Assembly (NCBI GenBank): GCA_012034865.1
Contig: JAAUOM010000002.1
Location: 1 to 64,000 of the forward strand
DNA from: Acaryochloris sp. CRU_2_0
GTDB lineage: Bacteria > Cyanobacteriota > Cyanobacteriia > Thermosynechococcales > Thermosynechococcaceae
DNA: 64,000 bases
Direction of reading: 5' to 3'
Shown here: piece after piece, positions 1 through 64,000 of the stretch
How positions within the stretch are numbered: the stretch's first letter is position 1
Layout: each line of letters opens with the position of its first letter
Position numbers and translations under genes: made by a program
The notes under the pieces: model-generated
What the model was told of the DNA's origin: nothing
Databases searched by the model: none
Seen by the model: only the letters and a program-made list of their open reading frames with translations

Positions 1-174
1 TTTGAGCCGCCTGAGACTCCCTCCCACATTAGCCCCAACTGACGTACCCGATCGAATAAGCTGCTTTGTGAGCGTTCTACTCACACCAGGCCGTTCATCC
101 AAAACCTTGCAGAGATTAACAATCCGCACCGCAAAATCAAACGTCCTGTTCGTAATTGGAACCAACTCACCCAT
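1..174 (-). pseudogene. Four-helix-bundle protein (23S rRNA intervening-sequence/S23 family), 5' part only
   Basis: The minus strand from the ATG at 174 reads a typical opening of the S23/four-helix-bundle family: a phenylalanine-rich first helix, then DERPGVSRTLTKQLIRSGTS and VGANV. Family members are about 120 residues long and of unclear function; they often sit in accessory regions. After VGANV the family normally continues E-E-S-Q-A-A-Q. Here the frame reads GGSLRRLK, while ESQAAQ is present in a neighbouring frame just before the window edge. The shift coincides with two G runs at about 20-27 (minus strand GTGGGAGGGAG where GTGGAGGAG is expected). The gene is therefore frameshifted or miscalled, and is cut by the window edge. 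Confidence 0.6.
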
Positions 175-518
175 TTTGAACTCTGAACCTTAAATTTTGA
201 ACTTTGAATTCCAAATTTTGAATTCTAAATTCAACTAGACAAAGAGTTTTCAAAAAATTATCATACAATTATGCGTCTACCGAACGAGAGCATTTTTCTG
301 TGGATGAACAACTACTCAGTCAATGGATTTGTCGCAATTGTTGGGTGATGGGGATGATTGATTCAGTGCGATCGCTCAACCACCACCATGTTGTTGTCTA
401 TAGCCTCCCTGCGCGATTTCATATCAGGTCAGGGACAATCGCAGCGAATTGCCCAAGAAAATATTCAATCCCTTTCCGATCGACCTAGAATAGAAACTGA
501 AGTGTCTGACCGATTCCA
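175..518. other. Intergenic, AT-rich short repeats
   Basis: No convincing gene. Positions 190-232 carry several near-copies of the word AAATTTTGAA/TTTGAATTC, an AT-rich low-complexity stretch upstream of the four-helix-bundle gene. A HIP1 octamer GCGATCGC lies near 368. The region should also contain the promoter of the 519-1192 pair, but I see no clear -35/-10 elements. Confidence 0.4.
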
Positions 519-782
519 ATGGCAGAATATACCATCACCCTCCCAGAACAGACCTATCAGCGTCTCCTTGCCATCGCCCAGGCAAAAGGCATCACCCCAG
601 CACATTGGATTCAGTCGCAGTTGCCCGCACCATCTAAGGAGCAGCAACCCCTTTCCGCCTTGCTAACCGGATTGATGGGCGCAATTGACAGCAAAGCCGA
701 GCCAGTCCATCCGCCTACAAAAAACGCCTTGGGTGAAGCGATCTCAGCTAAGCTTGCCAAACAAGGAATTCATCGATCGTGA
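519..782 (+). CDS. Putative antitoxin partner of PIN toxin
   Basis: An 87-residue protein starting at ATG 519. The N-terminus MAEYTITLPEQTYQRLLAIA reads like a short ribbon-helix-helix DNA-binding segment (alternating hydrophobic strand, then a helix), followed by a Pro/Gln-rich linker and a charged C-terminal helix that would contact the toxin. It overlaps the PIN-domain gene by four bases (GTGA at 779-782), the translational coupling usual for VapBC-type operons. The antitoxin role is inferred from context and fold pattern; I recognise no specific family. Confidence 0.6.
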   Translation: MAEYTITLPEQTYQRLLAIAQAKGITPAHWIQSQLPAPSKEQQPLSALLTGLMGAIDSKAEPVHPPTKNALGEAISAKLAKQGIHRS

Positions 783-1192
783 ATTTGATCGATACAGGCC
801 CCCTGATTGCCATCATCGATCGAGGTCAGGGGGAAATTCATTCCCAATGTACTCAAGCCTGCCAACAGCTTTCAGGCCCCTTACTCACCACTTGGCCTTG
901 CTTTACCGAAGCAATGTATTTCTTGGCAGAGTTGCGAGGTTGGTCTGGGCAACATATCCTCTGGCAAATGTGGGAAAGAGGCGTATTGCTGATTCATAAT
1001 GCCGATCGAGGCGAATGCGAACGCATGAAAACATTGATGAAAAAATATCAAGATACCCCAATGGACTTAGCCGATGCGTCCCTCGTTGCTGTAGCTGAAA
1101 CGCTTAATCTCAAACAGATTTTTACTCTGGATAGTGACTTCTACGTCTATCGCCTTAACGATAAAGATGCTTTTGAGGTTATCCCCCGCTAG
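779..1192 (+). CDS. PIN-domain ribonuclease, VapC-like toxin
   Basis: 137 residues from a GTG start at 779. The PIN fold is recognisable from its acidic residues: Asp5 in MNLIDTGPL, Glu44 in the second motif (CFTEAMYF), Asp96/Asp99 in MDLADASLVAVA and Asp118/Asp120 in TLDSDFYVYR. These coordinate Mg2+ for RNA cleavage in VapC-type toxins. The upstream 87-residue gene is the likely cognate antitoxin, with a four-base overlap. The VapC-like class is well supported by motifs; the RNA target cannot be deduced. Confidence 0.8.
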   Translation: MNLIDTGPLIAIIDRGQGEIHSQCTQACQQLSGPLLTTWPCFTEAMYFLAELRGWSGQHILWQMWERGVLLIHNADRGECERMKTLMKKYQDTPMDLADASLVAVAETLNLKQIFTLDSDFYVYRLNDKDAFEVIPR

Positions 1193-1270
1193 TGAGATCT
1201 TCACTACCAACGCATCCATCGCTCCGACGTTCGCGCTACCCCGCGAATAAAGCCAAAGTTGTCTCCTACC

Positions 1271-1370
1271 TTTCCAAATCGCTACTACAACCCATCCAGT
1301 TCTTGAGAAGTCAAATGCTAAAATTTTAGCAATGCCCTAGAGGGTTTCAGCCATTCCCCAACGATCGCCC
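1271..1370. repeat. 100-bp direct repeat, copy 1
   Basis: Aligns without gaps to 2171-2270 with 12 mismatches by eye (about 88% identity). The central part TTCTTGAGAAGTCAAATGCT is identical in both. The two copies lie exactly 900 bp apart and bracket the Uma2 gene at 1427-2041. Confidence 0.85.
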
Positions 1371-1426
1371 ATTCAAACAGCTAGGGTTCAGCAGATGCGA
1401 TCGTGGAAAACGTAAAGGAAGATCTC

Positions 1427-2041
1427 CTAGAAACCCGCAGCGAATACTTGCTTCGCAGTCAGATCTAACTCTGGAAATGCAGCAGAAACAATGCGATCAT
1501 TCCCTCGAAACCGCTGTACCTGGTACTCTCCGTCAATCAGTTCGTATACCGAAAAAGTGGGTTGCTTAGGTACACCAATATAACGTCTACCGCCCAGTCC
1601 CAAATAATCCACAACCCAATACTCAGGAATTCCCAAAGCCTCGTAGTCGATAAACTTATGCCCGTAATCGTCTCGCCAATTAGTACTCACCACCTCAATT
1701 GCCACCCGTACCGATTTTCCTTGAGTAATCGTAGAGCGTTTCTTCCATAGAGGTTCCTCGCTCAATACCAGAAGATTCAAGACAATCACATCAGGGTTAT
1801 AACCCGACTTATCCGTATCGATAGGCTTCACAATCGCCTGACGGGGAATAATATAGGGCAACTCTCGACGGTCAATCTCAACCCCCAGTTTAGTAGCTAA
1901 AAATCCGCTCACCTGTTCGTGGGGGCCAGTGGGTTGCATTTCAAAAATAACTCCATTCCATAACTCATAACGACCAGATCCATCGGGATGCCAATCCCAA
2001 AACTCATCTAAAGTCATTAATTGAGAAACGGTTTGAACCAT
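1427..2041 (-). CDS. Uma2 family endonuclease-like protein (DUF820)
   Basis: Starting at ATG 2041 (MVQTVSQLMTLDEFWDW) gives about 204 residues; an upstream in-frame start at 2077 is less likely. The order of motifs is that of the Uma2/DUF820 family, which is expanded in cyanobacteria and has a PD-(D/E)XK nuclease-like fold: ELWNGVIFEM, then PDVIVL, VAIEVVSTNW and YEALGIPEYWVVD. The Asp of PDVIVL and the Glu of IEVVS are the expected metal ligands. The biological role of the family is not established. The gene is flanked by a 100-bp direct repeat, suggesting duplication or mobility of this cassette. Confidence 0.85.
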   Translation of the reverse strand: MVQTVSQLMTLDEFWDWHPDGSGRYELWNGVIFEMQPTGPHEQVSGFLATKLGVEIDRRELPYIIPRQAIVKPIDTDKSGYNPDVIVLNLLVLSEEPLWKKRSTITQGKSVRVAIEVVSTNWRDDYGHKFIDYEALGIPEYWVVDYLGLGGRRYIGVPKQPTFSVYELIDGEYQVQRFRGNDRIVSAAFPELDLTAKQVFAAGF

Positions 2042-2170
2042 CGTAAACTTCCTTAAATATCTACAACCTTTACGCAATGACTGAGTTTAATCAATTGTAA
2101 TGCAATCGCCCATTATTTGAAATTGTACCGCCAGTACAGGCGAACCGAATATTAATTTGATTCCCATGTT

Positions 2171-2270
2171 TTTTCAAATCGGTACTGCAATCTATCAAGT
2201 TCTTGAGAAGTCAAATGCTAAAATGTCAGCAATGCCTTAGAGGGTTCCAGCCATGCCCCAACGATCGCCT
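2171..2270. repeat. 100-bp direct repeat, copy 2
   Basis: Second copy of the repeat at 1271-1370, same orientation. It lies upstream of the small gene at 2371 and may be a duplicated promoter or 5' region. No terminal inverted repeats are evident. Confidence 0.85.
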
Positions 2271-2370
2271 CAGTCACAATCTCAACACGCACCACTGCGC
2301 GATCGCTCCTTCGATTAAATCCAGTTGTTATGATCAAACAAAAACAATCTTTAACCTTTCAACCATAGCC

Positions 2371-2616
2371 ATGACCACCCTCCTCAAACCCTCTACCCTT
2401 ATTCCTAAAGGACTGCGAGTACAGCAGATTAATAACCTCGCCCTATTCAAATTCACAGATGAACTGGGCGATCGTCTGCAAACGCTTCTCGACAAGAAAA
2501 AAGCCGACAGTCTTACCTCAGATGAAACCCTTGAGCTAGAATCCATTGGCGAACTCGACGAAATTTTTAGCTACATTAACGCTGTAATTGCCGCTAGAGC
2601 GAATGGCCATACCTAA
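2371..2616 (+). CDS. Small conserved-looking protein coupled to HNH nuclease
   Basis: 81 residues from ATG 2371 (MTTLLKPSTLIPKGLRVQQI), rich in acidic and Leu residues, with no membrane segment. The frame is open further upstream, but that part overlaps the direct repeat and has no good start. The 3' end overlaps the HNH nuclease start at 2603 by 14 bases, so the two are translationally coupled. It could be an immunity/antitoxin-like or accessory subunit; I do not recognise a family. Confidence 0.6.
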   Translation: MTTLLKPSTLIPKGLRVQQINNLALFKFTDELGDRLQTLLDKKKADSLTSDETLELESIGELDEIFSYINAVIAARANGHT

Positions 2617-3049
2617 ACCGCTCTACGAAACTGTTCGGCAGCGTGCCCAATTCCGATGCGAATATTGTCACTATCCCGAACTTCTCAGTTCTGCTCCTCT
2701 CTCAATCGATCATATTCAACCTCAATCCCTCGGCGGTAGCGATGAGCTAGACAACCTTGCCCTTGCCTGCCGTCGCTGCAATGAAAGACGCTATAACTTT
2801 ACAACTGAGATTGACCCAGAAACAAACATAGACTTCCCCTTGTTCAACCCACGCCAGCAGAAGTAGTCAGAGCATTTCATTTGGTCGGTAGATGCCTTGC
2901 AAATCATCGGCAAAACTCCCTATGGACGAGCAACCTGTAACCGACTGGATTTGAATGACAAACGCCGTGAAGAACCATTCATCCAGAACGCTCGACAGCA
3001 ATGGGTAGCAGGTCAACTTCATCCGCCAAAGGATGACCCACGACAATAA
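2603..3049 (+). pseudogene. HNH endonuclease interrupted by an amber codon
   Basis: From ATG 2603 the product has CEYCHYP, LSIDHIQPQSLGG, then CRRCNERR: a zinc-knuckle HNH domain with the catalytic His in SIDHI. Translation stops at TAG 2864-2866 after FNPRQQK. The same frame continues without another stop to TAA 3047-3049, reading SEHFIWSVDALQIIGKTP and GRATCNRLDLND, the usual C-terminal part of these cyanobacterial HNH proteins. A Trp (TGG) is expected where the TAG stands, so one G-to-A change explains the break. As read, the gene makes an 87-residue truncated protein that keeps the HNH core. Confidence 0.8.
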
Positions 3050-3204
3050 ACGGTTTATGATTGAGACCTGTTAAAAACAGTGCGATCGCTCTTGTCGGGG
3101 GCATTCCTTTCCACCCACCCCCATTACCCACTGAATCCCTATATGGTAACGCGATCGCATCTGAGGCAACTGAGTTTTCATGTGCCTTCCTGCCTTGTCT
3201 AATC

Positions 3205-3275
3205 GGTTCGAGGAGGGCTTTTAACCCTCCCATCCCACACCACCCAGTGTGCGGACTCGCACCGGGCGGCTCATG
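3205..3275 (-). other. Probable group II intron 3' remnant (domains V and VI)
   Basis: On the minus strand from 3272 the sequence begins GAGCCG and folds into a domain-V-like hairpin: a 7-bp lower stem (CCGCCCG with TGGGTGG, two G-T pairs), a two-base AC bulge on the 3' side, an upper stem GTGCG/CGCAC and a four-base loop. The AGC near the base matches the catalytic-triad position. It is followed by a second stem (GGAGGG/CCCTCC, 3210-3230) in the place of domain VI. No reverse transcriptase is present between here and 3458, so this is at most a scar. The rest of the 3050-3458 gap holds two HIP1 sites and the start region of the next operon. Confidence 0.45.
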
Positions 3276-3458
3276 AAGATGCACAAACTGAAGTGGATCC
3301 GAACGATTGGACAACTTGAGAGGGATCAATTCGATATATTTCACTAGACAACCCAACGGACAGCAAGCGAAGATAGTATATATACTCAGTATTGACGTAC
3401 GGCAAATTGCCGCATATACTTGACCCATAAGCTTATCTCACTTTATGAGTCTAACGCC

Positions 3459-3746
3459 ATGACTAATGCAATTCACCCAAAATCGTCAGCTCGGCTAGAA
3501 GCTCGTATCAGTCAGGAAACTAAGGCTCTAGTGCAAAAGGCTGCTGACCTAGAAGGACGAACTCTTACAGATTTTGTTGTTGCAACTGTACAAGCAGCAG
3601 CCTATAGAGTTATTGAGCATCACCAAACTCTAAAGCTTAGTCTTGAGGACAGTGAAGCTTTTGTTGATGCAATTGTCAATCCTCCGAAGCCTAACGAAGC
3701 CCTAAAATCGGCTGCTTTACACTACAAGCAAACAATGTCGGTTTAA
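3459..3746 (+). CDS. DUF1778/TacA-type antitoxin
   Basis: 95 residues from ATG 3459. The N-terminal half is a ribbon-helix-helix domain (SARLEARISQETKALVQKAA, then GRTLTDFVVATV), characteristic of the DUF1778 antitoxins paired with GNAT acetyltransferase toxins such as TacT/AtaT. The C-terminal half is the toxin-binding tail (LSLEDSEAFVDAIVNPP). The stop codon overlaps the ATG of the toxin gene (TAATG at 3744-3748). Such antitoxins neutralise the acetyltransferase and repress their own promoter. Confidence 0.85.
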   Translation: MTNAIHPKSSARLEARISQETKALVQKAADLEGRTLTDFVVATVQAAAYRVIEHHQTLKLSLEDSEAFVDAIVNPPKPNEALKSAALHYKQTMSV

Positions 3747-4260
3747 TGGCTCTCAAAATCAACCTTTTTGATGGTCGAAAGCATATCCGCTCAAGTTTTT
3801 GCTGTGGCAAAGATAGTTTAGATATTTACATCCATAAGCAAGCATCTCAGGATCTCAAAAACGAGTCTCAACCGTATTTGTTTTAATTGATGATCCTGAG
3901 ATGAATGTTTTGGCTTACTATACACTCTCTTCCTATACTGTTAACGTTGCAGCTTTGGAGGAAAGTTTTGCTAAACGATTACCTCGTTACCCAGCATTAC
4001 CCGCAACACTGTTAGGTCGTCTTGCTGTTGATAATAACCAAAGAGGTAAACGGTTTGGTGAACTACTATTGATAGATGCTCTTAAAAAGTCATTAGATGC
4101 AGCTATGCAAGTTGCATCTTTAGCTGTAATTGTAGAAGCTTTAGATGAGAGAGCCTTGAGCTTTTATATAAAGTACGGCTTTAAACAATTTGATCAAGAG
4201 CCTATGAAGTTGTATTTGCCTATGAAGTCTGTTGAAGAGCTTTGCCAAGCAATTCAATAG
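3746..4260 (+). pseudogene. GNAT acetyltransferase toxin (TacT/AtaT-like), frameshifted
   Basis: The frame from ATG 3746 encodes FDGRKHIRSSFCCGKDSLDI and QASQDLK, the usual GNAT-toxin N-terminus, then hits a stop at 3885. Adding one A to the A5 run at 3857-3861 restores VSTVFVLIDDPEMNVLAYYT and runs on to 4260, giving 171 residues. The acetyl-CoA loop is visible as LAVDNNQRGKRFG followed by LLIDALKK, and the C-terminal YIKYGFKQF is typical. Intact members acetylate aminoacyl-tRNA and stop translation. As read, the toxin would be dead, while its antitoxin is intact. Confidence 0.8.
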
Positions 4261-4299
4261 CACGGTTGGTTGTCTTTGCTTCCTATCTTCCCCGCTCCC

Positions 4300-5529
4300 C
4301 TACTCACCACGTCGATAACGGGTAAGCTCAATAGTCACTCCAGCCTGACGCAAGCGCCCAACCAACACGTCCCCCAAACCCGTAGCAGGTGTCAGTATCC
4401 CTCCTCGTTGGGGGAGTTTTTCTGTCTCTTGTACCAGACAGAGGGCCGATTCACACAGGAATTTTACCGTTGATCGATTCCCTGGATCACCTTGATTGTG
4501 CAGCCAACATTGTGCTGACTGTCCATCTTCAGACCAGCCGATCAGTTGGCAACTGAACCAGCCGTCATCCATCACCTGGTTAGAAGGTCCACTGCCCGGT
4601 TGGGGCAACCGAGACTGGAGCAGGGACCAGGCCCAGGGTTGGCTCAAAGCAAACGCAAACAATCCAGTTCCCAGGGTGATCGCTATTGCAGCCCCAGCAG
4701 CCCCAGGTCCAGCAAATTTTAAATACTCTTGGTAGGTAAAGTCAGACCCATAGGATGCTTGCCATTGCTCATACAAGGCGCAACTGCGCCGGACAACACG
4801 GGTATTCACAGGTCCCATAAAAAAGGGTGCAGTCCACGCTCCCAGACTGCGATCGTACTGAGGCCATTGCGGATCGGCACTGTTGGCTCTAACCGCTGGC
4901 GAGACGCTGTTCGGGGGATTCAGCAAAAAAGGGTCAGCCAGTTGTGAGGCTTGCCCCGACCTAGCCAAATTCACCGCAGAGGCCAAGGTGCCCCCATTTA
5001 AACCCCCTGCGGCTTGAAAATAGGCTTTCACCTGGCGACAGGAAACCCCTAAATGCTCCTGCATAAACCGAACCAAGAGATAGGTTCCTAAATCCGAAGG
5101 AACTGAGTCAAAACCACAACAGGGAATAATCCGAGTCCCCTCCGTCTCAGCCTGAGCATGGTACCGCTGAATTAAAGACTTCACCCAGGGCGTTTCACCC
5201 GTGATATCAGCATAGTGAGTTTGCTTACGGACACAGGCATCGACAACCGCATCACCATGTAGTGCAAAGGGTCCTGCTGTATTGAGGATGACTTGAGTCT
5301 GGGCAGCAATGGCCTCCAGTCCCCCTTGATCCCGGCTATCGGCCACCAAGATATCGACGGGGATGGCAAGGGCTTGTTTGACTTGGGCCAACTTGTCTGG
5401 GTTGCGGCCTGCGATCGCCCATCGCACTTTTTCACCGTCAACATTTTTGGCAAAATATTCTACGGTTTGCTGCCCTGTAAACCCACTAGCTCCATATAAA
5501 ACAACATCATAGGGACGAGGATGGTTCAT
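4300..5529 (-). CDS. Saccharopine dehydrogenase family protein (trans-acting enoyl reductase-like)
   Basis: 409 residues. The N-terminus YDVVLYGASGFTGQQTVEYF carries the dinucleotide-binding GxSGFTG loop. VILNTAGPFALHGDAVVDAC, YADITGETPW and IIPCCGFDSVPSD follow the order seen in saccharopine-dehydrogenase-like proteins and mycobacterial trans-acting enoyl reductases. A hydrophobic segment near residues 270-290 is common in this group. It lies 40 bases downstream of the FAD oxidoreductase gene on the same strand, so they are probably co-transcribed and may act on a shared lipid or isoprenoid substrate. Substrate not inferable. Confidence 0.8.
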   Translation of the reverse strand: MNHPRPYDVVLYGASGFTGQQTVEYFAKNVDGEKVRWAIAGRNPDKLAQVKQALAIPVDILVADSRDQGGLEAIAAQTQVILNTAGPFALHGDAVVDACVRKQTHYADITGETPWVKSLIQRYHAQAETEGTRIIPCCGFDSVPSDLGTYLLVRFMQEHLGVSCRQVKAYFQAAGGLNGGTLASAVNLARSGQASQLADPFLLNPPNSVSPAVRANSADPQWPQYDRSLGAWTAPFFMGPVNTRVVRRSCALYEQWQASYGSDFTYQEYLKFAGPGAAGAAIAITLGTGLFAFALSQPWAWSLLQSRLPQPGSGPSNQVMDDGWFSCQLIGWSEDGQSAQCWLHNQGDPGNRSTVKFLCESALCLVQETEKLPQRGGILTPATGLGDVLVGRLRQAGVTIELTRYRRGE

Positions 5530-5569
5530 ATTGCCTCTGAGTAGTGTGCTAGGTCAGTGATAACTGATG

Positions 5570-7077
5570 TCATGGGAGCCAGAACTGGGTTAAGCCATTG
5601 TTCTGGACTGCACGTAAACATTGATTCATTGAGCGGGCTAGTTGAATGTGGGGTTCATCAGCTTCTATGGGTAGAATGGTGGCGGGTTGGCCTTGCTGAA
5701 AATAGCGAATTACCTGGTTGGCTGCTTCTAGACCCGTGACATAGGCTTTTTCCTGAGACCAAGAGCCGTGTCGGCTGACGACCCAATCGCCACTGAGGAA
5801 TAGATTTTGCACAGGGGTCTGAGCAGGGAGTAAATAGCGATAGCTACCTGGTGCAAAATGAGTGACTGCTTTGGGTAAGCGAATCACACTGTAATCCACC
5901 ACTTCAGCGTTCCTAAAGGCCAGAATGCAAGTCGTTAGATCTTGCTGCACCATCTGCACAATCGCTTGATCTGACATTGATAGAAACTGATTGGCATGGT
6001 AAAAGTCTGCCTCAATCACTGTTTCAGGTTGCTGGCGATAGTCATCATGCAGGGCATTGAGATCAAAGAACGTGGAGCCTGTGGTGGGATGGAAGCCAAA
6101 ACAAGCATTCGCAGGCTGGGGAATGGCCACCTTTCGGTCAAACCACAAACGGGTTGCCAGGACATCGATCGCACCTAAATTCATCATGTTCCGGAACGGC
6201 TCATATTGTTGGAGAGTGGGACTGCTGCGCACAATATTTTGCATTCCAGCAATCCCCACGGCAAAGATGACCGCTTCTGCTGCAAATCTCTCATCGCCAC
6301 AAATCACGGCGTTGACTTGACCCTGATCAGTCATCTCCACATCCGTAACCCGTCGCTGGGTGAGAATTTTGCCGCCGGCTTGGGTAATGCGATCGCACCA
6401 GGGTTGAAAAATCTTTTCCCCCACCGTTCCCCGACACCAAACCACATCAAAATCAGCTTGATGAGCCAGAATAAAATAGTAGAGCATCCCCAAGGCCGCT
6501 GCTGCTGAGCATTGTTCCCCTGGGGCAAATAGGCCCACCAGCAGCATGGGTTCAAAGGCATCTCGATACAACCGGGCAGAGACGCCATAGTTTTTAAATA
6601 GCTCCCTGGCCGTCATGGCATCATAGCGCTGCCAAGCTTCATCGGAGTTATCAAAATCAATGACTGGGTACAACATCGGCCAAGCTGACAGTCGATCGAT
6701 CAGCGGTAACCGTGGAAAACGAGGATAAACGAAGGTACCCAAGGGCATGGGGAGGTGGGGCTGATCTTGAAAAATGGGAGATTCAGCTTCTAAACCCGCA
6801 GGGGAATATTGAGCCGATCGCGTCCAAGGGGTAAAGGGGGCTAAATCCAGACGATCGACTAGGCTAAAAATATTTTGTAGGGATACCAAAACCCGTGAAT
6901 TCCAGCTTCAACGGGACGCCCCCCTGCTGTTTGCCACCCTGCCACCAGTCCACCGGGATAAGCCCCAGCTTCCAAGAGTGTCACCTCATACCCTTGAGAG
7001 ACGAGATGATCCGTGGCCCCTAAGCCTGCCCATCCGGCTCCGACAACGATGACGCGCGGTTTCTGGTCTGTGGTCAT
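5570..7077 (-). pseudogene. FAD-dependent carotenoid-desaturase-like oxidoreductase, frameshifted
   Basis: From ATG 7077 the protein opens with PRVIVVGAGWAGLGATDHLV (GxGxxG FAD loop), then EAGAYPGGLVAGW, and breaks after HGFWYPYK. The remaining 5570-6889 frame carries NIFSLVDRLDLAPFTPWTRS through to LFLSGDWVVSRHGSWSQEKA, the C-terminal FAD-contact motif of the phytoene-desaturase/amine-oxidase superfamily. One added base in the run at 6873-6876 joins the two parts into about 502 residues (WYPYKNIFSL). It is probably a real desaturase-like enzyme with a sequencing or true one-base loss. It is not close enough to CrtP or CrtQ for me to name it. Confidence 0.8.
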
Positions 7078-7555
7078 GTTGGTGTGAATCTTAAGAATCG
7101 ACTTTCTCACCATGACATGGATTACAATTCCATGCACCATCCAATGACGGCTAGTTCATTAGTACCAAATGGCAACTTATCGCAGTTATGTTTGTTTCGA
7201 GCCGCATTGGGCCATGTGCTACCGCCCAAGTAGAGAACCAGCCCGGTTGAACAGAATGCGGTCTCTTAGAAGGTTATATCCAATTCCAAGAACGCCAAGA
7301 CTTAGAAGAAAAGATAAGACGAAAATACTCCTCTTAGTTATTCAAAGTAAAAATAGAAAAGTAAGGCCATAAATCAATTACTTTTCAGCAAGTTTAGTTC
7401 AAGATAAAAATCATTGAAATACTCTCCCCTCTGCGCCAAACTAGCTGTAAGGCATTGGCTTTGCCAACACTGTGGCGGAAGTCCCTCGGAGATTTAGGAT
7501 GGATAGGAGAACCTTTATACCCTGAGATTGCCTGTTGATCACCCTTGTAAATCCC
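7078..7555. other. Intergenic region upstream of thiS
   Basis: 478 bases without a supportable gene. It must hold the minus-strand promoter of the oxidoreductase operon (start 7077) and the plus-strand promoter of thiS. I saw no riboswitch-like core (the THI-box words CTGAGA and ACCYGA are not properly arranged; an isolated CCTGAGA occurs at 7531) and no tRNA. Confidence 0.4.
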
Positions 7556-7759
7556 ATGATTGAAATCCAAGTGAATGGCGCGCAACAAACCTGTTTGCCT
7601 AGCACGTTATTGCCAGATTTTCTGATTCAGTTAAACCTCAATCCCCGATTGGTAGCGGTAGAATACAATGGCGAAATTCTGCATCGACAGTTTTGGGATG
7701 CCACCCATCTGCAAGCAGGCGATCGCTTAGAAATTGTCACGATTGTGGGGGGAGGATAG
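7556..7759 (+). CDS. thiS: Sulfur carrier protein ThiS
   Basis: 67 residues from ATG 7556 (MIEIQVNGAQQTC). Ubiquitin-like fold with LNPRLVAVEYNGEILHR, AGDRLEIVTIVGGG and a C-terminal Gly-Gly tail (one extra Gly here). The C-terminal glycine is adenylated and thiocarboxylated to carry sulfur for the thiazole half of thiamine. Length is normal (about 65-70). The usual partners thiE, thiG and thiO are not adjacent in this window; the next gene is hemH. Confidence 0.9.
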   Translation: MIEIQVNGAQQTCLPSTLLPDFLIQLNLNPRLVAVEYNGEILHRQFWDATHLQAGDRLEIVTIVGGG

Positions 7760-7965
7760 AACTATGCAATCCGGCATCCATACCGATTGGTGTTCATCTA
7801 CCTCCTCTGCTGGTCAAAAAAGGCTAAATGGCTGGGAAACCGCAAAGATGGATTGGAGCTTGACCACCTAACTGCATTAGAGGGATTGGTTGCTTGTCAA
7901 TGTCTTGTAAAGGTAATGTTGTTAAAATCAGTAGCGAGCGTTTAGCGAAGGCAAACATTCAGGTT

Positions 7966-9129
7966 ATGGGCCGTGTCGGTGTTCTATTACTGAATTTAGG
8001 AGGACCAGAACAGTTAACGGATGTACGTCCTTTTCTGTATAACCTGTTTGCTGATCCAGAAATTTTGAGGTTGCCCTTTACCTGGTTGCAAAAGCCCTTT
8101 GCCGGATTTATTTCTACTTTGCGGGCGCGCACGTCGCGGGAAAACTACCGACAGATTGGCGGCGGCTCACCGTTGCGTCGAATTACAGAAGCTCAAGCCC
8201 ATGCCCTCCAAGACAATTTGCAGGCCAAAGGCTGCGAAGCCCAAGTTTATATTGGTATGCGCTACTGGCACCCGTTTACGGAGGAGGCCATTGCCCGAAT
8301 TAAACGGGATGGCATTGAAGAATTAGTCATCTTGCCCCTATACCCACAGTTTTCGATCAGCACCAGTGGTTCGAGTATTCGTTTGCTCGAAAAAATTTGG
8401 GCTGAAGATCCAGACCTACAGCAAATCAAATACACCGTCATCTCTTCTTGGCATGATCGCCCCGGTTATGTGCGGGTCATGGCCGATTTCTTGCGCAGAG
8501 AACTGGATCACTTTTGTGAACCTGATCAAGTAACGGTCTTTTTTAGTGCCCATGGTGTGCCACTCAGCTATGTCACCGACTCAGGGGATCCTTATCAGCA
8601 AGAGATTGAGACGAGTACGCAGTTGATTATGGAGGCATTGCAGCGGCCTAATCCCCATATCTTGGCCTATCAAAGTCGAGTGGGTCCCATGGAATGGCTA
8701 CGACCCTATACAACGAATGTGATTCCCCATTTGGGTCAGCAAGGGGTCAAAAATTTGGTGGTTGTTCCCATTAGTTTTATTTCCGAACATATCGAGACGT
8801 TGCAGGAAATCGATATGGAATATCGGCATTTGGCCTTGGCTTCTGGAATTGAAAATTTCCGGCGGATACCGGCTGTGAATACGCATCCTGACTTTATCAA
8901 TACTCTAGGAGATATGGTTCTGGAATATTTAGATAAGCCTTTTTTCGCTTTTTCCCAGGTGTTCCGGCCTCAGAAAAATATTAAGCTGTACCCACAAGAG
9001 CGCTGGGAATGGGGGATGACGACCACAGCCGAGCGCTGGAATGGCCGCCTTGCCATGATCGGTTTCATTGCCTTAATGATCGAATTGATCAGTGGCTATG
9101 GTCCTTTGCACTTAGTGGGTCTGCTTTGA
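7966..9129 (+). CDS. hemH: Ferrochelatase with C-terminal chlorophyll-binding-like domain
   Basis: 387 residues from ATG 7966; the frame is open upstream but [16 protein letters not shown] is the conserved start. Ferrochelatase inserts Fe2+ into protoporphyrin [15 protein letters not shown] holds the conserved metal-site His, and [16 protein letters not shown] the catalytic Glu. Beyond residue 340 is the cyanobacterial extension: [20 protein letters not shown] followed by [13 protein letters not shown], a single membrane helix with the ExxNGRxAM chlorophyll-binding motif of high-light-inducible proteins. The 3' end overlaps the convergent response-regulator gene by 18 bases. Confidence 0.95.
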
Positions 9130-10926
9130 CTTGATAGATAACTCTAGTTTCCAGACTTTGTGCCAGTGATTGCGAACCACTCTACTCGCTTCGTAAGTTG
9201 AAGGATATCGATCGGCAAATTTGGGTTCACACATTGTTTGCAAGATCTGATTTGTTTCCTGAATTAATTCAGCCAAATCACTCTCAGGCACTGAAGTAAC
9301 CCCAACGGTACCAACTTGATTGGACAGTGCTAGTAATAGGGTTTTGCCAATCGCATAGAGGTCTGTTGCAGGGCTATAGGTTCCAGACAACAGTTCAGGA
9401 GCCAAGGAATTATTTTGAGATTCTAGTGCTTGTTGATACTGAGGGTATTGTTGACTAAGTTTGCTCAAGAGTCGAGTGGTAATACCATAGTCAATCAGTA
9501 TTAATTTTCGATTTCTTTCTGAAGGTCGTAAAAAGCAACCTGGATGAGGATGGGTATGAATCATTTGAGAGTGATGGAGTACATCAACAATGGTCAAAAG
9601 TTCATCGGCTAGTTTGCAGATCTCTTTGATGGAAAGGGGAGGTTTAGTCTCTAAGAATTTGCTCAGTAATGTGCCTTCGATATATTCGTGAACTAGATAA
9701 AAGACTTCACCATCTTGCAAATAGCTGAGTAGGGGAATGCACTGCTCATGGGGTTTGATCTGTTTCAAAGTTGCCATTTCGGCTAGAAACATCTCTTGTA
9801 CAGTTTCGAGGACATCGGGGTTATTGGTGTCCAAATGAAAGCTATGAATTAAACGCATAGAAGCATCAGGATCTCGCAGATCTTGTGCGATCGCAGTTTG
9901 GCTAAAGGATGTCCTGCTGAGGACTTCAATCAGACGATACCGCTCATTCCAAAAAGAAACATGCTGGGGTGGAGCAGATGATTCAACTAGCTGCTGCTGA
10001 GTGTCTTCAAGGGTTTTGAGATGCGTTTGAATCCGAGCTAGCGCAACAGGTAAATCAATGGGTTTAGTGATGTAATCATTGGCACCTAGTTCTAAAGCTT
10101 CAACGATATCTTCGCTGGTATCCTTAGCCGTAGCCATAATCACTGGCAACTGGGCTTGAGAATACATCTGACGAATTCGCCTGAGGGTTTCAATGCCCCC
10201 TATCCCTGGCATCATGATATCTAGTAAAACCAAGGAAACGTCTGTTGTTGCTAAAACAGCTAATGCTGACTCTCCACTATCTGCGAGGAGAACCTCAAAT
10301 CCTTTGCGTTCTAAACGTCGACTGAGCATGTCCCGATTGGCTTCGTTGTCGTCAACAACCAGCAATTTGGGGGAAACATTGAATGGGGTAAATACCTGAT
10401 TAGCCTGAGTTCCCGGTGGTTCATGTTCCAGGGCTATGGCAGCAAGCGGCTCTAAACTCGCTGTCACTGGAGAGGCAACGGGTTGTTCTAGTACCATGAC
10501 AACTGATGAGGCAGTTGGTATTGCAACTGAAGATCCTGTCGGTACTGTTGATCGAGTCTGTGCTGCTTGTAACTGCTTTTCTATCTTCTGCAATAAACGT
10601 TTGAGATCGACGGGCTTTGTATCATAGTCATCACAACCTGCTGCCAAGGCCTTCTCTTGATCTCCCACCATTGCATGGGCTGTCAAAGCAATAATAGGAA
10701 TAGAGGCAGTTTGAACCCCTGCCTTCAGATTTTGGGTCGCTTGCCAACCGTTCATGACGGGTAAACTCATATCCATCAGGATCAAGTCAGGCTGTTCAGA
10801 TGTTGCTTTCGAGACCCCCTCTGCACCATCAACCGCAATCACAACTTCATAACCCCGACGATGTAAGCGCCGACCGAGCATGTCTCGATTTAATTCGTTG
10901 TCTTCTACTAAAAGAATCTTAGGCAT
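9112..10926 (-). CDS. Dual-receiver response regulator fused to a pseudokinase domain
   Basis: About 604 residues from ATG 10926 ([18 protein letters not shown]). Receiver 1 covers residues 1-125 with phospho-acceptor Asp52 ([14 protein letters not shown]); receiver 2 covers about 185-310 with Asp236 (VLLDIMMPG). The C-terminal 270 residues resemble a Ser/Thr kinase ([64 protein letters not shown]). The ATP-lysine strand and the HRD catalytic Asp are missing (the catalytic loop reads [13 protein letters not shown]), and DFG is DYG, so it is probably inactive and acts as a binding platform. It lies 46 bases after the Rieske gene on the same strand. Confidence 0.85.
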
Positions 10927-10972
10927 TGATCTTAACAATGGGTGATCTGAGGTGGGCAGAAAGTGAGATGAA

Positions 10973-11424
10973 TCAAGCAACGGTAGGATTGACCCAAATG
11001 GCATTCCCTTCAACTTTGACTTGATAGTTTTCTAATGGACGGGATGCAGGGCCTTTGATTACGGTTCCATCCGCTTTGTAGGTTGAACCATGACAAGGGC
11101 AAAAAATATCTTTCGAGTCTTCTCCCAAGTCAACTGGACAGCCCTGATGGGTACAAGTGGGGTTGAGCGCATAAAGGGTCTCTGATTGGTTTGCATCCCG
11201 CACAACCAAAACTTTTTTGTCCCCTTCTAGAGTTTTCAAGAGGCGACCCGTCTCATCTAAGTCTTCCAGATTGCCAACCTTGAAAAACCATTCTGAGATG
11301 TCTCTGTTTTAGGAATTGCTATTTCCTGATTAGAGCCTTGTTTAGTGCAGGCACCTATCACAACTGACAGAAGCCCTGATATCCCACTAAGTGTTAACCA
11401 TGACAAGAGTTTTCGACGATTCAT
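10973..11424 (-). pseudogene. Rieske [2Fe-2S] lipoprotein, frameshifted
   Basis: ATG 11424 opens with MNRRKLLSWLTLSGISG then LLSVVIGAC, a signal peptide with a lipobox-like Cys26. The frame is lost in 11290-11312 and resumes one frame over as SEWFFKVGNLEDLDETGRLL. The Rieske cluster ligands are intact: CTHQGCPVDL and FCPCHGSTYKADG. One extra A in the A4 run at 11306-11309 would give a continuous 150-residue protein. It is probably an exported, lipid-anchored electron carrier, not the b6f Rieske subunit, which has a longer membrane helix and different context. Confidence 0.8.
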
Positions 11425-11940
11425 ACTGACCCTAAGATACTGAATTGGCCAACAATTAGATTACTGGGTAATGGTAATGCTGCGCAAAAAATACTGGAGA
11501 TAGTTTTATACAGGCTAAAGCTAGTGTACCCATAATTGTTTGCTAAATCGAACTGGCAATCAATAACCGAACTGGCAATCAATAACTGAACTGGCAATCA
11601 ATAACTGAACTGGGAACCATTGGCCAGCAAAAAATGTTTTAATATCAAGATTTTTGGCTAATTTTCGACCAATAGTTCAATTCCAAAATCCTGAAACCCT
11701 TGATTTATATAGCCATTCTAGGTATTAAAGTACTTCTTTCCTCTACATATAGAAGCGAGGTGAGTATTTGTTTCAAAATATTATTGACTTGACAGAGTAT
11801 AGTTAGAGGCTTGTCACATTTGGGCAAACTAATGATGGGAGATTACAGAGCAATAATCCAGCTCACCATCTCCTGTTCAGTGCTTATGTAGAAAGCGCAT
11901 AAGCAATCCGATGAATCCCATACTCAGGAGGTTTTAGGGC
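11425..11940. promoter_or_regulatory. Divergent intergenic region between Rieske and peroxidase operons
   Basis: 516 bases between the Rieske gene (minus, start 11424) and the peroxidase gene (plus, start 11941), presumably containing both promoters. It contains the 19-bp tandem repeat at 11551-11607. A strong Shine-Dalgarno AGGAGG at 11926-11931 sits nine bases before the GTG at 11941 and fixes that start. No other gene is visible. Confidence 0.5.
11551..11607. repeat. Three tandem copies of a 19-bp unit
   Basis: The unit AACTGGCAATCAATAACTG occurs at 11551-11569 (with one change, C for T), 11570-11588 and 11589-11607, followed by a degenerate partial fourth copy (AACTGGGAACC). The copies are head to tail with no spacer, in the promoter region shared by two divergent operons. 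It could be an array of operator sites or a neutral minisatellite. Confidence 0.85.
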
Positions 11941-12960
11941 GTGAGCAGAATGTTTAAAAAACGTCATCTGTTGCTGGTTATATTATTTGTTTTGGCATCC
12001 CTGTTGTCCCTCAAGTGGACACAGATGACTGAGCAGCCTGTGATTGCCCAACTGGGTCCTCCGATTACAGCGGCAGGGGATGAACCCATTGAACCAATCC
12101 CTTTGCACGTTTCACTGAATATGGAAAAAGTGATTCTGGGCAAACAGTTGTTTCACGACCCGAAGCTTTCTAAGAACAACACCATTTCTTGTGCAAGCTG
12201 TCACGATTTGACCATGGGAGGCATTGATCGCCGCGCCCACTCCCTTGGCATCAACGGCCAAATCGGTGCAATCAATGCCCCAACAGTTCTCAACAACAGT
12301 TTCCACTTCAAGCAGTTTTGGGATGGCAGAGCCTCTTCTCTAGAGGAACAAGTGGATGGTCCAATCCATGCTGCTAATGAGATGGGTTCTAGTTGGCCAG
12401 AAATCATTGAGAAATTAAAGCAGTCACCAGAATATGTGAATGCCTTTGACAAGCTCTATGAAAAAGACATCTCAGCCGACCATATTAAAGATGCGATCGC
12501 AACCTTCGAGCGATCTCTGTATACTCCTAACTCTCGCTTTGATCAATTCCTGCGAGGTAACGCCAACGCCTTAAGCGACCCGGAGAAGGAAGGCTATCGA
12601 CGCTTCAAAGGATATGGCTGCGTGGCTTGCCATCAAGGTGTGTTATTGGGTGGCAATATGTATCAGAAATTTGGGGTCTTTGGTGACTACATTAAGGAGC
12701 GAGGCAACGAAACCAAAGCGGATTTAGGGCGCTACAACGTCACTGGCAAAGCGGAAGATCGCTACATGTTTAAGGTACCGAGTTTGAGGAATATTTCCTT
12801 AACCGCCCCTTATTTTCATGATGGTTCAGTCAAAACCCTAGATGAAGCTGTGAAAGTCATGGTCAAATACCAACTGGGCCGCGAGCCAAATCAGAAAGAT
12901 GTTGACCTGATCATCCAATTCTTGAAAACCCTTAATGGTGAAATCAAAGAGGTCGCCTAA
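11941..12960 (+). CDS. Di-heme cytochrome c peroxidase family protein
   Basis: 339 residues from GTG 11941 (AGGAGG nine bases upstream). An N-terminal hydrophobic segment at residues 9-24 is a signal peptide or anchor. There are two covalent heme sites: CASCH at 84-88 (low-potential, peroxidatic side) and CVACH at 227-231. GKQLFHDPKLS, GINGQIGAINAPTVLN, FWDGRASSLEEQ and the late MFKVPSLRNISLTAPYFHDG match the bacterial CcpA/MauG family. It likely reduces H2O2 or oxidises a partner in the periplasm. The stop overlaps the histidine kinase start (TAATG), so the two are translationally coupled. Confidence 0.88.
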   Translation: MSRMFKKRHLLLVILFVLASLLSLKWTQMTEQPVIAQLGPPITAAGDEPIEPIPLHVSLNMEKVILGKQLFHDPKLSKNNTISCASCHDLTMGGIDRRAHSLGINGQIGAINAPTVLNNSFHFKQFWDGRASSLEEQVDGPIHAANEMGSSWPEIIEKLKQSPEYVNAFDKLYEKDISADHIKDAIATFERSLYTPNSRFDQFLRGNANALSDPEKEGYRRFKGYGCVACHQGVLLGGNMYQKFGVFGDYIKERGNETKADLGRYNVTGKAEDRYMFKVPSLRNISLTAPYFHDGSVKTLDEAVKVMVKYQLGREPNQKDVDLIIQFLKTLNGEIKEVA

Positions 12961-15758
12961 TGCAAAAACATAAACTTCTTAGCCTCCTCGGTGCATCGGG
13001 TGCCCTTCTCCTCTTGGGGGGGTTAGTCACGAAGAGCTTATCCGTTGATAGTCAGCAACATCAGCAATATCGCACCTTGATGAACCAACAGTTGGATCAA
13101 GATGCTACTGTGAATCAAAACGTTCTCAAAGCTCGCTATACCTTACTGACGTCTTATGATCCCCTTGTGCGGTCAATGGCCAAACAACTGGAATTACAGC
13201 AAGGTTTAAAGCAAATTCCAGGATTTATTGAGAACCAGCAAATTCTGCAACAGAAATTGCAAAAAAATAACCAGATCTTTACGCAAAAACAAGAACTCGT
13301 AGAAGCGTTTAAGTCTAAAAATGCCGTTTTAAAGAACTCTTTGACTTACTTACCAGAATTAGTAAAAGAGTTCCAGCAAGGCTCACGAGGCGAAGGCTTA
13401 ACAGGGAGTGAGGCATCCGTACTGGAAGCCATGTTGGACAACGTGTTGCTCTATAGTCTGTCCTCAGATGAAGAGCTGGTTCTTCAGATCAAAACCCAGA
13501 TAGCCCAATTAGAGGGACAGAGTAGCCAAAGTGCAAATAAGGCATCTAAAAATATTCAACTGGCAGTTGCTCACACCAAAATTATTCTGGAATATAAACC
13601 TCAAGTCGATGCCCTCACCCGCCAGATTTTGAAGCTGCCGACCAATAAAGCTATTGGTTCTTTAGAAACCACTTATACCCAGCAGTATAATGCTGCCACC
13701 CGGACTGCCGATGTCTTTCGATTCCTCAGCTTTGGGTACTTATTGGTCTTGGTTTCAGGAGGAGCCTATCTGATTATTCAGCAACAGCGACGCTCCAACC
13801 AGCGGGTCTCTGGGATTCTCAGCAGTCTGAGCGATGCATTTGTGGCCCTTAACCCGCAATGGCAAATTACCTATATTAATGACAAGGCCGCTGAGATTTT
13901 TCAAAAAGATCCGCAACAGCTTCTCAACCAAGACTTCTGGCAAACCTTCCCCGATGAATTAGGGGCAGAACATCTGGTTCAGTACAGAAACGCTTTACAA
14001 GAAAAAACGAAAGCGTCCTTCGAGGTCTTCTATCCGCAGACTCAGATTTGGCTAGAAGTGCGGATCTATCCCAGTGTGGATGGTTTGTCATTATTCTTTC
14101 AGGATGTCACCAGTCGCAAAGTGGCTGAAGCTCGCCTGAAGCAGATGAACCAAGAACTAGAGGAACGAGTCCAAGCCCGAACTGCACAGTTAGTATCCAG
14201 TATGGAGGCAGCAGAGGAAGCGAGAGCCAAGGCAGAAGAGGCCAACAAGAGTAAGAGCGAATTTCTAGCTAATATGAGTCATGAATTGCGTACCCCTCTC
14301 AATGCCATCATTGGGTATAGCGAGATGTTGGAAGAAGATGCAGAGGATATTGGTCAAGATGACTTTATCCCTGATTTGCAAAAGATTTCGGGATCCGCTA
14401 AACATTTGTTGGAATTAATTAATGCGGTTCTTGATCTCTCAAAGGTGGAAGCGGGTCGCATGGAACTCTACTTAGAGTCGTTTGCGATCGCACCCCTAGT
14501 CAAAACCATTGCTGCTACTTTGCAACCCATTGCTGATAAACAGCACAATATTATCTCTGTTCATTACCCAGAGGATATTGGTAATCTTTATGCTGACCAA
14601 ACCAAAGTGCGACAGAGTTTATATAACTTGTTGAGTAATGCCTGCAAGTTTACCGAGCAAGGTGAAATCAGCCTAAGCGTTATTGAAGATGCCGGGGAAG
14701 AGATTGTTTTCAGCATCAAAGATACGGGCATTGGCATGACTTCTGAGCAATTAGACAAAGTCTTTAATGCCTTTACCCAAGCAGATGCCTCCACAACCCG
14801 GAAATATGGGGGGACGGGTCTGGGTCTCACCATTACCAAGCAATTTATCGAGATCATGGGAGGCCATATCTCGGTCACGAGCCAATATGGGTATGGGACT
14901 GAATTTACAGTGCACCTCCCTCGCCAAGTTGAATCTGAAAAAGCACCTGCAAACCCTAAACAACCAGAACCAACCCACCATATCTCTCTACCCGCTCTTG
15001 ACCTGGGTCAAAAATCTGGGACAGTGCTGGTCATTGATGATGATGCCCATGCTAGAGATTTGATGCAACGATTTCTATCCGATGCAGGCTACCAATCTGT
15101 AGTGGCTGCCTCTGGTCTAGAAGGGTTACGTCTAGCTGAAGCGATCTTGCCAGATCTCATTACCCTAGATGTTCTCATGCCAGAAATGGATGGCTGGTCT
15201 GTTCTGCAAACGCTGAAGAGCAATGAAAAACTAGCGAATATCCCTGTGATTATGATGACGATGATCGACGACGAAAAAGTGGGCTATTCCCTAGGGGCAA
15301 CAGACTTTCTGACCAAACCCTTACAGCGGACTCGGCTCCTAGAGATCCTAGACAAGTATGCAACCCGATCCAGTCGGAATTGGATGCTAGTGATCGAGGA
15401 CGATTTACCCTCTCAACAAGTCCTGGGTCGTCTTTTGGAAAGAGAGCAATGGCCTTATAAAACAGCGGGGAATGGACAGCAAGCACTCAAGATTTTGCAA
15501 GCAGGTGATGTCCCAGATCTTATTTTCCTCGATCTAATGATGCCAGAGATGGATGGCTTTGAGTTCCTACAGATCCTGCGGCAGCGATCGGAGTGGCAAA
15601 GCATCCCTGTGATTGTAGTATCTGCCAAAGACTTAACTGCGAGTGAACGTCTACAGTTGGGTGATGCAGTTCAAAGCATCCATCAAAAAGGGCAACTTGA
15701 TCGCCAAGAATTACTAGAAGAGGTGCAAGACTTTCTCGGAATTGCAGCTCACAAGTGA
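12960..15758 (+). CDS. Hybrid sensor histidine kinase with PAS and two receiver domains
   Basis: 932 residues. A membrane helix at about 8-24, an all-helical periplasmic region (about 30-250) and a second helix at about 253-273 look like a DAHL/four-helix sensor. Then PAS (about 280-385), a coiled coil (390-430), HisKA with His441 (SEFLANMSHELRTPLN), and HATPase with the N box (NLLSNACKF), G1 (IKDTGIGMT) and KYGGTGLGLT. Receiver 1 has Asp737 (TLDVLMPEMDGW) and receiver 2 has Asp858 (FLDLMMPEMDGF). It is translationally coupled to the di-heme peroxidase, so it may sense peroxide, redox state or a ligand processed by that enzyme. Confidence 0.9.
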   Translation: MQKHKLLSLLGASGALLLLGGLVTKSLSVDSQQHQQYRTLMNQQLDQDATVNQNVLKARYTLLTSYDPLVRSMAKQLELQQGLKQIPGFIENQQILQQKLQKNNQIFTQKQELVEAFKSKNAVLKNSLTYLPELVKEFQQGSRGEGLTGSEASVLEAMLDNVLLYSLSSDEELVLQIKTQIAQLEGQSSQSANKASKNIQLAVAHTKIILEYKPQVDALTRQILKLPTNKAIGSLETTYTQQYNAATRTADVFRFLSFGYLLVLVSGGAYLIIQQQRRSNQRVSGILSSLSDAFVALNPQWQITYINDKAAEIFQKDPQQLLNQDFWQTFPDELGAEHLVQYRNALQEKTKASFEVFYPQTQIWLEVRIYPSVDGLSLFFQDVTSRKVAEARLKQMNQELEERVQARTAQLVSSMEAAEEARAKAEEANKSKSEFLANMSHELRTPLNAIIGYSEMLEEDAEDIGQDDFIPDLQKISGSAKHLLELINAVLDLSKVEAGRMELYLESFAIAPLVKTIAATLQPIADKQHNIISVHYPEDIGNLYADQTKVRQSLYNLLSNACKFTEQGEISLSVIEDAGEEIVFSIKDTGIGMTSEQLDKVFNAFTQADASTTRKYGGTGLGLTITKQFIEIMGGHISVTSQYGYGTEFTVHLPRQVESEKAPANPKQPEPTHHISLPALDLGQKSGTVLVIDDDAHARDLMQRFLSDAGYQSVVAASGLEGLRLAEAILPDLITLDVLMPEMDGWSVLQTLKSNEKLANIPVIMMTMIDDEKVGYSLGATDFLTKPLQRTRLLEILDKYATRSSRNWMLVIEDDLPSQQVLGRLLEREQWPYKTAGNGQQALKILQAGDVPDLIFLDLMMPEMDGFEFLQILRQRSEWQSIPVIVVSAKDLTASERLQLGDAVQSIHQKGQLDRQELLEEVQDFLGIAAHK

Positions 15759-15785
15759 GCTAGGCCAAAAACAATAGATTAAAAA

Positions 15786-16640
15786 TTAAGGTTCAGAACT
15801 GAGCATCACCGATGATTTGAGCTTTGTTGCTTCTGGATTGGCGATGCTGCGGCGCATGGCTTCTACAAACCGACTCACCCGAATGGGATCAATGGGCTGG
15901 TCAACTTGGCCATGACGTTTGAGGGAACTAGAGACAATCGCCCCATCCGCAGTGGCAATGAGATCAGGAATATTTTCCCAAGTGGCTCCACTGCCGATGA
16001 ATACGGGCACCCCGTTGGCTGCATCCATGGCCAGCTCTAAGTCGCCCCGGTTGGGTGGACTTCCAGTCTCCCAGCCAGAGATAATAATGCCGTCTGCTAA
16101 GCCTCGTTCAATGGTCTCGTGTATAGTCGTGGTCAAATTAGGCGATCCCAGAGGACTCGCATGTTTGACAAACACATCCGCCAGAATTTTGACGTTGCTG
16201 CCCAGTTCGCGGCGATAGCGGAGGAGTTGATGAGCCTGCCCTTCGATTAAGCCTTGATCCGTGGCCATCACCCCTGTGAGTACGTTCACCCGAATAAATT
16301 GGGTTTCTACACAAGATGCGATCGCCATCGCACTACAGGCATCATTACGGAGAACATTAATCCCGATGGGCAGCGGCACTAGGTTCTTGACTCGCTGCAC
16401 AACCAAACTCATGGCACTGACCACAGCCGGATCAACGGGTCCTTTTGTAAACGGAGCATCAAAAAAATTTTCAATCATCAATCCATCCACACCCCCAGCC
16501 GCCAGCGCCGCAGATTCCTGCTCAGCCCTAGCAATCACTGCCTTAAGGCTTCCACCCCAACGCGGCGAAGTAGGTAGTGGCAGCAAGTGGACAACGCCAA
16601 TAATAGGATTAGAGGACTTAAAAATGTGTTGTAACTCCAC
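15786..16640 (-). CDS. btpA: BtpA family protein (photosystem I biogenesis)
   Basis: 284 residues. PIIGVVHLLPLPTSPRWGG, GGVDGLMIENFFDAPF, LPIGINVLRNDACSAMAIA, FIRVNVLTGVMATDQGLIEG, ILADVFVKHASPL and GADGAIVSSSLK-like repeats belong to the BtpA TIM-barrel family. In Synechocystis BtpA is a thylakoid-peripheral protein needed to accumulate PSI reaction-centre proteins. Length is typical. It is transcribed divergently from folK; the 16641-16834 gap holds both promoters. It ends 27 bases from the convergent histidine kinase gene. Confidence 0.92.
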   Translation of the reverse strand: MELQHIFKSSNPIIGVVHLLPLPTSPRWGGSLKAVIARAEQESAALAAGGVDGLMIENFFDAPFTKGPVDPAVVSAMSLVVQRVKNLVPLPIGINVLRNDACSAMAIASCVETQFIRVNVLTGVMATDQGLIEGQAHQLLRYRRELGSNVKILADVFVKHASPLGSPNLTTTIHETIERGLADGIIISGWETGSPPNRGDLELAMDAANGVPVFIGSGATWENIPDLIATADGAIVSSSLKRHGQVDQPIDPIRVSRFVEAMRRSIANPEATKLKSSVMLSSEP

Positions 16641-16834
16641 GGATAATTGAGTCGAACTCAGTAGGGAGAATATTGATCAATAAATTTAAAGGAGCGAGAA
16701 AAATTTAACCCATCAAACCCTAGAAAACCATCAGCACAGCTAAAAGCTTCTAGAGTGTCTAGCATAACAGCTTCCAAGAACCATGTATATTCTGTCAATC
16801 ACTCTCTGTCTATTGATCAAACTTGCAGCCACGT

Positions 16835-17356
16835 ATGGTTCAACCCCCTCAGCCATTGCCAGCAGAACAGCGTTGGGTCCAAGCTGCCGTTGCCCTGGGG
16901 GGCAATTTGGGAAACAGCCATGCCATCCTCAAAGCGGCAGTGGTAGCCCTCACACAAGATCCCAAGATAATTCTGTTGGCTCAGTCTCATTGGTATCAGA
17001 CCGTAGCCGTTGGTCCGCCCCAACCCGATTATCTCAATGCTTGCGTCAGTTTACGGACTCAGTACCCCCCTTTCCCCTTCCTGCAAAAGCTGCTCAGGAT
17101 TGAAGCTGAGTTTGGTCGTCTCCGCCAAGAGCGATGGGGTCCTCGCACCTTAGATTTAGACCTATTGCTGTTTGGCAATGCCATTGTGAATACGCCAACC
17201 CTAACCCTTCCCCACCCTCACTTACATGAACGGGCTTTTGTGTTGGCCCCTCTGGCTGAAATTTGTCCTGATTGGATTCATCCCCTTTACCAAAACTCTA
17301 TTGTGGATCTAGCCAAAGCTGTAGACTATACAGGAGTTCGTCAACTCCCCGATTAA
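16835..17356 (+). CDS. folK: 6-hydroxymethyl-7,8-dihydropterin pyrophosphokinase
   Basis: 173 residues from ATG 16835 (an upstream TTG at 16823 is possible). It transfers pyrophosphate from ATP to the pterin in folate synthesis. VALGGNLGNSHAILKAAV is the HPPK N-terminal strand-loop, PPQPDYLNACVSLRTQ and FGRLRQERWGPRTLDLDLLL the pterin/ATP/Mg2+ site (RWGPRTLDLDLL is diagnostic), and LPHPHLHERAFVLAPLAEI the C-terminal motif. The NUDIX gene starts 16 bases downstream and is probably co-transcribed. Confidence 0.95.
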   Translation: MVQPPQPLPAEQRWVQAAVALGGNLGNSHAILKAAVVALTQDPKIILLAQSHWYQTVAVGPPQPDYLNACVSLRTQYPPFPFLQKLLRIEAEFGRLRQERWGPRTLDLDLLLFGNAIVNTPTLTLPHPHLHERAFVLAPLAEICPDWIHPLYQNSIVDLAKAVDYTGVRQLPD

Positions 17357-17372
17357 AGCGTGATCACAAGTT

Positions 17373-17921
17373 ATGTCTCTGTTTCAAGAACCCCCTAAAC
17401 TCCTTAAGCAACTGCTGTTCTACAACGGTCGTAAGTTTACAATTGAAGCCAACCGCCTGCGTTTGCCCAATGGTAGTGAAGGGGATTGGTCCTGTATTCG
17501 CCATCCCGGCGGGGCAATGGCAGTCCCCATTACCAATGAGGGCAAGTTTGTTTTGGTCAAACAGTATCGCTTTGCCCTCAAGGGCAGGCTTTTGGAATTT
17601 CCCGCCGGGACTGTGGAGTCCCACGAAGATCCGGCGGTGACAATTCGGCGTGAGATAGAAGAGGAAACAGGCTATCGGGCTCATCAATGGCAGACGTTGG
17701 GGCAGTTTCCCCTTGCTCCGGGCTATTCCGATGAAATTATTTATGCCTATTTAGCACAAAACTTGGAGCTGTTGGACACCCCTCCGACGCAAGATGAAGA
17801 CGAAGATCTCGAAACCGTGTTGATGACAGCAGCGGAATTAGAATCTGCGATTCTGGAGGGTGAACCCATCGATGCCAAATCAATTTGTGGGTTCTACCTA
17901 GCACGGCCATTCATCAAATGA
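17373..17921 (+). CDS. NUDIX hydrolase, ADP-ribose pyrophosphatase-like
   Basis: 182 residues. The NUDIX box runs from Gly79 to Tyr101 with the full G-x5-E-x7-REUxEExGU spacing (Glu85, Arg93, Glu94, Glu97, Glu98, Gly100). The flanking pattern LLEFPAGTVESHEDP and PLAPGYSDEIIYAYLAQNLE is that of ADP-ribose/nucleoside-diphosphate-sugar pyrophosphatases: the Pro about 16 residues after the box is an ADPRase marker. It probably clears ADP-ribose or a related dinucleotide in the cytoplasm. Confidence 0.9.
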   Translation: MSLFQEPPKLLKQLLFYNGRKFTIEANRLRLPNGSEGDWSCIRHPGGAMAVPITNEGKFVLVKQYRFALKGRLLEFPAGTVESHEDPAVTIRREIEEETGYRAHQWQTLGQFPLAPGYSDEIIYAYLAQNLELLDTPPTQDEDEDLETVLMTAAELESAILEGEPIDAKSICGFYLARPFIK

Positions 17922-18058
17922 CTCCATAAACCTTATCCTCAATGGTTTGCGGATTCAGCTATGGATCAAGCCCACTGAGATAGCATAGAAATAATCGATC
18001 AAGGTCTAACATTGACTTTAGGGACTGCTGGTTGTTAACCACTAAGGAGTCAGATGAC

Positions 18059-18268
18059 ATGAAACCTTCCCCTCAAGCTGTCTACGATAATCTCAATTTA
18101 CTAGAGCAAGTTGATAATGTCAGGAGTGCTTGCTATCGGCAAAGGGCTCAGGATGTCTTAGCTGATCCTCAGGTGAGTCTGCAATGGCGAGAAGCGATCG
18201 CAGAGCGCCTTAATCAAGCCAATCGCCAATTGGGACTGCAAACCGCCAGCGAGAACGATAGCTATTAA
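18059..18268 (+). CDS. Small cyanobacterial hypothetical protein
   Basis: 69 residues from ATG 18059, with AAGGAG about ten bases upstream. Sequence MKPSPQAVYDNLNLLEQ, then SLQWREAIAERLNQANRQLG: helical, charged, no cysteines clustered, no membrane segment. Its own Shine-Dalgarno and balanced composition support a real gene. I do not recognise a family and give no function. Confidence 0.6.
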   Translation: MKPSPQAVYDNLNLLEQVDNVRSACYRQRAQDVLADPQVSLQWREAIAERLNQANRQLGLQTASENDSY

Positions 18269-18305
18269 CACAGGGCTGGATGCATCACCCTTTTCGAGGA
18301 GACCA

Positions 18306-18791
18306 TCACGCAGGATAAGCCTCAATTAAATTGAACACAGAGGCATCCAGTTCATAGCCAAACATCTCGGCCATTTGCATAAGCTTGGTGTTGCTCTGAT
18401 GTCCCCAAGACCGAAGCCAATGGCTGATCACAAAAACTTTATGCATGATCAAAATATCCAATGCTTGGGGATTGAAGAGAATGCCTTCCCGCTCACTAAA
18501 CTGATGGGGCACTAGCATGGCCACGTACCGTACCAATTCCCCTGAGCGCCAATCTAGGAATAAAGGTAACCACGGATAGAGACTATCCAAGCGAATAAAC
18601 CAAAGTCGCACCTCAGGAATTTCTGACCACTCTTGGGGCTGGTCAGGCGACTGAGGGTAATCAATCTGGAAGGTTAATTCTTGTTCATGGGCGAAGATAT
18701 CTTCTGCAAGCCAAGCTTCTATCGTTGGCACAATGGGAGATAAATCAAGGGCATCAATATGAGCAGGATGAAGAATAATGGTCACAGTCAT
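18306..18791 (-). CDS. CRR6-like NDH-1 (NdhI) maturation factor, DUF1817
   Basis: 161 residues from ATG 18791 (MTVTIILHPAHIDALDLSPI). The frame is open upstream but that part is poorly structured. LSEIPEVRLWFIRLD-like sequence (here WSEIPEVRLWFIRLDSLYPW), LFLDWRSGELVRYVAMLVPH and QALDILIMHKVFVISHWLR followed by MAEMFGYELD are characteristic of CRR6. That protein helps assemble the NdhI-containing arm of the photosynthetic NDH-1 complex in cyanobacteria and chloroplasts. Divergent from the Fur-family gene. Confidence 0.85.
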   Translation of the reverse strand: MTVTIILHPAHIDALDLSPIVPTIEAWLAEDIFAHEQELTFQIDYPQSPDQPQEWSEIPEVRLWFIRLDSLYPWLPLFLDWRSGELVRYVAMLVPHQFSEREGILFNPQALDILIMHKVFVISHWLRSWGHQSNTKLMQMAEMFGYELDASVFNLIEAYPA

Positions 18792-19122
18792 AGGTCTATC
18801 AGCATCTGGCTGAGAGATGCTATCACATTCGCCCTGCGATCTTAACCTGCCTAGCCCCTGGCGTTGCATTCCCTGGAGATTTTTGGGATCATAATTTGCC
18901 AATAAAACGGAATCGGTTTGGGTTTAGGTATGATGGAGAAGAGCAGCTACCATTACCAGCCTAATTCTGTAATATCTGGGCTGGAGAGCTGGGGTTAATT
19001 GATTATTGTTTGCTGATCAGTACAGCCCACATCAATTTTGAATTTGACTTTGCTGATTGTCATCCGGTTTACTTTGACCCAATCCAGCTCTAAGCCGTTG
19101 TTTAGTCATGGAGACGTGACGC
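18792..19122. promoter_or_regulatory. Divergent intergenic region between crr6 and fur
   Basis: 331 bases, presumably with the promoters of crr6 (minus) and the Fur-family gene (plus). The GTG start at 19123 is supported by GGAG at 19110-19113; the nearby ATG at 19109 is followed at once by a stop. I found no convincing 19-bp Fur box by eye. Confidence 0.35.
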
Positions 19123-19577
19123 GTGTTTAATGTTGAGCCTGGGACTACCACCAAACCCATTACTTGCTTAGAAGATGCTATTGAGAAGTGTCAGGAATTG
19201 GGAATGCGTCTCAGTCGGCAACGGCGCTCTATTTTAGAGTTGCTTTGGCAAGCAGAAGAACACCTTTCCGCCCGTCAGATTTATGATCGCCTTAACCAAG
19301 AAGGCAAAGATATTGGCCATACCTCGGTCTATCAAAATCTAGAGGCATTATCTCAGCAAGGCATTATTGAATGTGTGGAGCGCTCGATGGTCGATTGTAT
19401 GGCAATCTTAGCCATTCTCATAGTCACATCAATTGCTTGGACACCCATCAAATTATTGATATTCAGGTGAAATTACCACCGGAACTCATTGCCCAAATTG
19501 AGCAACAAACGGGCGTCGCGATCGCAGATTATCGGGTCGATTTCTACGCCTATCGCCATGCAGCTCCGCAAATGTAG
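19123..19577 (+). pseudogene. Fur-family metalloregulator, frameshifted
   Basis: GTG 19123 gives a winged-helix domain (GMRLSRQRRSILELLWQAEE, HLSARQIYDRLNQEG, IGHTSVYQNLEALSQQGIIE) that goes out of frame after CVERS. The correct continuation is one frame over: DGRLYGNLSHSHSHINCLDT, HQIIDIQVKLPPELIAQIEQ and DYRVDFYAYRH, the Fur dimerisation and metal-binding half (the HSHSHINC segment is the metal-ligand region). Adding one base near 19384-19387 gives 151 residues. As read, the protein would bind DNA weakly at best and lack metal control. The Fur versus PerR/Zur class cannot be settled by eye. Confidence 0.82.
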
Positions 19578-19709
19578 TCGATTAATCCTACACTAGATCT
19601 GGCACGATGATGGCAATCTAGAGTGTTGATCGAGTTCAGCTTCATCTTTGGTTTTTGTTGAAGCGATCGCCAAGAGTTGCCTTTGACAAAGAAGGAGTAA
19701 AAAACATCA

Positions 19710-20777
19710 ATGACTGGATCTACCCAAGATGTCCCACGTCTACTACGGGCTGCCCGTGGGGAAGTATTGGATCGCCCTCCTGTATGGATGATGAGACAAG
19801 CGGGTCGATACATGAAGGCGTACCGAGATTTACGAGACAAGTATCCTTCATTTCGAGAACGCTCTGAAATTCCAGAGGTGGCCATTGAAATTTCCCTACA
19901 GCCTTGGCGGGCATTTCAGCCGGATGGGGTGATCTTGTTCTCGGATATTGTCACCCCCCTGCCCGGTATTGGCATCAAAATGGATATTGCCGAAGGCAAA
20001 GGTCCGATTATTGAAGATCCCATTCGCACCCTTGAGCAGGTCAATGCCCTGCATAGGCTAGAGCCAGAAGAATCCCTGCCCTTCATTCGTCAAATTCTGA
20101 CAGCCCTGCGTCAGGAAGTGGGGAACCAATCCACGGTTTTAGGATTTGTGGGAGCGCCTTGGACTTTAGCGGCTTACGCCATTGAAGGCAAAGGTTCTAA
20201 GCACTATTCGATCATCAAGGGCATGGCGTTTGATGATCCAACGGTCCTCCATGCTTTTTTAGAGAAGATCTCAGATGCGATCGCAACTTACATGCGCTAT
20301 CAAATTAACAGCGGGGCGCAAGTGGTGCAAATGTTTGACTCTTGGGCTGGACAACTGAGTCCTATCGATTTTGAAACCTTTGCTTTGCCCTATCAACAAC
20401 GAGTCTTTCAACAGGTCAAGGCCACCCATCCTGATACGCCATTAATTCTGTTGGCCAGTGGCAGTGCAGGTTTGCTAGAGCGGATGGCTCACTCTGGTGC
20501 AGATATTATCAGCGTCGATTGGACGGTGGATATGGCGGATGCCCGCCAGCGCTTGGATCCGAATTTGCATGTGCAAGGGAATATGGATCCGGGAGTGTTG
20601 TTTGGCTCCCAGGCATTTATTCGCGAGCGCATTCTCGATATCATCCGTAAGGCCGGGAATAGAGGCCATATAATGAATTTGGGTCACGGAATTTTACCCA
20701 CGACCCCAGAAGAAAATGCCGCCTTCTTCTTTGAAACGGTTAAGCAAGCAGACCAGCTATTGACTGCAACTGCTTAA
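19710..20777 (+). CDS. hemE: Uroporphyrinogen III decarboxylase
   Basis: 355 residues. It converts uroporphyrinogen III to coproporphyrinogen III in heme/chlorophyll synthesis. [20 protein letters not shown] (residues 23-42) is the diagnostic substrate-binding stretch with Arg29 and Arg33; [16 protein letters not shown] carries the catalytic Asp; [19 protein letters not shown] and [10 protein letters not shown] and [19 protein letters not shown] complete the family pattern. Length is normal. A Shine-Dalgarno AAGGAG precedes the ATG. Confidence 0.96.
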
Positions 20778-20884
20778 CGGGTTTGTTGTGTACTCTATTT
20801 TGCTAGGTTGATCGATTCTGACTATTGAGTAAAGGAAGGGCGTATCCAGTATTTGGGGGAGTACAAGAGTATTTATGAGATTGA

Positions 20885-21154
20885 CTAGGCTGCATTGATC
20901 GAGTTGTGGAGGTCGGTGATGATTGCAGTGATAATCTCTGTACCAACGCCATGACGTTGCAGACTCTCTATCAGTTTGGGGATAGTAGGCATGACAGTTA
21001 GGGGTTGGCTCTGAGCTTGAATGACATCTTGGAGAGCGGCGTTGAACAGTTGAGGGTCATCTTCCTCAAGGGCACTTTTGAGATAAGACATGGCTCTTTC
21101 GGGATCTTGGAGGTGATTATTGAGGACTCGCTCAAAGGGGACGCTTTTAGCCAT
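20885..21154 (-). CDS. Putative antitoxin of RelE-type pair, divergent C-terminus
   Basis: 89 residues from ATG 21154 (MAKSVPFERVLNNHLQDPER). AMSYLKSALEEDDPQLFNAAL matches the N-terminus of the HigA-like addiction-module antidotes that pair with this type of toxin. After the first 50 residues, where those proteins usually have GMTxLAxxTxLxRESLYR, this one reads TVMPTIPKLIESLQRHGVG, so the helix-turn-helix is degenerate or replaced. Its ATG lies just inside the 3' end of the toxin gene (8-base overlap). Confidence 0.65.
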   Translation of the reverse strand: MAKSVPFERVLNNHLQDPERAMSYLKSALEEDDPQLFNAALQDVIQAQSQPLTVMPTIPKLIESLQRHGVGTEIITAIITDLHNSINAA

Positions 21155-21488
21155 TGTCTTGACTCCTATAATCTTTCCAATACTCAATCGCACTTTGAAT
21201 ATCACGCGTTTGTGAGCTTTTGTCTCCGCCACATGATATTAGAATCAGGCGATTTTCTACTCTGCCAAAATAGACTCTGTAGCCAGAACCGAATTTGATC
21301 CGTAACTCGAAAACGTCATCGGCAACAAATTTGTGATCGCCGAGATTACCGAGTTGGATGCGCCGAATCCTGAGTAGGATTTTGTCAACCCCTTGCTTGT
21401 CCTTAAGTGAGTTGAGCCACTCTGTGAAAGGCTGTTTGCCTTCTGATGTCGAGTAGACTTCAACTATCCAGGGTGTAGCTTCTGGCAA
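21147..21488 (-). CDS. RelE/ParE-type toxin (addiction module killer protein)
   Basis: 113 residues. TEWLNSLKDKQGVDKILLRI, RRIQLGNLGDHKFVADDVFE, LRIKFGSGYRVYFG and LILISCGGDKSSQTRDIQSA match the short RelE-fold killer proteins. Conserved basic residues (RRIQLGN, GYRVYF) line the mRNA-binding face in this family. Order is toxin first, antitoxin second, as in HigBA-type modules. The ribosome-dependent mRNA cleavage role is family knowledge, not shown here. Confidence 0.85.
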   Translation of the reverse strand: MPEATPWIVEVYSTSEGKQPFTEWLNSLKDKQGVDKILLRIRRIQLGNLGDHKFVADDVFELRIKFGSGYRVYFGRVENRLILISCGGDKSSQTRDIQSAIEYWKDYRSQDNG

Positions 21489-21647
21489 GTTGGCCTCTAG
21501 GTGGTGCTGTCATTAGTTTAAGGCATTGCGTCTAAAATGAGTTGTCCTGGATGTCTCTGGGAGTGATACGGATGGACGATCGCACCAGGGATGTTGTTAC
21601 TACAACCACATGTAAATGGCAAATAGCGTTCTAGAAAGGAGATTTGG

Positions 21648-22548
21648 ATGATTTGGATTCCCGCTGGAAATGTCACCCGGCATACAGACAGCTTGATCGC
21701 ACCTGACATGGATTTTTTGCTGATCCGCCCCCTGAAATTGGTACGATTATTTCCGCTGACAGTTCTTTGAATAGTTCGTCAGAATCGAAAAGAATCCAGT
21801 CTCGGATCAGAAGCTGTCTATGGGAGGGGATATATGGGGCTGCGATCGGGGGGTTAGTGGCTCTGGCGGTTGAATTGCCGCTGCTGGGTAGCCTGATCGG
21901 GGTTGCGATCGCCGTTATTCTAGTGTTATTGTCCACGCGATACGCTTACCATTGCAGCTATGTGGGTGAACGCGGGATTGCCCTCTCTTACCTGAAGGGT
22001 CACCGCTCTGCTCAACCCCAGACTCGGATTTTTTGTTTCCAGGATGGCAAAAACCTTTATACCCAGCAAACTCGCAGTTATTACAACGGCATTTATACAG
22101 GCACAACCTTCAACTACCGATGGACCCGCCTCTCAACGCCAGACTTCAAACTAGAAGGTGCGCACCGGAGTGAAAAAGGCAATCCACCCCCAGAAAATTT
22201 ATGGCACTTTGCCGATGCAGCGGAGGGGGCTTGGAGTGTCCATCTCCTGCAACTGGTCGATCAACAACTGGATCAACTGGGATATGTTGAGTTTCCGATC
22301 AAGAGTTCCCTCAATGCCGTCCGCATTGGCTCAGGTTTTATGGAGTTTGAGGAAAAAATGGCACCCGTCAACGGGTAGACGTAGCCGATATGAAAGATAT
22401 TCGCTTAGGTTCTGGTGTTTTTCAGTTTAAGCACAAGGATACCACTTGGTGGTCTGGTAAAGGTAAATACTCTTTTGCCTACAGCAATCTTCCCAATGCC
22501 AGATTGTTTCTCATTTGCCTAGACAGATTAACCGGGATTCACTGGTAG
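21648..22548 (+). pseudogene. Membrane protein of unknown family, two homopolymer frameshifts
   Basis: ATG 21648 has AAGGAG six bases upstream. Its frame ends after 39 codons, but adding one T to the T6 at 21713-21718 gives DMDFFADPPPEIGTIISAD and runs into the long 21767-22378 frame. A second added A in the A6 at 22353-22358 continues to the TAG at 22548. The repaired protein is 300 residues. It has a hydrophobic hairpin GAAIGGLVALAVELPLLGSL then VAIAVILVLLS (two membrane helices), followed by a soluble domain containing NYRWTRLSTPDFKLEG and WWSGKGKYSFAYSNLPNARL. Two independent repairs that both rejoin coding sense argue for an originally intact gene. Confidence 0.75.
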
Positions 22549-22599
22549 GTGTGCGGGTCTTTGAGCGAACCAAAGGTCAATGCAAAAGCCATTAGGCAT

Positions 22600-23529
22600 T
22601 TAGGAAATTTGCTGAGAGGTGACATTGTGGAAGTGTCGGTAGTCAATATATCGATGGCCATCGGCAGTTTTATGGAAAATATCAATAAACTTGTGGTTCC
22701 AGAGCAAATCCCGTGCGCCATAGGTATGGCGGGCATGAAGGGCCTGCGCAACAGTGTCATCAATCCCCGTCAAAGTCACAATGAACGTGGCCTTCATCCG
22801 TTCTAGAGAGTCTGCGGTTGCACCATAGAGCGGACTCTCTTCATCAATCGGATGCATCACCGTCAAGGTCAGGGTGAAGGAGGGTGTGCGATGACGGAGC
22901 AACTTCAGCGTGTACAAATGTCGCATCGCATCCCCTTCCGTGCTAATTTCGTCCTGAAACAAATAGAGGTTGATATCCGCTTCTAGGATTTGGTTGCGAC
23001 GTTGGTTGGCCGTGCGGAACATCAATGTGGGCACGCCGTTGTAAGGTGTGATCACAGCGACTCGGCTAAAGAGGACTCTGGCCGTCGGTCGAGAGAATCT
23101 GGCAAAGGCTAAGCCCGTAATCAGCGCGATACTGAGGATGCTGGTAAAGGCTTCCACCGTAACCACAACATTGGCATAGGGGGTGATGGGGTGCATGACC
23201 CCGTAGCCAATCGATCCTAAGGTTTGCACGCTAAAAAAATAGGCATCCCAGAAAGAACCGGGAGTGGCATTGGCAATCCCATTGCCACCGACTAAAAAGG
23301 CCAGGGCAAACACAATATTAATCACCCCATACCCTGCCGCCAGCATCAACAGAAAACCGTGCCAGGGGATAGTCAACAGCAGATGATAAGGATCACGCCA
23401 GTAGGCATACCAGACATCTAATCCCGCCGGGATAAATTTGCCATCTTGAAACTCCAAGAAGATTTTGGAAGACAATCTTTGGGTGAGCTTACGGCGAAGA
23501 GACCAGCGATTATCGTTCACAGGCAACAA
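22600..23529 (-). CDS. Inward-rectifier (Kir/KirBac-type) potassium channel
   Basis: 309 residues. A slide helix (GLDVWYAYWRDPYHLLL), TM1 around 55-80, a pore loop with selectivity filter TLGSIGYG at 103-110, TM2 around 118-142, then an all-beta cytoplasmic domain (TARVLFSRVAVITPYNGVPT, LMFRTANQRRNQILEADINL) typical of Kir channels. The filter keeps the GYG core. It lies just downstream of allA on the same strand. Probably conducts K+ across the plasma membrane under control of lipids or pH, by family knowledge. Confidence 0.88.
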   Translation of the reverse strand: MLPVNDNRWSLRRKLTQRLSSKIFLEFQDGKFIPAGLDVWYAYWRDPYHLLLTIPWHGFLLMLAAGYGVINIVFALAFLVGGNGIANATPGSFWDAYFFSVQTLGSIGYGVMHPITPYANVVVTVEAFTSILSIALITGLAFARFSRPTARVLFSRVAVITPYNGVPTLMFRTANQRRNQILEADINLYLFQDEISTEGDAMRHLYTLKLLRHRTPSFTLTLTVMHPIDEESPLYGATADSLERMKATFIVTLTGIDDTVAQALHARHTYGARDLLWNHKFIDIFHKTADGHRYIDYRHFHNVTSQQIS

Positions 23530-23554
23530 CCTCTAGACAGCAGCAGGAGGGAAA

Positions 23555-24049
23555 TCAGATCAGCGTTGTAATGTGGAATTCCACATTATAAAGGGTTAAC
23601 AGATCACAGGTGTCGTGATCGACTTGATTGGTATCTGCCAATTCTAAGTTATAGAAATCCATACAATCTATTTCAAAGTGGGGACCGGCGTGCCAGGTGC
23701 CTACTTCTAGTTTAATAAAGCAATTCCCTGGAATTTGAAACGCCATAATCTCCGCTAAGGCAGGGTAGGCCCACTCCCTAGGCGGTGCCACGGCCATCAA
23801 CCAAGATTGACCCCCTAAAGATCCGAGACATTGGGTACAACGCTGATGGCGGGTAATGCGGCTAAAGCGACAGCCAAGGCGTTGCAAGCGCATAATATAA
23901 AATCGAGGAATCCCCTTTTCCAGGTGTAATTGGGCATTGTCAGAGCCATACACGGCTCCATCAACCGTGGGAAAAATCACTTGACCAAAAGGCTTAAACG
24001 CTTCAGCTGTAATGGGTTGAGCAATCAGTTGTTGGAGGCTAGCGGGCAT
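23555..24049 (-). CDS. allA: Ureidoglycolate lyase family protein
   Basis: 164 residues. ITAEAFKPFGQVIFPTVDG, IMRLQRLGCRFSRITRHQRC, LMAVAPPREWAYPALAEIMAF and VGTWHAGPHFEIDCMDFYNLE belong to the AllA cupin family, which splits ureidoglycolate to glyoxylate and urea in purine/allantoin breakdown. The usual HQ and HAG/WH motifs are present. No other allantoin gene is near; the neighbours are an EamA transporter (upstream) and a Kir channel (downstream), all on the minus strand with short gaps. Confidence 0.85.
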   Translation of the reverse strand: MPASLQQLIAQPITAEAFKPFGQVIFPTVDGAVYGSDNAQLHLEKGIPRFYIMRLQRLGCRFSRITRHQRCTQCLGSLGGQSWLMAVAPPREWAYPALAEIMAFQIPGNCFIKLEVGTWHAGPHFEIDCMDFYNLELADTNQVDHDTCDLLTLYNVEFHITTLI

Positions 24050-24092
24050 AGGAGATTCTCCAAGGGATCGGGCTAAAAGCGATCTGCAGGGA

Positions 24093-25004
24093 TCAGGGTC
24101 GGTGACTCAATCGAGCCAGCAGAATCCCTGCTAATACAATCATGCCGCCTACGCCTTGTTTGAGGCTGAGGGTTTCGTCGAAAAACCACCAGGCCAAGAT
24201 CGTTGCCATGACGGGCTGCAACAACAGACTCACCGACGCAAAAGCAGAGGGCAAATGGACTAAGGCAAAGGTGATCAAACTCTGGCCAATAACCTGAGAA
24301 ATACAAGCTAGTCCCAGTAAGACCAGCCAACCCGAAAGCGTACGAGGCAGGAAGCTTTCCCCAGACAACCCAGCAACAAAGAATAAAAGCAGAGCACTGA
24401 TGGTACTGCTAGCGAAGGCAATGGTCACCGTTGGCAAAAATAAACGCAACCGCGATACCGAGAGAAGATATCCGGCGTAGAAGACCGATGTGAACAGTCC
24501 CAAACCATCCCCCACCAGACGTTGAGGTTCTAAATTGAGGCTGGCACTGACAAGGAGCATGGCACCGGCAAGGGAGAGGGCGATCGCAACTAAAAACCAC
24601 CACGAGAAAGTCTCTCCTAACAGCAACCAGCCCGCCAATACCACAAAAATAGGGGCAAAGTTAGCCAACAAGGTGGCATTGGCCACAGAAGTGAAATGAA
24701 TCGACCAATGCCAAACGCCTAAATCTGCTGCAAAAAAGCATCCCGCTGACAACAGCAGCCACCTCTGCCCATTACTTTTGACGGGCGGTAGGAGAGCTTG
24801 AGTGGGCACAGCAGCGAAACCAAACCAGAGTCCAAGCAGGGGCAAAGCCAATCCCAACCGATAGAACGCTGTCGCGCTGGGTCCAATTTCACTCAAACGC
24901 ACAAAAATAGGCGCAAAGGCAATCCCCACAGCCCCCATTAGTAAAGCGGGCAAAGCCCAAGGGTTAGATTGAGAATTCATTCTAGTATTGGGGTTAGCGT
25001 TCAT
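24093..25004 (-). CDS. EamA/DMT superfamily transporter
   Basis: About 303 residues from ATG 25004, chosen for the GAAGGA sequence six bases upstream. The frame extends upstream but without similarity. About ten hydrophobic helices in two EamA repeats (LPALLMGAVGIAFAPIFVRL ... VANATLLANFAPIFVVLAGW ... FALVHLPSAFASVSLLLQPV). Such proteins export metabolites or amino acids. The position upstream of allA in a likely operon suggests a nitrogenous compound, but that is a guess. Confidence 0.85.
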   Translation of the reverse strand: MNANPNTRMNSQSNPWALPALLMGAVGIAFAPIFVRLSEIGPSATAFYRLGLALPLLGLWFGFAAVPTQALLPPVKSNGQRWLLLSAGCFFAADLGVWHWSIHFTSVANATLLANFAPIFVVLAGWLLLGETFSWWFLVAIALSLAGAMLLVSASLNLEPQRLVGDGLGLFTSVFYAGYLLSVSRLRLFLPTVTIAFASSTISALLLFFVAGLSGESFLPRTLSGWLVLLGLACISQVIGQSLITFALVHLPSAFASVSLLLQPVMATILAWWFFDETLSLKQGVGGMIVLAGILLARLSHRP

Positions 25005-25186
25005 GAGTAATCCTTCAACGTCACTCTCCATCAAGGCATTAAACATGGCTTTTATCAAAATCTGTCTCATGACTATGGCCATAGTGAAATTTGGCCGTAC
25101 TTTAAGTCTTAGGTTCTTGCAAAAGACTTGCTCCCCAACTTCGAGCTGTCCAGCATTATTAGTCTCTTCCATAGGAGAAGCATAAA

Positions 25187-25996
25187 ATGACCTTATTCAA
25201 GAATTTTTCTCAGCATCAGCCAAGCATTAAGCGCAAGCATATATTACTGATGACTGCTACCATTACGCCACCAGATGGAGCACCGATGCTTCGACGAGTT
25301 GATCCAAAGCTCCGTCTTCAAGATTATGAAGCTGCACTGAAGTTTTATCTTAAATTGCTTGATTCCAGTATTGATAGGTTGATCTTTGCCGAAAACTCAC
25401 ATTCAGATATCTCTAGTTTACAAACGATTGTAGAGGAAGCAAAATACAGGGATCAAGTTGAATTTATCTGCTTTAATGGGTTGGATTATCCGCCGAGCTA
25501 CGATCGTGCCTACGGTGAATTTAAAATGGTCGAGTATGTAATGAACCATTCTCAAACGATTAGAAATCTGCCTCCAAAAGCAGTTATCTGGAAAGTGACA
25601 GGCCGCTATACTGTGAAAAATATTCATCAAATCATTACCCACATGCCTGAGAATATTGATCTTTATTGCAACTTTCGTAGTATTCCTAAACGCTGGGCAG
25701 AAATGTATCTGATTGCATGGACACCAAGAGGTTATCAGGTTGCATTAAAAAATATCTATTCTGACCTGAAACCTTTAATGATCGATGGAATCCGAGTTAA
25801 AGATCCTGAGGAAGTTTTCATCGATCTGATTGAAGAACGGGCAAAAACAATTAAACTAGTACCACGATTTAGACCAACACCAATGGTCGATGGGATACGT
25901 GCTTGGACAAACGAGAACTTTTTAGAAGGCAAAAATCTATTAAAGTTTTACATCCGTAGCTTTGCTTGCAAAGTTTTTCCTTGGCTGTGGATTTAG
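25187..25996 (+). CDS. Uncharacterised glycosyltransferase-like protein beside exopolysaccharide locus
   Basis: 269 residues from ATG 25187 with AGGAG upstream. HILLMTATITPPDGAPMLRR, YLKLLDSSIDRLIFAENSHS, PSYDRAYGEFKMVEYVMNHS and PKAVIWKVTGRYTVKNIHQI suggest an alpha/beta enzyme that could be a glycosyltransferase of the type in which a conserved GExK/KxTGRY pair lies around the sugar-nucleotide site. I cannot name a family. No signal peptide. It faces the end of the exopolysaccharide operon (convergent, 30-base gap). Confidence 0.55.
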   Translation: MTLFKNFSQHQPSIKRKHILLMTATITPPDGAPMLRRVDPKLRLQDYEAALKFYLKLLDSSIDRLIFAENSHSDISSLQTIVEEAKYRDQVEFICFNGLDYPPSYDRAYGEFKMVEYVMNHSQTIRNLPPKAVIWKVTGRYTVKNIHQIITHMPENIDLYCNFRSIPKRWAEMYLIAWTPRGYQVALKNIYSDLKPLMIDGIRVKDPEEVFIDLIEERAKTIKLVPRFRPTPMVDGIRAWTNENFLEGKNLLKFYIRSFACKVFPWLWI

Positions 25997-26026
25997 TTCT
26001 CTGTAAAGCTGTCCTTACTCAAACTC

Positions 26027-27376
26027 CTATTCATTTTTACCAGGAACTAGCTCGACAACTAGAGGATAATCCAAGATACCAAGGCTAATTTTTTTCTCGT
26101 TTTCATAGTGCATCAATGGATAAATTGAGTCATTCGGCTGATAAGTAGTTGCGTGACTAACTGGCTCATTCAAAGTCAAAAAAACTTGTTTTTTGACTAC
26201 AATAATCTCTTTTTTGTTCTGTACATTAAAACCAGGAAAATCTTGCCAAAGCACCAAGTAAAATATACCATTACGTTTTTGCAAAAGGGTATGATGAACA
26301 TTAAAAGTACTTCCACTAAGTTGATAGTCTAAGTGTTGAGGTGTAAATGCCTTAGAGCTTTTCGTTTTAGAATCTTTTAAAAGAGTAATCAGATTTCTAA
26401 GAGCTATGAAAGCAGGTTTGCGAGAGCCATCATATCGCAACAAACCAAAATGCTTTTCTTTGTCATCAAGCTTAGGATTTGGATGTTCATCAATCAACTC
26501 ATATACAAAAGTACGTTGAATCCCTCGATTAAAGAACTCTAGAAACAATCTTGGTATGAGCTTAGCCGCTACCTGCTCAGAAATTCCTTTATGATTTCTA
26601 GGCTCATGTATTGCGTTGTGATAACCTGTTTCGGTAATAATAATTGGTTTATTACCACATAATTTTTTTGTGTTCTGAATAAATCTAGTATTAAATTCTT
26701 TAGGGATCTGACTACCAGGATAAATATGCATATTATTGATATCACAGGCAACTTTACCAAGCAAAGTTACATGGTCTGGATTTGCCATGGATGGACTTAA
26801 AATAGGCAAATGATCTGTTGATTTATTTGCTTTAATTTTTCGATAAAGTTCTGCTTGAAACCTACGTACCCCTTCAGGAAAATTTTGACCTTGATACTGA
26901 AGATGGGATTGAATATCCCATTCATTTGGGCCTTCTATAGCCACAAGAGATTCGACCATTGATGTTGCTTGCTTAACAGCCTTTTCAGGTGTTAATACAT
27001 CTCCTGGTTGAGATACGTCTCGTGGATCCCTGACAAATGTCAATTTAATACCTACTTTAGCGAGATCATGAAACTTTTTCTGATTTTCTCGGTCTCCAAA
27101 AGCCAAACCATCCCGAATATGATGAATGCCTAACTCTTGTAGTCTTGGTTTGATAATTTTTTCGTAGTGCTTGTAGGCAGTATTCTGGGAGCCAAGATGA
27201 ACTGCCACTCCAATAGAATCAATAAAAGAATCTGCACTGTGAGCTTGCTCAGGTTTAGCTTGAGTGGATGGAGCAAGAAAAACAGGATAGCTGATTAGCA
27301 GTATTCCCAATAGTGCGAGTAGTGTCGTTCTCAATATTGCCAAGCGCAAACGTCTATATTGATTAAACCCTAGCAA
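26027..27376 (-). CDS. Secreted clan-A-like glycoside hydrolase
   Basis: 449 residues with an N-terminal signal/anchor (TTLLALLGILLISYPVFLAP, residues 18-37). It has a TIM-barrel layout: SIGVAVHLG, LGIHHIRDGLAF, VAIEGPNEWDIQ (acid/base Glu candidate at NEW) and KPIIITETGYHNA (nucleophile Glu candidate at TETGY). These two strand-end motifs are typical of clan GH-A enzymes. Last gene of the exopolysaccharide operon; it may trim or release the polymer in the periplasm. Confidence 0.75.
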   Translation of the reverse strand: MLGFNQYRRLRLAILRTTLLALLGILLISYPVFLAPSTQAKPEQAHSADSFIDSIGVAVHLGSQNTAYKHYEKIIKPRLQELGIHHIRDGLAFGDRENQKKFHDLAKVGIKLTFVRDPRDVSQPGDVLTPEKAVKQATSMVESLVAIEGPNEWDIQSHLQYQGQNFPEGVRRFQAELYRKIKANKSTDHLPILSPSMANPDHVTLLGKVACDINNMHIYPGSQIPKEFNTRFIQNTKKLCGNKPIIITETGYHNAIHEPRNHKGISEQVAAKLIPRLFLEFFNRGIQRTFVYELIDEHPNPKLDDKEKHFGLLRYDGSRKPAFIALRNLITLLKDSKTKSSKAFTPQHLDYQLSGSTFNVHHTLLQKRNGIFYLVLWQDFPGFNVQNKKEIIVVKKQVFLTLNEPVSHATTYQPNDSIYPLMHYENEKKISLGILDYPLVVELVPGKNE

Positions 27377-27452
27377 ACTCTTTTTAGATATAAAGTGTTT
27401 TTCCTGAATGACATACTTTCAACATGCTTCCATAAATATTACTTTTTCTAGG

Positions 27453-28651
27453 TTAATCAATGTCATGAGTGACTTCTTCATAGACATTAATCAAAGCCTG
27501 AGTCATCTTATTTAAGGTAAATTTCTCTTGTGAAAGTTTGAGCGCAGTATCAGCTATTTGGGATTTAAGAGTATTACTCTCTAGAAGTTCTTTGAGGTGT
27601 AAAGCTAAGGTTTCATGATCGCCAAAAGGAAAGATAAAACCATTGACATTCTGTTGAATTTGATCAGCAGATCCACTGGTAGGAGTTCGCACAGTAACCA
27701 CTCCACACAGCATTGCTTCAATAATGACGAGGGGAAAGGCTTCCTGCCAACTGGGTAAAACAAAAATATCCGAAGCCCATAACACTTGACGTGAATCCGT
27801 AAACCCAAGCCAATGAATTAAATCTGCAACCCCTAGTTCAACTGCCTTTTCTTGAATATAACTTTTCCAAATACCTACCCCAGCGAAAAGGGTGGTTACA
27901 TTTAAACCATTTGTTCGTAGATTGGCTAAAGCCTGTAAAAGAATTTCATGCCCCTTTCTTTCCTGCAAAGAACCAATCAGACAAATAACTTGCTCTTCAG
28001 ATGTCAGGCCATAGTGCTTGCGGGCTTCTAGGCGTTCATCCTGAGATGGCGGTCGAAAATGCTGACTGTCTACCCCAGAATAAATCAGACGGACTTTATC
28101 CTTAGGAACCCGCATGGTATTGATAAAGTAATCTTGCAGAGTACTGCTTAGGGCAATGCAGCGATCGCCAAAAAAAATATTCACATATTGACTGAAAAGC
28201 ACACCCAACTTATCTCTGACCCAGACCGTCCCAGGTTGTTGGTGACAGGTTACAACACAAGGCACCTTGTGAAAAATCCGTAAGATTTGCACAAAGAGAC
28301 TCACTGAAAGAGAATGGACATGAATTACATCGGGCTGAAATTCAACAATGGCTGAATTTAGTTTTTTAAAGACTGGAAAATACTAAAAGAATCCTGCGTT
28401 AAGCCTTGAACTGAACCACGACGAAACTTAGGAAATGAGACATAAAAATGTCTAATACCTAAAGATTCTATCCACTCCGTTCTTAAATCAGCTCTGCCAG
28501 GAATGTTAAGATCCTTGGTCGCTGTATCTGAAACAAGTGCAACTTCCCAACCATTTTTTAGCAACTCTTTCGTCAGTGTAATTAAATAAGAAGTAATTCC
28601 TTCATAACCTGGCAAATAGCCAGCTACCATCAGTACACGACGTTTACTCAT
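27453..28651 (-). pseudogene. GT4-type glycosyltransferase, frameshifted
   Basis: ATG 28651 gives the N-terminal domain (RRVLMVAGYLPGYEGITSYL) and stops after FQSLKN. Adding one base to the A6 run (28362-28367) gives KKLNSAIVEFQPDVIHVHSL and joins the rest, which carries RLIYSGVDSQHFRPP, ICLIGSLQERKGHEILLQAL and EAFPLVIIEAMLCGVVTVRT: the GT4 GT-B C-terminal domain with its E-x7-E motif. The repaired length is 399 residues. It would transfer a sugar during repeat-unit assembly. Confidence 0.85.
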
Positions 28652-28663
28652 CTCTCTTTAAAC

Positions 28664-29872
28664 TCAGCGCAAAAGTAAGCGAATCGGTCGGATCAAATAA
28701 TATAAAAAATATAAATAATGTGGCAGAGGAATAAATTCTTTATCTTTAATATTGGGAACTAGTTTTAGGAAAAATTGAAGTATTGGGCGATGAAGATCCC
28801 ATAGGCAACCTAACTTATTTTTTGTTTTTTCAATCATCCTTAAGTGCAGGAAAAATTTCTCTGAGGTAAACTGTGTACTTAAAAGGTTATCACGCCAAAA
28901 TAATCGCTTAGAGAATTCATTAGCAAGGTATCGACTTTCTGGGTGTGCTGCGATCCTTTTAGACACAGCTAAGGGGAGCTTTACATCTAAGAACTCATGG
29001 GCTAGAAGCAAACCTAATAAAAGCATTCTCTCGCACCCTAAGTTTCTAGATTCTTGTAATAAATTTTCCCAGTTAATTGTTGGATGTTGCTGGATACATT
29101 CAGCAACATCACAAATCCATTTCAGACTTCTCCAACATTCTTTAGAGCCATGAATGCAAAGGTACATTAGTAAATCTTCTGTACCAAAACTGTAGAGAGT
29201 ATGTCCAGAAATTGATATTAATTGACGACGTTCCCATAGGAAATCCAAGGTAAAACTAGAAGATAGAAAACGTTCTACAGTTAGATCTTGATGCAGATCG
29301 ATGGAAACAATTCCATTTGTAAAGGAATACTCACTTTTAGATCGGCGTAGCGCCAGTTCAAAATCTCTATTCAGAAAGTTCCACTCATAAGCAGGGTGAT
29401 ATCCTGTATCAGTCAGCAAATCAAACGCTTTCATAAAATCCTGTTTGCAAACTAGGATATCTAAATCACAAAAATGACGAAGTCCTAAATTTTGATAGGC
29501 TGATATAGCTAGAACAGGGCCTTTGAAAGAAATTGCACGAATATCATACTTCTTGAACAAAAAGAGGAGTTTCAGCAATTCTCTTAAGAAGAGTGTATTT
29601 TTTAATGCAATGTTATGAGCATAATTTTTAAGTTGTTGCTGAATGTTATTTGGAATAGCTTCAAAATCAATCAATTTTAGATTGTGATAGAGCAGAGGGA
29701 GAACACCATGAGCAATTGCAGTTTCAATTAAATATGACCAATCAAGGCCTTGTCCTAAATTTTTTTGTATCTGTTGCGTAGTTTCAGAATCTACATAAGT
29801 TCTTGCACAATAAAGAATTAACTTTATTTCTGGAGAAAAATCATTTTTTTTCAATTTTGTTATTTGATTCAT
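28664..29872 (-). CDS. Nucleotidyltransferase-family protein (NTP_transf_5-like)
   Basis: 402 residues. YDIRAISFKGPVLAISAYQN, LGLRHFCDLDILVCKQDFMK and SIDLHQDLTVE form the core of the uncharacterised nucleotidyltransferase family PF14907; the DLDILV pair would be the metal-binding Asp residues. LMYLCIHGSKECWRSLKWIC is another family motif. It often occurs in polysaccharide loci and in RiPP/lasso clusters of cyanobacteria and proteobacteria. Here it is in the exopolysaccharide operon, 16 kb from the lasso genes. Substrate unknown. Confidence 0.78.
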   Translation of the reverse strand: MNQITKLKKNDFSPEIKLILYCARTYVDSETTQQIQKNLGQGLDWSYLIETAIAHGVLPLLYHNLKLIDFEAIPNNIQQQLKNYAHNIALKNTLFLRELLKLLFLFKKYDIRAISFKGPVLAISAYQNLGLRHFCDLDILVCKQDFMKAFDLLTDTGYHPAYEWNFLNRDFELALRRSKSEYSFTNGIVSIDLHQDLTVERFLSSSFTLDFLWERRQLISISGHTLYSFGTEDLLMYLCIHGSKECWRSLKWICDVAECIQQHPTINWENLLQESRNLGCERMLLLGLLLAHEFLDVKLPLAVSKRIAAHPESRYLANEFSKRLFWRDNLLSTQFTSEKFFLHLRMIEKTKNKLGCLWDLHRPILQFFLKLVPNIKDKEFIPLPHYLYFLYYLIRPIRLLLR

Positions 29873-29985
29873 TAATAGACAAAATAACCTTTATAGAGAC
29901 AATAAAATACAATTCGTTATTTTTACTGTACAAAAGAGCTAATTTTCTCGTATTAACACCTCCATGTGTTTCCCTTTGATTCATA

Positions 29986-31167
29986 TTAGGCGATGTTGCC
30001 CAGAGATTCTTCTATCACGCGATCTATAGAACTAATACTTGCCTCTAGTGAAAACCTAGCCTTAGCGTGTTCTTGCCCATATTTGGCAAGGGATGCCGCT
30101 GTGAGGGGATCGGCTAAAACTGTATGAATGGTTTTTGCTAGGGTTGCTGCGTCTCCAGGGGGGACTAAACGTCCTGTTACCCCATCCTCAATGATCTCAG
30201 GCATACCTCCAGTTGCACTAGCAATGACAGGTTTTTGTGCCAGTTGCCCTTCAATGGCCATTCGAGCACAGGGTTCAGGTTCTGTTGAGGTATGAACCAC
30301 AATATCGCAGGTAGACATTAAAACGGGCACATCTGTGCGAAAGCCTAGCCAGTGTACACGATCAGCAATCTCTGGATCAGCCATCATCACTTTGAGTTGA
30401 GAAACGTATTCCTCCTCACCAAAAAGGGCATCACCCACAATTAAGGCATGTACAGTTTTAGGCAACTCTTTCATCGCCTCTACTAAAACATGTTGTCCCT
30501 TCCAGAAAGATAAGCGACTAAACACACCGATAAGCGAAGCCTCCCCAACTCCTAATGTTTGGCGGATGGCATGGGTTTGCTCAGGGGTAACTTGGTCAAA
30601 AGCATCCGTGGGAATTCCATCGTAAACAACCCGCACCAACTGTTCCCGTCCCCCTACAGCAATAAAGTCATTGGCTGCTGCTTGAGAAACCACTAATACC
30701 TTAGCAACACAGTGGTTCGCTAACCAAACGGCAATCCGCCGATTCAGACGACTAAAATGTCGTGCCGTCATAATATCCCGCAAATGCCAAAGGACGGGAG
30801 GCCCTCCCCTGAGTCTAGCCAGAGAAGCTACTACAAAAGCCTTTTGCGAATTGGTATGAATGACCTCAAACTCTTGCGCTAGGTCTGCAACTTCAGCAGC
30901 GAGTTGCCAAAGCGCAGGAATCGTTTTGATTGATGCCAAGCCGCTAGAAGTTCGCACTCCCAGAATGGACGGGGAGGCTGAAATGACTTTGACCTTTACC
31001 CCTAACGCTTCTAAACGCTCCCGTAAGGGACCATCGGATAGTAGCAAAACTTGACTCGTAGTACGATAAGCTACCGCCATATCTAGCAGACAATATTCAG
31101 CCCCTCCCATGACAGCAGTATGATTCATGAACAACACGTGATGACGCTTCTGTTGGCTGTTAAGCAT
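29986..31167 (-). CDS. GT4-type glycosyltransferase
   Basis: 393 residues. The N-terminal domain has HHVLFMNHTAVMGGAEYCLL, the donor domain IGVFSRLSFWKGQHVLVEAM, VHWLGFRTDVPVLMSTCDIV and EPCARMAIEGQLAQKPVIAS followed by GGMPEIIEDGVTGRLVPPGD: classical GT4 GT-B features including the E-x7-E pair. It overlaps the next upstream gene (31160) by eight bases. Confidence 0.9.
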   Translation of the reverse strand: MLNSQQKRHHVLFMNHTAVMGGAEYCLLDMAVAYRTTSQVLLLSDGPLRERLEALGVKVKVISASPSILGVRTSSGLASIKTIPALWQLAAEVADLAQEFEVIHTNSQKAFVVASLARLRGGPPVLWHLRDIMTARHFSRLNRRIAVWLANHCVAKVLVVSQAAANDFIAVGGREQLVRVVYDGIPTDAFDQVTPEQTHAIRQTLGVGEASLIGVFSRLSFWKGQHVLVEAMKELPKTVHALIVGDALFGEEEYVSQLKVMMADPEIADRVHWLGFRTDVPVLMSTCDIVVHTSTEPEPCARMAIEGQLAQKPVIASATGGMPEIIEDGVTGRLVPPGDAATLAKTIHTVLADPLTAASLAKYGQEHAKARFSLEASISSIDRVIEESLGNIA

Positions 31168-32308
31168 ATCGATCTAAAGTGTTCTGGTAAATAGACTGGA
31201 TCTTTTGGGTGATCATTGGCCAGGTATAGTTGTGCTGAATGTAATCCTGACACGCCTTTTTACTAGGCATCTGACGCTCTCCTGATAGCGCTTGCTGAAT
31301 TCCTTGGCTTAATTGCTCAGTAGAGCAACCCTCAAAAACAAGATCTTCGCAAAATGGTTGTAAGATTTCGGGAATGCCACCCACCGGAGTTCCCAGAATT
31401 GGTGTGCCTGCCGCTAAAGATTCCAGTACAATTAATCCAAACCCCTCTAATGTGGCCGTGGGTATTACAGATAGATCAGCAGCACTATAAGCCCAGTCGA
31501 GTTGCTGATCAGTCAGATAACCTAGCAGATTAGCCTGATGAGTTAACTCCAACACTTCGATCTGGTCTTGTAGCGTTGCTTTCAATTCACCTTTTCCAGC
31601 AATCATTAACAGGACATCTGGGTACTGTCGGCATACCGATCGCATAGCCGCAATGAGATTCTCTAAACCCATTCGTCTTGAGAGTCGTCGTGCCGTAAAA
31701 ATAATAAAGCGCTCTTGAGGCCAACCCAGCTTTTCTCTAAGTTCTCTTTTGGATAAAGCAGTGTCAAAACGTCTAATGTCAATTCCTCCAGGCACAATAT
31801 GAATACGTTCTATTGGCACTTGATAAGTGTGAGATAGGATGTCCTGGTAGGCTTTTGAGAGGACAATAAAGTTGGCTGCCCGCTGAAAAACAGCCTGTTC
31901 CATGGCTTTGCGCAGCCAATTATCTCCTTTTTTATTACTTTCTATAATACTTTCCAGTGCCCAAGGACCATGAAAGTGAACCACCAAGGGACATTGCTTT
32001 AATTGGTCAAGGATGAGAAAGGTGTACAAAGCAAAATGGGAGGAGATTAAGGAGTAATCATTCTCACCCAAGAGCTGATGGGCAATTCTGCGAAGAGCAG
32101 ATAAGCGCTGCCAGATGGAAGCGTCATGAGGCGCAAAGCCATAAACGCGAGGATCAGTATTTTGCAGAACTGGGGTTGATCCAGTTACTAAACCGACTGT
32201 TTCACCATTAACGGTGGGTAGACAACGGATAAAATCATAGTAATATCGCTCCAGTCCGCCCACGCCTTTGTCTGGGAACCAGTCCATTCCTATTTGCAGT
32301 GTTTTCAT
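31160..32308 (-). CDS. GT4-type glycosyltransferase
   Basis: 382 residues from ATG 32308, which shares one base with the stop of the preceding gene (TGATG). MKTLQIGMDWFPDKGVGGLE starts the acceptor domain; PLVVHFHGPWALESI, IVPGGIDIRRFD, IIFTARRLSRRMGLENLIAA and EGFGLIVLESLAAGTPILGT give the GT4 donor domain. Probably adds a sugar to the lipid-linked exopolysaccharide repeat unit. Confidence 0.9.
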   Translation of the reverse strand: MKTLQIGMDWFPDKGVGGLERYYYDFIRCLPTVNGETVGLVTGSTPVLQNTDPRVYGFAPHDASIWQRLSALRRIAHQLLGENDYSLISSHFALYTFLILDQLKQCPLVVHFHGPWALESIIESNKKGDNWLRKAMEQAVFQRAANFIVLSKAYQDILSHTYQVPIERIHIVPGGIDIRRFDTALSKRELREKLGWPQERFIIFTARRLSRRMGLENLIAAMRSVCRQYPDVLLMIAGKGELKATLQDQIEVLELTHQANLLGYLTDQQLDWAYSAADLSVIPTATLEGFGLIVLESLAAGTPILGTPVGGIPEILQPFCEDLVFEGCSTEQLSQGIQQALSGERQMPSKKACQDYIQHNYTWPMITQKIQSIYQNTLDRYA

Positions 32309-33470
32309 CAACGCTGCCCTCTTTTGGCTAATGCTTTCTCGTATACCGTAAGCCTTTCTTGAGCAATACGCTGCCAACTATATTTTTGAGCCGTTGCATA
32401 GGCGTTGCGACGCAGTTGATCTAGGTAGGCTCGATCGGTAATCAATCGCTCTAGGGCTTGCTCAATGGCTTGGGTGTCACGGAAGGGAACTATGATCGCA
32501 TCCTGTCCATCTTGGACAATATCCATCGGTCCTGGGGCAGGGGTTGTAATTGTAGCTAGCCCACAGGCCATTGCCTCAATTAAAGTTTTGCCAAACCCTT
32601 CTGAAAGGGTAGGAAACAGGTTAATTTGATGACCTTTAAGCAGATCGGGTAAGGTTTTGTGGATAAAGTAAGGGATGACGGTGACGCGATCGCGCACAGA
32701 AGGGTCAAAATCTGCTTGCACCTTTAATGCCTCTCCGCCGCCAACCGTTGGTGGTTCAGTCCCCAACAAGCTCACGCGAACATTCTCATACTTAGCCAGC
32801 ACTCGACTCAAGGCTGGAACACTGTAATCAATGCCTTTGCGTTGTACATAGGAACCTATCTGTGCAATACGAATAATGGAAGGATTGGGGGGTGTTTCTT
32901 CAAAAGGCAAGTTGAGAAACTCGTCAGGGATGCCATTAGGGAAAACATAAGCTCGGTCTGGTTTTACCCCTAAATGGTTGACCGCATAATCTGCATCTTG
33001 ATGGTTGAGAAAAAAGCGGCATCTGCACACCTAAGAGAAGTTGCAATTTCCCAAAGCTGGATACTGCCTCGGTAGAGGGGATATTTCCAACTCAGTTTCA
33101 TATTGCCCAATTTAGCATCTTCAAGGCGTTCAAGATGTTCCATGTGATCAAGTCCATGGCTTCTAGTGACCAGCAAAGGAGATTTTTTGGTCAACGGACG
33201 CAAAAAACTTCCCCATATCCACGCATCACCCGTAGATGCATCAATCACGTCAATGTGCTGTTCCTTTAAAACTTGCAAGATTTTGCAGGTGGTGAATTCA
33301 GGAAAAACTAAATCCTTCGATCTTAAACTCATCCGGCCAGGCAGATCATCATAGGCATAATAAATAACTTGATGACCCTGTTTGGTATAATTCTCACCCA
33401 GACTTAAGGTGCTTCCTGCTGCCCCAGAATTAGGATCAAGATATTCATGTAGTGTCAATAGAATTTTCAT
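32308..33470 (-). pseudogene. GT4-type glycosyltransferase, frameshifted
   Basis: ATG 33470 starts MKILLTLHEYLDPNSGAAGS and runs to SLRCADAAFF, after which the frame breaks at the A6 run 33010-33015 (T6 on the coding strand). One added base gives LNHQDADYAVNHLGVKPDRA and continues with FPNGIPDEFL, RIAQIGSYVQRKGIDYSVPA and PTLSEGFGKTLIEAMACGLA. The repaired protein is 387 residues with a complete GT-B fold. The 3' end shares one base with the next gene start. Confidence 0.87.
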
Positions 33471-33574
33471 GGTTTTACTAAGGCAACTATATAAGTATTT
33501 TGAATTTACCAGCTAGAAAGAAAATGTATTCCAAAGCTATTCAATCAACAAAATATAATTAAAAAAATCCTAGA

Positions 33575-34288
33575 TTACTGCACCTTACAAAAATAGATAT
33601 CATCTTTCTCTATATCAAAGCCAAATTTTTTCCGCGTGCTTGGATCAAATTTTTCTACATAGGGAATTACTGAAACTTGAAAACCTGCTTTTTCCAGGCG
33701 ATTCTTGTAGTCACGTCCATACACCCGGACATGATCACTCTGGCCAAAAAGCTTTTCGCGTTCTTGTGGATCAGTGATACTCAAATCTTCATAGGTTTGT
33801 TCTCTTAAAATGGGAACTTGTAGAATGGCCCATCCATCAGATTTTAGAACTCTTGACAGTTCACTCATCGCTTTAGCATCATCGGGAATATGTTCTAGGA
33901 CATGGGAACAGTAAATAACATCAAAGCTATTGTCAGAATATTGAATATCTGTTAGATCCATTTTGACCATTGCCGAGTTGTTTAAATCTGCTGTTAAATA
34001 ATCGATAGAATGACATTCAGCAAGTTTATTCACTAGACAATCTTCAGGAGCAATGTGAAGCATCTTCTTTTTAGTTGAAGAGAACAAGTCAGTTTCTTGG
34101 TTTAGAAATAACCAGATCAACCGATGCCTTTCCAAGCTGTAGCATACAGGACAGATTGCATTTAGCCTGAGGTAAACTGTGTGCATAGGCTTAAATACTC
34201 GCAAACTTGATGCACAAATTGGGCAATAATGTTTTGTGCCAAAGTTTATAGTTTTTTTTGAAATTCTTTTCAAGAAATTTGAAGACAT
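33575..34288 (-). CDS. Class I SAM-dependent methyltransferase
   Basis: 237 residues. An N-terminal zinc-ribbon-like pair (CPICASSLR and CPVCYSLERHR) precedes the SAM domain: MLHIAPEDCLVNKLAE (motif I position), VKMDLTDIQYSDNSFDVIYC, SHVLEHIPDDAKAMSELSRV and GWAILQVPILREQTYED. The HVLEHI and VLKSDG steps are characteristic of Methyltransf_11/25 enzymes. In an exopolysaccharide operon it probably methylates a sugar or a repeat-unit end. Confidence 0.85.
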   Translation of the reverse strand: MSSNFLKRISKKTINFGTKHYCPICASSLRVFKPMHTVYLRLNAICPVCYSLERHRLIWLFLNQETDLFSSTKKKMLHIAPEDCLVNKLAECHSIDYLTADLNNSAMVKMDLTDIQYSDNSFDVIYCSHVLEHIPDDAKAMSELSRVLKSDGWAILQVPILREQTYEDLSITDPQEREKLFGQSDHVRVYGRDYKNRLEKAGFQVSVIPYVEKFDPSTRKKFGFDIEKDDIYFCKVQ

Positions 34289-34367
34289 AACAAAACGATA
34301 TTTAAGTAGTCAAATAAACTACAGCAGATTGCAACGAGGTACATCACAGGCTTGCCATAAGAGCATT

Positions 34368-35827
34368 TCAGGGGTCTTTCTGCACCTCGCTTAGATGAAA
34401 TCTGCTGTAAATACTAGAAGCATCTTCAAGGTATTGCATAGCATTATGATATTTATAAGCCGCTAGTCCAAGGCTGAGGAATGTCCAAACTGTTAAGCCT
34501 GGAAGTTCAGGAAAATATTGAGCAGAGAACATCATTGGCATTAATCCAAAACAAATTATCTTGATAATAATCAAAAAATTGTCAGGGCAAGAAGCTTTAG
34601 TTTTTATGATCTTAGCGATAATCATAAAGACGCCTAGGAAGTAAACAATTGTTCCAATTAACCCAAACCATAAAAACATTGGCAAAAAAGTTCCATCTCC
34701 ATCACTAATATTACTAATGGCGTCCAAAGAAAAACCAAATCCTTTACCAATTGGATCAAATACAATATTTGCAAATAAACTGGAGAAAGTTTCTGTTCTA
34801 AGGTTCAGTGCTTCATCACTATCTAGAGATTGGAAACTTAAAAATCTCTGAATAACCAGTTCACCAAATTGGCTAAGCGATAGAACAACGAATAAAATTA
34901 GTGAAAATATGACAGCTATCAGTATTATGATTTTGGATTGCTGTTTTGGTTTTTTGAGGCAATATATAGTGTTACAACCAAAAGCAAACATAGCCATCCA
35001 GTTCGGACAACACTTGCCAAAAGTGTGATAACTCCAAATAGCAACACCAAATATTGAGTCCAGTTGAAGGGCGGACATAGAGACAACAAGATACCAGGGA
35101 TCAGAGGAAATACAAGTTGGTGTGCTGCAGAGGTTGTACTCCATACTCTAATACCAAAAGACTCAGGTGTTCCTCTAGCTGCAAGCTCAGTTAAAGTTAA
35201 GAAAAAGCGATCCCAGGCTGGAGCTACAACATACTGATATATTCCATAAAGACCCATCACTAAAACGCCATTAATAAATATATTATTAATTGAACGACTT
35301 AAGGTAGGGTATTCTTGCCAGTAAGAGTATAAATGAAAACCAAAAATAATTGGACAAAGGAAACCAAAGATAGAATCAACAATAGAAAAATCTGTCAACG
35401 GATTATTAATAATTCCGATTAAAGTTCCATATACAACACTACCAACACATAGAATGAAGGGTAAACCAATAGACCTGAGTTCTTTAGGAAAAAGACGGAT
35501 AAAAGTCAAAGATGAAATTAGAGTTACAAATTCAGGCGTTGTATAGAATCCTCCCATGGTGTATTCACCAGACTGATAATCAATTAAACGGCGAATTAAA
35601 CCACTGAGAAACCACAACCAAAAAGTGTAAAGGATATATAGCCTTGGGTAATACTGAAAAAGATAGATACCTACTGCAAAGGAACAAATTGGATAGAGAA
35701 AAATTAGAAAGCGACCCGCACCAGCTAAAAAAAATAATCCTAGAAAACTAAATAATCCAAAGATAGCTAGCCATCCATATTTTTCGTGAGAACTTGAAGT
35801 CAAACTATCCCTTGAAAAATAATTCAT
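34368..35827 (-). pseudogene. O-antigen ligase/Wzy-type polymerase, frameshifted
   Basis: ATG 35827 gives several hydrophobic helices (AIFGLFSFLGLFFLAGAGRF, IFLYPICSFAVGIYLFQYY and others) and the RGTPESFGIRVWSTTSAAHQ periplasmic loop typical of Wzy/WaaL proteins. The frame ends after YIASKNQNS. Adding one base to the T6 run 34950-34955 (A6 on the coding strand) continues as KKPKQQSKIIILIAVIFSLI and on to 34368, giving about 486 residues and 10-12 helices. It would polymerise the exported repeat units. Confidence 0.82.
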
Positions 35828-35890
35828 AAATGATTGCTCTGTATTCAGATTTTTGACAGTTATAAGTTATGCAATAATCTAATCCAGATA

Positions 35891-37115
35891 TTAAGACTGA
35901 TGGTAAATATCGATTAATTGCTGGGTAAGTTGCTTTATGCTGTAGTGAGTTTCAACGCAAGAGCGGCCAGCCTTTCCCATCCTTAAGCATAGGTCAGGGT
36001 TTTCCATCAAAGCGGCTAATTTCTCAGCGATCGCATCTGCATCCCGCTCAGGTACTAAAAAACCTGACACGCCATCTTCGACAAGCTCTGGAATGCCACT
36101 ATGTTGAGTGCTAATAACGGGAAGCCCCATTGCCATTGCCTCCATGATGGCAACAGGTATTCCTTCTTGATCCCCTTTTCGACCTGTAACACTGGGTGCT
36201 AATAACAGATGAGACTGATTTAAAATTTCAATTACTTCATTTTGAGCTTTCCACCCTAATAATTCAACCCTATTCTCAACCTCAAGTTCACTCATGAAAT
36301 GTTCTAACCTATCACGCAAGTCACCCTCCCCAATGATCCTGTACTTCAGGTTAGGGTACTGTTGTTGAAGTTTAGCAATTGCTCGGATGCCATACTCAAT
36401 CCCTTTTTTCTCGATTAAGCGAGCAACGGTAGTAATCCGAACTTGACCTCTAGAGGGGTTGTCTAGCAATAAACAGAAATTTATTGCAATCAATGCCCAT
36501 ACGATGCACTGTAACTTTATGGGAGCTACATCCTAGTTCAATCAAGCGATTTTTCCAGTGTTCACTGATAGGCAAGAATCGATCGCCCTGCATGAATAAC
36601 TTTTGGTAGGCATTATTACCAGCTTCTTGCAGATATTCAGTGATATCCCAAGCATGAAAGGTAGTATAGAGTTTACCTTGAATTGCTCCTATCTCTTTGA
36701 GCTGCATTCCCAAAATTCCCAAATGCCCAAAGTGGCAATGAATGACGTCGTAGGTTGGGCGCTTCCTTAAGAAAGGAATAATAGCATAGAAAAGTCGTAA
36801 AGAAAGTGCCTGCTTTCCATGTCGAAAGAAATTAAGAGCACGTATGGCCAGAACAGGATCTTGAAACAGACTGCTCACAAATAGGATCAACGCCTTCCCA
36901 ATTCGGAGAAAATAATTACGAGGGATAGATGGATAATAATAGGTGTGATTCAACAGTTGATATTTATCGATGTCGGGATGAATAGCAGTTGGGTTTTGTG
37001 GCTGGGTTGCATAAATATCGATAAGATGGTTTTGCTCAAGGATATTTGTAATTTGACTGAGTATAAATGTCTCTGATACTGATGGAAAATCTCCAACCAA
37101 ACATGCAATATTCAT
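35891..37115 (-). pseudogene. GT4-type glycosyltransferase (colanic-acid-style), frameshifted
   Basis: ATG 37115 opens MNIACLVGDFPSVSETFILS; YDVIHCHFGHLGILGMQLKE, YTTFHAWDITEYLQ and VTVHRMGIDCNKFLFIARQP are typical of WcaL/AmsK-like enzymes. The frame breaks at the G4 run 36455-36458 (one base too many, or two too few) and resumes SRGQVRITTVARLIEKKGIE then LLGWKAQNEVIEIL and EGIPVAIMEAMAMGLPVIST. Repaired length is 407 residues. This is the only break not repaired by adding one base. Confidence 0.85.
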
Positions 37116-37350
37116 GTGATGTATTGTCTTGAAGTAACTCAGAGTCTCGGCAAAAGTTATTTATTAAACGATTTGTCTATATATTTATTTTTTATCTTAA
37201 TACCAATTCGTTTTAGTTCTGCAAATAAGCTAGCATTTGTTGTAAAAGTCTCGCATTTGATCCATAGGTCTAGTCATTGCATTCTTCAATTACGTGAACT
37301 AAGTGAACAGTAAGACTCTCACTGCTTGAATGAGAATAATGAAAGTTTTA

Positions 37351-39291
37351 TCATTGTAGCGATTCTCCTTGAACACATTTTTTCCACCATAGAGCAAGGG
37401 ACATCATTCGCCACAGATATAAGGGATTGTTATAGGCCAGATGCTCATAGCTCTCTGAACTCAGTTGTTGCCAATTTAGGTAGGGACAGTCTAGTGATCC
37501 AATAGCATAGCAAAAGCGCGATTTTGAGGTTAAAAGCCATTGAGTATATGGAAAAGGAAACCCAGCTTTTACTTTACGCCAAGCCACTTCAGGCGGCAAG
37601 ATATCTTTCATCCCTTGTCGGAGAATCCACTTCATCCAACCTTGCCTAACTAAATAGCTAATAGGCAAGCTGAAGGCAAAATCAACAATTCGATAGTCCA
37701 AAAAAGGAAATCTTAACTCTATCGGAATTCCCATGGCTGATTTATTGGAAGATCGCATCCAGTAATTCATACGCCAGTCACCCATGTTATCGATTAGTCG
37801 TTGGTGTAGATCGGAGGATGCTCCTAGTCTGTCGATATGCTGAGGAACAATAAACGGATCAAGAGAGGGGGATGCATTGATTTGAGGTCTTTTGAGGATC
37901 TGTAGGTTCTGAGGCAATAATCGATAGGCTTGGCTAGCATAGCCTAGACCGAATTTCTTAGAACGAGCTTCACTATATAGCAAAAATTCTCGGATGAAGG
38001 GTAGAAGAGATCCTTGACGCAGGAGCATTTGTAGATAAAGGGAGTGGTACTCTCCGGCATAACCAGCAAGCACTTCGTCTCCTGCTCCACCATGAAGGCT
38101 CACCCGAATGCCCTTATCTGCCATTTCTCGCCAGATACTCTGGTGAGTTAGCAGGTTGGGGGAATGGAAGGGTTCTTCGATGAGTTCGATATACTGATCT
38201 GCCTGGGTAAATAGGTCATTGGGGGGAGGGACAAAAACATTATAGTGAAGGCGATCTTGGTAATATTCAGCGACTTTTCGAGCAAAGGATTCTTCATCTG
38301 CTTCAGTCCCCGGGAAAGAAACGGTAAAAGTTTCAATGGGATTGCCACTATGGGCTGCAATAGCAGAGATCGAAGAAGAGTCCATACCACCACTAAGTTC
38401 AACGCCAACGGGAACATCTGCTCGTAAACGGATGCTCACTGCGTCTGTCAGTAAATGTCTGAGTTTTTGAATAGCCTCTGTTGGGCAGATATCTCGTTCT
38501 CGAAGTCTTTGGTTGGAAAGCTGCCAGAAACTTTGAGGATGATAGCTCCCATCCTCTTGAATCCAAGCATAGGAGGCTCTGGGAAAAGTGACAATTCCTT
38601 CATAGAAGGTGGTATCAAAAAGGTCACGCCAACTGTACTGAACAAAGTCAAAGACCGATTGATCACAAATGGAGAAAGCAGAGGAACCAAGGGCAGCAAA
38701 AATTCCCTTAATTTCAGAAGACCAGAATAAACCTTTTGCAGTTTGAGCGATGTAAAGGGGGGAAACACCGATGCGATCGCGCGCCAACAGCACTGCATTT
38801 TTGCGGGTATCGTACAAACTTAAAGCCCAAAACCCATTGAAATGTTGGAAACAATCCGTGCCCCACTCTAGGTAAGCTTCTACCAAAACTTCTGTATCAG
38901 AGTCAGTATAGAAAGTGTGACCCAGGGATTTCAGTTTTTGTCTCAGTTCAACATAATTATAAATTTCACCATTGAAGACCACACAAACTTGACAATCCTT
39001 TGACCAGAATGGCTGATGCCCAGAAGGTGAAATATCAACAATGGAAAAACGGCGATGGCCAAAAGCAATGCGATGGGGAACTGAACCCACTTTAGAGATA
39101 GCTTGGAGGCCAAGCACTCCCTGAGCAGTGTGTGTTGTCGCCAAATTAGTAATGTTTGAGCCTTTGCCAGAGAAAAGAGTTAAACCCTCATCATCAGGTC
39201 CTCGAAATGCAATAGCCCTCGTCATTTGCAAAATCTTCTCTGCTGATATTTCCAGGTGATCAGCTAGAAAATAACCTGAGATTCCACACAT
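37351..39291 (-). CDS. asnB: Asparagine synthase-like glutamine amidotransferase of exopolysaccharide locus
   Basis: 646 residues. It starts MCGISGYF with the catalytic Cys2 of the Ntn glutaminase, and has AFRGPDDEG, FNGEIYNYVELRQ and the ATP-pyrophosphatase loop ELSGGMDSSSISAIA. Both active centres are therefore intact, unlike the lasso cyclase at 48154. AsnB-like proteins are common in exopolysaccharide loci, where they amidate uronic acids or other carboxylates; genuine Asn synthesis is also possible. Confidence 0.85.
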   Translation of the reverse strand: MCGISGYFLADHLEISAEKILQMTRAIAFRGPDDEGLTLFSGKGSNITNLATTHTAQGVLGLQAISKVGSVPHRIAFGHRRFSIVDISPSGHQPFWSKDCQVCVVFNGEIYNYVELRQKLKSLGHTFYTDSDTEVLVEAYLEWGTDCFQHFNGFWALSLYDTRKNAVLLARDRIGVSPLYIAQTAKGLFWSSEIKGIFAALGSSAFSICDQSVFDFVQYSWRDLFDTTFYEGIVTFPRASYAWIQEDGSYHPQSFWQLSNQRLRERDICPTEAIQKLRHLLTDAVSIRLRADVPVGVELSGGMDSSSISAIAAHSGNPIETFTVSFPGTEADEESFARKVAEYYQDRLHYNVFVPPPNDLFTQADQYIELIEEPFHSPNLLTHQSIWREMADKGIRVSLHGGAGDEVLAGYAGEYHSLYLQMLLRQGSLLPFIREFLLYSEARSKKFGLGYASQAYRLLPQNLQILKRPQINASPSLDPFIVPQHIDRLGASSDLHQRLIDNMGDWRMNYWMRSSNKSAMGIPIELRFPFLDYRIVDFAFSLPISYLVRQGWMKWILRQGMKDILPPEVAWRKVKAGFPFPYTQWLLTSKSRFCYAIGSLDCPYLNWQQLSSESYEHLAYNNPLYLWRMMSLALWWKKCVQGESLQ

Positions 39292-39362
39292 ATTTATTGT
39301 CTACCTAAGATTTCCTTGGGAGGTTGTTAACCTTAGCAGTATCACCTTCAAAGAATTATAAT

Positions 39363-40871
39363 TTATAGAGTCTTTAGATCTACAATTATTTTTCTGACAT
39401 CTAAAAGAATCGATCTCCCCTTTTGTAAAGCTAAAAGACCGATAAAAAAGCTACTAATTGTGATCAAAAATACAATCAAACACCCTAGGAGAGGATCAAT
39501 ATCTATCGTCTTACGGAAGGTAATTAACACTAAGGCTGTCCCTGCAGAGGCGAAGGAAAAAGGAGCAATAACGATGTAAAAATCTTTGGTTTGAACTGAG
39601 CCTTTGCGCCCTACAAACCAAAACAGCAGAGGTATTGTCAGACCTATTGCAACCATTGAGTAGGCTGTAGCGACACCCTTTGCTTTCCAGGGTAAGCCAA
39701 TGACAAAAGATAGAACCGTCAGGGTGGAGCTAAGGATTCCCCAACGGAAAAAATCCTCTGTTCGACCTTGAGATATGAATAACCAGCCCGTTGAATTGGC
39801 AATAGGTCGCAAGAGGCCTGAGATACCAAGGAAGGTAAAGATAGGGCTAGCGGCTAGCCACTTAGATCCCAATAAAATTTGAATCAGCCAATCAGAGGTG
39901 GCAATCATAAATAGAATGATGGGCAAAGTAAACAGGAGAATTTTTTCTAGGAGTCGCAAGTAAATCTGGCGGTAGCGATCAGGAGAGTCTATGAGTCTAC
40001 TGAGAAGCGGCACCGCTACATTGGCAATAGGGGCATTAATTTGGCTAATGGGTAATAGTAATAATTGATATGCTTTGGTGTAGAACCCAAGTTGTGCAGT
40101 CCCCCAAACTTTGCCAATGAGAACATTATCAAGATTAAGGGCCAAGTAATCGACCACACTAAAACCGGTGACATGGCTACCAAAGGCCAACATGGATCGC
40201 ACACCTGATTTGCGGGTGGGTAAGCTGGGCTGCCAACGACAGGCGATCCAAACTCCCAAAGTACCCGTGGTGATAGTCACTAGGGGCAAGATCACCAAGG
40301 CCCAGTAATTGAAACCCCACCTAGCAGATAAGATGGCTGCACTAATTCCCAAAAATTGCGCCAGAATATCGTTGAGCATCAGTGCTTTGTAATGCATTTG
40401 GCGAGTGAGCAACGCCGTATGCTGAACCCCTAAACCACCAACCATAATGCCAGTGGCTAAAGCAATGGTTAGCCAAACTAAACGAGGTTCGTTATAAAAC
40501 CAAGCAATTCCAGGGGCGATCGCAACTGTTACCAAGGTTGCCATCAGACTAAACGTCACATTAACCCAAAAGAGAGTACTCACTTGTTGCTGATTGATCT
40601 CTTCCTTTTGGATGGTGGCCATTGATAATCCCAGGTCTTTAAAGAGGGTCACAAAACCCATCACCGCAGTTACCATACCCACTAAGCCGTAATCATTAGG
40701 GGTTAACAGACGAGCCAAGACAACGTTGGCAACAAGGTTTAAGGTAAATTTCAACCCTTGAGCGACAATGGTTATTGCACCACCCTTGACTGCACGGCTT
40801 TTTAAGTTACTTCGTAAATGCTCCGTACTAAAAAAATGATCAGAGTCACGACTAGACTTTTGAATACTCAA
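39363..40871 (-). CDS. Wzx-type polysaccharide flippase (MOP/PST family)
   Basis: 502 residues with about 12-14 membrane helices. SRAVKGGAITIVAQGLKFTL, NVVLARLLTPNDYGLVGMVT, FKDLGLSMATIQKEEINQQQ, ALNLDNVLIGKVWGTAQLGF and YTKAYQLLLLPISQINAPIA are the recurrent motifs of the PST exporters. It flips undecaprenyl-linked repeat units across the plasma membrane before Wzy polymerisation. Confidence 0.92.
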   Translation of the reverse strand: MSIQKSSRDSDHFFSTEHLRSNLKSRAVKGGAITIVAQGLKFTLNLVANVVLARLLTPNDYGLVGMVTAVMGFVTLFKDLGLSMATIQKEEINQQQVSTLFWVNVTFSLMATLVTVAIAPGIAWFYNEPRLVWLTIALATGIMVGGLGVQHTALLTRQMHYKALMLNDILAQFLGISAAILSARWGFNYWALVILPLVTITTGTLGVWIACRWQPSLPTRKSGVRSMLAFGSHVTGFSVVDYLALNLDNVLIGKVWGTAQLGFYTKAYQLLLLPISQINAPIANVAVPLLSRLIDSPDRYRQIYLRLLEKILLFTLPIILFMIATSDWLIQILLGSKWLAASPIFTFLGISGLLRPIANSTGWLFISQGRTEDFFRWGILSSTLTVLSFVIGLPWKAKGVATAYSMVAIGLTIPLLFWFVGRKGSVQTKDFYIVIAPFSFASAGTALVLITFRKTIDIDPLLGCLIVFLITISSFFIGLLALQKGRSILLDVRKIIVDLKTL

Positions 40872-40905
40872 GGGCTTAGCCTAATTAATCTATCGATACC
40901 CTAAC

Positions 40906-43203
40906 CTATGCCTTCAGGTAGGAATAGCTTTTATGGGTTTGGTTAACACCATTAGCCACCAAACCAATCACATTTAACTTTTCATGGGCAGAGATTGCCT
41001 TGGATAGATCGACGCGGGTGACTTGCTTCATGCGACCCACCATTACCACACCATCGCAGCCTAAGCCGATGGGAATGGAGTCAACAACACCCAAGACTGG
41101 GGGACTATCGATCAAGATCAAGTCGTAACTATCCTCAAAAGCCTTAACCACCTCCCGCAGGCGTTCTAGACTGAGTAACTTAACGGGATCGGCTGATAGG
41201 GGTCCGGCAGTTAACACATCAATACTCAAATCAGATGGGGGTAAGGTTTCTTGGTCTAGATCGGATTCATCCCAGCGCATATAAACCCATTGGGGGGTAG
41301 ATTGTAACTCTGCTAGGCTTATATCTCCCATTAAGAGTGTAGATAATCCTTTATGGTTATTGAGGTTAAACATATGATGTAAGCTAGGCTTCCGCAAATC
41401 CGCATCAATCACCAGCACTCGCTGATCAAGACGAGCGGCACTAATGGCGAGACCCAAAGCTAGGGTAGATTTGCCTTCCCCAGGACCGGCTGAGGTAATC
41501 ATCAAGGTTTTGTAGGGATGGTTGTTTTGCAAGAGTTGAATGTTGGTATAAATCAAATCCAACGCCTCTCGCAGGGGCTGCCATTGGAAGAGTTCAGGTG
41601 TAGTTAAGCTGGAATGGTGGGTAGAGCTAAAAAGGACAAGAGACTCCTTGAGATCAGTGACAGATAGTTCAGGAATCGCCCCCAACAAAGGTAAGGGGAA
41701 CTGGTGACTCAGATCATCGGAGGTATGGAATTTATCATCCATTGCATCTCGAACAAAAGCAGCAATAGCTCCTAGGAATAAGCCAACTACTGCTCCTAGT
41801 AATAAATTGCGTTTGACGTTGGGACTAATCTGCACCCCAAGTTGTGGGGCTTCTACCACTTGCCAGTCAAACCCCCCACGGGCAATTTCTAAACCTAGTT
41901 CTTGACGGGCTTCTAAGAGCTTTTGTAGGGTTTGCCGACGGGTGGATACCTCTGGTTGCAATCGATTGAACTGAGCCATGAGTTCTGGATATTTTTTCAG
42001 CTCAGCCGTTAATTTCGCTTCTGTTTGCGCGAGGCTGAGATCCCTAGCTTTGAGACTTCCCAAGGTTTTCTGCAATTCAGTCAACTGACTGACCAGGGTT
42101 AAGTCGTTTTTCCCCAGTTGACCCACATTGAGTTGATCAGTACTATTCGGCAATGACCCAGCCTCCGCACCTACCACCCGACGGACTTCTTGTTGTAACA
42201 AGGTCAACTGATCCTGGCGTTCATTGAGCAAATTGACAATATCAGGGTGATCACGGGTTAAGGTTTGCCTTTTTTGGGCTAGCTGCAATTCTGTTTGCTG
42301 AATTTGATTTAACAGCGCTTGATATCGAGAAGATTCGCTCAGACGGGCTGATGTGCGTGCTTGACTGGGGGATAACTGAATTTGATGCTGCACACTGGTG
42401 TAACTAGCATAGGCTTCACGGTATTGGGCATCTAACGCCTGACGTTCCGTTTTAATGCGCTCTAGAGCCGCTGCTGCCGCTTGGGCTTGGGTTTCGGGGT
42501 CAATGACGCTACTACCACTGCGAAAGACTTTAAGGGCGGCTTCTGCTTCTAAAACACTTCTGCGCACCTCTGGTAATTGCTCATCAATGAAGGCCAAGCC
42601 CTTGGACAGACGGAGCTTTTGTTGTTCCAGATTATAGAGCTGATAGACAGACAATATAGTTCGTAAGATGTGTTCGGCTTTTTCTGGACTTGAGCTGATA
42701 TATTCAGCTGCTAAAACCTTGGTCGCTACCCTACCTTTACCGGTATGATCGGGACCATAGACAGGACTAAAGGATAAAGAGAGCCGCAATTCCTTGAGGG
42801 TAAGGTCAGGATAGTCTGGTTTTAACCGTTCTACCACCCTTAATAGAGCTTCAGAGCCTGTTAAAACTTGTAATTGAGTGGTTAGGTCAACTTGAACATT
42901 AGAATCTGCGAAGCGATCTTCTGGTGCTTCGGATCCTGTCTGATTACTAGGCTTGGATTGATAATTGGATTCAACCAAAATCTGCATGGAACTCTGGTAG
43001 ACAGGTTGAGTGATTAAAGTCAAGAAAATAGCGCCTGCTAGGGTACCTACAAACGTGCCCATAAACCAAAATTTCCGACGAATCAAGATGGAGAGCAGTT
43101 GTCCATAGCCCCATTCTTTTTCCAAGCTTTGGGCAATTAAAGCGTCTTGCTTAGCGAGTTGATTAGAGTGAGTAGAGACTTTATATAAAGAGTTTTCATT
43201 CAC
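40906..43203 (-). CDS. Polysaccharide co-polymerase/tyrosine autokinase (Wzc/BY-kinase type)
   Basis: 765 residues. An N-terminal Wzz-like domain with TM1 at about 42-60, long coiled coils (200-430, with SGSSVIDPETQAQAAAAALE and QLAQKRQTLTRDHPDIVNLL), TM2 near 465-485, then a BY-kinase domain: Walker A with Lys578 (SAGPGEGKSTLALG), Walker A' VLVIDADLRKPSLHHMF and Walker B YDLILIDSPPVLGVVDS. The C-terminus has only a short Tyr tail (KSYSYLKA). It controls chain length and export. Confidence 0.92.
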   Translation of the reverse strand: MNENSLYKVSTHSNQLAKQDALIAQSLEKEWGYGQLLSILIRRKFWFMGTFVGTLAGAIFLTLITQPVYQSSMQILVESNYQSKPSNQTGSEAPEDRFADSNVQVDLTTQLQVLTGSEALLRVVERLKPDYPDLTLKELRLSLSFSPVYGPDHTGKGRVATKVLAAEYISSSPEKAEHILRTILSVYQLYNLEQQKLRLSKGLAFIDEQLPEVRRSVLEAEAALKVFRSGSSVIDPETQAQAAAAALERIKTERQALDAQYREAYASYTSVQHQIQLSPSQARTSARLSESSRYQALLNQIQQTELQLAQKRQTLTRDHPDIVNLLNERQDQLTLLQQEVRRVVGAEAGSLPNSTDQLNVGQLGKNDLTLVSQLTELQKTLGSLKARDLSLAQTEAKLTAELKKYPELMAQFNRLQPEVSTRRQTLQKLLEARQELGLEIARGGFDWQVVEAPQLGVQISPNVKRNLLLGAVVGLFLGAIAAFVRDAMDDKFHTSDDLSHQFPLPLLGAIPELSVTDLKESLVLFSSTHHSSLTTPELFQWQPLREALDLIYTNIQLLQNNHPYKTLMITSAGPGEGKSTLALGLAISAARLDQRVLVIDADLRKPSLHHMFNLNNHKGLSTLLMGDISLAELQSTPQWVYMRWDESDLDQETLPPSDLSIDVLTAGPLSADPVKLLSLERLREVVKAFEDSYDLILIDSPPVLGVVDSIPIGLGCDGVVMVGRMKQVTRVDLSKAISAHEKLNVIGLVANGVNQTHKSYSYLKA

Positions 43204-43214
43204 AATTCAGTTAT

Positions 43215-44342
43215 TCAGCTAATAGAGGGAACAAAGGAGCCGGAATTACAAAGCCAAGCGGGATTAACCTGATTAATAATTTGATGAATCTTTTCAAAAA
43301 AGATAGTTTCAGAGAATTGGGATAGTGCATGATTTCTAATTAGATGATGATCCCAATGGATTTGTTGCGATCGCAACAGTGCCACCTCTAAAGCACTCAC
43401 TGTTTGTTGATGAAAGAAGACACTGGTCTTATCAGGAATTTGGGTATCGAGGATGCCTCCTACCCCGTAAGAGATCACAGGTGTACCACTGGCATTGGCT
43501 TCTATCGGCACTAAACCATAATCTTCCAGCGCGGCAACGACCACACCCCTGGCTTTGGCCATTAAATGACAGCGTTCTGCATCCGAGACGTAACCCAAAA
43601 ATTGAGTATTCGATAAGGCTCGGCTTTCCAAGTTCTTTCGTTCTGGCCCTTCTCCCATAATTTTCAATGGCCAGCCTAGCTTATTAAAGGCATCAACAAT
43701 AATATCAATTCGCTTATAACTGAGCAAACGAGAAGAGACTAAATAGTAATCTTCTTTTTGATCAGAAAAGGTAAATTGATCACTATCAATGGGGTAATTG
43801 ACGACGAGGGCTTGTTTTCTGTAGGTTCTCTGAATCCGGCGAGCAACTTCAGTAGAATTAGCGATGTACAAGTCTGGCTCTTGTGCATAGGCTAAATCAG
43901 CCTTCCTCATCATTTTGAACATTTTCTCAATAAAGGGATATAAATGCTGGTAGTCCGCATATTCGCGCAGGTAGGTTTGGGTATCCCAGAGAAAACGGGT
44001 GACATTGTGGCAAAAGCAAATATGTTTGGCATCCGGCCTTTTCCGGACAGCCTTGGCAAAACTGGTACTGCTGCTAATAATCAGATCATACTTCTGCAAA
44101 TTGAGAGACCTGAAGGCTGGGTAATAAAAAGGTGCCAGCAATCTAAAATACTTTGTTGCCCCTGGTATTTGCTGTAGCACTGTCGTATGCACAAGGCGAT
44201 CGCCCAGCTCAATCGTCCGTTGTGGATCGTACAAGGATGTAAAAATATCAGCATGGGGAAAGCGACGACACAACAACTCAAATACTCGCTCAGCGCCTCC
44301 TCGTTGGGTAAGATAGTCATGAACTAGAGCGATTTTTATCAT
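43215..44342 (-). CDS. GT4-type glycosyltransferase, probably first gene of the locus
   Basis: 375 residues. MIKIALVHDYLTQRGGAERV then CFCHNVTRFLWDTQTYLREY, IANSTEVARRIQR, DYYLVSSRLLSYKRIDIIVD, NTQFLGYVSDAERCHLMAKA and EDYGLVPIEANASGTPVISY are typical of the cyanobacterial GT4 group found beside Wzc. It starts 587 bases away from the lasso ABC exporter and lies 12 bases upstream of the tyrosine autokinase gene. Confidence 0.9.
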   Translation of the reverse strand: MIKIALVHDYLTQRGGAERVFELLCRRFPHADIFTSLYDPQRTIELGDRLVHTTVLQQIPGATKYFRLLAPFYYPAFRSLNLQKYDLIISSSTSFAKAVRKRPDAKHICFCHNVTRFLWDTQTYLREYADYQHLYPFIEKMFKMMRKADLAYAQEPDLYIANSTEVARRIQRTYRKQALVVNYPIDSDQFTFSDQKEDYYLVSSRLLSYKRIDIIVDAFNKLGWPLKIMGEGPERKNLESRALSNTQFLGYVSDAERCHLMAKARGVVVAALEDYGLVPIEANASGTPVISYGVGGILDTQIPDKTSVFFHQQTVSALEVALLRSQQIHWDHHLIRNHALSQFSETIFFEKIHQIINQVNPAWLCNSGSFVPSIS

Positions 44343-44929
44343 GCGTTTGTAATCAAGGAGCTACCTTAGGAAGGTTTTTGAGTTGGAGAACTGGAAGCCT
44401 AGGCAGGATTCAAGGATTAGGCATGAAGATAGCATAAGTCTTACAAAATGCCTATGCGCAAAGGAATATTTTCAGCTTAAAACCATCATTCTACCGACAT
44501 TTCATCAAGTTCAGTGTTCGAGCTAAGACAACCTTGACTCTACAGCAATAATCCTAATAGGCTCCACATTTTCCACTTCTTTCTGACCTCCTCGGCTTCA
44601 GTATCCCCACCATAGAGACCCACAAAACCCAACTGGGATTTCATTCCTCAAAATCTACGAATAAACATATGTATAAAATAAATGGGTGAAACTCTAGGGA
44701 AGAAGACTTTGCCAGTAGAGCTTGGCAGCAGTAACGCGACCAGGCAAGCGTCATGGATAAATGCAGAAGTAACCAAACTGTGCTAAACAGCAGAAAGGTA
44801 GACCCTAGATACCTCACTAGAAAATCAGCTTGTTGGGCTACCTAGTATAGCTTTATATTTTGTCTTGGGCAAATAATTCCAAAACTTACTTCGGACAAAT
44901 AATTCTTAAAACGGTCTCTTTCTGTCTTT
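44343..44929. promoter_or_regulatory. Intergenic region between lasso operon end and exopolysaccharide operon
   Basis: 587 bases with no coding signal I trust. It should contain the exopolysaccharide promoter (minus strand, upstream of 44342) and the end of the lasso operon. An imperfect direct repeat, GCAAATAATTCCAAAAC at 44869-44885 and ACAAATAATTCTTAAAAC at 44895-44912, lies just downstream of the lasso ABC stop. No strong intrinsic terminator found. Confidence 0.35.
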
Positions 44930-46747
44930 CTAGCGATAATTCTGTGCTTGAGTCTCGAACATGAATGCATAGACGCCATTAATAGCCATTAAATCGTCAT
45001 GTCTGCCTTCTTCAACCACCCTACCTTGAGACATCACATAGATATAATCAGCCATTTTTACCGTGGATAACCGATGACTGATCAAAATGGCCGATTGGTG
45101 TTGAATCAGTTGCCGAAACTGCTGAAACACTTCATACTCAGCCTTAGGATCCATGGCACTGGTTGGCTCATCAAGAACAATCATCTGGGAGTCCCGCAGA
45201 AACGCTCGTGCCAAGGCAATCTTTTGCCACTGGCCAATGCTCAGTTCTTCCCCTGCATCAAACAACTTACCCAGAACTGTATCGTAGCCTTTGGGTAAAG
45301 TTCTAATCACCTGATCTGCGCCAGATAAGCGGGCAGCGGCAATGACGCGATCATCTTCAAGGGGTAAATCCACATTGCCTAACCAAATATTTTCTTTGGC
45401 AGTAAAATAATATTTGGCATAGTCTTGAAAAATGACACTGACTTGACGGCGTAAATCTGCGATCGCAAACTCTCGTAAATCAATCCCATCTAGCGTGATC
45501 GAACCATACGTCGGATCGTATAACCGACAGAGCAGTTTAATCAGCGTCGTCTTCCCAGAGCCATTTTCACCCACCAAGGCAATCACCTCCCCTGGTCGAA
45601 CCCTCAAAGTGATATTCTCTAGAGCCTGACGGTTGGTGGTGCCATATTGAAAACTCACCTGATTAAACACAATCCCCTTTGTCCAGGGCAGTGGCAGAGG
45701 CCGAAGATGGATCGGATCCAGCACCTTTGGTTGCAAATCGAGGAACTCATACAAATTGACTAAGAAAAGATTATCTTCGTATAAACCCGATCCGCCTTGC
45801 ATCAGATTTTTAAGGTTCGTCTGTCCTCGTTGCAGGGCCTGAGAGTAGAGAACCAGATCTCCTATCTGTAAACGACCTTGAATCGTTTGATAAACAATAA
45901 ACGCAAAAATAGCCAAAACAACCAGCCCTGCGCCCGCTTCAGTGCCAAAATACAAAAAAGATCGGTTCTTTAAAATTTGCACCGTTTCTTGATAGAGCTG
46001 CTGCCGGATACCCAAATACCGTTTGCTAAACAATGAACCTAAATTGAACAGCCGAATTTCTTTAGCACACTCATCCGTCGTCAGCATCCACCCCAAATAC
46101 ATACTTTGCCGCTGCATCTGAGTTCGCCGACGTTGCCACTGATACATCGTTTGCGAATAGCGAATTTTAACGATAACAGGTGGAATTGCCGTCACCAGTA
46201 AAACCCCTAAAATACCCCAGTGCAAAGCAACCAATAAGCCCAGCATCGCCACTAGGGAAATGCCATTTTGTCCGACCTGTGCCAAGCGATCTAGAATCCG
46301 AGGGGGGCGAAAAGGGGCTTCTTGTTGGGCACGCTGCAACAAATCATGATATTGGGGATTTTCATAATGTTCTAAATCAGCCGCGATCGCCTTAGCATGA
46401 ATAATTCCCTGCATATAATCGGTCACACGTTGGGCATGGGCTTGATTGACTAGCTCTGCTAAAGATGTAAACGAGGTAGTTAAAATGGCGACAATCCCCG
46501 ATAGGATTAGCAGCGGCACACAGTTTTGAAAAGCAGCCGCTTTATTCACTACCGTCACACTTACCGCAACCGCATCAATGATCAGTTTAGTCAGATAAAT
46601 CCCAGCAACAGGCAGAATTCCTTGGGCAATGACTAACGCCACCCTAGCAGTGGTCCAACCTGGACTACTGTCCCAAACCAGCCGAAGGGCGGGTAAAAAG
46701 TGGATATTTTGGGCAACCCTCCGCTTTAATTTGTTGGCCAATCCCAT
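44930..46747 (-). CDS. Lasso peptide exporter, ABC transporter with fused permease/ATPase
   Basis: 605 residues. An N-terminal six-helix ABC permease domain, then an ATPase: Walker A VGENGSGKTT with Lys399, signature ELSIGQWQKIALARAFLRD (LSIGQ in place of LSGGQ) and Walker B MIVLDEPTSAMD. No N-terminal C39 peptidase domain, so it exports an already processed peptide; the leader is removed by the B2 protease encoded at 50816-51277. Such D-type exporters give both secretion and immunity in lasso systems. Last gene of the operon, 42 bases after the kinase. Confidence 0.88.
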   Translation of the reverse strand: MGLANKLKRRVAQNIHFLPALRLVWDSSPGWTTARVALVIAQGILPVAGIYLTKLIIDAVAVSVTVVNKAAAFQNCVPLLILSGIVAILTTSFTSLAELVNQAHAQRVTDYMQGIIHAKAIAADLEHYENPQYHDLLQRAQQEAPFRPPRILDRLAQVGQNGISLVAMLGLLVALHWGILGVLLVTAIPPVIVKIRYSQTMYQWQRRRTQMQRQSMYLGWMLTTDECAKEIRLFNLGSLFSKRYLGIRQQLYQETVQILKNRSFLYFGTEAGAGLVVLAIFAFIVYQTIQGRLQIGDLVLYSQALQRGQTNLKNLMQGGSGLYEDNLFLVNLYEFLDLQPKVLDPIHLRPLPLPWTKGIVFNQVSFQYGTTNRQALENITLRVRPGEVIALVGENGSGKTTLIKLLCRLYDPTYGSITLDGIDLREFAIADLRRQVSVIFQDYAKYYFTAKENIWLGNVDLPLEDDRVIAAARLSGADQVIRTLPKGYDTVLGKLFDAGEELSIGQWQKIALARAFLRDSQMIVLDEPTSAMDPKAEYEVFQQFRQLIQHQSAILISHRLSTVKMADYIYVMSQGRVVEEGRHDDLMAINGVYAFMFETQAQNYR

Positions 46748-46767
46748 GGAACCTGCTTATCCCACAT

Positions 46768-46797
46768 TTCATAATCACAATGTTCATAATCACAATG
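46768..46797. repeat. 15-bp tandem duplication at kinase/exporter junction
   Basis: TTCATAATCACAATG occurs twice head to tail (46768-46782 and 46783-46797). The duplication lies across the stop codon of the kinase gene and the ribosome-binding region of the ABC exporter, so it may change their spacing. It is probably a simple slippage product. Confidence 0.8.
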
Positions 46798-47701
46798 TAG
46801 AAGGCTGCAAATGACTTTCCACTAATTGCGCCATGTCCGCCACTAATTCTAAGTGATGCGGACGCTCTAACCGATACAAAGGAACATGACGAATCACCGC
46901 CATGCATTGCTGGAAATGCACCCCTCCAGGTTGACCTTGGAGCAATTGGGGACTCCCTTGGGCAAAGTAGGTATGGGTAATCAATTGTTTAATTGCCTCT
47001 TGTAGACCCAGGGGCTGAGCTGCAACCACTGACCCCTTCGCCAATTGGTACACCCCTTTGAGGGGTAGAGAATCTTGGGCAAATCGTTCAATATTGCGAC
47101 GCGATCGTTTTTCATAACCTCTGGCCAGCGTTGGCAAAGTGTCAGGATGATCCCCCAAGGCAAATACTGCCGCTTCCGGCAACAGTTTAAGCTGAGGAAA
47201 ACCAGGGATAATTCTGGGCGGCTCTTCAGCCTTAAGATCCACCAGCACCAGATCATCCGCCACTAAATGGTGCCCACGTCCATAGAGGGTTGCGGCCAAG
47301 GTCGACTTTCCCCAACCCTTCCCAGCAATAAATGCAGCCACACCACCGTTAATAGCCACAGCACTGCCATGCAACACCAAAAATCCCCGTTGATGCAGAA
47401 TAACTGCCAGCAAAATTCCTAAAATGGGCAAGTGGAGTAGACGCTCTTCCACATTTGGCTCCGGATCCAGGATGATTTCTTGGCCATCACGCACCGAAAA
47501 AGCACCCACATCCTCCCAAAAACAAGAAACTTCGTGGGCACCGATGTAACGAGACATTCCTAAATTGATCTGGGAGAACCGAGAACGATCCACCACTCCA
47601 AAGCGAATGACCACATCAGGCGGTGATTCATCAATGGCAATGAGTTCTGGGAAGTGCAAGACAGAACTTAAATTCAGACCATAGGCTCGATAAAAATACA
47701 T
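46790..47701 (-). CDS. HPr-kinase-like protein, probable lasso-peptide tailoring kinase
   Basis: 303 residues. The N-terminal region (MYFYRAYGLNLSSVLHFPEL, then VVIRFGVVD) is typical of the HprK-like proteins in RiPP clusters. LVLHGSAVAINGGVAAFIAG followed by KGWGKSTLAATL is the P-loop (residues 126-134), and LVADDLVLVD (Asp149/Asp150) is the second metal/nucleotide motif. In paeninodin-type lasso clusters such kinases phosphorylate a C-terminal Ser of the precursor. The precursor here has Ser42 as its penultimate residue. The gene follows the precursor, separated by a strong hairpin. Kinase activity on the peptide is an inference. Confidence 0.8.
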   Translation of the reverse strand: MYFYRAYGLNLSSVLHFPELIAIDESPPDVVIRFGVVDRSRFSQINLGMSRYIGAHEVSCFWEDVGAFSVRDGQEIILDPEPNVEERLLHLPILGILLAVILHQRGFLVLHGSAVAINGGVAAFIAGKGWGKSTLAATLYGRGHHLVADDLVLVDLKAEEPPRIIPGFPQLKLLPEAAVFALGDHPDTLPTLARGYEKRSRRNIERFAQDSLPLKGVYQLAKGSVVAAQPLGLQEAIKQLITHTYFAQGSPQLLQGQPGGVHFQQCMAVIRHVPLYRLERPHHLELVADMAQLVESHLQPSTL

Positions 47702-47771
47702 CCGTTTTATAATTCACAACTAGGTTTAGAACCGCTACAGCTTGTTTTTGCAAGACACCTCAAAAGCAAAT

Positions 47772-47798
47772 GGAGAGAAACAAGCTTTGTTTCTCTCC
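47772..47798 (-). terminator. Strong hairpin between lasso precursor and kinase genes
   Basis: A perfect 12-bp inverted repeat with a three-base loop: GGAGAGAAACAA (47772-47783), GCT, TTGTTTCTCTCC (47787-47798). On the minus strand it lies about 86 bases after the precursor stop and about 70 before the kinase start, and is followed by ATTTGCTTTTG, a weak U tract. It could be a partial terminator or an RNA-stabilising stem that keeps precursor mRNA more abundant than the downstream tailoring and export genes. Confidence 0.7.
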
Positions 47799-47883
47799 AC
47801 CCAACTCAAGCAATTGAGCAAACGATTGTCTGTAATCACACTCCCATGGCTTCTTAAAGATTAGGATTGCAGTTGCGGCTAGC

Positions 47884-48015
47884 CTATACTGAAGGGAACG
47901 CGGTATTTGGTGCGCCACGAGGCACATCGGAGTTAACTATACCCCCTTGTAGGGTAATCGTTTCAACATTGCCATGATTGGTCAGTTGTGGCCGATGATA
48001 TGTTTTTTTATCCAT
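47884..48015 (-). CDS. Lasso peptide precursor (43 residues)
   Basis: ATG 48015 with a Shine-Dalgarno AGGAG seven bases upstream; stop TAG at 47884-47886. The leader MDKKTYHRPQLTNHGNVET matches the lasso leader pattern YxxPxLxxxGxxxxxT exactly: Tyr6, Pro9, Leu11, Gly15, Thr21. With Thr21 at position -2, cleavage after Leu22 frees a core that begins Gln23 (QGGIVNSD), so Asp30 is core position 8 and can close an eight-residue macrolactam with the N-terminus. The tail is VPRGAPNTAFPSV. If cleavage were after Gln23, Gly24-Asp30 would give a seven-residue ring. Flanked by cyclase and kinase genes on the same strand. No homologue is claimed. Confidence 0.85.
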   Translation of the reverse strand: MDKKTYHRPQLTNHGNVETITLQGGIVNSDVPRGAPNTAFPSV

Positions 48016-48153
48016 AATTTTCTCCTGACACAAATATGATGTAACAATAGCTAATTTTCATCAAGATTGGCAAGTTTTTCATAAGTCTGTTAGATTTTAC
48101 GGGGGATAACAGCACTCTAGCAATCACAATTATTGGCAGACCAGCAAAAGCTT

Positions 48154-50076
48154 TCAAGGTGTTATGCCTGTGTATTGTAACCACAGCCCTAAAGAAACTG
48201 CTCTCCATACAGCATTTACCTCTGATACAGTAGCATCACCTGCCATAAAACGATGATATTTCTCCTGTAAAGCCAAAATATCTACATATTCTGCAAGAAT
48301 TTCTGGTTTTTCAAATAATACTAACTTCGTAGGATACTTATCATAGGTTTTGAAGCTATACTCAAAACCAGGATGCATATTTGCCTTATCAGGTCGCCAT
48401 TGTAATGATTTAGGTAAAATGCCGTCCATGGCGTTACGCATCACCCACCGCCCCCAACCCTGATTTAATTTCTGATGGGCGGGTAGGGCTAGGCAAAACT
48501 CTATAAGGCGTTTGTCAAAGAAAGGAAACCGCAGATCAACAGCCAATGCTCCTCCTGCTGGATCGAGCAGATCAAACATGGAAGAGTGAATATTGGCCAT
48601 CAACAATCGATAATGATTTTCTCTTTCTGTAAGCGGGGGGAGCCGTTGGAGGTTTTGCAATTTTTCTTGTAGGCCAATCCGTTGAACAAAAGCAGGTTGG
48701 AGTGGCATATCCAATAGATCGATATGGTTGGCTTCTGATGGAGGGGCATCAGGGGTCAATTTTATGGCTTTGATCGGTTGAATGAGAGGAGCGAAGGTGG
48801 GGTGAAGTCCATATCTCCATATCCAGCGCAGCAGCACTTTTGGCCAAGGTAACTGATATCGTTGGCCATAGGCTCTGGTTTCCATCGCTAGGGTCAACCA
48901 ACGACCCGCTTGCGCTAATTCTCGCAGGTATTCATTGCCGTGGGAGACAGTGGTATCGCCATCCCAGCCATCCAAAATAACCCGAACGTCATGCTGTTGG
49001 GCAATCTTATATAATCCCCAATTGAGGCGGAAATTTCCGGCCAGTAGAGCTGCATCCCGATGCCATAGAACCTTTTGATAGTCCGTCAACGGTCCTAGTT
49101 GGTCTCCTTGCAAGAGGTGGGATTCATAATTGCCCTGGGCTAAGACGGCCTCTTGGTACGCTCGTTCATCGGAAGCCAGAATCTGATCAAACCGGGCTGA
49201 GAAGGTGTGTAAAGGCTGATGGGGAGAATGCTGGTCGAGAAGCTGGCGAGCGACACACGTAATAGCTGAGGAGTCTAAACCGCCACTGAGCATGGAACCA
49301 ACCGGGAAGGCACTGCGTAAACGACATCGGACTGCCTCAGTAAAGAGTTCTAAAAACTGATCAGCATAATCTTGGTTGGAGCTGAGTTTGAGTTCTTGAG
49401 GATTGGCGTCTAGTTCCCAGTAAGGGCGCAAAGACAATCCAGCAGCATTAATGCGTAAACAATGGGCGGGGGGCAGTCGCAAGATACCTTGGTATAAGGT
49501 AATAGTTGGATCGTTATCCAGATTGGCGAGATGCTCGGCAACCCTAGCTTCATTCAGCCGTCGAGGCACTTGGGGAAGACTGAGGAGGGCTTTAATTTCA
49601 GTGGCAAAAACAAAATCATCCGCCGCGTAATAGTAATAAAAGGGCTTGACGCCAAAGGGGTCGCGTACGCAGAATAGCTGTTGCTGACGCTCATCCCAAA
49701 TAGCGAAAGAAAAATCACCCAGGAGTTGCTGGGGACAGGCTTCACCCCATTTTTCATAGGCCAATAGGATTAAATGACCATCCGAGAGTTGATCTACTGG
49801 GGCATGGGTCACTTCAAGGGTGGCAATCAGGGAGTCGCGATTATCCAAGCGGGCATCGGCGGTCAGGATTAGATCCCTTCTGGGGTTGATCAGGGGACAT
49901 TGCTCATACAAAGATTCTGGGGTTGTCCAGAGTAAACGACGACCCAGGCCAATGCAGTCTTGGCACCATGCGCCCAGGCCATCAGAGCCTCGATGGGCTA
50001 AGGTATCCAGCATTTTGCCCAGATGCTCTGGGTCGACTGGGGTATGCCACTGATAAATTCCGAGGATGGCGCTCAC
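48154..50076 (-). CDS. Lasso cyclase (asparagine synthase-like, McjC-type)
   Basis: 640 residues. The Ntn-hydrolase domain (LAHRGSDGLGAW, LLGDFSFAIWDERQQQLFCV, RDPFGVKPFYYY) is followed by the ATP-pyrophosphatase loop SGGLDSS at 264-270 and DGWDGDTTVSHG. The usual catalytic Cys2 is absent (MSAILGIYQW; residue 2 is Ser), so it cannot hydrolyse glutamine in the normal way. That fits the lasso cyclases, which adenylate the ring Asp/Glu side chain and use the core N-terminal amine as nucleophile. It is placed directly before the precursor and 85 bases after the oxygenase. Confidence 0.88.
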   Translation of the reverse strand: MSAILGIYQWHTPVDPEHLGKMLDTLAHRGSDGLGAWCQDCIGLGRRLLWTTPESLYEQCPLINPRRDLILTADARLDNRDSLIATLEVTHAPVDQLSDGHLILLAYEKWGEACPQQLLGDFSFAIWDERQQQLFCVRDPFGVKPFYYYYAADDFVFATEIKALLSLPQVPRRLNEARVAEHLANLDNDPTITLYQGILRLPPAHCLRINAAGLSLRPYWELDANPQELKLSSNQDYADQFLELFTEAVRCRLRSAFPVGSMLSGGLDSSAITCVARQLLDQHSPHQPLHTFSARFDQILASDERAYQEAVLAQGNYESHLLQGDQLGPLTDYQKVLWHRDAALLAGNFRLNWGLYKIAQQHDVRVILDGWDGDTTVSHGNEYLRELAQAGRWLTLAMETRAYGQRYQLPWPKVLLRWIWRYGLHPTFAPLIQPIKAIKLTPDAPPSEANHIDLLDMPLQPAFVQRIGLQEKLQNLQRLPPLTERENHYRLLMANIHSSMFDLLDPAGGALAVDLRFPFFDKRLIEFCLALPAHQKLNQGWGRWVMRNAMDGILPKSLQWRPDKANMHPGFEYSFKTYDKYPTKLVLFEKPEILAEYVDILALQEKYHRFMAGDATVSEVNAVWRAVSLGLWLQYTGITP

Positions 50077-50161
50077 AATGATTTGGGGCAGATTAAAAGG
50101 ACTAGATCAAAGATTTTTGGTGGGGTCGATCGCTCATTATCCCGCAGATACGTTGTCGTTT

Positions 50162-50806
50162 TCAGGTGTACCAACTGACTAGGGTATATCTTTCTCCAGC
50201 GGTTACTGCTTGGACTTCATGCCAAAGGTCGGAGCGAAAGGCAACGAGGAGACCGGGTTGTCCTGGAAAGGGAAACCCATGGGTTTGCCACTGGGATGGA
50301 TCAATGAGTCCATAGAAAACTAGAGAACCGCCACAATAGCATCTTGGCTGGGGATCTGGGGTTTGTTCATTCAAGAAAAGGATGACAGATATTTGCCGTT
50401 CCTGTAAAAAGGAAGGCGCATCGGATTGGAGAGTGCGATGACCGAAGGTCGGTCGGAGACCATCGCAATGTGCCCCAAAAAAACTGCCTTGGCTATAGCG
50501 ATAGAATAAGGGATTTTGGATCCCCGTCAACTCTAAATTGAAATGGCGGGCTAGAGTTGGTTGCAACTGACGTAATTGGGCGGTGATCCAATCCGTGGTT
50601 GTACTGGGAACTTGTAGTTGTTCTGTTTGTCGATGGTAGGGATCAACTTGAGCGGTCAGAATTTGCCGATCCTGTCTAGGCAAAACTAGCGCAGGCTGAC
50701 CGTCGGCTGTTTGGAGCTTTGTTAACAGGTCTATACAGGATCGGTGATCTAAAAAGTTAGGCTGAATAAATAAGCCCAACTGCCTAAATAAATCTAAACT
50801 CAGCAT
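50162..50806 (-). CDS. 2-oxoglutarate/Fe(II) dioxygenase, probable lasso-peptide hydroxylase
   Basis: 214 residues. A prolyl-4-hydroxylase-like fold: FFGAHCDGL gives the HxD iron ligands (His113, Asp115), LWHEVQAV the distal His196 and GERYTLVSWY the 2-oxoglutarate-binding Arg206. The whole facial triad is present. It sits between the leader peptidase and the cyclase genes with gaps of 9 and 85 bases. Such enzymes hydroxylate residues of RiPPs; candidate targets here are Asp30 or Asn28 of the ring and the Pro residues (32, 36, 41) of the tail. Target is inferred. Confidence 0.85.
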   Translation of the reverse strand: MLSLDLFRQLGLFIQPNFLDHRSCIDLLTKLQTADGQPALVLPRQDRQILTAQVDPYHRQTEQLQVPSTTTDWITAQLRQLQPTLARHFNLELTGIQNPLFYRYSQGSFFGAHCDGLRPTFGHRTLQSDAPSFLQERQISVILFLNEQTPDPQPRCYCGGSLVFYGLIDPSQWQTHGFPFPGQPGLLVAFRSDLWHEVQAVTAGERYTLVSWYT

Positions 50807-50815
50807 GATTCAGGA

Positions 50816-51277
50816 TCAGTTTAAGGCGGGCATGGGTGTAAATCGAGACAGATCTTCGACTTGGCCCATGACGACTTTGCCTTCCAATTCAACCCAGGCA
50901 TGGGCTTCTAGCTGATCTAAGGTTGTTTTGGCAACCCCAATCCGCAGTTGCGGGTCATAATTGTGACGACGCAGCAATAGCTGAGTAATTAAGGCGCGTG
51001 CCAGACATTTGACCTGACCGGGCATATAGCGACTACTAATATTGACCGCCCAAATAATCTCACCGACCTTTCTGGGGTGGGCGGGATGGGCTGGTGAGGA
51101 GGGGGTAGGGTCAGGGGACTGACCAATGTTATCCAACCCTCTCAGTAAGGTTTGAAAGGGCAACAACCATAGACCCAGCCGGATGCCGATTAGGAGTAGA
51201 AAGGTTTGGATGAGGGCGTTGCGATCGCAATTCCTTAACCGGAAAAACTTAAGTACTCGCCTCATCTTTAATCTCAA
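50816..51277 (-). CDS. Lasso leader peptidase B2 (transglutaminase-like cysteine protease)
   Basis: About 153 residues from ATG 51277; an alternative ATG at 51265 is equally possible. A hydrophobic N-terminal helix (TFLLLIGIRLGLWLLP) is followed by a Pro-rich linker and the catalytic core: Cys91 in GQVKCLARALITQLLLRRHN, His126 in LEAHAWVELEGKVVMGQ and Asp142. This is the Transglut_core3/McjB C-terminal domain, which removes the leader with help from B1. It overlaps the B1 gene end. Confidence 0.87.
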   Translation of the reverse strand: MRLKMRRVLKFFRLRNCDRNALIQTFLLLIGIRLGLWLLPFQTLLRGLDNIGQSPDPTPSSPAHPAHPRKVGEIIWAVNISSRYMPGQVKCLARALITQLLLRRHNYDPQLRIGVAKTTLDQLEAHAWVELEGKVVMGQVEDLSRFTPMPALN

Positions 51278-51551
51278 TCAATTCTGATTCAGCTAATTCT
51301 TGCAAGAGACTCAGCACATCCTGTTCGCACTGCTCTGCCGCTACCTCATACTCCTGTAAGATCGCATCACAAATATCATGGACTGAACGCGGCTCCTGAA
51401 GCAAATTCCAAATGCTTGTACCAACTTCATTTAAGCCAAAATACATCCCTGTTTTCAGGTTGAGGATAACAGACTCACCCGCTAAATCAGACGAAACTTG
51501 TTCGGGGGTAGCAACAACAGTGGTCTGTTTAGAAATTGTTGTTGTAATCAA
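51249..51551 (-). CDS. PqqD-like RiPP recognition element (lasso B1)
   Basis: About 100 residues from TTG 51551 (SD GAGAGGAGAG ten bases upstream); an upstream TTG at 51578 is possible but lies in front of the SD. VVATPEQVSSDLAGESVILN, LKTGMYFGLNEVGTSIWNLL and EYEVAAEQCEQDVLSLLQEL are standard PqqD-like/RRE features: a small winged-helix domain that binds the Tyr/Pro/Leu leader motif and hands the precursor to B2. First gene of the lasso operon. Confidence 0.87.
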   Translation of the reverse strand: MITTTISKQTTVVATPEQVSSDLAGESVILNLKTGMYFGLNEVGTSIWNLLQEPRSVHDICDAILQEYEVAAEQCEQDVLSLLQELAESELIEIKDEAST

Positions 51552-51859
51552 CGATGTAGCTCTCCTCTCAAGGGTCAATACTCAAAAACGGTCAATTTTA
51601 AACTCAATTTTTCAAAGCTAGCACAGATTTTCTCTATTCTGTACAGGGATAAAAATATCTTTTAATGCAAAATCCAAAATTCTTCCAGACATCAACCTAA
51701 AATCTCCACGGCTGCCATCAAGCGGTCTGAACAAATGGTCGCCATCCCTAGATAAAGTGATCCAGATCTCCAGGAACTTCTACCCACATCACGCCGACGA
51801 TCTAAGAAACCCCTCATACTCAATTGAGTGGGTTGGGAGATAGAAGGACGGAGTTGGTT

Positions 51860-52033
51860 ATGGATACGTTGCAACAACAACTTATTTTAATGTCTCATGC
51901 GATAGCCATCACCCTTGCTTTGCCTTTTTTCAGCCTAGCCATTCAAGGATTCAATGGCACACCCTCCTCACCCTCCTCAGTCATATACCCCAGCCAGTAC
52001 CTCAAAGAGCAAGTGATGCCCTGGCTAAGTTAA
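51860..52033 (+). CDS. Possible small membrane protein divergent from the lasso operon
   Basis: 57 residues from ATG 51860 with GGAG about seven bases upstream. MDTLQQQLILMSHAIAITLA then LPFFSLAIQ is one hydrophobic helix, with a short polar C-terminus. It lies in the 51579-52134 gap, divergent from the lasso operon. It could be a real small membrane protein or a chance frame; the rest of that gap contains the lasso promoter region and the palindromic repeat at 52078. Confidence 0.35.
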   Translation: MDTLQQQLILMSHAIAITLALPFFSLAIQGFNGTPSSPSSVIYPSQYLKEQVMPWLS

Positions 52034-52077
52034 GGCGATTTCTAGGTTAGAAATTGCTCAGATCAATTATTAACCTT

Positions 52078-52109
52078 CGGTAGGGGTGAATAGCTGTTCG
52101 TCCCTACCG
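52078..52109. repeat. Palindromic REP-like element
   Basis: CGGTAGGG and CCCTACCG form perfect 8-bp arms around TGAATAGCTGTTC, whose centre can also pair (GAATAG/CTGTTC). The consensus GTAGGGGCGAAyrGCCrTTCGCCCCTAC is a frequent interspersed palindrome in cyanobacterial genomes. It lies between a convergent pair (small ORF at 51860 and SLH gene at 52135) and may act as a bidirectional terminator. Confidence 0.7.
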
Positions 52110-52134
52110 TGGTAAAAATTTTCGCAGAAATCAC

Positions 52135-53403
52135 CTAAGAAGATCCTGTGGTTTGTTGTTCAGCCTGGAGAACATCTTTAGCAGAATATCCTTCCCCCGC
52201 TACCCCAATGAACCAAAGGCTCGCCGCCGCTTCTGCCCGTGTCACTGGTTTTTGCGGTTGAAACAACAAAGCAGAACCTAAGAGCCGCCGAATATTAGCA
52301 AGCTCACCATTCCTGTGATCGGCAAAAATTGCAGATAGTGCCGGGGCAGAAATTCGGTTTGTGTCCTTAAAGCCCCAAACTTCTTGGACTTTGGCAGCCG
52401 TTGTCGAAGACAAAATCTTGCGAAAATCAACGGGGACTTTCCAGCGCAGCAGGGTCTCTCTGGTTAAGGGACGATTAGGTTGAAACGCAGTCTGATCGGC
52501 GTCTCCAGACAGAGGACTTGGAATAAAGCCTGCTTCGGCCAAGCCTTGAATATAAGGAAAGTTGGGATTAGAACTGGGAACATCCGTAAAGGCGGGTTTT
52601 TGACTGAGAGAGGCCAGCCGAATTTGTCGGGTAGGGCGATCGCGATAAAGTCTATTATTGACTTCCACCAGCCAACGGGCAAATGTACCGCGTTGAATAA
52701 GTTGATTGGGATCCTCGACCTCTAGAACCCCAATCTGCTGTAAGTCATTGATATAGGGTTTCAGATCTGCTGGAACCTGGCTGAGCGGATCATTTGATCC
52801 CTCTTGCTTACTAGAAGCCTCCTGGGTAGGGTCGAGGGGACCCACAAACTCCGGGTTACCAGGCTGGGGAGTCGTTTGCGGAGTGGATGCAACCTGCCCT
52901 TGGGAATAGTCAATGAAAAAGACCGTCATCGGTACCCGCGCCCCTTCTGCCGAACTACCTGGTTGGCTAGGGACGAAGGTAGCAGCCGCTGGAATCGTCA
53001 CTTGGACATGGAGAGCGTCACGCTGAGCAATGAGAATGAGTTGTTGCTGACTCAATTTGCGGCCCGTGAGCTGCCATTGATCCTTTTGCAATTGGTCTGT
53101 GTAGTATCGCTGTAGGGTTTGACTACTATCTCCAGTCGCCCATCGAGTTCGCTGAGTTGACCGTTGTCCCGCTGAGGAAGACGCAACAATAGCATTACCA
53201 GGTTGTACTCCTTGCAGAATCGCGTTGGGATAATTGAGATCCGTAGGGAAATCCTTGGGCAATTGGGGTGAGTTTCCCCATTGGCTAGCTTGAGGATCAG
53301 CCGAAAAAGCCTGTTGAACAGCGTCTCTGCTACAGCCTGTTAGGGGCATTAACACAGCTATGAATAATCCTAAGCCTAGGACAACCTTGGGGGATACCAT
53401 CAA
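52135..53403 (-). CDS. S-layer-homology (SLH) domain lipoprotein
   Basis: 422 residues. The signal peptide ends in the lipobox LMPLTGC, so it is lipid-anchored. A middle domain (LQRYYTDQLQKDQWQLTGRK, LVQVTIP-like sequence) resembles DUF-type lipoprotein modules, followed by Pro/Gln linkers. The C-terminal half has SLH-like repeats (LKPYINDLQQIGVLEVEDPN, RGTFARWLVEVNNRLY, FAWIQGLAEAGFI-like segments, KPVTRAEAAASLWFIG). It may tie the outer membrane to peptidoglycan or a surface layer, as cyanobacterial SLH proteins do. Confidence 0.82.
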   Translation of the reverse strand: MMVSPKVVLGLGLFIAVLMPLTGCSRDAVQQAFSADPQASQWGNSPQLPKDFPTDLNYPNAILQGVQPGNAIVASSSAGQRSTQRTRWATGDSSQTLQRYYTDQLQKDQWQLTGRKLSQQQLILIAQRDALHVQVTIPAAATFVPSQPGSSAEGARVPMTVFFIDYSQGQVASTPQTTPQPGNPEFVGPLDPTQEASSKQEGSNDPLSQVPADLKPYINDLQQIGVLEVEDPNQLIQRGTFARWLVEVNNRLYRDRPTRQIRLASLSQKPAFTDVPSSNPNFPYIQGLAEAGFIPSPLSGDADQTAFQPNRPLTRETLLRWKVPVDFRKILSSTTAAKVQEVWGFKDTNRISAPALSAIFADHRNGELANIRRLLGSALLFQPQKPVTRAEAAASLWFIGVAGEGYSAKDVLQAEQQTTGSS

Positions 53404-53760
53404 TGTTGATTTTGTCTAAACATCCATTCCTAATCTAGCGTGCTGGGTTATCGCCCATAGAGGAAATCACTTATTCTAGAGAGCGATTTTCTAAGGCTTG
53501 AGTCTACTGCTATAGAAGTCTTAATAGCAGCAGGCTCACCGATTTTCATATCAATCCCTGAATCAATGCAGACAATCAATTCTCAGCCTGCCATGTAAAC
53601 CAAATAGTGACGTTCTAAATTGAATAAGCTATCTTGGATGAGAAGATTTCTTCATCGGTTGTTTTTGAGATTAGGCGCGGGGAAATGCAAAATTATCTCT
53701 TAATATCCCAAACATTGGTTAAATGAACTAGAGAGTTTTGGGTTTTTGGATGTTTTGCTG

Positions 53761-53950
53761 TCACTCAAAACAATCATATATGGCTAGATAGCTATTCTCC
53801 AGATCATACGGTTGTTTGTCTGGGGTGGGTTTGACTGTGTTTTCCATATCTTTCCAAGCTTGAATATTGCCCTCGTAGTCCGTCAGGATAGAGTTGAGGA
53901 GTCTTTCAAATCTACAAAACCTGTTTTTGAGATGTTCTATATAGGTTAGT
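53761..53950 (-). pseudogene. Coding fragment without a start
   Basis: The minus-strand frame from about 53950 down to TGA 53763-53761 reads IEHLKNRFCRFERLLNSILT, then DYEGNIQAWKDMENTVKPTP and YDLENSYLAIYDCFE: protein-like in composition, with no stop for about 60 codons, yet with no ATG, GTG or TTG at its 5' end. The palindrome at 53951-53975 lies exactly at its upstream edge. Possibly a remnant of a longer gene truncated by an element. No family recognised. Confidence 0.35.
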
Positions 53951-53975
53951 AACCTTCAAAACTGTTTTGAAGGTT
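53951..53975. repeat. Perfect 25-bp palindrome
   Basis: AACCTTCAAAAC, one central T, GTTTTGAAGGTT: 12-bp perfect arms. A hairpin with a minimal loop would have about 11 pairs. It has no T tract after it on the plus strand, so it could be a protein-binding site, an element end or part of a structured leader together with the hairpin at 53988. Confidence 0.75.
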
Positions 53976-53987
53976 TTCTAGAGGGGT

Positions 53988-54009
53988 AAGGAGAAATTTT
54001 CTCCTTTTT
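53988..54009 (+). terminator. Intrinsic terminator-like hairpin
   Basis: AAGGAGAAA and TTTCTCCTT (about 9-bp arms around one T), followed directly by TTTCTTTT. The U-rich tail is on the plus strand, but there is no plus-strand gene upstream within this gap. It lies 60 bases before the ATG at 54069, so it may be a leader attenuator, or the end of an unannotated plus-strand RNA. Confidence 0.45.
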
Positions 54010-54068
54010 CTTTTGGCCTTTTGCTCTAGAGGTGTGGGGGGAAATTACCGCATCGTAGGAGAAGCTCT

Positions 54069-54314
54069 ATGGATTGTTCGGTCTGCTTGACCAATCGTGA
54101 TATTGATAACATCATTGCTGTCTTGTATTTACAAACTCATTTAGAAGATGAAATTGCCCTCAATCTCATTGACAAACTGCATCATGAATTGGATCGTTGT
54201 ATTGATAAACACAGTGCCGAACCCATCCATCGTTCCGATGAATATTTACAAATTAGACAAAACCTGACTCGGCAACTCTACTTTCAAAATCGACCCTATC
54301 GATCAGGGGGTTGA
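54069..54314 (+). CDS. Small hypothetical protein upstream of tmk
   Basis: 81 residues. MDCSVCLTNRDIDNIIAVLY, LQTHLEDEIALNLIDKLHHE and SDEYLQIRQNLTRQLYFQNR: soluble, helical, charged. The N-terminal CSVC pair could bind metal or form a disulphide. It lies 38 bases upstream of tmk, probably in the same transcript. No family recognised. Confidence 0.6.
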   Translation: MDCSVCLTNRDIDNIIAVLYLQTHLEDEIALNLIDKLHHELDRCIDKHSAEPIHRSDEYLQIRQNLTRQLYFQNRPYRSGG

Positions 54315-54352
54315 GGTGTCAAAGTAGAAAGTATGACTTTTACGAGTAATCT

Positions 54353-55048
54353 ATGTTGGGTAAATTGATTGTTTGTGAAGGGGGCGAAGGAGCGGGAAAA
54401 ACCACACAACTCAAGCTGCTCCAGGATTGGTTGGCACGAAGTGGATGGCTAGCGCGAATCAATACCTATGTACAAGCAGATTATCCCCCTGTGTTGATAA
54501 CCAGAGAACCGGGAGGAACGGTCTTAGGCCAAGGAATTCGCAAGTTACTTCTGGATGTGACGGCAACAGGGGATGAATCGATTGATGGACAAGCTGAACT
54601 GTTATTGTTTGCGGCTGATCGGGCTGAGCATGTGGCAAGTTGTCTACTTCCCCATTTGCAACAGGGGAGTTTAATATTATGCGATCGCTACACAGATTCC
54701 ACAATTGCCTATCAAGGCTATGGTCGGGGCTTAGATCTCAAGTTAATTCAGCAACTCAATCAAATCGCCACCCAAGGCTTAGAAAGTGACCTGACCTTGT
54801 GGCTCGATCTAGAGGTAGAAGTCGGACTCTCTAGAACCCGCCAGCGGCATCCCGATCCAGAGATCAGAGTGGATCGGATGGAAACCCACGAGATCCTGTT
54901 CCATCAACGCCTGCGAGAGGGATTCAAGGCATTAGCCCAGGAATACCCCGATCGCATTGTTCGCATTGATGCTGAGCACTCCGCAGCGGAGGTGGCGCTG
55001 CAAATTCAAGCTGTTCTCGCTCCGCTTTTAAAGGAATGGTATCCGTAG
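54353..55048 (+). CDS. tmk: Thymidylate kinase
   Basis: 231 residues. It phosphorylates dTMP to dTDP. P-loop GGEGAGKTT at residues 10-18, VLITREPGGTVLGQGIRKLL (dTMP-binding DRE/TREPGGT), LFAADRAEHVASCLLPHLQQ, LILCDRYTDSTIAYQGYGRG (DRY motif) and VDRMETHEILFHQRLREGFK. A short insertion after helix 1 (INTYVQADYP) makes it slightly longer than E. coli Tmk. The 3' end overlaps holB by 13 bases, the common tmk-holB arrangement. Confidence 0.95.
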   Translation: MLGKLIVCEGGEGAGKTTQLKLLQDWLARSGWLARINTYVQADYPPVLITREPGGTVLGQGIRKLLLDVTATGDESIDGQAELLLFAADRAEHVASCLLPHLQQGSLILCDRYTDSTIAYQGYGRGLDLKLIQQLNQIATQGLESDLTLWLDLEVEVGLSRTRQRHPDPEIRVDRMETHEILFHQRLREGFKALAQEYPDRIVRIDAEHSAAEVALQIQAVLAPLLKEWYP

Positions 55049-55989
55049 CGTTTAAGGATATTGTCGGCCAAAGGATGGCGGTCGAGTATTTAACCCGCGC
55101 GATCGCCACTCACCAGATTGCCCCTGCCTACCTCTTTGCCGGACCTGCAGGGGTGGGACGACGCTTAGTGGCTCAGCAATTTGTGAGTGTCCTGTTGACT
55201 ACCGCTACAACCTCCGACCGCACCCTAGAAAATCACCCTGACAGCCTGTGGATTGAGCCAACCTATTTGCATAAAAACAAGCTGATGACGGCAGCGCAAA
55301 TGCAGACTGAAGGGATACCGCTGCCGAAAAGCCATCCCCAGATCCGCCTGGCCCAAATTCGAGACATGATCCAATTCCTTGGCCAAACACCCCTAGAAGC
55401 CTCCCGGTTAGTGGTGGTCATTGATGGAGCCGAAACAATGGCAGAAGCCGCAGCCAATGCCTTGCTCAAAAGTTTGGAAGAACCGGGTAATGCCACTTTA
55501 ATCTTGATTGCTTCTAGTGGGGATGCTCTCATGCCGACTTTGGTCTCCCGTTGTCAGTGTCTTCCCTTTCGTCCGCTCCTGCCCCAGGAACTGCACCAGG
55601 TTCTCCATCAAGTGGGTCAGGCTAAGATTTTAAGGCATCCTCAGATTTTAGAGATGGCCCAGGGCAGTCCAGGAGCTGCGATCGCCCATTGGCAGCACCA
55701 ACAATCTATTCCCCTCGACCTGTTGCAAGTGGATTTACCCCAACTCCATTCTCCCCAAGCCTGTCTGAGGCTAGCCCAATCCATCGATCAAGCCTTAGAT
55801 TTACCCTGCCAACTCTGGCTTCTGGATTATTATCAGCACCACTATTGGCGAACCTATGGGGATTCTACCTGGCTCCATCCCCTAGAAAAAGCCAAGCAGC
55901 AACTCCGTCACTATGCTCAACCCCGTTTGGTTTGGGAAGTGACCCTCCTCACCCTCGCCGAACAATTTGCAGAACGCAGCGGCAGTTAG
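55036..55989 (+). CDS. holB: DNA polymerase III delta' subunit
   Basis: 317 residues. An AAA+ clamp-loader subunit: FKDIVGQRMAVEYLTRAI, PAYLFAGPAGVGRRLVAQQF (a degenerate Walker A without the Lys, typical for delta'), LVVVIDGAETMAEAAANALL then KSLEEPGNATLILIASS and LVSRCQCLPFRPL (sensor region with SRC). It opens the beta clamp together with DnaX and HolA. Overlaps tmk by 13 bases, hence translational coupling. Confidence 0.92.
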   Translation: MVSVAFKDIVGQRMAVEYLTRAIATHQIAPAYLFAGPAGVGRRLVAQQFVSVLLTTATTSDRTLENHPDSLWIEPTYLHKNKLMTAAQMQTEGIPLPKSHPQIRLAQIRDMIQFLGQTPLEASRLVVVIDGAETMAEAAANALLKSLEEPGNATLILIASSGDALMPTLVSRCQCLPFRPLLPQELHQVLHQVGQAKILRHPQILEMAQGSPGAAIAHWQHQQSIPLDLLQVDLPQLHSPQACLRLAQSIDQALDLPCQLWLLDYYQHHYWRTYGDSTWLHPLEKAKQQLRHYAQPRLVWEVTLLTLAEQFAERSGS

Positions 55990-56096
55990 CTACTAGATAG
56001 GAAGCCCCGTACTGAGCAGATAGACCTGTTCCCAAACCAATACTAAAATATTGTCAGTTCTCAGCAGAAAAATGGGCAAATTAAGTGTGTGAGTGA

Positions 56097-56426
56097 ATTA
56101 TAGGATCGATACAGATTCGCAATCACTACCACTCTGATCACGGATTCATCTCTCCTGACACTTTCAGGAAGAAGTGCATTGGGGAAAAATGCAAATACTG
56201 CCAAATAATCATGACAGGCAGTAATGATGGCACACAGGTAACCTTAGACCACGTAATCAATAAAGCTCGACACCCAGAATTATTATTTGACTATAAGAAT
56301 TTAGAGGCTATTTGCAGAAGCTGCAACGCAAAGAAGGGTGACGATAACACTTTTGCGATTTCGCAGGTCGTTAAGCAGCGAGATCAGGAAGCAAGTGAAC
56401 ACCTAGCACAATTCTCAAAAATATAG
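56097..56426 (+). CDS. HNH endonuclease, start unclear
   Basis: The open frame runs from just after TGA 56094-56096 to 56426. The HNH core is complete: KCIGEKCKYCQ (first zinc knuckle), QVTLDHVINKARHPELLFDY (His in LDHV) and NLEAICRSCNAKKG (second knuckle). The only ATG in frame (56211) would remove the first knuckle, so translation probably begins at a rare ATT/ATA codon near 56097, or a start was lost. It lies next to the HigBA pair. Substrate and role unknown. Confidence 0.65.
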   Translation: MIGSIQIRNHYHSDHGFISPDTFRKKCIGEKCKYCQIIMTGSNDGTQVTLDHVINKARHPELLFDYKNLEAICRSCNAKKGDDNTFAISQVVKQRDQEASEHLAQFSKI

Positions 56427-56482
56427 CTTTCAGCCCTACAACCTCTTATTTCACGAATTGTTGTCATACCCTTTCTATTCCC

Positions 56483-56773
56483 TCAAAATGCAAACTTAAA
56501 GGCGACCAAATCCTCATGGGGATTGTTTTGCTCAGCTACCCACAGATCATAATTTATCTGCATTTTTAACCAACTCTCCGGAGATCGCCCTAACACCTTC
56601 GACATCCGAATCGCCATATCAGGGCTAACCGCACTCTTGCCCGCCACCACCCGCGCAAAGGTGGAGGGACTGACCCCCAGTTGAGCGGCCATTGTCCGAA
56701 CACTAACCCCAAAAGGCTCTAGATACAGCCCTTCAATCACTTCTCCCGGATGGGGGGGATTATGCATTTTCAT
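56483..56773 (-). CDS. higA: HigA-family antitoxin
   Basis: 96 residues. HNPPHPGEVIEGLYLEPFGV then RTMAAQLGVSPSTFARVVAG followed by KSAVSPDMAIRMSKVLGRSP and ESWLKMQINYDL: the xenobiotic-response-element HTH with the diagnostic HPGE and SPExWLxxQ/NYDL features of HigA (VapI) antitoxins. It neutralises HigB and represses the operon. Its ATG shares one base with the stop of higB. Confidence 0.93.
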   Translation of the reverse strand: MKMHNPPHPGEVIEGLYLEPFGVSVRTMAAQLGVSPSTFARVVAGKSAVSPDMAIRMSKVLGRSPESWLKMQINYDLWVAEQNNPHEDLVAFKFAF

Positions 56774-57051
56774 CAGTGGTAATCCTCATAGTCCAATACA
56801 CAAACATCACCCTCCACAAATTCAAAGGTCAAACGCCAATTGCCACTGACCTTAATCGACCATCGACTCTTTTGGTCACCCTTCAACGGATGCAGCCCAA
56901 ACCCAGGGACATTGATATCCTCGATCGCTGCGGCTGTATCCAGAATTGTCAACATCAATCGCAGCCGCTTGAGGTGATTGGGTTGCACCCCGCCAGTTTT
57001 GCCGGAAATGAAGAGTGCCTCTAATCCTTTATGGCGGATGGAGTGAATCAT
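56773..57051 (-). CDS. higB: HigB-family toxin
   Basis: 92 residues from ATG 57051 (MIHSIRHKGLEALFISGKTG). HKGLEALF, KSRWSIKVSGNWRLTFEFVE and LDYEDYH are diagnostic of the HigB/RelE plasmid-maintenance killer family, a ribosome-dependent mRNA interferase. It precedes higA, as usual for this module. The 57052-57360 gap upstream (309 bases) contains its promoter and a short direct repeat (CTCTAGGGAA twice near 57122-57142), nothing else seen. Confidence 0.92.
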   Translation of the reverse strand: MIHSIRHKGLEALFISGKTGGVQPNHLKRLRLMLTILDTAAAIEDINVPGFGLHPLKGDQKSRWSIKVSGNWRLTFEFVEGDVCVLDYEDYH

Positions 57052-57360
57052 GAGTCGGATTATAGCATGTCGCGCAACGCACAACAAGCCTTCAATATAA
57101 AATATTGGGACTAATATCTTGACTCTAGGGAAACTCTAGGGAACAAGAACATGGTAGGGTGACTTGAGGTATGCCTCAGCTCCTCCAGGCAGGAGCCAAA
57201 GCTGTGAATAAATCGATGAGGAATCTGTCTTTTTGCCTTTTTACTTGCGCGTAGCGGTACTAACTGTTTCTGCCTGTACTGAAAGGGTTGCAACGTTGGA
57301 AGGATGAGTGTTTTGGTCTAATTCTGGAGCTAACATTGAGTCTGAAGAGTTGAGCTGCCT

Positions 57361-58107
57361 GTGGCTACTATTTGCTGTCTAGATCGCACCTTTACGGATA
57401 TCAAGGCCATTATTTTTGATAAAGATGGCACCCTCGCTGATGTTGAATCCTACCTAAAAAGTTTGGGACAAAAGCGATCGCGCCTTGTCGATGCTCAAGT
57501 TCCAGGGGTACAAGAGCCTCTTTTACTTGCCTTTGGCTTAGAAGAGACTTCCCTGAATCCGGCAGGCTTACTGGCGGTGGGTAGCCGCCGCGAAAACGAA
57601 ATTGCTGCGGCTGCCTATGTTGCTGAAACAGGACGCAACTGGTTAGAAGCCCTGGAAATCGTCGAATCAGCGTTTAAGGAAGCAGACAGCTATCTCAAAC
57701 GTAAAGCCGACCATACCCCCTTATTCCCAGACACCCTAGCCACCCTAGCCACGTTAACCCAGAACCAGGTCAAGATCGGGCTGTTATCGGCGGATAGTCC
57801 TGAGAATATCCAGGCGTTTGTAGAAACCTATGATCTGGACAGTCACATTCATGCCTATTTAGGCGTCGAGGGCACCCTCAGCAAACCCGACCCCTCTCTA
57901 TTCATGGATATGTGTACCCAATTAGAAACACTACCCCAGCAAACCCTGATGGTGGGCGATTCCGCCGTAGATATGAAAATGGCCCAATCCGCAGGAGCCG
58001 CCGCTGGCATCATGGTCACCTGGGGTTGGTCTTCTCCAGTACAAACCCCATCAGGGACAGATGTTACCTTAGGAAAATGGCAGCAATTGACCTTTGTTTC
58101 CCCATAA
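57361..58107 (+). CDS. HAD-superfamily phosphatase
   Basis: 248 residues from GTG 57361. Motif I IIFDKDGTLADVESYL (nucleophile Asp and acid/base Asp), motif II IGLLSADSPENIQAF, motif III KPDPSLFMDM and motif IV MVGDSAVDMKMAQSAGA. It resembles phosphoglycolate phosphatase-like HAD subfamily I enzymes. In a photosynthetic organism removal of phosphoglycolate is an obvious candidate role, but the cap domain alone does not prove substrate. Confidence 0.85.
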   Translation: MATICCLDRTFTDIKAIIFDKDGTLADVESYLKSLGQKRSRLVDAQVPGVQEPLLLAFGLEETSLNPAGLLAVGSRRENEIAAAAYVAETGRNWLEALEIVESAFKEADSYLKRKADHTPLFPDTLATLATLTQNQVKIGLLSADSPENIQAFVETYDLDSHIHAYLGVEGTLSKPDPSLFMDMCTQLETLPQQTLMVGDSAVDMKMAQSAGAAAGIMVTWGWSSPVQTPSGTDVTLGKWQQLTFVSP

Positions 58108-58196
58108 CCTCCCCAACCGGGCACATCTAGGAGATGCACCCATACGCCCCTCTTGATCAGAGTCTTAAAGAACTTTCTTTCAGAAGCAGCTACCCA

Positions 58197-58397
58197 TTAG
58201 TCTACCTCGATTGAATACTCAACTAAAAATCGGCCTGCGCTTAAAGCTTCGTCACCACTGGTATAGGTTTCTCCATCGGAAATCAGGGTCAGTTCTGGGG
58301 TCATTACCCAGCAGCTATAGTCACCCTCCGGCAGGCGACAGACACCGATAATCCACCCTGGAAAGGCGATCATTTCGACAAGATGGGCGGTAGACAT
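58197..58397 (-). CDS. Conserved-looking small protein divergent from recA
   Basis: 66 residues from ATG 58397 ([20 protein letters not shown]). [20 protein letters not shown] and [20 protein letters not shown] follow. No membrane segment or known motif. It is transcribed away from recA with the LexA-like box between them, so SOS co-regulation is conceivable. Confidence 0.6.
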
Positions 58398-58458
58398 GGG
58401 TTGTCCCTCGCGTTGATAGCAACAAGTGTGAACGAATTGGACGGGCTTGACACTAATA

Positions 58459-58474
58459 TAGTTCATATGTACTA
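58459..58474. promoter_or_regulatory. LexA-like operator upstream of recA
   Basis: TAGTTCATATGTACTA is a near-palindrome matching the cyanobacterial LexA box RGTACNNNDGTWCB with one mismatch (T for A at the third base of the first GTAC). It lies 44 bases before the recA ATG and 62 bases upstream of the divergent small gene. Confidence 0.5.
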
Positions 58475-58517
58475 TATTAACAAGACCTGTTATTCAATTG
58501 CTCTAGCAGAGGCTGTA

Positions 58518-59579
58518 ATGACTGCAATCATGGATATCCCTGAAAAACAAAAGGCCCTTGATGGGGTGCTCAACCAATTAGAACGGACTTATGGCAAGGG
58601 AACCATTATGCGCTTGGGGGATGCCACCCGCATGCAAATAGAGACTATTGCCAGTGGGGCCTTAACCTTGGATTTAGCTCTGGGTGGTGGGTTACCCAAA
58701 GGACGAGTTATAGAAATCTATGGGCCAGAAAGTTCCGGGAAGACGACCGTGGCCTTGCATGCGATCGCAGAGATTCAAAAACAGGGCGGAATCGCTGCTT
58801 TTGTGGATGCCGAACATGCTCTCGACCCCGTCTATGCAGCAGCCATAGGGGTCGATATCACCAATCTCTTGGTTTGTCAGCCCGATTCGGGGGAAATGGC
58901 CTTAGAAATTGTGGATCAATTGATTCGCTCTAGTGCCGTAGATCTCGTCGTCGTGGATTCCGTGGCCGCTCTTACCCCTCGTGCTGAAATTGAAGGGGAG
59001 ATGGGCGACGCCCACATGGGTTTGCAAGCTCGCTTAATGAGTCAAGCCCTGCGCAAAATCACCAGTAATATTTGCAAATCTGGCAGTACGGTCATTTTCC
59101 TCAATCAGCTCCGGCAAAAGATTGGGGTCACTTATGGCAGTCCTGAAGTGACCACAGGTGGAAATGCTCTCAAGTTTTATGCGTCGGTGCGCTTAGATAT
59201 CCGTCGCATTCAAACCCTGAAAAAAGGCAATGATATGTATGGGATTCGGGCCAAGGTGAAAGTTGCTAAAAACAAAGTCGCGCCACCTTTTCGAATAGCT
59301 GAATTTGATATTTTATTTGGTCAGGGTATTTCTAATCTGGGTTGTTTAATTGATGTAGCAGAAGAAACCGAAGTTATTGTGCGCAAAGGGGCTTGGTATA
59401 GCTACAACGGCGAGAATATCGGTCAAGGTCGCGAGAATACCATTCAATATCTAGCTGAAAATCCTGAGTTGGCTCAAACAGTAGAGCAACAAATTCGCCA
59501 GAAGCTAGAATTGGGTGTCACCCTCTCAGCTAACCCAACGACGGAGAGGACTGAGATGGACTTAGACACAGCAGCATAA
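58518..59579 (+). CDS. recA: Recombinase RecA
   Basis: 353 residues from ATG 58518; upstream in-frame codons lie in the promoter. Walker [10 protein letters not shown] at 69-77, [35 protein letters not shown] (Walker B), LSQALRKIT-like L1/L2 loop region with [12 protein letters not shown] and [20 protein letters not shown]. Standard length and sequence. It binds ssDNA, drives strand exchange and promotes LexA cleavage. A LexA-like box lies in the promoter. Confidence 0.97.
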
Positions 59580-59595
59580 CCCTTAAAGCTGGCAC

Positions 59596-59964
59596 ATGAG
59601 AGTTTATGGTATCGATCATATTCAACTCGCTATTCCTCCAAATAGCGAAGATTTAGCAAGAGTGTTTTATGGGGAAATTCTTGGACTTAGAGAAAAGCCA
59701 AAACCTGAGCATCTAGTTCAACGGGGAGGCGTTTGGTTCGAGCAGGATGATTTGAAGCTTCATTTGGGCGTTGATTGTAATTTTTGTCCAGCTACGAAAG
59801 CCCACCCTGGGTTGTTGGTTGAAGATTTAGATGAACTAGTCAGTCGATGTGAGGCAGGCGGATATAGAATTGTTGTCAGTGAAGGGATTGAACGCTACCG
59901 TCAAGTTTATGTGATAGACCCGTTTGGTAATCGTCTAGAGTTGCTGGAGTTCATGGGTGAGTAA
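59596..59964 (+). CDS. VOC (glyoxalase/dioxygenase fold) family protein
   Basis: 122 residues. YGIDHIQLAIPPNSEDLARV (first metal ligand His in DHIQL), LKLHLGVDCNF (second His), PGLLVEDLDELVSRCEAGGY and VYVIDPFGNRLELLE (the terminal DPxGNxxEL motif with metal-ligand Glu). A two-module VOC enzyme; members include glyoxalase I and antibiotic-resistance proteins. 16 bases after recA, same strand. Substrate unknown. Confidence 0.85.
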   Translation: MRVYGIDHIQLAIPPNSEDLARVFYGEILGLREKPKPEHLVQRGGVWFEQDDLKLHLGVDCNFCPATKAHPGLLVEDLDELVSRCEAGGYRIVVSEGIERYRQVYVIDPFGNRLELLEFMGE

Positions 59965-60012
59965 TCGCGGCACAACAGTGCGTTGGAGCAGTGAGCAATC
60001 GATAAACAGATC

Positions 60013-61011
60013 TTATAATGCCTTGCAGTCGAGGTGCCAGCGTTGGCAAGTCGTTTGCAGGATCAATTCAATCAGTTGCTCATAACTGAGATCCTGTGCC
60101 TGGGCAATTTGAGCCATAGACCGCATCGGATGCAGGGTTGCATCGGCATTCACATCTAATAAATAGGCTTGCCCTTGATCATCCAGGCGAAAATCAAAGG
60201 TGGCATAGTCCAAGGGTTGCAATAATTGCATCAAGGCTAAGGCAGTACTCTGCATGGGTTGTAGGCGGGAATCGGCCAAACTGATCCCGACCTTCTGGAA
60301 GCCGCCTTGTCGCTTGGCCTTGAGCGTTAACACCTGATCTTGCAACGCCTGTCCCTGCTGTGTCACTGTTTCCACTGCTGCCAATAACTTGGGTTCTATA
60401 TTCCCCACCAGACCTACGGTAATTTCTCGACCTACAATCAAGGGTTCGCAGAGAATAGCGGTTTGGAACTGGGCTTGGAGCTGTTTGACCTGAGCCTGTA
60501 AAACAGTCAAGTCTTGCGTGGTCTCAAACCGTTGAAGCCCCAAAGAATAGCCTTCGCAGGTCGGTTTTAACAATGACACTGGCCAAGGCGGTAATTGGCT
60601 AATCTCTGTACCCAAGCCATAGCGAATCCAGGGTGGGGTGGCAATCTTGCACCAGTCTAGAACAGGCTTCAGCCAATCTTTGTTGAGGGTCAAGCTTTTA
60701 GTCGCAGCATCTCCACCTGTATAGGGAATGCCCAGATGTTCCAATAGAGCTGGTGCTAGAGCCGTGCGATTGCGCGATAACGCCCCCACCGATAGATTCC
60801 AAACCAATAGGGGCAACTGATGACGCTGCCAACCGTTCAGCAAATTAGAGAGGGAGCCTATGGGCACGACGGTATGCCCCAACGTGGTCAGGGCGTTAGT
60901 GATGGCTGCAATTTCTTCAGGTTCGCGCCAATGATAGTGGGTACTAACCTGAGCCTCAGCCTTGCCCATTAGGTCTGCTTGCGACTCAAACAGTAAGCCA
61001 ATGGTCAACAT
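60013..61011 (-). CDS. ATP-grasp ligase, D-Ala-D-Ala ligase-like
   Basis: 332 residues from ATG 61011 (MLTIGLLFESQADLMGKAEA). GIPYTGGDAATKSLTLNKDW, LLKPTCEGYSLGLQRFE (ATP-lid Lys/Glu), EPLIVGREITVGLVGNIEPK and YATFDFRLDDQGQAYLLDVN then ADATLHPMRSMA. The LDVNADATL replaces the FLEVNTxPGL of true Ddl, and the substrate loop differs, so it is a ligase of unknown substrate. It overlaps the KamA-like gene by seven bases. Confidence 0.82.
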   Translation of the reverse strand: MLTIGLLFESQADLMGKAEAQVSTHYHWREPEEIAAITNALTTLGHTVVPIGSLSNLLNGWQRHQLPLLVWNLSVGALSRNRTALAPALLEHLGIPYTGGDAATKSLTLNKDWLKPVLDWCKIATPPWIRYGLGTEISQLPPWPVSLLKPTCEGYSLGLQRFETTQDLTVLQAQVKQLQAQFQTAILCEPLIVGREITVGLVGNIEPKLLAAVETVTQQGQALQDQVLTLKAKRQGGFQKVGISLADSRLQPMQSTALALMQLLQPLDYATFDFRLDDQGQAYLLDVNADATLHPMRSMAQIAQAQDLSYEQLIELILQTTCQRWHLDCKAL

Positions 61012-62165
61012 GGTTTGGGAGGGAAGGGATCGGGTAGCCAGACCATCTGGGTATCTAGGGGCCACAATAGGATTTCGGGATGGTGGGAACCGCGTCGCTG
61101 CTGGTGCCAACGGGCAATCAATTGCGAGGCCGGACTAGGAGTTAAGCCCACCAACTCTAACTTGCCGTCGGTATGGGTCAAAATATAGCGAAACCTTTTC
61201 ACTGAGCCATTGCAGCGTTGGCGCACGGCTTCGACTAGTTGCAATCCGGCTACAATGGGCAGTTGAAAATGGAGGGCATGTTTGACAGGTCGGGGATGAA
61301 ATAGATATTGCGGCAACACCCCCAAGCGATGCAACCGCTTGAAGAGTTGCTCCAAGACATCCACCGTAGCGTTAACGCCCTGCATTAAGGGGATCTGGGC
61401 CGTGAGGATACAGCCGACTTCCCGTAAGGTCGCCAGAGCCTGTTCCGCCGCCGGGGTGAGTTCGTGGGGATGATCAAAGTGGCACTGAACTATAATTTGA
61501 AACCGATCTTGATACTGGGCTAATACCTGTAACAAAGCTGGATCCGTGGTAAAACGGCTAGGCAGGAAAGCAGGCAATTTAGTACTAATGCGAATCTGCC
61601 AAAGGTGAGGGATGTTGGCTAAGGCCGCAAATAAGTTAGCCAAGCGTTGAGTACTGCAAACCATCGGATCTCCTCCCGACAGCAACACATTGTCGATTTC
61701 AGGATGGGCATGGATATAGGCAATGGCAACCTGTAGATCTTCGATGGTTTCCTTGACCATGACATCTTTGCTCATCAGGCGACGGCGAAAGCAATAGCGG
61801 CAATGCCCCGCACAAGCCTGGGTGACGATTAAAACAGCCGTTTGGTCATATTTGTGCTGTAAGCCAGGAACCACAGTTGATAAAGCTTCACCGCTAGTGT
61901 CTAAAGCACCTTGATCCTCATCTTCATAGGCGGAGGGCAGGAGAAGCTGTCGGAGGGGATCTTGGGGATCTTGCCAATCGATCAGTTGGGCATAGTCCAT
62001 TGGCACCAGGAAGGGGAAATGGGTTTGGGCGGCAGTGATGCGATCGCGATCCTCAGGATCAAGGGGCAAATCAGTTGCAGCCATTTGGGCGAACCGCAAG
62101 CTGGCTGTGAGTTCTTCTCGCCAGGCGAGATGGGTTTGGGATGGGGTAGGAGTAGAGGAAGTCAA
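61005..62165 (-). CDS. KamA-like radical SAM protein (lysine 2,3-aminomutase family)
   Basis: 386 residues. The [4Fe-4S] triad CAGHCRYC (Cys118, Cys122, Cys125) follows YDQTAVLIVTQ, then DNVLLSGGDPM and LRISTKLPAFLPSRF-like steps of the KamA family. The substrate/PLP part differs: the YLYQCDLS-type Asp motif of lysine aminomutase is replaced by YLFHPRPVKHALHF, and the PLP lysine loop GGxGK is not visible (TDGKLELVG is near). Substrate may therefore not be lysine. The stop overlaps the ATP-grasp start by seven bases. Confidence 0.85.
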   Translation of the reverse strand: MTSSTPTPSQTHLAWREELTASLRFAQMAATDLPLDPEDRDRITAAQTHFPFLVPMDYAQLIDWQDPQDPLRQLLLPSAYEDEDQGALDTSGEALSTVVPGLQHKYDQTAVLIVTQACAGHCRYCFRRRLMSKDVMVKETIEDLQVAIAYIHAHPEIDNVLLSGGDPMVCSTQRLANLFAALANIPHLWQIRISTKLPAFLPSRFTTDPALLQVLAQYQDRFQIIVQCHFDHPHELTPAAEQALATLREVGCILTAQIPLMQGVNATVDVLEQLFKRLHRLGVLPQYLFHPRPVKHALHFQLPIVAGLQLVEAVRQRCNGSVKRFRYILTHTDGKLELVGLTPSPASQLIARWHQQRRGSHHPEILLWPLDTQMVWLPDPFPPKPC

Positions 62166-62239
62166 GGTCTCAAAGGCTCACAATTAAAGGATCGATCTGA
62201 AATCTCTGATCGAGGGTGCGGATCAGGGAGCGACAATGA

Positions 62240-62743
62240 TGATCTGCAAGCACGGTTTACACAATAGTACGGGAGAATAAAAGCCCACGTCACTCATGTG
62301 CTTTAGTACAGTGGGTAAAGAAAGGAAACCCCAGCATATCAACAGCGAGATGTCGTTTGATGCCATTGGTTGCTTTGTAACGACAAAATCCTTTAGAGGC
62401 AATGCGGGCATTACAGGTGTTTTTCACCGCTTGAGAATCAATGATGAGCAAGGTTGTCCACTGCGGTTTTTTTGACTTGTTCCCGCACTTTACCGTGGAG
62501 GGTGTCCATAATCTTGTCTAGGACTCCTGTTTCTCGCCACTGTTTGTAGTGCCAGAACACGTTTGAGTAAGGCGGCAGGTCTTTGGGTAAGTCACCCCAA
62601 TTGCAGCCGTTTTTGAGTTGGTAGAAGATGCCATCCAGAATTTGCCGTTTGCTCCACAGGGGTGGCCTAGTTTGTTTCTTGATAGGCAACAGTGGCTGGA
62701 TGATTTCCCATTCTTTGTTGCTTAGGTCGCTGGAGTATCCCAT
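62240..62743 (-). mobile_element. IS5-family transposase fragment
   Basis: From ATG 62743: YSSDLSNKEWEIIQPLLPIK, PLWSKRQILDGIFYQLKNGC, then WGDLPKDLPPYSNVFWHYKQ, the N-terminal half of an IS5 (IS427/IS1031-like) transposase. After an A7 run (T7 at 62467-62473) the frame shifts and the second half begins WTTLLIIDSQAVKNTCNARI then KATNGIKRHLAVDMLGFPFF (first catalytic Asp in IIDS). It ends at about 62280 without the remaining DDE part. Truncated, inactive copy; no clear inverted repeat at the left end. Confidence 0.82.
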
Positions 62744-62968
62744 TTCTTTCTACTTTATCCCAGAACACTCATAGATCCCAAATGGGTTCTATAGGGTAGC
62801 CCCCCTATCCCCAATTCTGAGGAACTTGGAAATTCGGTTTACCTCAACATCAAGGGGCTAGGGATAGAAAATCATACCTTGAGTCAGCAATACCTAAAAT
62901 CAAAGGATTTAATTTCATTGTGGTACTCCTTGAGTGAATTATTGAAAAATCCGCTTGCTGAAAATGAC

Positions 62969-63400
62969 TTAGGAATTTTTCCGCTTTTCAGTCGCCTCAC
63001 GAATACGAGCTTCCTGTTCTTGCAGTTCGGGCGTGAACGCTTCGCCAAAATCCTCTGCCTCAAATATCGGACGAATCTCAATCTCGGAGTCTCCCGGCAT
63101 AGGGTTGGGGCAGCGTTTGACCCATTCAATGGCTGCTTCCATGGATTGCACTTGCCACAGCCAGAAGCCAGCTACCAACTCTTTCGTTTCTGTGAAAGGA
63201 CCGTCAATCGTAGTGCGATTTGCCCCTGAGAAGCGAACGCGCACCCCTTTTGAGCTAGGATGCAGTCCCTCACCAGCCAGCATAATTCCGGCATTCGCTA
63301 ATTCTTCGTTATACTTTCCCATATCGGTCAGCAGTTGTTCGCTGGGCATTATACCCGCTTCAGAGTCTTTCGTTGCTTTGACAAAAACGATAACTTTCAT
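62969..63400 (-). CDS. YciI/DGPF-domain protein
   Basis: 143 residues. MKVIVFVKATKDSEAGIMPS, RTTIDGPFTETKELVAGFWL (DGPF signature) and EIEIRPIFEAEDF. A ferredoxin-like fold related to YciI; the family often occurs with ECF sigma factors, none of which lies within this window. The C-terminal 25 residues are very charged. It lies 45 bases after the second DGPF gene. Confidence 0.85.
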   Translation of the reverse strand: MKVIVFVKATKDSEAGIMPSEQLLTDMGKYNEELANAGIMLAGEGLHPSSKGVRVRFSGANRTTIDGPFTETKELVAGFWLWQVQSMEAAIEWVKRCPNPMPGDSEIEIRPIFEAEDFGEAFTPELQEQEARIREATEKRKNS

Positions 63401-63445
63401 GGTTAAATCTCCTAATTGTTTATAGTTTTTCGGACACGCTGAATG

Positions 63446-63805
63446 CTATCCAGCATAGGCTTGCTCTTCTAATTCAATAATCGGGCGAATTTCGATTGTG
63501 CCTTTATGAGCCGTCGGCAGCCGCCCAGCAATATTGATCGCTTCATTGAGATCGCGAGCATTGATTAGAAAATAACCACCTAGTTGTTCCCGTGTCTCAG
63601 CGAAGGGACCATCTGTGACCAGTCGTTTACCGTTACGAATCCTGACGCTCGTAGCAGTGGCAACGGGCTGGAGCGGAGCCGCACCCAAATATTGACCATT
63701 GGCCTGGAGCTGGTGGGTGAGCTGTACGGACTCAGCATAGCAGTCTTCCCGCTCGCTTTCAGTCCAGGCATTTTCCTCGCTGTAAATGAGCAACATATAT
63801 TTCAT
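63446..63805 (-). CDS. YciI/DGPF-domain protein
   Basis: 119 residues. MKYMLLIYSEENAWTESERE, LVTDGPFAETREQLGGYFLI (DGPF signature) and GTIEIRPIIELEE. A paralogue of the downstream 62969-63400 gene. Its ATG overlaps the stop of a 41-codon ORF (ATGA at 63802-63805), which suggests a longer operon beginning upstream of the window edge. GGAGG-type SD (TTGGAGGAAACCC) precedes it. Confidence 0.87.
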   Translation of the reverse strand: MKYMLLIYSEENAWTESEREDCYAESVQLTHQLQANGQYLGAAPLQPVATATSVRIRNGKRLVTDGPFAETREQLGGYFLINARDLNEAINIAGRLPTAHKGTIEIRPIIELEEQAYAG

Positions 63806-63927
63806 GGGTTTCCTCCAAAATTTTTGCCGCGTTTCACAAATTTATGTACTGTAGGTGAGTTTCTGCCAAAGATGTATCTTTTAGAGCGCGATACAACTTT
63901 GCGGTGCCCTACGGTGCTGTTTGTCAT
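63802..63927 (-). CDS. 41-residue basic ORF coupled to YciI gene
   Basis: ATG 63927 with AAAGGAG nine bases upstream (GGAGAAATCATC before ATG), ending in TGA overlapped by the next ATG. The product MTNSTVGHRKVVSRSKRYIF then GRNSPTVHKFVKRGKNFGGN has 13 Lys/Arg/His and no acidic residue. It could be a small nucleic-acid-binding protein or a leader ORF for translational coupling. Unrecognised. Confidence 0.45.
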   Translation of the reverse strand: MTNSTVGHRKVVSRSKRYIFGRNSPTVHKFVKRGKNFGGNP

Positions 63928-64000
63928 GATGATTTCTCCTTTGCTTACATCAGCCATCTCTACGGAATGGTCGAAATTTGCTCTGAGAGGTCTTCTAATT

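Follow-up and report, generated by a model that had tools for sequence, protein, structure and literature searches.

A lasso-peptide operon of Acaryochloris with genes for a 2OG-Fe(II) oxygenase and an HprK-like kinase as putative tailoring enzymes

Introduction

Lasso-peptide clusters of cyanobacteria, defined by the cyclase family NF033535 and the precursor family NF033528, combine split B1 and B2 genes with a kinase and an ABC exporter. Tailoring of lasso peptides has been described in other clusters. The HprK-like kinases of paeninodin-type clusters (PadeK, ThcoK, SyanK and PsmK) modify a C-terminal serine, and in lasso kinases a His-Lys-Asp-Asp motif has been shown to matter (PMC9266682); the motif of BsfK is likewise His-Lys-Asp-Asp (PMC10368454). 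BsfK phosphorylates the internal Ser3, aided by B1. In the canucin A cluster the 2OG-Fe(II) enzyme CanE, encoded along with a separate B1, hydroxylates the C-terminal Asp of the linear precursor, again with the aid of B1. Finally, the pseudomycoidin cluster already has two tailoring genes, encoding the kinase PsmK and the nucleotidyltransferase PsmN (PMC9266682).

We describe a locus from Acaryochloris sp. CRU_2_0, whose genome assembly comprises 4.9 Mb in 259 contigs; the 64,000 nucleotides analysed are referred to here as the window. The window shares the families and the layout of the cyanobacterial clusters but has an additional gene, for a 2OG-Fe(II) oxygenase, between B2 and C. Its kinase carries the motif of the paeninodin-type enzymes, and it resembles the canucin A cluster in having an oxygenase and a separate B1, a likeness at the level of enzyme class, but differs from it by the added kinase. 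As in the pseudomycoidin cluster there are two tailoring genes, but the second encodes an oxygenase, whereas PsmN is nucleotidyltransferase-like and acts on the phosphorylated serine. The cluster type is already known and the kinase is routine in it; the added oxygenase alone makes the window a less common variant. In the open-licence literature searched we found no lasso cluster with both an oxygenase and a kinase, no cyanobacterial characterisation and no lasso peptide that is both hydroxylated and phosphorylated, which is weak evidence of novelty because the search was confined to open-licence texts.

Gene content of the operon

The operon runs from 51578 to 44930 on the minus strand and comprises seven genes, every frame of which is open, in the order B1, B2, oxygenase, C, precursor A, kinase K and exporter D (Table 1). 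Their same-strand spacing resembles that of an operon, with B2 overlapping B1 by 29 nt and the oxygenase gene beginning 9 nt after B2. The sequence-only reading had proposed a complete cyanobacterial lasso operon here, and this is borne out by the open frames, by a family match for each gene and by related cyanobacteria, in which comparison of gene order recovered the same lasso layout across families.

Table 1. Features of the lasso-peptide operon, in order of transcription
Feature	Description	Position	Strand	Evidence
B1	PqqD-type RiPP recognition element (leader binding)	51249..51578	-	PF05402, 83 bits
B2	Transglutaminase-like cysteine protease (leader removal)	50816..51277	-	PF13471, 102 bits
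Oxygenase	2OG-Fe(II) oxygenase, putative core hydroxylase	50162..50806	-	PF13640, 48 bits
C	Lasso macrolactam cyclase, asparagine-synthetase-like, GTG start	48154..50076	-	NF033535 lass_lactam_cya
Ribosome-binding site	AGGAG, 6 nt upstream of precursor ATG	48022..48026	-	sequence
A	43-aa precursor MDKKTYHRPQLTNHGNVETITL-QGGIVNSDVPRGAPNTAFPSV	47884..48015	-	leader motif; NF033528 and NF033521 matches; homologues
Leader of A	Codons 1-22	47950-48015	-	
Predicted core of A	QGGIVNSDVPRGAPNTAFPSV, codons 23-43	47887-47949	-	predicted ring Gln1-Asp8
Inverted repeat	Perfect, 13 bp, 3-nt loop, between precursor and kinase	47771..47799	-	sequence
K	HprK-like peptide kinase, putative precursor phosphorylation	46790..47701	-	weak matches to PF07475 and TIGR04352
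D	ABC exporter, fused membrane and ATPase domains	44930..46747	-	PF00005, 111 bits

The three genes that define a lasso cluster, namely the recognition element B1, the protease B2 and the ATP-dependent cyclase, all score above lasso-specific cut-offs: B1 reaches 86.6 bits against NF033536 (cut-off 80), B2 122.4 bits against NF033537 (cut-off 33) and C 790 bits against NF033535 (cut-off 525), an excess of 265 bits. B1 furthermore matches the PDB structure of TbiB1 (5v1u, E 1e-14), B2 has a Cys in KCLARAL and a His in AHAWVE, C has the ATP motif SGGLDSS, and D is MsbA-like across most of its length. It had been remarked that the cyclase lacks Cys2, which is true of its N-terminus MSAILG, but we dropped this as an informative trait since the cyclases of relatives also begin MSA or MSG.

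Downstream of the operon lie genes for a glycosyltransferase and a Wzc-like protein, neighbours that are kept in the related clusters L045, L046 and L080. Conserved neighbours of this exopolysaccharide type would suit a reading in which the asparagine-synthetase-like and kinase genes serve a non-lasso RiPP or a polysaccharide pathway, but the scores of B1, B2 and the cyclase, together with a precursor that has a canonical leader and a ring Asp, make such an assignment very improbable.

The precursor leader has the pattern YxxPxLxxxGxxxxxT that the sequence-only reading had recognised, as Y6-P9-L11-G15-T21. Placing the Thr at -2 predicts the core QGGIVNSDVPRGAPNTAFPSV with a ring from Gln1 to Asp8, an acid within the range of core positions 7 to 9 expected of lasso precursors; this predicted ring of 8 residues with Gln1 sets the window apart from the commoner 9-residue ring of cyanobacterial clusters. 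Lasso models, proposed earlier as a check on the precursor, recognise it in part, in that the leader L3 model NF033521 gives 19.4 (cut-off 19) but the lasso_cyano model NF033528 only 32.3 (cut-off 33). A want of similar precursors in relatives had been named as grounds for doubt; they were found with homologous cyclases in G390 and G388, both from the window's genus, and in G118 and G437, which argues that the precursor is more than a chance frame. The G390 precursor, with core QGTLANADVPRGTVNTAFPSA, is located on a separate contig together with the G390 kinase.

Distribution of the tailoring genes

By sequence the kinase is a weak match to PF07475 (E 9e-7, under the gathering score), but its H111, K132, D149 and D150 do not vary among 14 homologues and fit the His-Lys-Asp-Asp motif of lasso kinases, and its structural model (pLDDT 89.9) matches the PEPCK and HprK folds. 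A homologous kinase lies near the cyclase in almost all loci around cyanobacterial NF033535-like cyclases, apart from contigs that are cut short and distant cyclases, for instance L053, L077 and L078. In related cyanobacterial lasso clusters the kinase is thus near-constant and what varies is the oxygenase, which corrects the impression of the kinase as a rare part.

The iron- and 2OG-binding residues of the oxygenase (H113, D115, H196 and R206, in the arrangement HxD...H...R) are invariant in 10 homologues, and its AlphaFold model (mean pLDDT 72) matches the prolyl-4-hydroxylases 4iw3 and PHD2. Of 386 genomes sampled evenly across the phylum, 17 carry a cyclase scoring above the NF033535 cut-off, and among these the oxygenase profile matches only the window genome and G118. 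The oxygenase is present in six of the seven genomes of the window's genus, and wider searches located it in G437, G418, G682 and G710, in all four with a kinase at the same locus. Locus L089, from a Thermoleophilia MAG, holds B1, C, K and the oxygenase; a precursor was sought at this locus and not found. The pair of oxygenase and kinase therefore occurs in Acaryochloris, Oscillatoriales M59_W2019_021, G437, G418, G682, G710 and the Thermoleophilia MAG, and in at least ten clusters. On the cyclase tree of 44 rows the oxygenase label requires at least four gains or losses, which means that oxygenase and kinase came together on more than one occasion. Homologues of the oxygenase in genomes of Acidobacteriota, Planctomycetota and Eremiobacterota and in f32 genomes of the same phylum had no lasso genes nearby, from which it follows that the family is not lasso-specific.

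These counts bear on the earlier view that two different tailoring enzymes in one lasso cluster are unusual. The oxygenase is indeed the rarer component, but with the kinase near-constant and the pair recurrent the claim is weakened. Nor is the window the most heavily equipped cluster of its kind, as the sister Acaryochloris clusters L045, L046 and L048 additionally hold a JmjC_2 (PF08007) oxygenase, and L046 has a 322-aa glycosyltransferase-like frame, possibly a glycosyltransferase, with no Pfam match.

Candidate modification sites

The window cyclase falls into a clade of five rows, all oxygenase-positive (support 98/95), and the five clusters of this clade encode nine distinct precursors. 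When eight distinct cores were compared (those of the window and G388, two from G118 and four from G437), exactly five positions were invariant, N6, D8, G12, T16 and A17, and the ninth core, from G390, keeps all five.

T16 is the only Ser or Thr invariant across the nine cores, and as the one hydroxyl residue kept in all of them it is the most likely site of phosphorylation judged from conservation. The C-terminal Ser of the paeninodin type is absent: the window core ends FPSV and those of relatives FPSA, FPAAG and FPNV, so phosphorylation of a C-terminal Ser is ruled out in this clade and any phosphate must sit at an internal residue, as does that placed by BsfK. Such a Ser is present in the sister clusters L044, L045, L046 and L066, and its absence from the window's clade would fit a lasso cluster of ordinary type: one tailoring enzyme, a relic or acting elsewhere, would be inactive on this peptide, and the product would be cyclised and carry one modification. 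We regard this as rather unlikely, given that the kinase has an intact frame and motif, both conserved across the clade, that the catalytic residues of the oxygenase are invariant, and that both genes are retained wherever the contig of a clade member extends far enough to reveal them.

For the oxygenase, a target of the canucin type is lacking, as the core ends in Val. Of the 10 oxygenase-positive clusters whose precursor is known, 6 have Asn at core position 6, as against none of the 24 oxygenase-negative ones; five of these six clusters belong to one clade, however, so the association amounts to about two independent instances. The cleanest contrast is offered by a sister pair, L046 with the oxygenase and N6 against L045 with no oxygenase and S6. 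The idea that Asn6 always accompanies the oxygenase was rejected, since the enzyme is present without N6 at L132, L139, L141 and probably L080 (G389), a locus placed on an oxygenase contig only by inference and whose precursor has S6. Proline is the competing target, either Pro19, in the conserved tail TAFP, or Pro10 or Pro14: the best matches of the oxygenase model are prolyl-4-hydroxylases and PHD2, and P19 is invariant in the precursors of the window, G390, G388 and G118. Against this, the clade also includes the G437 precursors, in which residue 19 is Cys and Pro follows at 20. Prolines occur commonly in cores whether or not the cluster has the oxygenase, and so show no association with it; the residue that CanE hydroxylates is Asp, and the model is of middling confidence. 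We thus treat Asn6 as a lead for the predicted hydroxylation and Pro19 as a real rival, with a proline target the less likely of the two though by no means negligible. The conservation of N6 and T16 may also be structural, rather than a sign of modification.

Proposed pathway

The gene content, the intact catalytic motifs, the conserved precursor positions and the co-occurrence across the clade, all established directly, point to a complete lasso gene set whose product is probably also hydroxylated and phosphorylated. We lean towards a functional cluster with two tailoring enzymes in which Asn6, or else Pro19, would be hydroxylated and Thr16 phosphorylated; the reactions and their order, the sites of modification and of cleavage, the threading and the export set out here are inferred. 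B1 would bind the YxxPxL leader and present the precursor. While the precursor is still linear, the oxygenase would hydroxylate it, most likely at the ring residue Asn6 with Pro19 as second choice, and the HprK-like kinase would phosphorylate it, most likely at Thr16; tailoring is placed before cleavage and ring closure because the linear precursor is the substrate of CanE and of BsfK, each of which is helped by B1. B2 would then cut after Leu(-1), and C would activate Asp8 with ATP and join it to the alpha-amine of Gln1, closing an 8-residue macrolactam around the tail. The product would finally be exported by the ABC protein D.

A bolder form of this model, which we consider speculative and on balance improbable, has a single linear precursor both beta-hydroxylated at the ring Asn and phosphorylated at the Thr of the loop or tail before threading, with both reactions gated by B1; these would be the first such lasso peptides, and relatives would add the JmjC oxygenase. 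The window together with G388, G390, G118, G437 and G387 forms a defined set of clusters in which sharing of one recognition element by two leader-guided tailoring enzymes can be tested. The same set suits the question of tailoring order and offers concrete candidate sites and masses. For the window peptide the calculated [M+H]+ is 2065.046 as the bare lasso, 2081.041 with one oxygen added, 2145.012 with HPO3 added and 2161.007 with both.

Between A and K, the 151-nt region with the perfect inverted repeat has a z of -2.4, and the 13-bp hairpin is likely an attenuator or an mRNA-stabilising element.

Genomic context of the lasso operon and its relatives

The same glycosyltransferase and Wzc-like neighbours as in the window flank the lasso clusters of L045 and L046, both from sister Acaryochloris, and of L080, the lasso locus of genome G389, yet the cyclases of these three clusters are ~45% identical to that of the window and their tailoring genes differ, which suggests a single chromosomal site at which lasso cassettes are exchanged. 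The L046 cluster exceeds the window in its number of tailoring genes.

Further into this neighbourhood, 15 kb separate the NTP_transf_5 (PF14907) gene from the lasso genes of the window. Nucleotidyltransferases are present in paeninodin-type clusters, and the PF14907 family also occurs near the exporter in L139 and L141, two other lasso loci with oxygenase plus kinase; a connection between the window protein and its lasso peptide is possible. The second asparagine-synthetase-family protein of the window scores far under the lasso-cyclase cut-off.

The oxygenase homologue at L087 adjoins genes for proteins of radical-SAM/SPASM-like and HlyD-like type and for an ABC transporter that contains a peptidase, and may mark another RiPP type employing the same hydroxylase family as the window cluster. 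The L131 precursors, of the TAECPAGSTDPRCLS type, have a tail with two conserved cysteines and could possibly yield a disulfide lasso.

Features of the window and of related loci
Feature	Position	Strand	Context
NTP_transf_5 (PF14907) protein	window 28664-29872	-	inside exopolysaccharide region
Second asparagine-synthetase-family protein	window 37351-39291	-	exopolysaccharide region
Glycosyltransferase and Wzc-like genes	window 40906-44342	-	adjoin lasso operon
Sister Acaryochloris lasso cluster	L046:10748-13955		2OG oxygenase, kinase, JmjC_2 oxygenase, glycosyltransferase-like frame, two precursors
PRMT/PrmA-like methyltransferase	L141:5670-6833		G710 lasso cluster, oxygenase on one side, exporter on other
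Oxygenase homologue locus	L087:8654-13594		Nostoc sp. LEGE 12450
Five tandem precursors	L131:3351-4536		locus in oxygenase-positive clade of cyclase tree

Follow-up and report, generated by a model that had tools for sequence, protein, structure and literature searches.

The window, a 64,000-nucleotide stretch of contig JAAUOM010000002.1 of Acaryochloris sp. CRU_2_0, carries a lasso peptide gene cluster whose genes lie on the minus strand in the order B1, B2, 2OG-Fe(II) oxygenase, cyclase C, precursor A, kinase K, and exporter D (Table 1). The combination by which a lasso gene cluster is recognized, namely a YxxPxL leader with its Thr together with B1, B2, and the cyclase, is present. The earlier note had described a precursor ending in Ser-Val beside an HprK-like kinase, and we confirmed the open reading frames, the residue numbering, the completeness of the lasso cluster, and the intact H-K-D-D catalytic set of the kinase.

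Table 1. Genes of the lasso cluster and codons of interest in precursor A (positions in the window)
Feature	Position	Strand	Evidence or remark
B1, PqqD/RRE protein	51249-51578	-	NF033536, over cut-off
B2 leader peptidase	50816-51277	-	NF033537, over cut-off
2OG-Fe(II) oxygenase, probable second tailoring enzyme	50162-50806	-	PF13640
Macrolactam cyclase C, asparagine-synthetase-like	48154-50076	-	NF033535, over cut-off
Lasso precursor A, 43 aa	47884-48015	-	ORF; NF033528 and NF033521 matches
Ser29 codon, in ring	47929-47931	-	Varies (S,A,S,R,R)
Thr38 codon, putative phosphosite	47902-47904	-	Sole core Ser/Thr invariant in 10 precursors from 5 loci
Ser42 codon, site proposed by the earlier note	47890-47892	-	Reads S,S,A,N,N across the five nearest precursors
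Val43 codon	47889-47887	-	
HprK-like lasso-precursor kinase K, 303 aa	46790-47701	-	HprK-related profile matches
ABC exporter D	44930-46747	-	81-82% identical in L086/L087

Precursor A translates as MDKKTYHRPQLTNHGNVETITLQGGIVNSDVPRGAPNTAFPSV, ending in Ser42-Val43. It scores 32.3 bits against the lasso_cyano model NF033528, just under the cut-off of 33, and passes the lasso leader model NF033521 (19.4 bits; cut-off 19). The YxxPxL motif of its leader is formed by Y6, P9, and L11, and Thr21 lies near the cleavage site. With the published leader anchors Tyr(-17) and Thr(-2) (PMC10368454) as a guide, we place the end of the leader at Leu22, which would give a core of Gln23-Val43 with a ring closed at Asp30 (core residue 8). 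Alternatively, a core starting at the more conserved Gly24 would have a seven-residue ring, Gly1-Asp7. Asp30 falls at core position 8 with the first cleavage site and at 7 with the second, in agreement with the Asp or Glu at core 7-9 that is expected of lasso peptides.

The oxygenase gene recurs in the clusters of loci L031, L087, L193, L089, L090, and L094. In those oxygenase-bearing clusters whose precursors were read, an Asn precedes the ring Asp by two or three positions, and this ring Asn may be what the enzyme hydroxylates. CanE, likewise a 2OG-Fe(II) enzyme of a lasso cluster, hydroxylates a C-terminal Asp (PMC9266682). The genomes nearest to the window are Acaryochloris MAGs. When positions 43215-51578 were compared with the same-genus loci L088, L090, and L094, B1 was 76-81% identical and the downstream glycosyltransferase was 80-84% conserved in L088 and L090, whereas K and C reached just 42-45%; the far better conservation of B1 and the glycosyltransferase suggests that the central cassette has been exchanged at what is apparently the same locus. 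The lasso cluster is followed downstream (36450-44342) by an exopolysaccharide-type set of two GT4 glycosyltransferases, a Wzz/ParA-like protein, a polysaccharide flippase, and an asparagine synthase; given these surroundings, the glycosyltransferase at 43215-44342 may lie outside the lasso pathway.

Kinase K matches three HprK-related models, each below its family cut-off (TIGR04352, E = 5e-8; TIGR00679, 4e-6; Pfam Hpr_kinase_C, 9e-7), and we rejected its assignment to the HPr kinase/phosphorylase equivalog TIGR00679, whose cut-off of 240 lies far above the 26.2 bits that K scores. At the sequence level, its similarity to HprK is limited to the catalytic core around the P-loop. The AlphaFold model of K (mean pLDDT 94.7) has a PEPCK/HprK fold; it aligns with PEPCK over nearly its full length (Z 17.8, rmsd 4.2, 265 residues aligned), and Foldseek also matches it to HprK. 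HprK itself (1jb1, 1kkl, and 1ko7) has the P-loop/DD core and the fold in common with K, but differs in its N- and C-terminal parts, and its substrate is the HPr protein. The catalytic residues H111, K132, D149, and D150 are all intact in K and invariant among 44 aligned kinase homologues, and the same H-K-D-D residues are required in the lasso kinases ThcoK and BsfK (PMC9266682, PMC10368454). On the predicted model, K consequently shows the H-K-D-D set on an HprK/PEPCK fold that marks an HprK-like lasso kinase, and we infer that it is an active one.

K is under purifying selection in the window, L086, and L087, the last of which has a precursor tail without Ser. The pairwise dN/dS values obtained by three methods (window-L086, 0.09-0.11; window-L087, 0.11-0.14; L086-L087, 0.14-0.24) are rough, because dS is high. 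The kinase is also a regular companion of the precursor: 30 lasso_cyano loci came from 19 of the 386 genomes of the phylum, and a homologous kinase lies within 3 kb in 28 of these loci, which argues that the pairing is not due to chance; the cluster of a 29th locus (L002) has a kinase homologue as well.

Phosphorylation away from the C-terminus by HprK-like RiPP kinases has precedents, and the sites described in lasso and related peptides are the C-terminal Ser and core Ser3. The paeninodin-type lasso kinases (PadeK, ThcoK, SyanK, and PsmK) modify a strictly C-terminal Ser (reviewed in PMC9266682). Judged by the published descriptions, the window shares with them an HprK-like gene in a lasso cluster, the H-K-D-D residues, and a presumably linear precursor as substrate; however, their precursors, like those of the window's sisters, have a C-terminal Ser, whereas the window's ends in Ser-Val and its orthologues in SA, AAG, or NV. 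BsfK of Bradymonas sediminis, which is aided by B1, modifies core Ser3 in the ring (PMC10368454), and by its published description resembles K as an HprK-like lasso kinase with the H-K-D-D residues; its site is non-C-terminal, as that of K would be. We rejected a BsfK-type site for the window, where core position 3, counted from residue 23, reads G/T/S/G/G in the five closest precursors. LppK takes part in making linear polyphosphorylated peptides modified at Ser3, with an SpI-like peptidase and no cyclase (PMC13381572, 2026); the window resembles this system in having an HprK-like kinase, a discrete RRE, and a precursor that would be modified away from its C-terminus, but as its cyclase is present, we rejected a linear polyphosphorylated peptide cluster. 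The earlier note's expectation of a variant of known chemistry stands, with the addition that the BsfK and LppK sites, both away from the C-terminus, had already been published (PMC10368454, PMC13381572). Our literature search found no paper on the kinases of cyanobacterial lasso clusters, with most subscription papers lying outside its coverage.

To place K among its relatives, we collected 118 loci, of which nearly all have kinase homologues, and examined the precursors encoded there. Scanning the genome contigs with the window kinase as a single sequence gave no relatives; these were retrieved by a search with an alignment of four kinases. In the kinase tree, the window's clade stands apart from a clade II of 58 loci, most of them from Nostocales and Moorena. 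In the window's clade, many precursors end in Ser (L033, L088, L090, L092, L095, L194, L197, L199, L200, L204, L091, L102, and L103, as well as some paralogues in L032 and L193), and by their sequences these sisters appear to follow the paeninodin rule. Others have a Ser followed by a short extension (GSV in L195, SSL in L198, SA in L086, and SDA or SDP in L039/L050), and extended and Ser-ended paralogues occur together in L193 (ISG with LS) and L032 (TFSGTF with TFS). A penultimate Ser is therefore seen repeatedly, and the window is not unique in having one.

Several unusual cores were encountered in this survey. At position 3831 of L091 there is a precursor with a poly-arginine core, GYGRRRRRRSHARRTFYKRAKYKHPLGSGS, and a Ser at its end. 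L039 and L050 have the core QVKPKKLGASDD with kinase and cyclase present; it is without Asp or Glu at core 7-9, and the first Asp is found at core 11. The LTQQVGGSGGFGTT cores of L045 and L046 (also L012 and L015-L017) are likewise without Asp or Glu at core 7-9, and in L045 and L046 they adjoin a kinase, B1, B2, and an exporter, with no cyclase match there; these precursors are perhaps non-lasso RiPPs.

The window's own subclade consists of four genomes with five precursors: the window, G399 (L086), G397 (L087), and G118 (L031, with two precursors). The kinases of G399, G397, and G118 are 72-73%, 70%, and 61% identical to that of the window, respectively, and the clade is well supported; a search of 388 genomes of the class found no orthologues beyond these four. 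The tails read NTAFPSV in the window, NTAFPSA in G399, NTAFPAAG in G397, and NTAFPNV and DTAFPNV in G118, so that a strict C-terminal Ser of the paeninodin type was rejected for the subclade (endings SV, SA, AAG, NV, and NV). Position 42 is accordingly S,S,A,N,N across the five precursors (Ala in L087, Asn in both of L031), all beside intact kinases; if the kinase depended on Ser42, it would be left without a substrate in G397 and G118. Position 29 reads S,A,S,R,R. When the five precursors of G437 (L193), whose kinase is 49% identical to the window's, were added, Thr38 was the only core Ser/Thr common to all 10, and the invariant core residues were Asn28, Asp30, Gly34, Thr38, and Ala39. Among the other Ser/Thr residues that the earlier note had offered as alternative sites, Thr38 thus gained support from its invariance, whereas Ser29 lost ground. 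Nor were there orthologues whose tails lack any Ser/Thr, an observation that the note had named as one that would speak against its proposal, because Thr38 is kept. The invariance of Thr38 was not accepted as proof of the site: when 5 of 21 core columns are invariant, chance alone would place one or more of the three Ser/Thr residues among them in 58% of cases, so that the conservation of Thr38 could also reflect threading, plugging, the lasso fold, or the oxygenase.

A further clue comes from the kinases. Trp at position 174 together with Phe, Tyr, Leu, or Ile at 249 was found in 16 of 43 compared kinases; a Ser-ended precursor is present at 15 of the 16 loci with this signature and at 1 of the 27 without it. 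All four subclade kinases lack it, having Leu174 and Gly249, and the window's K reads Leu174 and Gly249-Ser250 where the C-terminal-Ser kinases have Trp and Phe/Tyr/Leu/Ile-Gly. The branch that carries these changes is also the one on which the C-terminal Ser was lost. L195, with the tail GSV, retains the signature. Fisher's test of signature against tail type gives p = 1.6e-9 with kinship ignored, and the independent pairs number only 2-4, too few for us to claim statistical proof. Since there were only 2-3 independent changes, with the whole subclade counting as one event, the correspondence between kinase signature and C-terminal Ser is suggestive, but not proven.

Based on these observations, the reading that we tentatively favor, as plausible rather than probable, is that K still phosphorylates the linear precursor at a site that is no longer C-terminal, Thr38 being the simplest new position. 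K would be a functional HprK-fold enzyme acting on one hydroxyl of the linear precursor before the leader is removed, probably with the help of B1. In the ancestor of the near sisters, the phosphorylated hydroxyl would have been that of the C-terminal Ser. The window's subclade would then have lost this Ser from its precursor while the kinase changed from W174 to Leu and from an aromatic or aliphatic residue to Gly at 249. Loss of the C-terminal Ser combined with changes at the very residues that mark C-terminal-Ser kinases suggests an inward shift of the site. The invariant tail Thr38 in N/D-T-A-F-P would be the simplest choice shared by all members, with Ser42 a remnant that is not obligatory, and we infer this phosphosite on those grounds. 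The lasso kinases known so far modify Ser, which counts against Thr38. BsfK accepts the mutant S3T, so Thr is a usable acceptor for at least one relative (PMC10368454); LppK rejects S3T (PMC13381572).

The earlier note's own proposal, that K phosphorylates Ser42 and either tolerates one residue after it or acts once Val43 has been trimmed, would imply that in the orthologues with Ala or Asn the modification has disappeared or falls on a different residue. It draws support from the C-terminal Ser of most of the nearer sisters, whose kinases accompany strictly Ser-ended precursors, from the recurrence of a Ser with a 1-3-residue extension (L086, L195, L198, L193, and L032), and from L086, where the position of the Ser relative to the end is retained. 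However, L087 has Ala at this position and the two L031 precursors have Asn, with intact kinases in each case; the window kinase has also lost the W174/249 signature, and we regard Ser42 as an unlikely, although serious, candidate. That K serves another substrate, or has lost its activity and acts as a scaffold, seems to us improbable: its sequence agrees with the HprK models only around the P-loop and scores below the family cut-offs, and the literature searched reports no assay of cyanobacterial clade members, but the catalytic residues are invariant in 44 homologues and the kinase almost always adjoins a precursor. Quite improbable is modification of some other, non-conserved core residue that varies by orthologue, such as Ser29 or position 3. 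BsfK and LppK do modify core Ser3 (PMC10368454, PMC13381572), but the window has Gly at position 3 and its orthologues have Gly, Thr, or Ser, and Ser29 varies as S,A,S,R,R.

Other tail types occur among the relatives. In clade II (e.g., L034, L040, L106, L115, and L122) only 5 of 92 counted precursors have a Ser at the end, and 67 of the 92 carry a core motif [GDN]-[ST]-x-[DN], mostly G-S-x-D (GSVD, GSID, GSRD, or GSLD); most Moorena precursors of this clade have S-L-D-C instead. By its sequence, the motif is a candidate internal phosphosite. The window's genome also encodes a second kinase homologue, 27-30% identical (G000:C172:39983-41090; L044, 7984-9091), followed by a small peptide with a lasso leader that ends in SLGGLS. 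No B1, B2, or cyclase was found in 18 kb of sequence with this pair, which recurs within the genus (L078, L080, L081, and L082, with tails LGGLP, LTI, LGGLN, and LGGLNS) and possibly makes a linear phosphorylated peptide.

Taken one step further, the favored move to Thr38 would mean that a kinase lineage was retargeted from the C-terminal Ser to Thr38 through residue 174 and the 249-250 loop, and that its product is a natural phospho-threonine lasso peptide. We consider this fuller version possible, if rather doubtful. If true, it would offer a residue-level handle on site choice, and by the same logic clade II kinases would phosphorylate the internal Ser of the G-S-x-D tail motif. The natural orthologues that are without Ser42 make site choice directly testable. 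Within this cyanobacterial set, one kinase family accompanies three kinds of tail, namely the strict C-terminal Ser, the internal G-S-x-D, and the window's T-A-F-P type, which has neither of these; should site choice depend on residue 174 and the 249-250 loop, this family would serve as a simple system in which to study how a peptide kinase chooses its residue.
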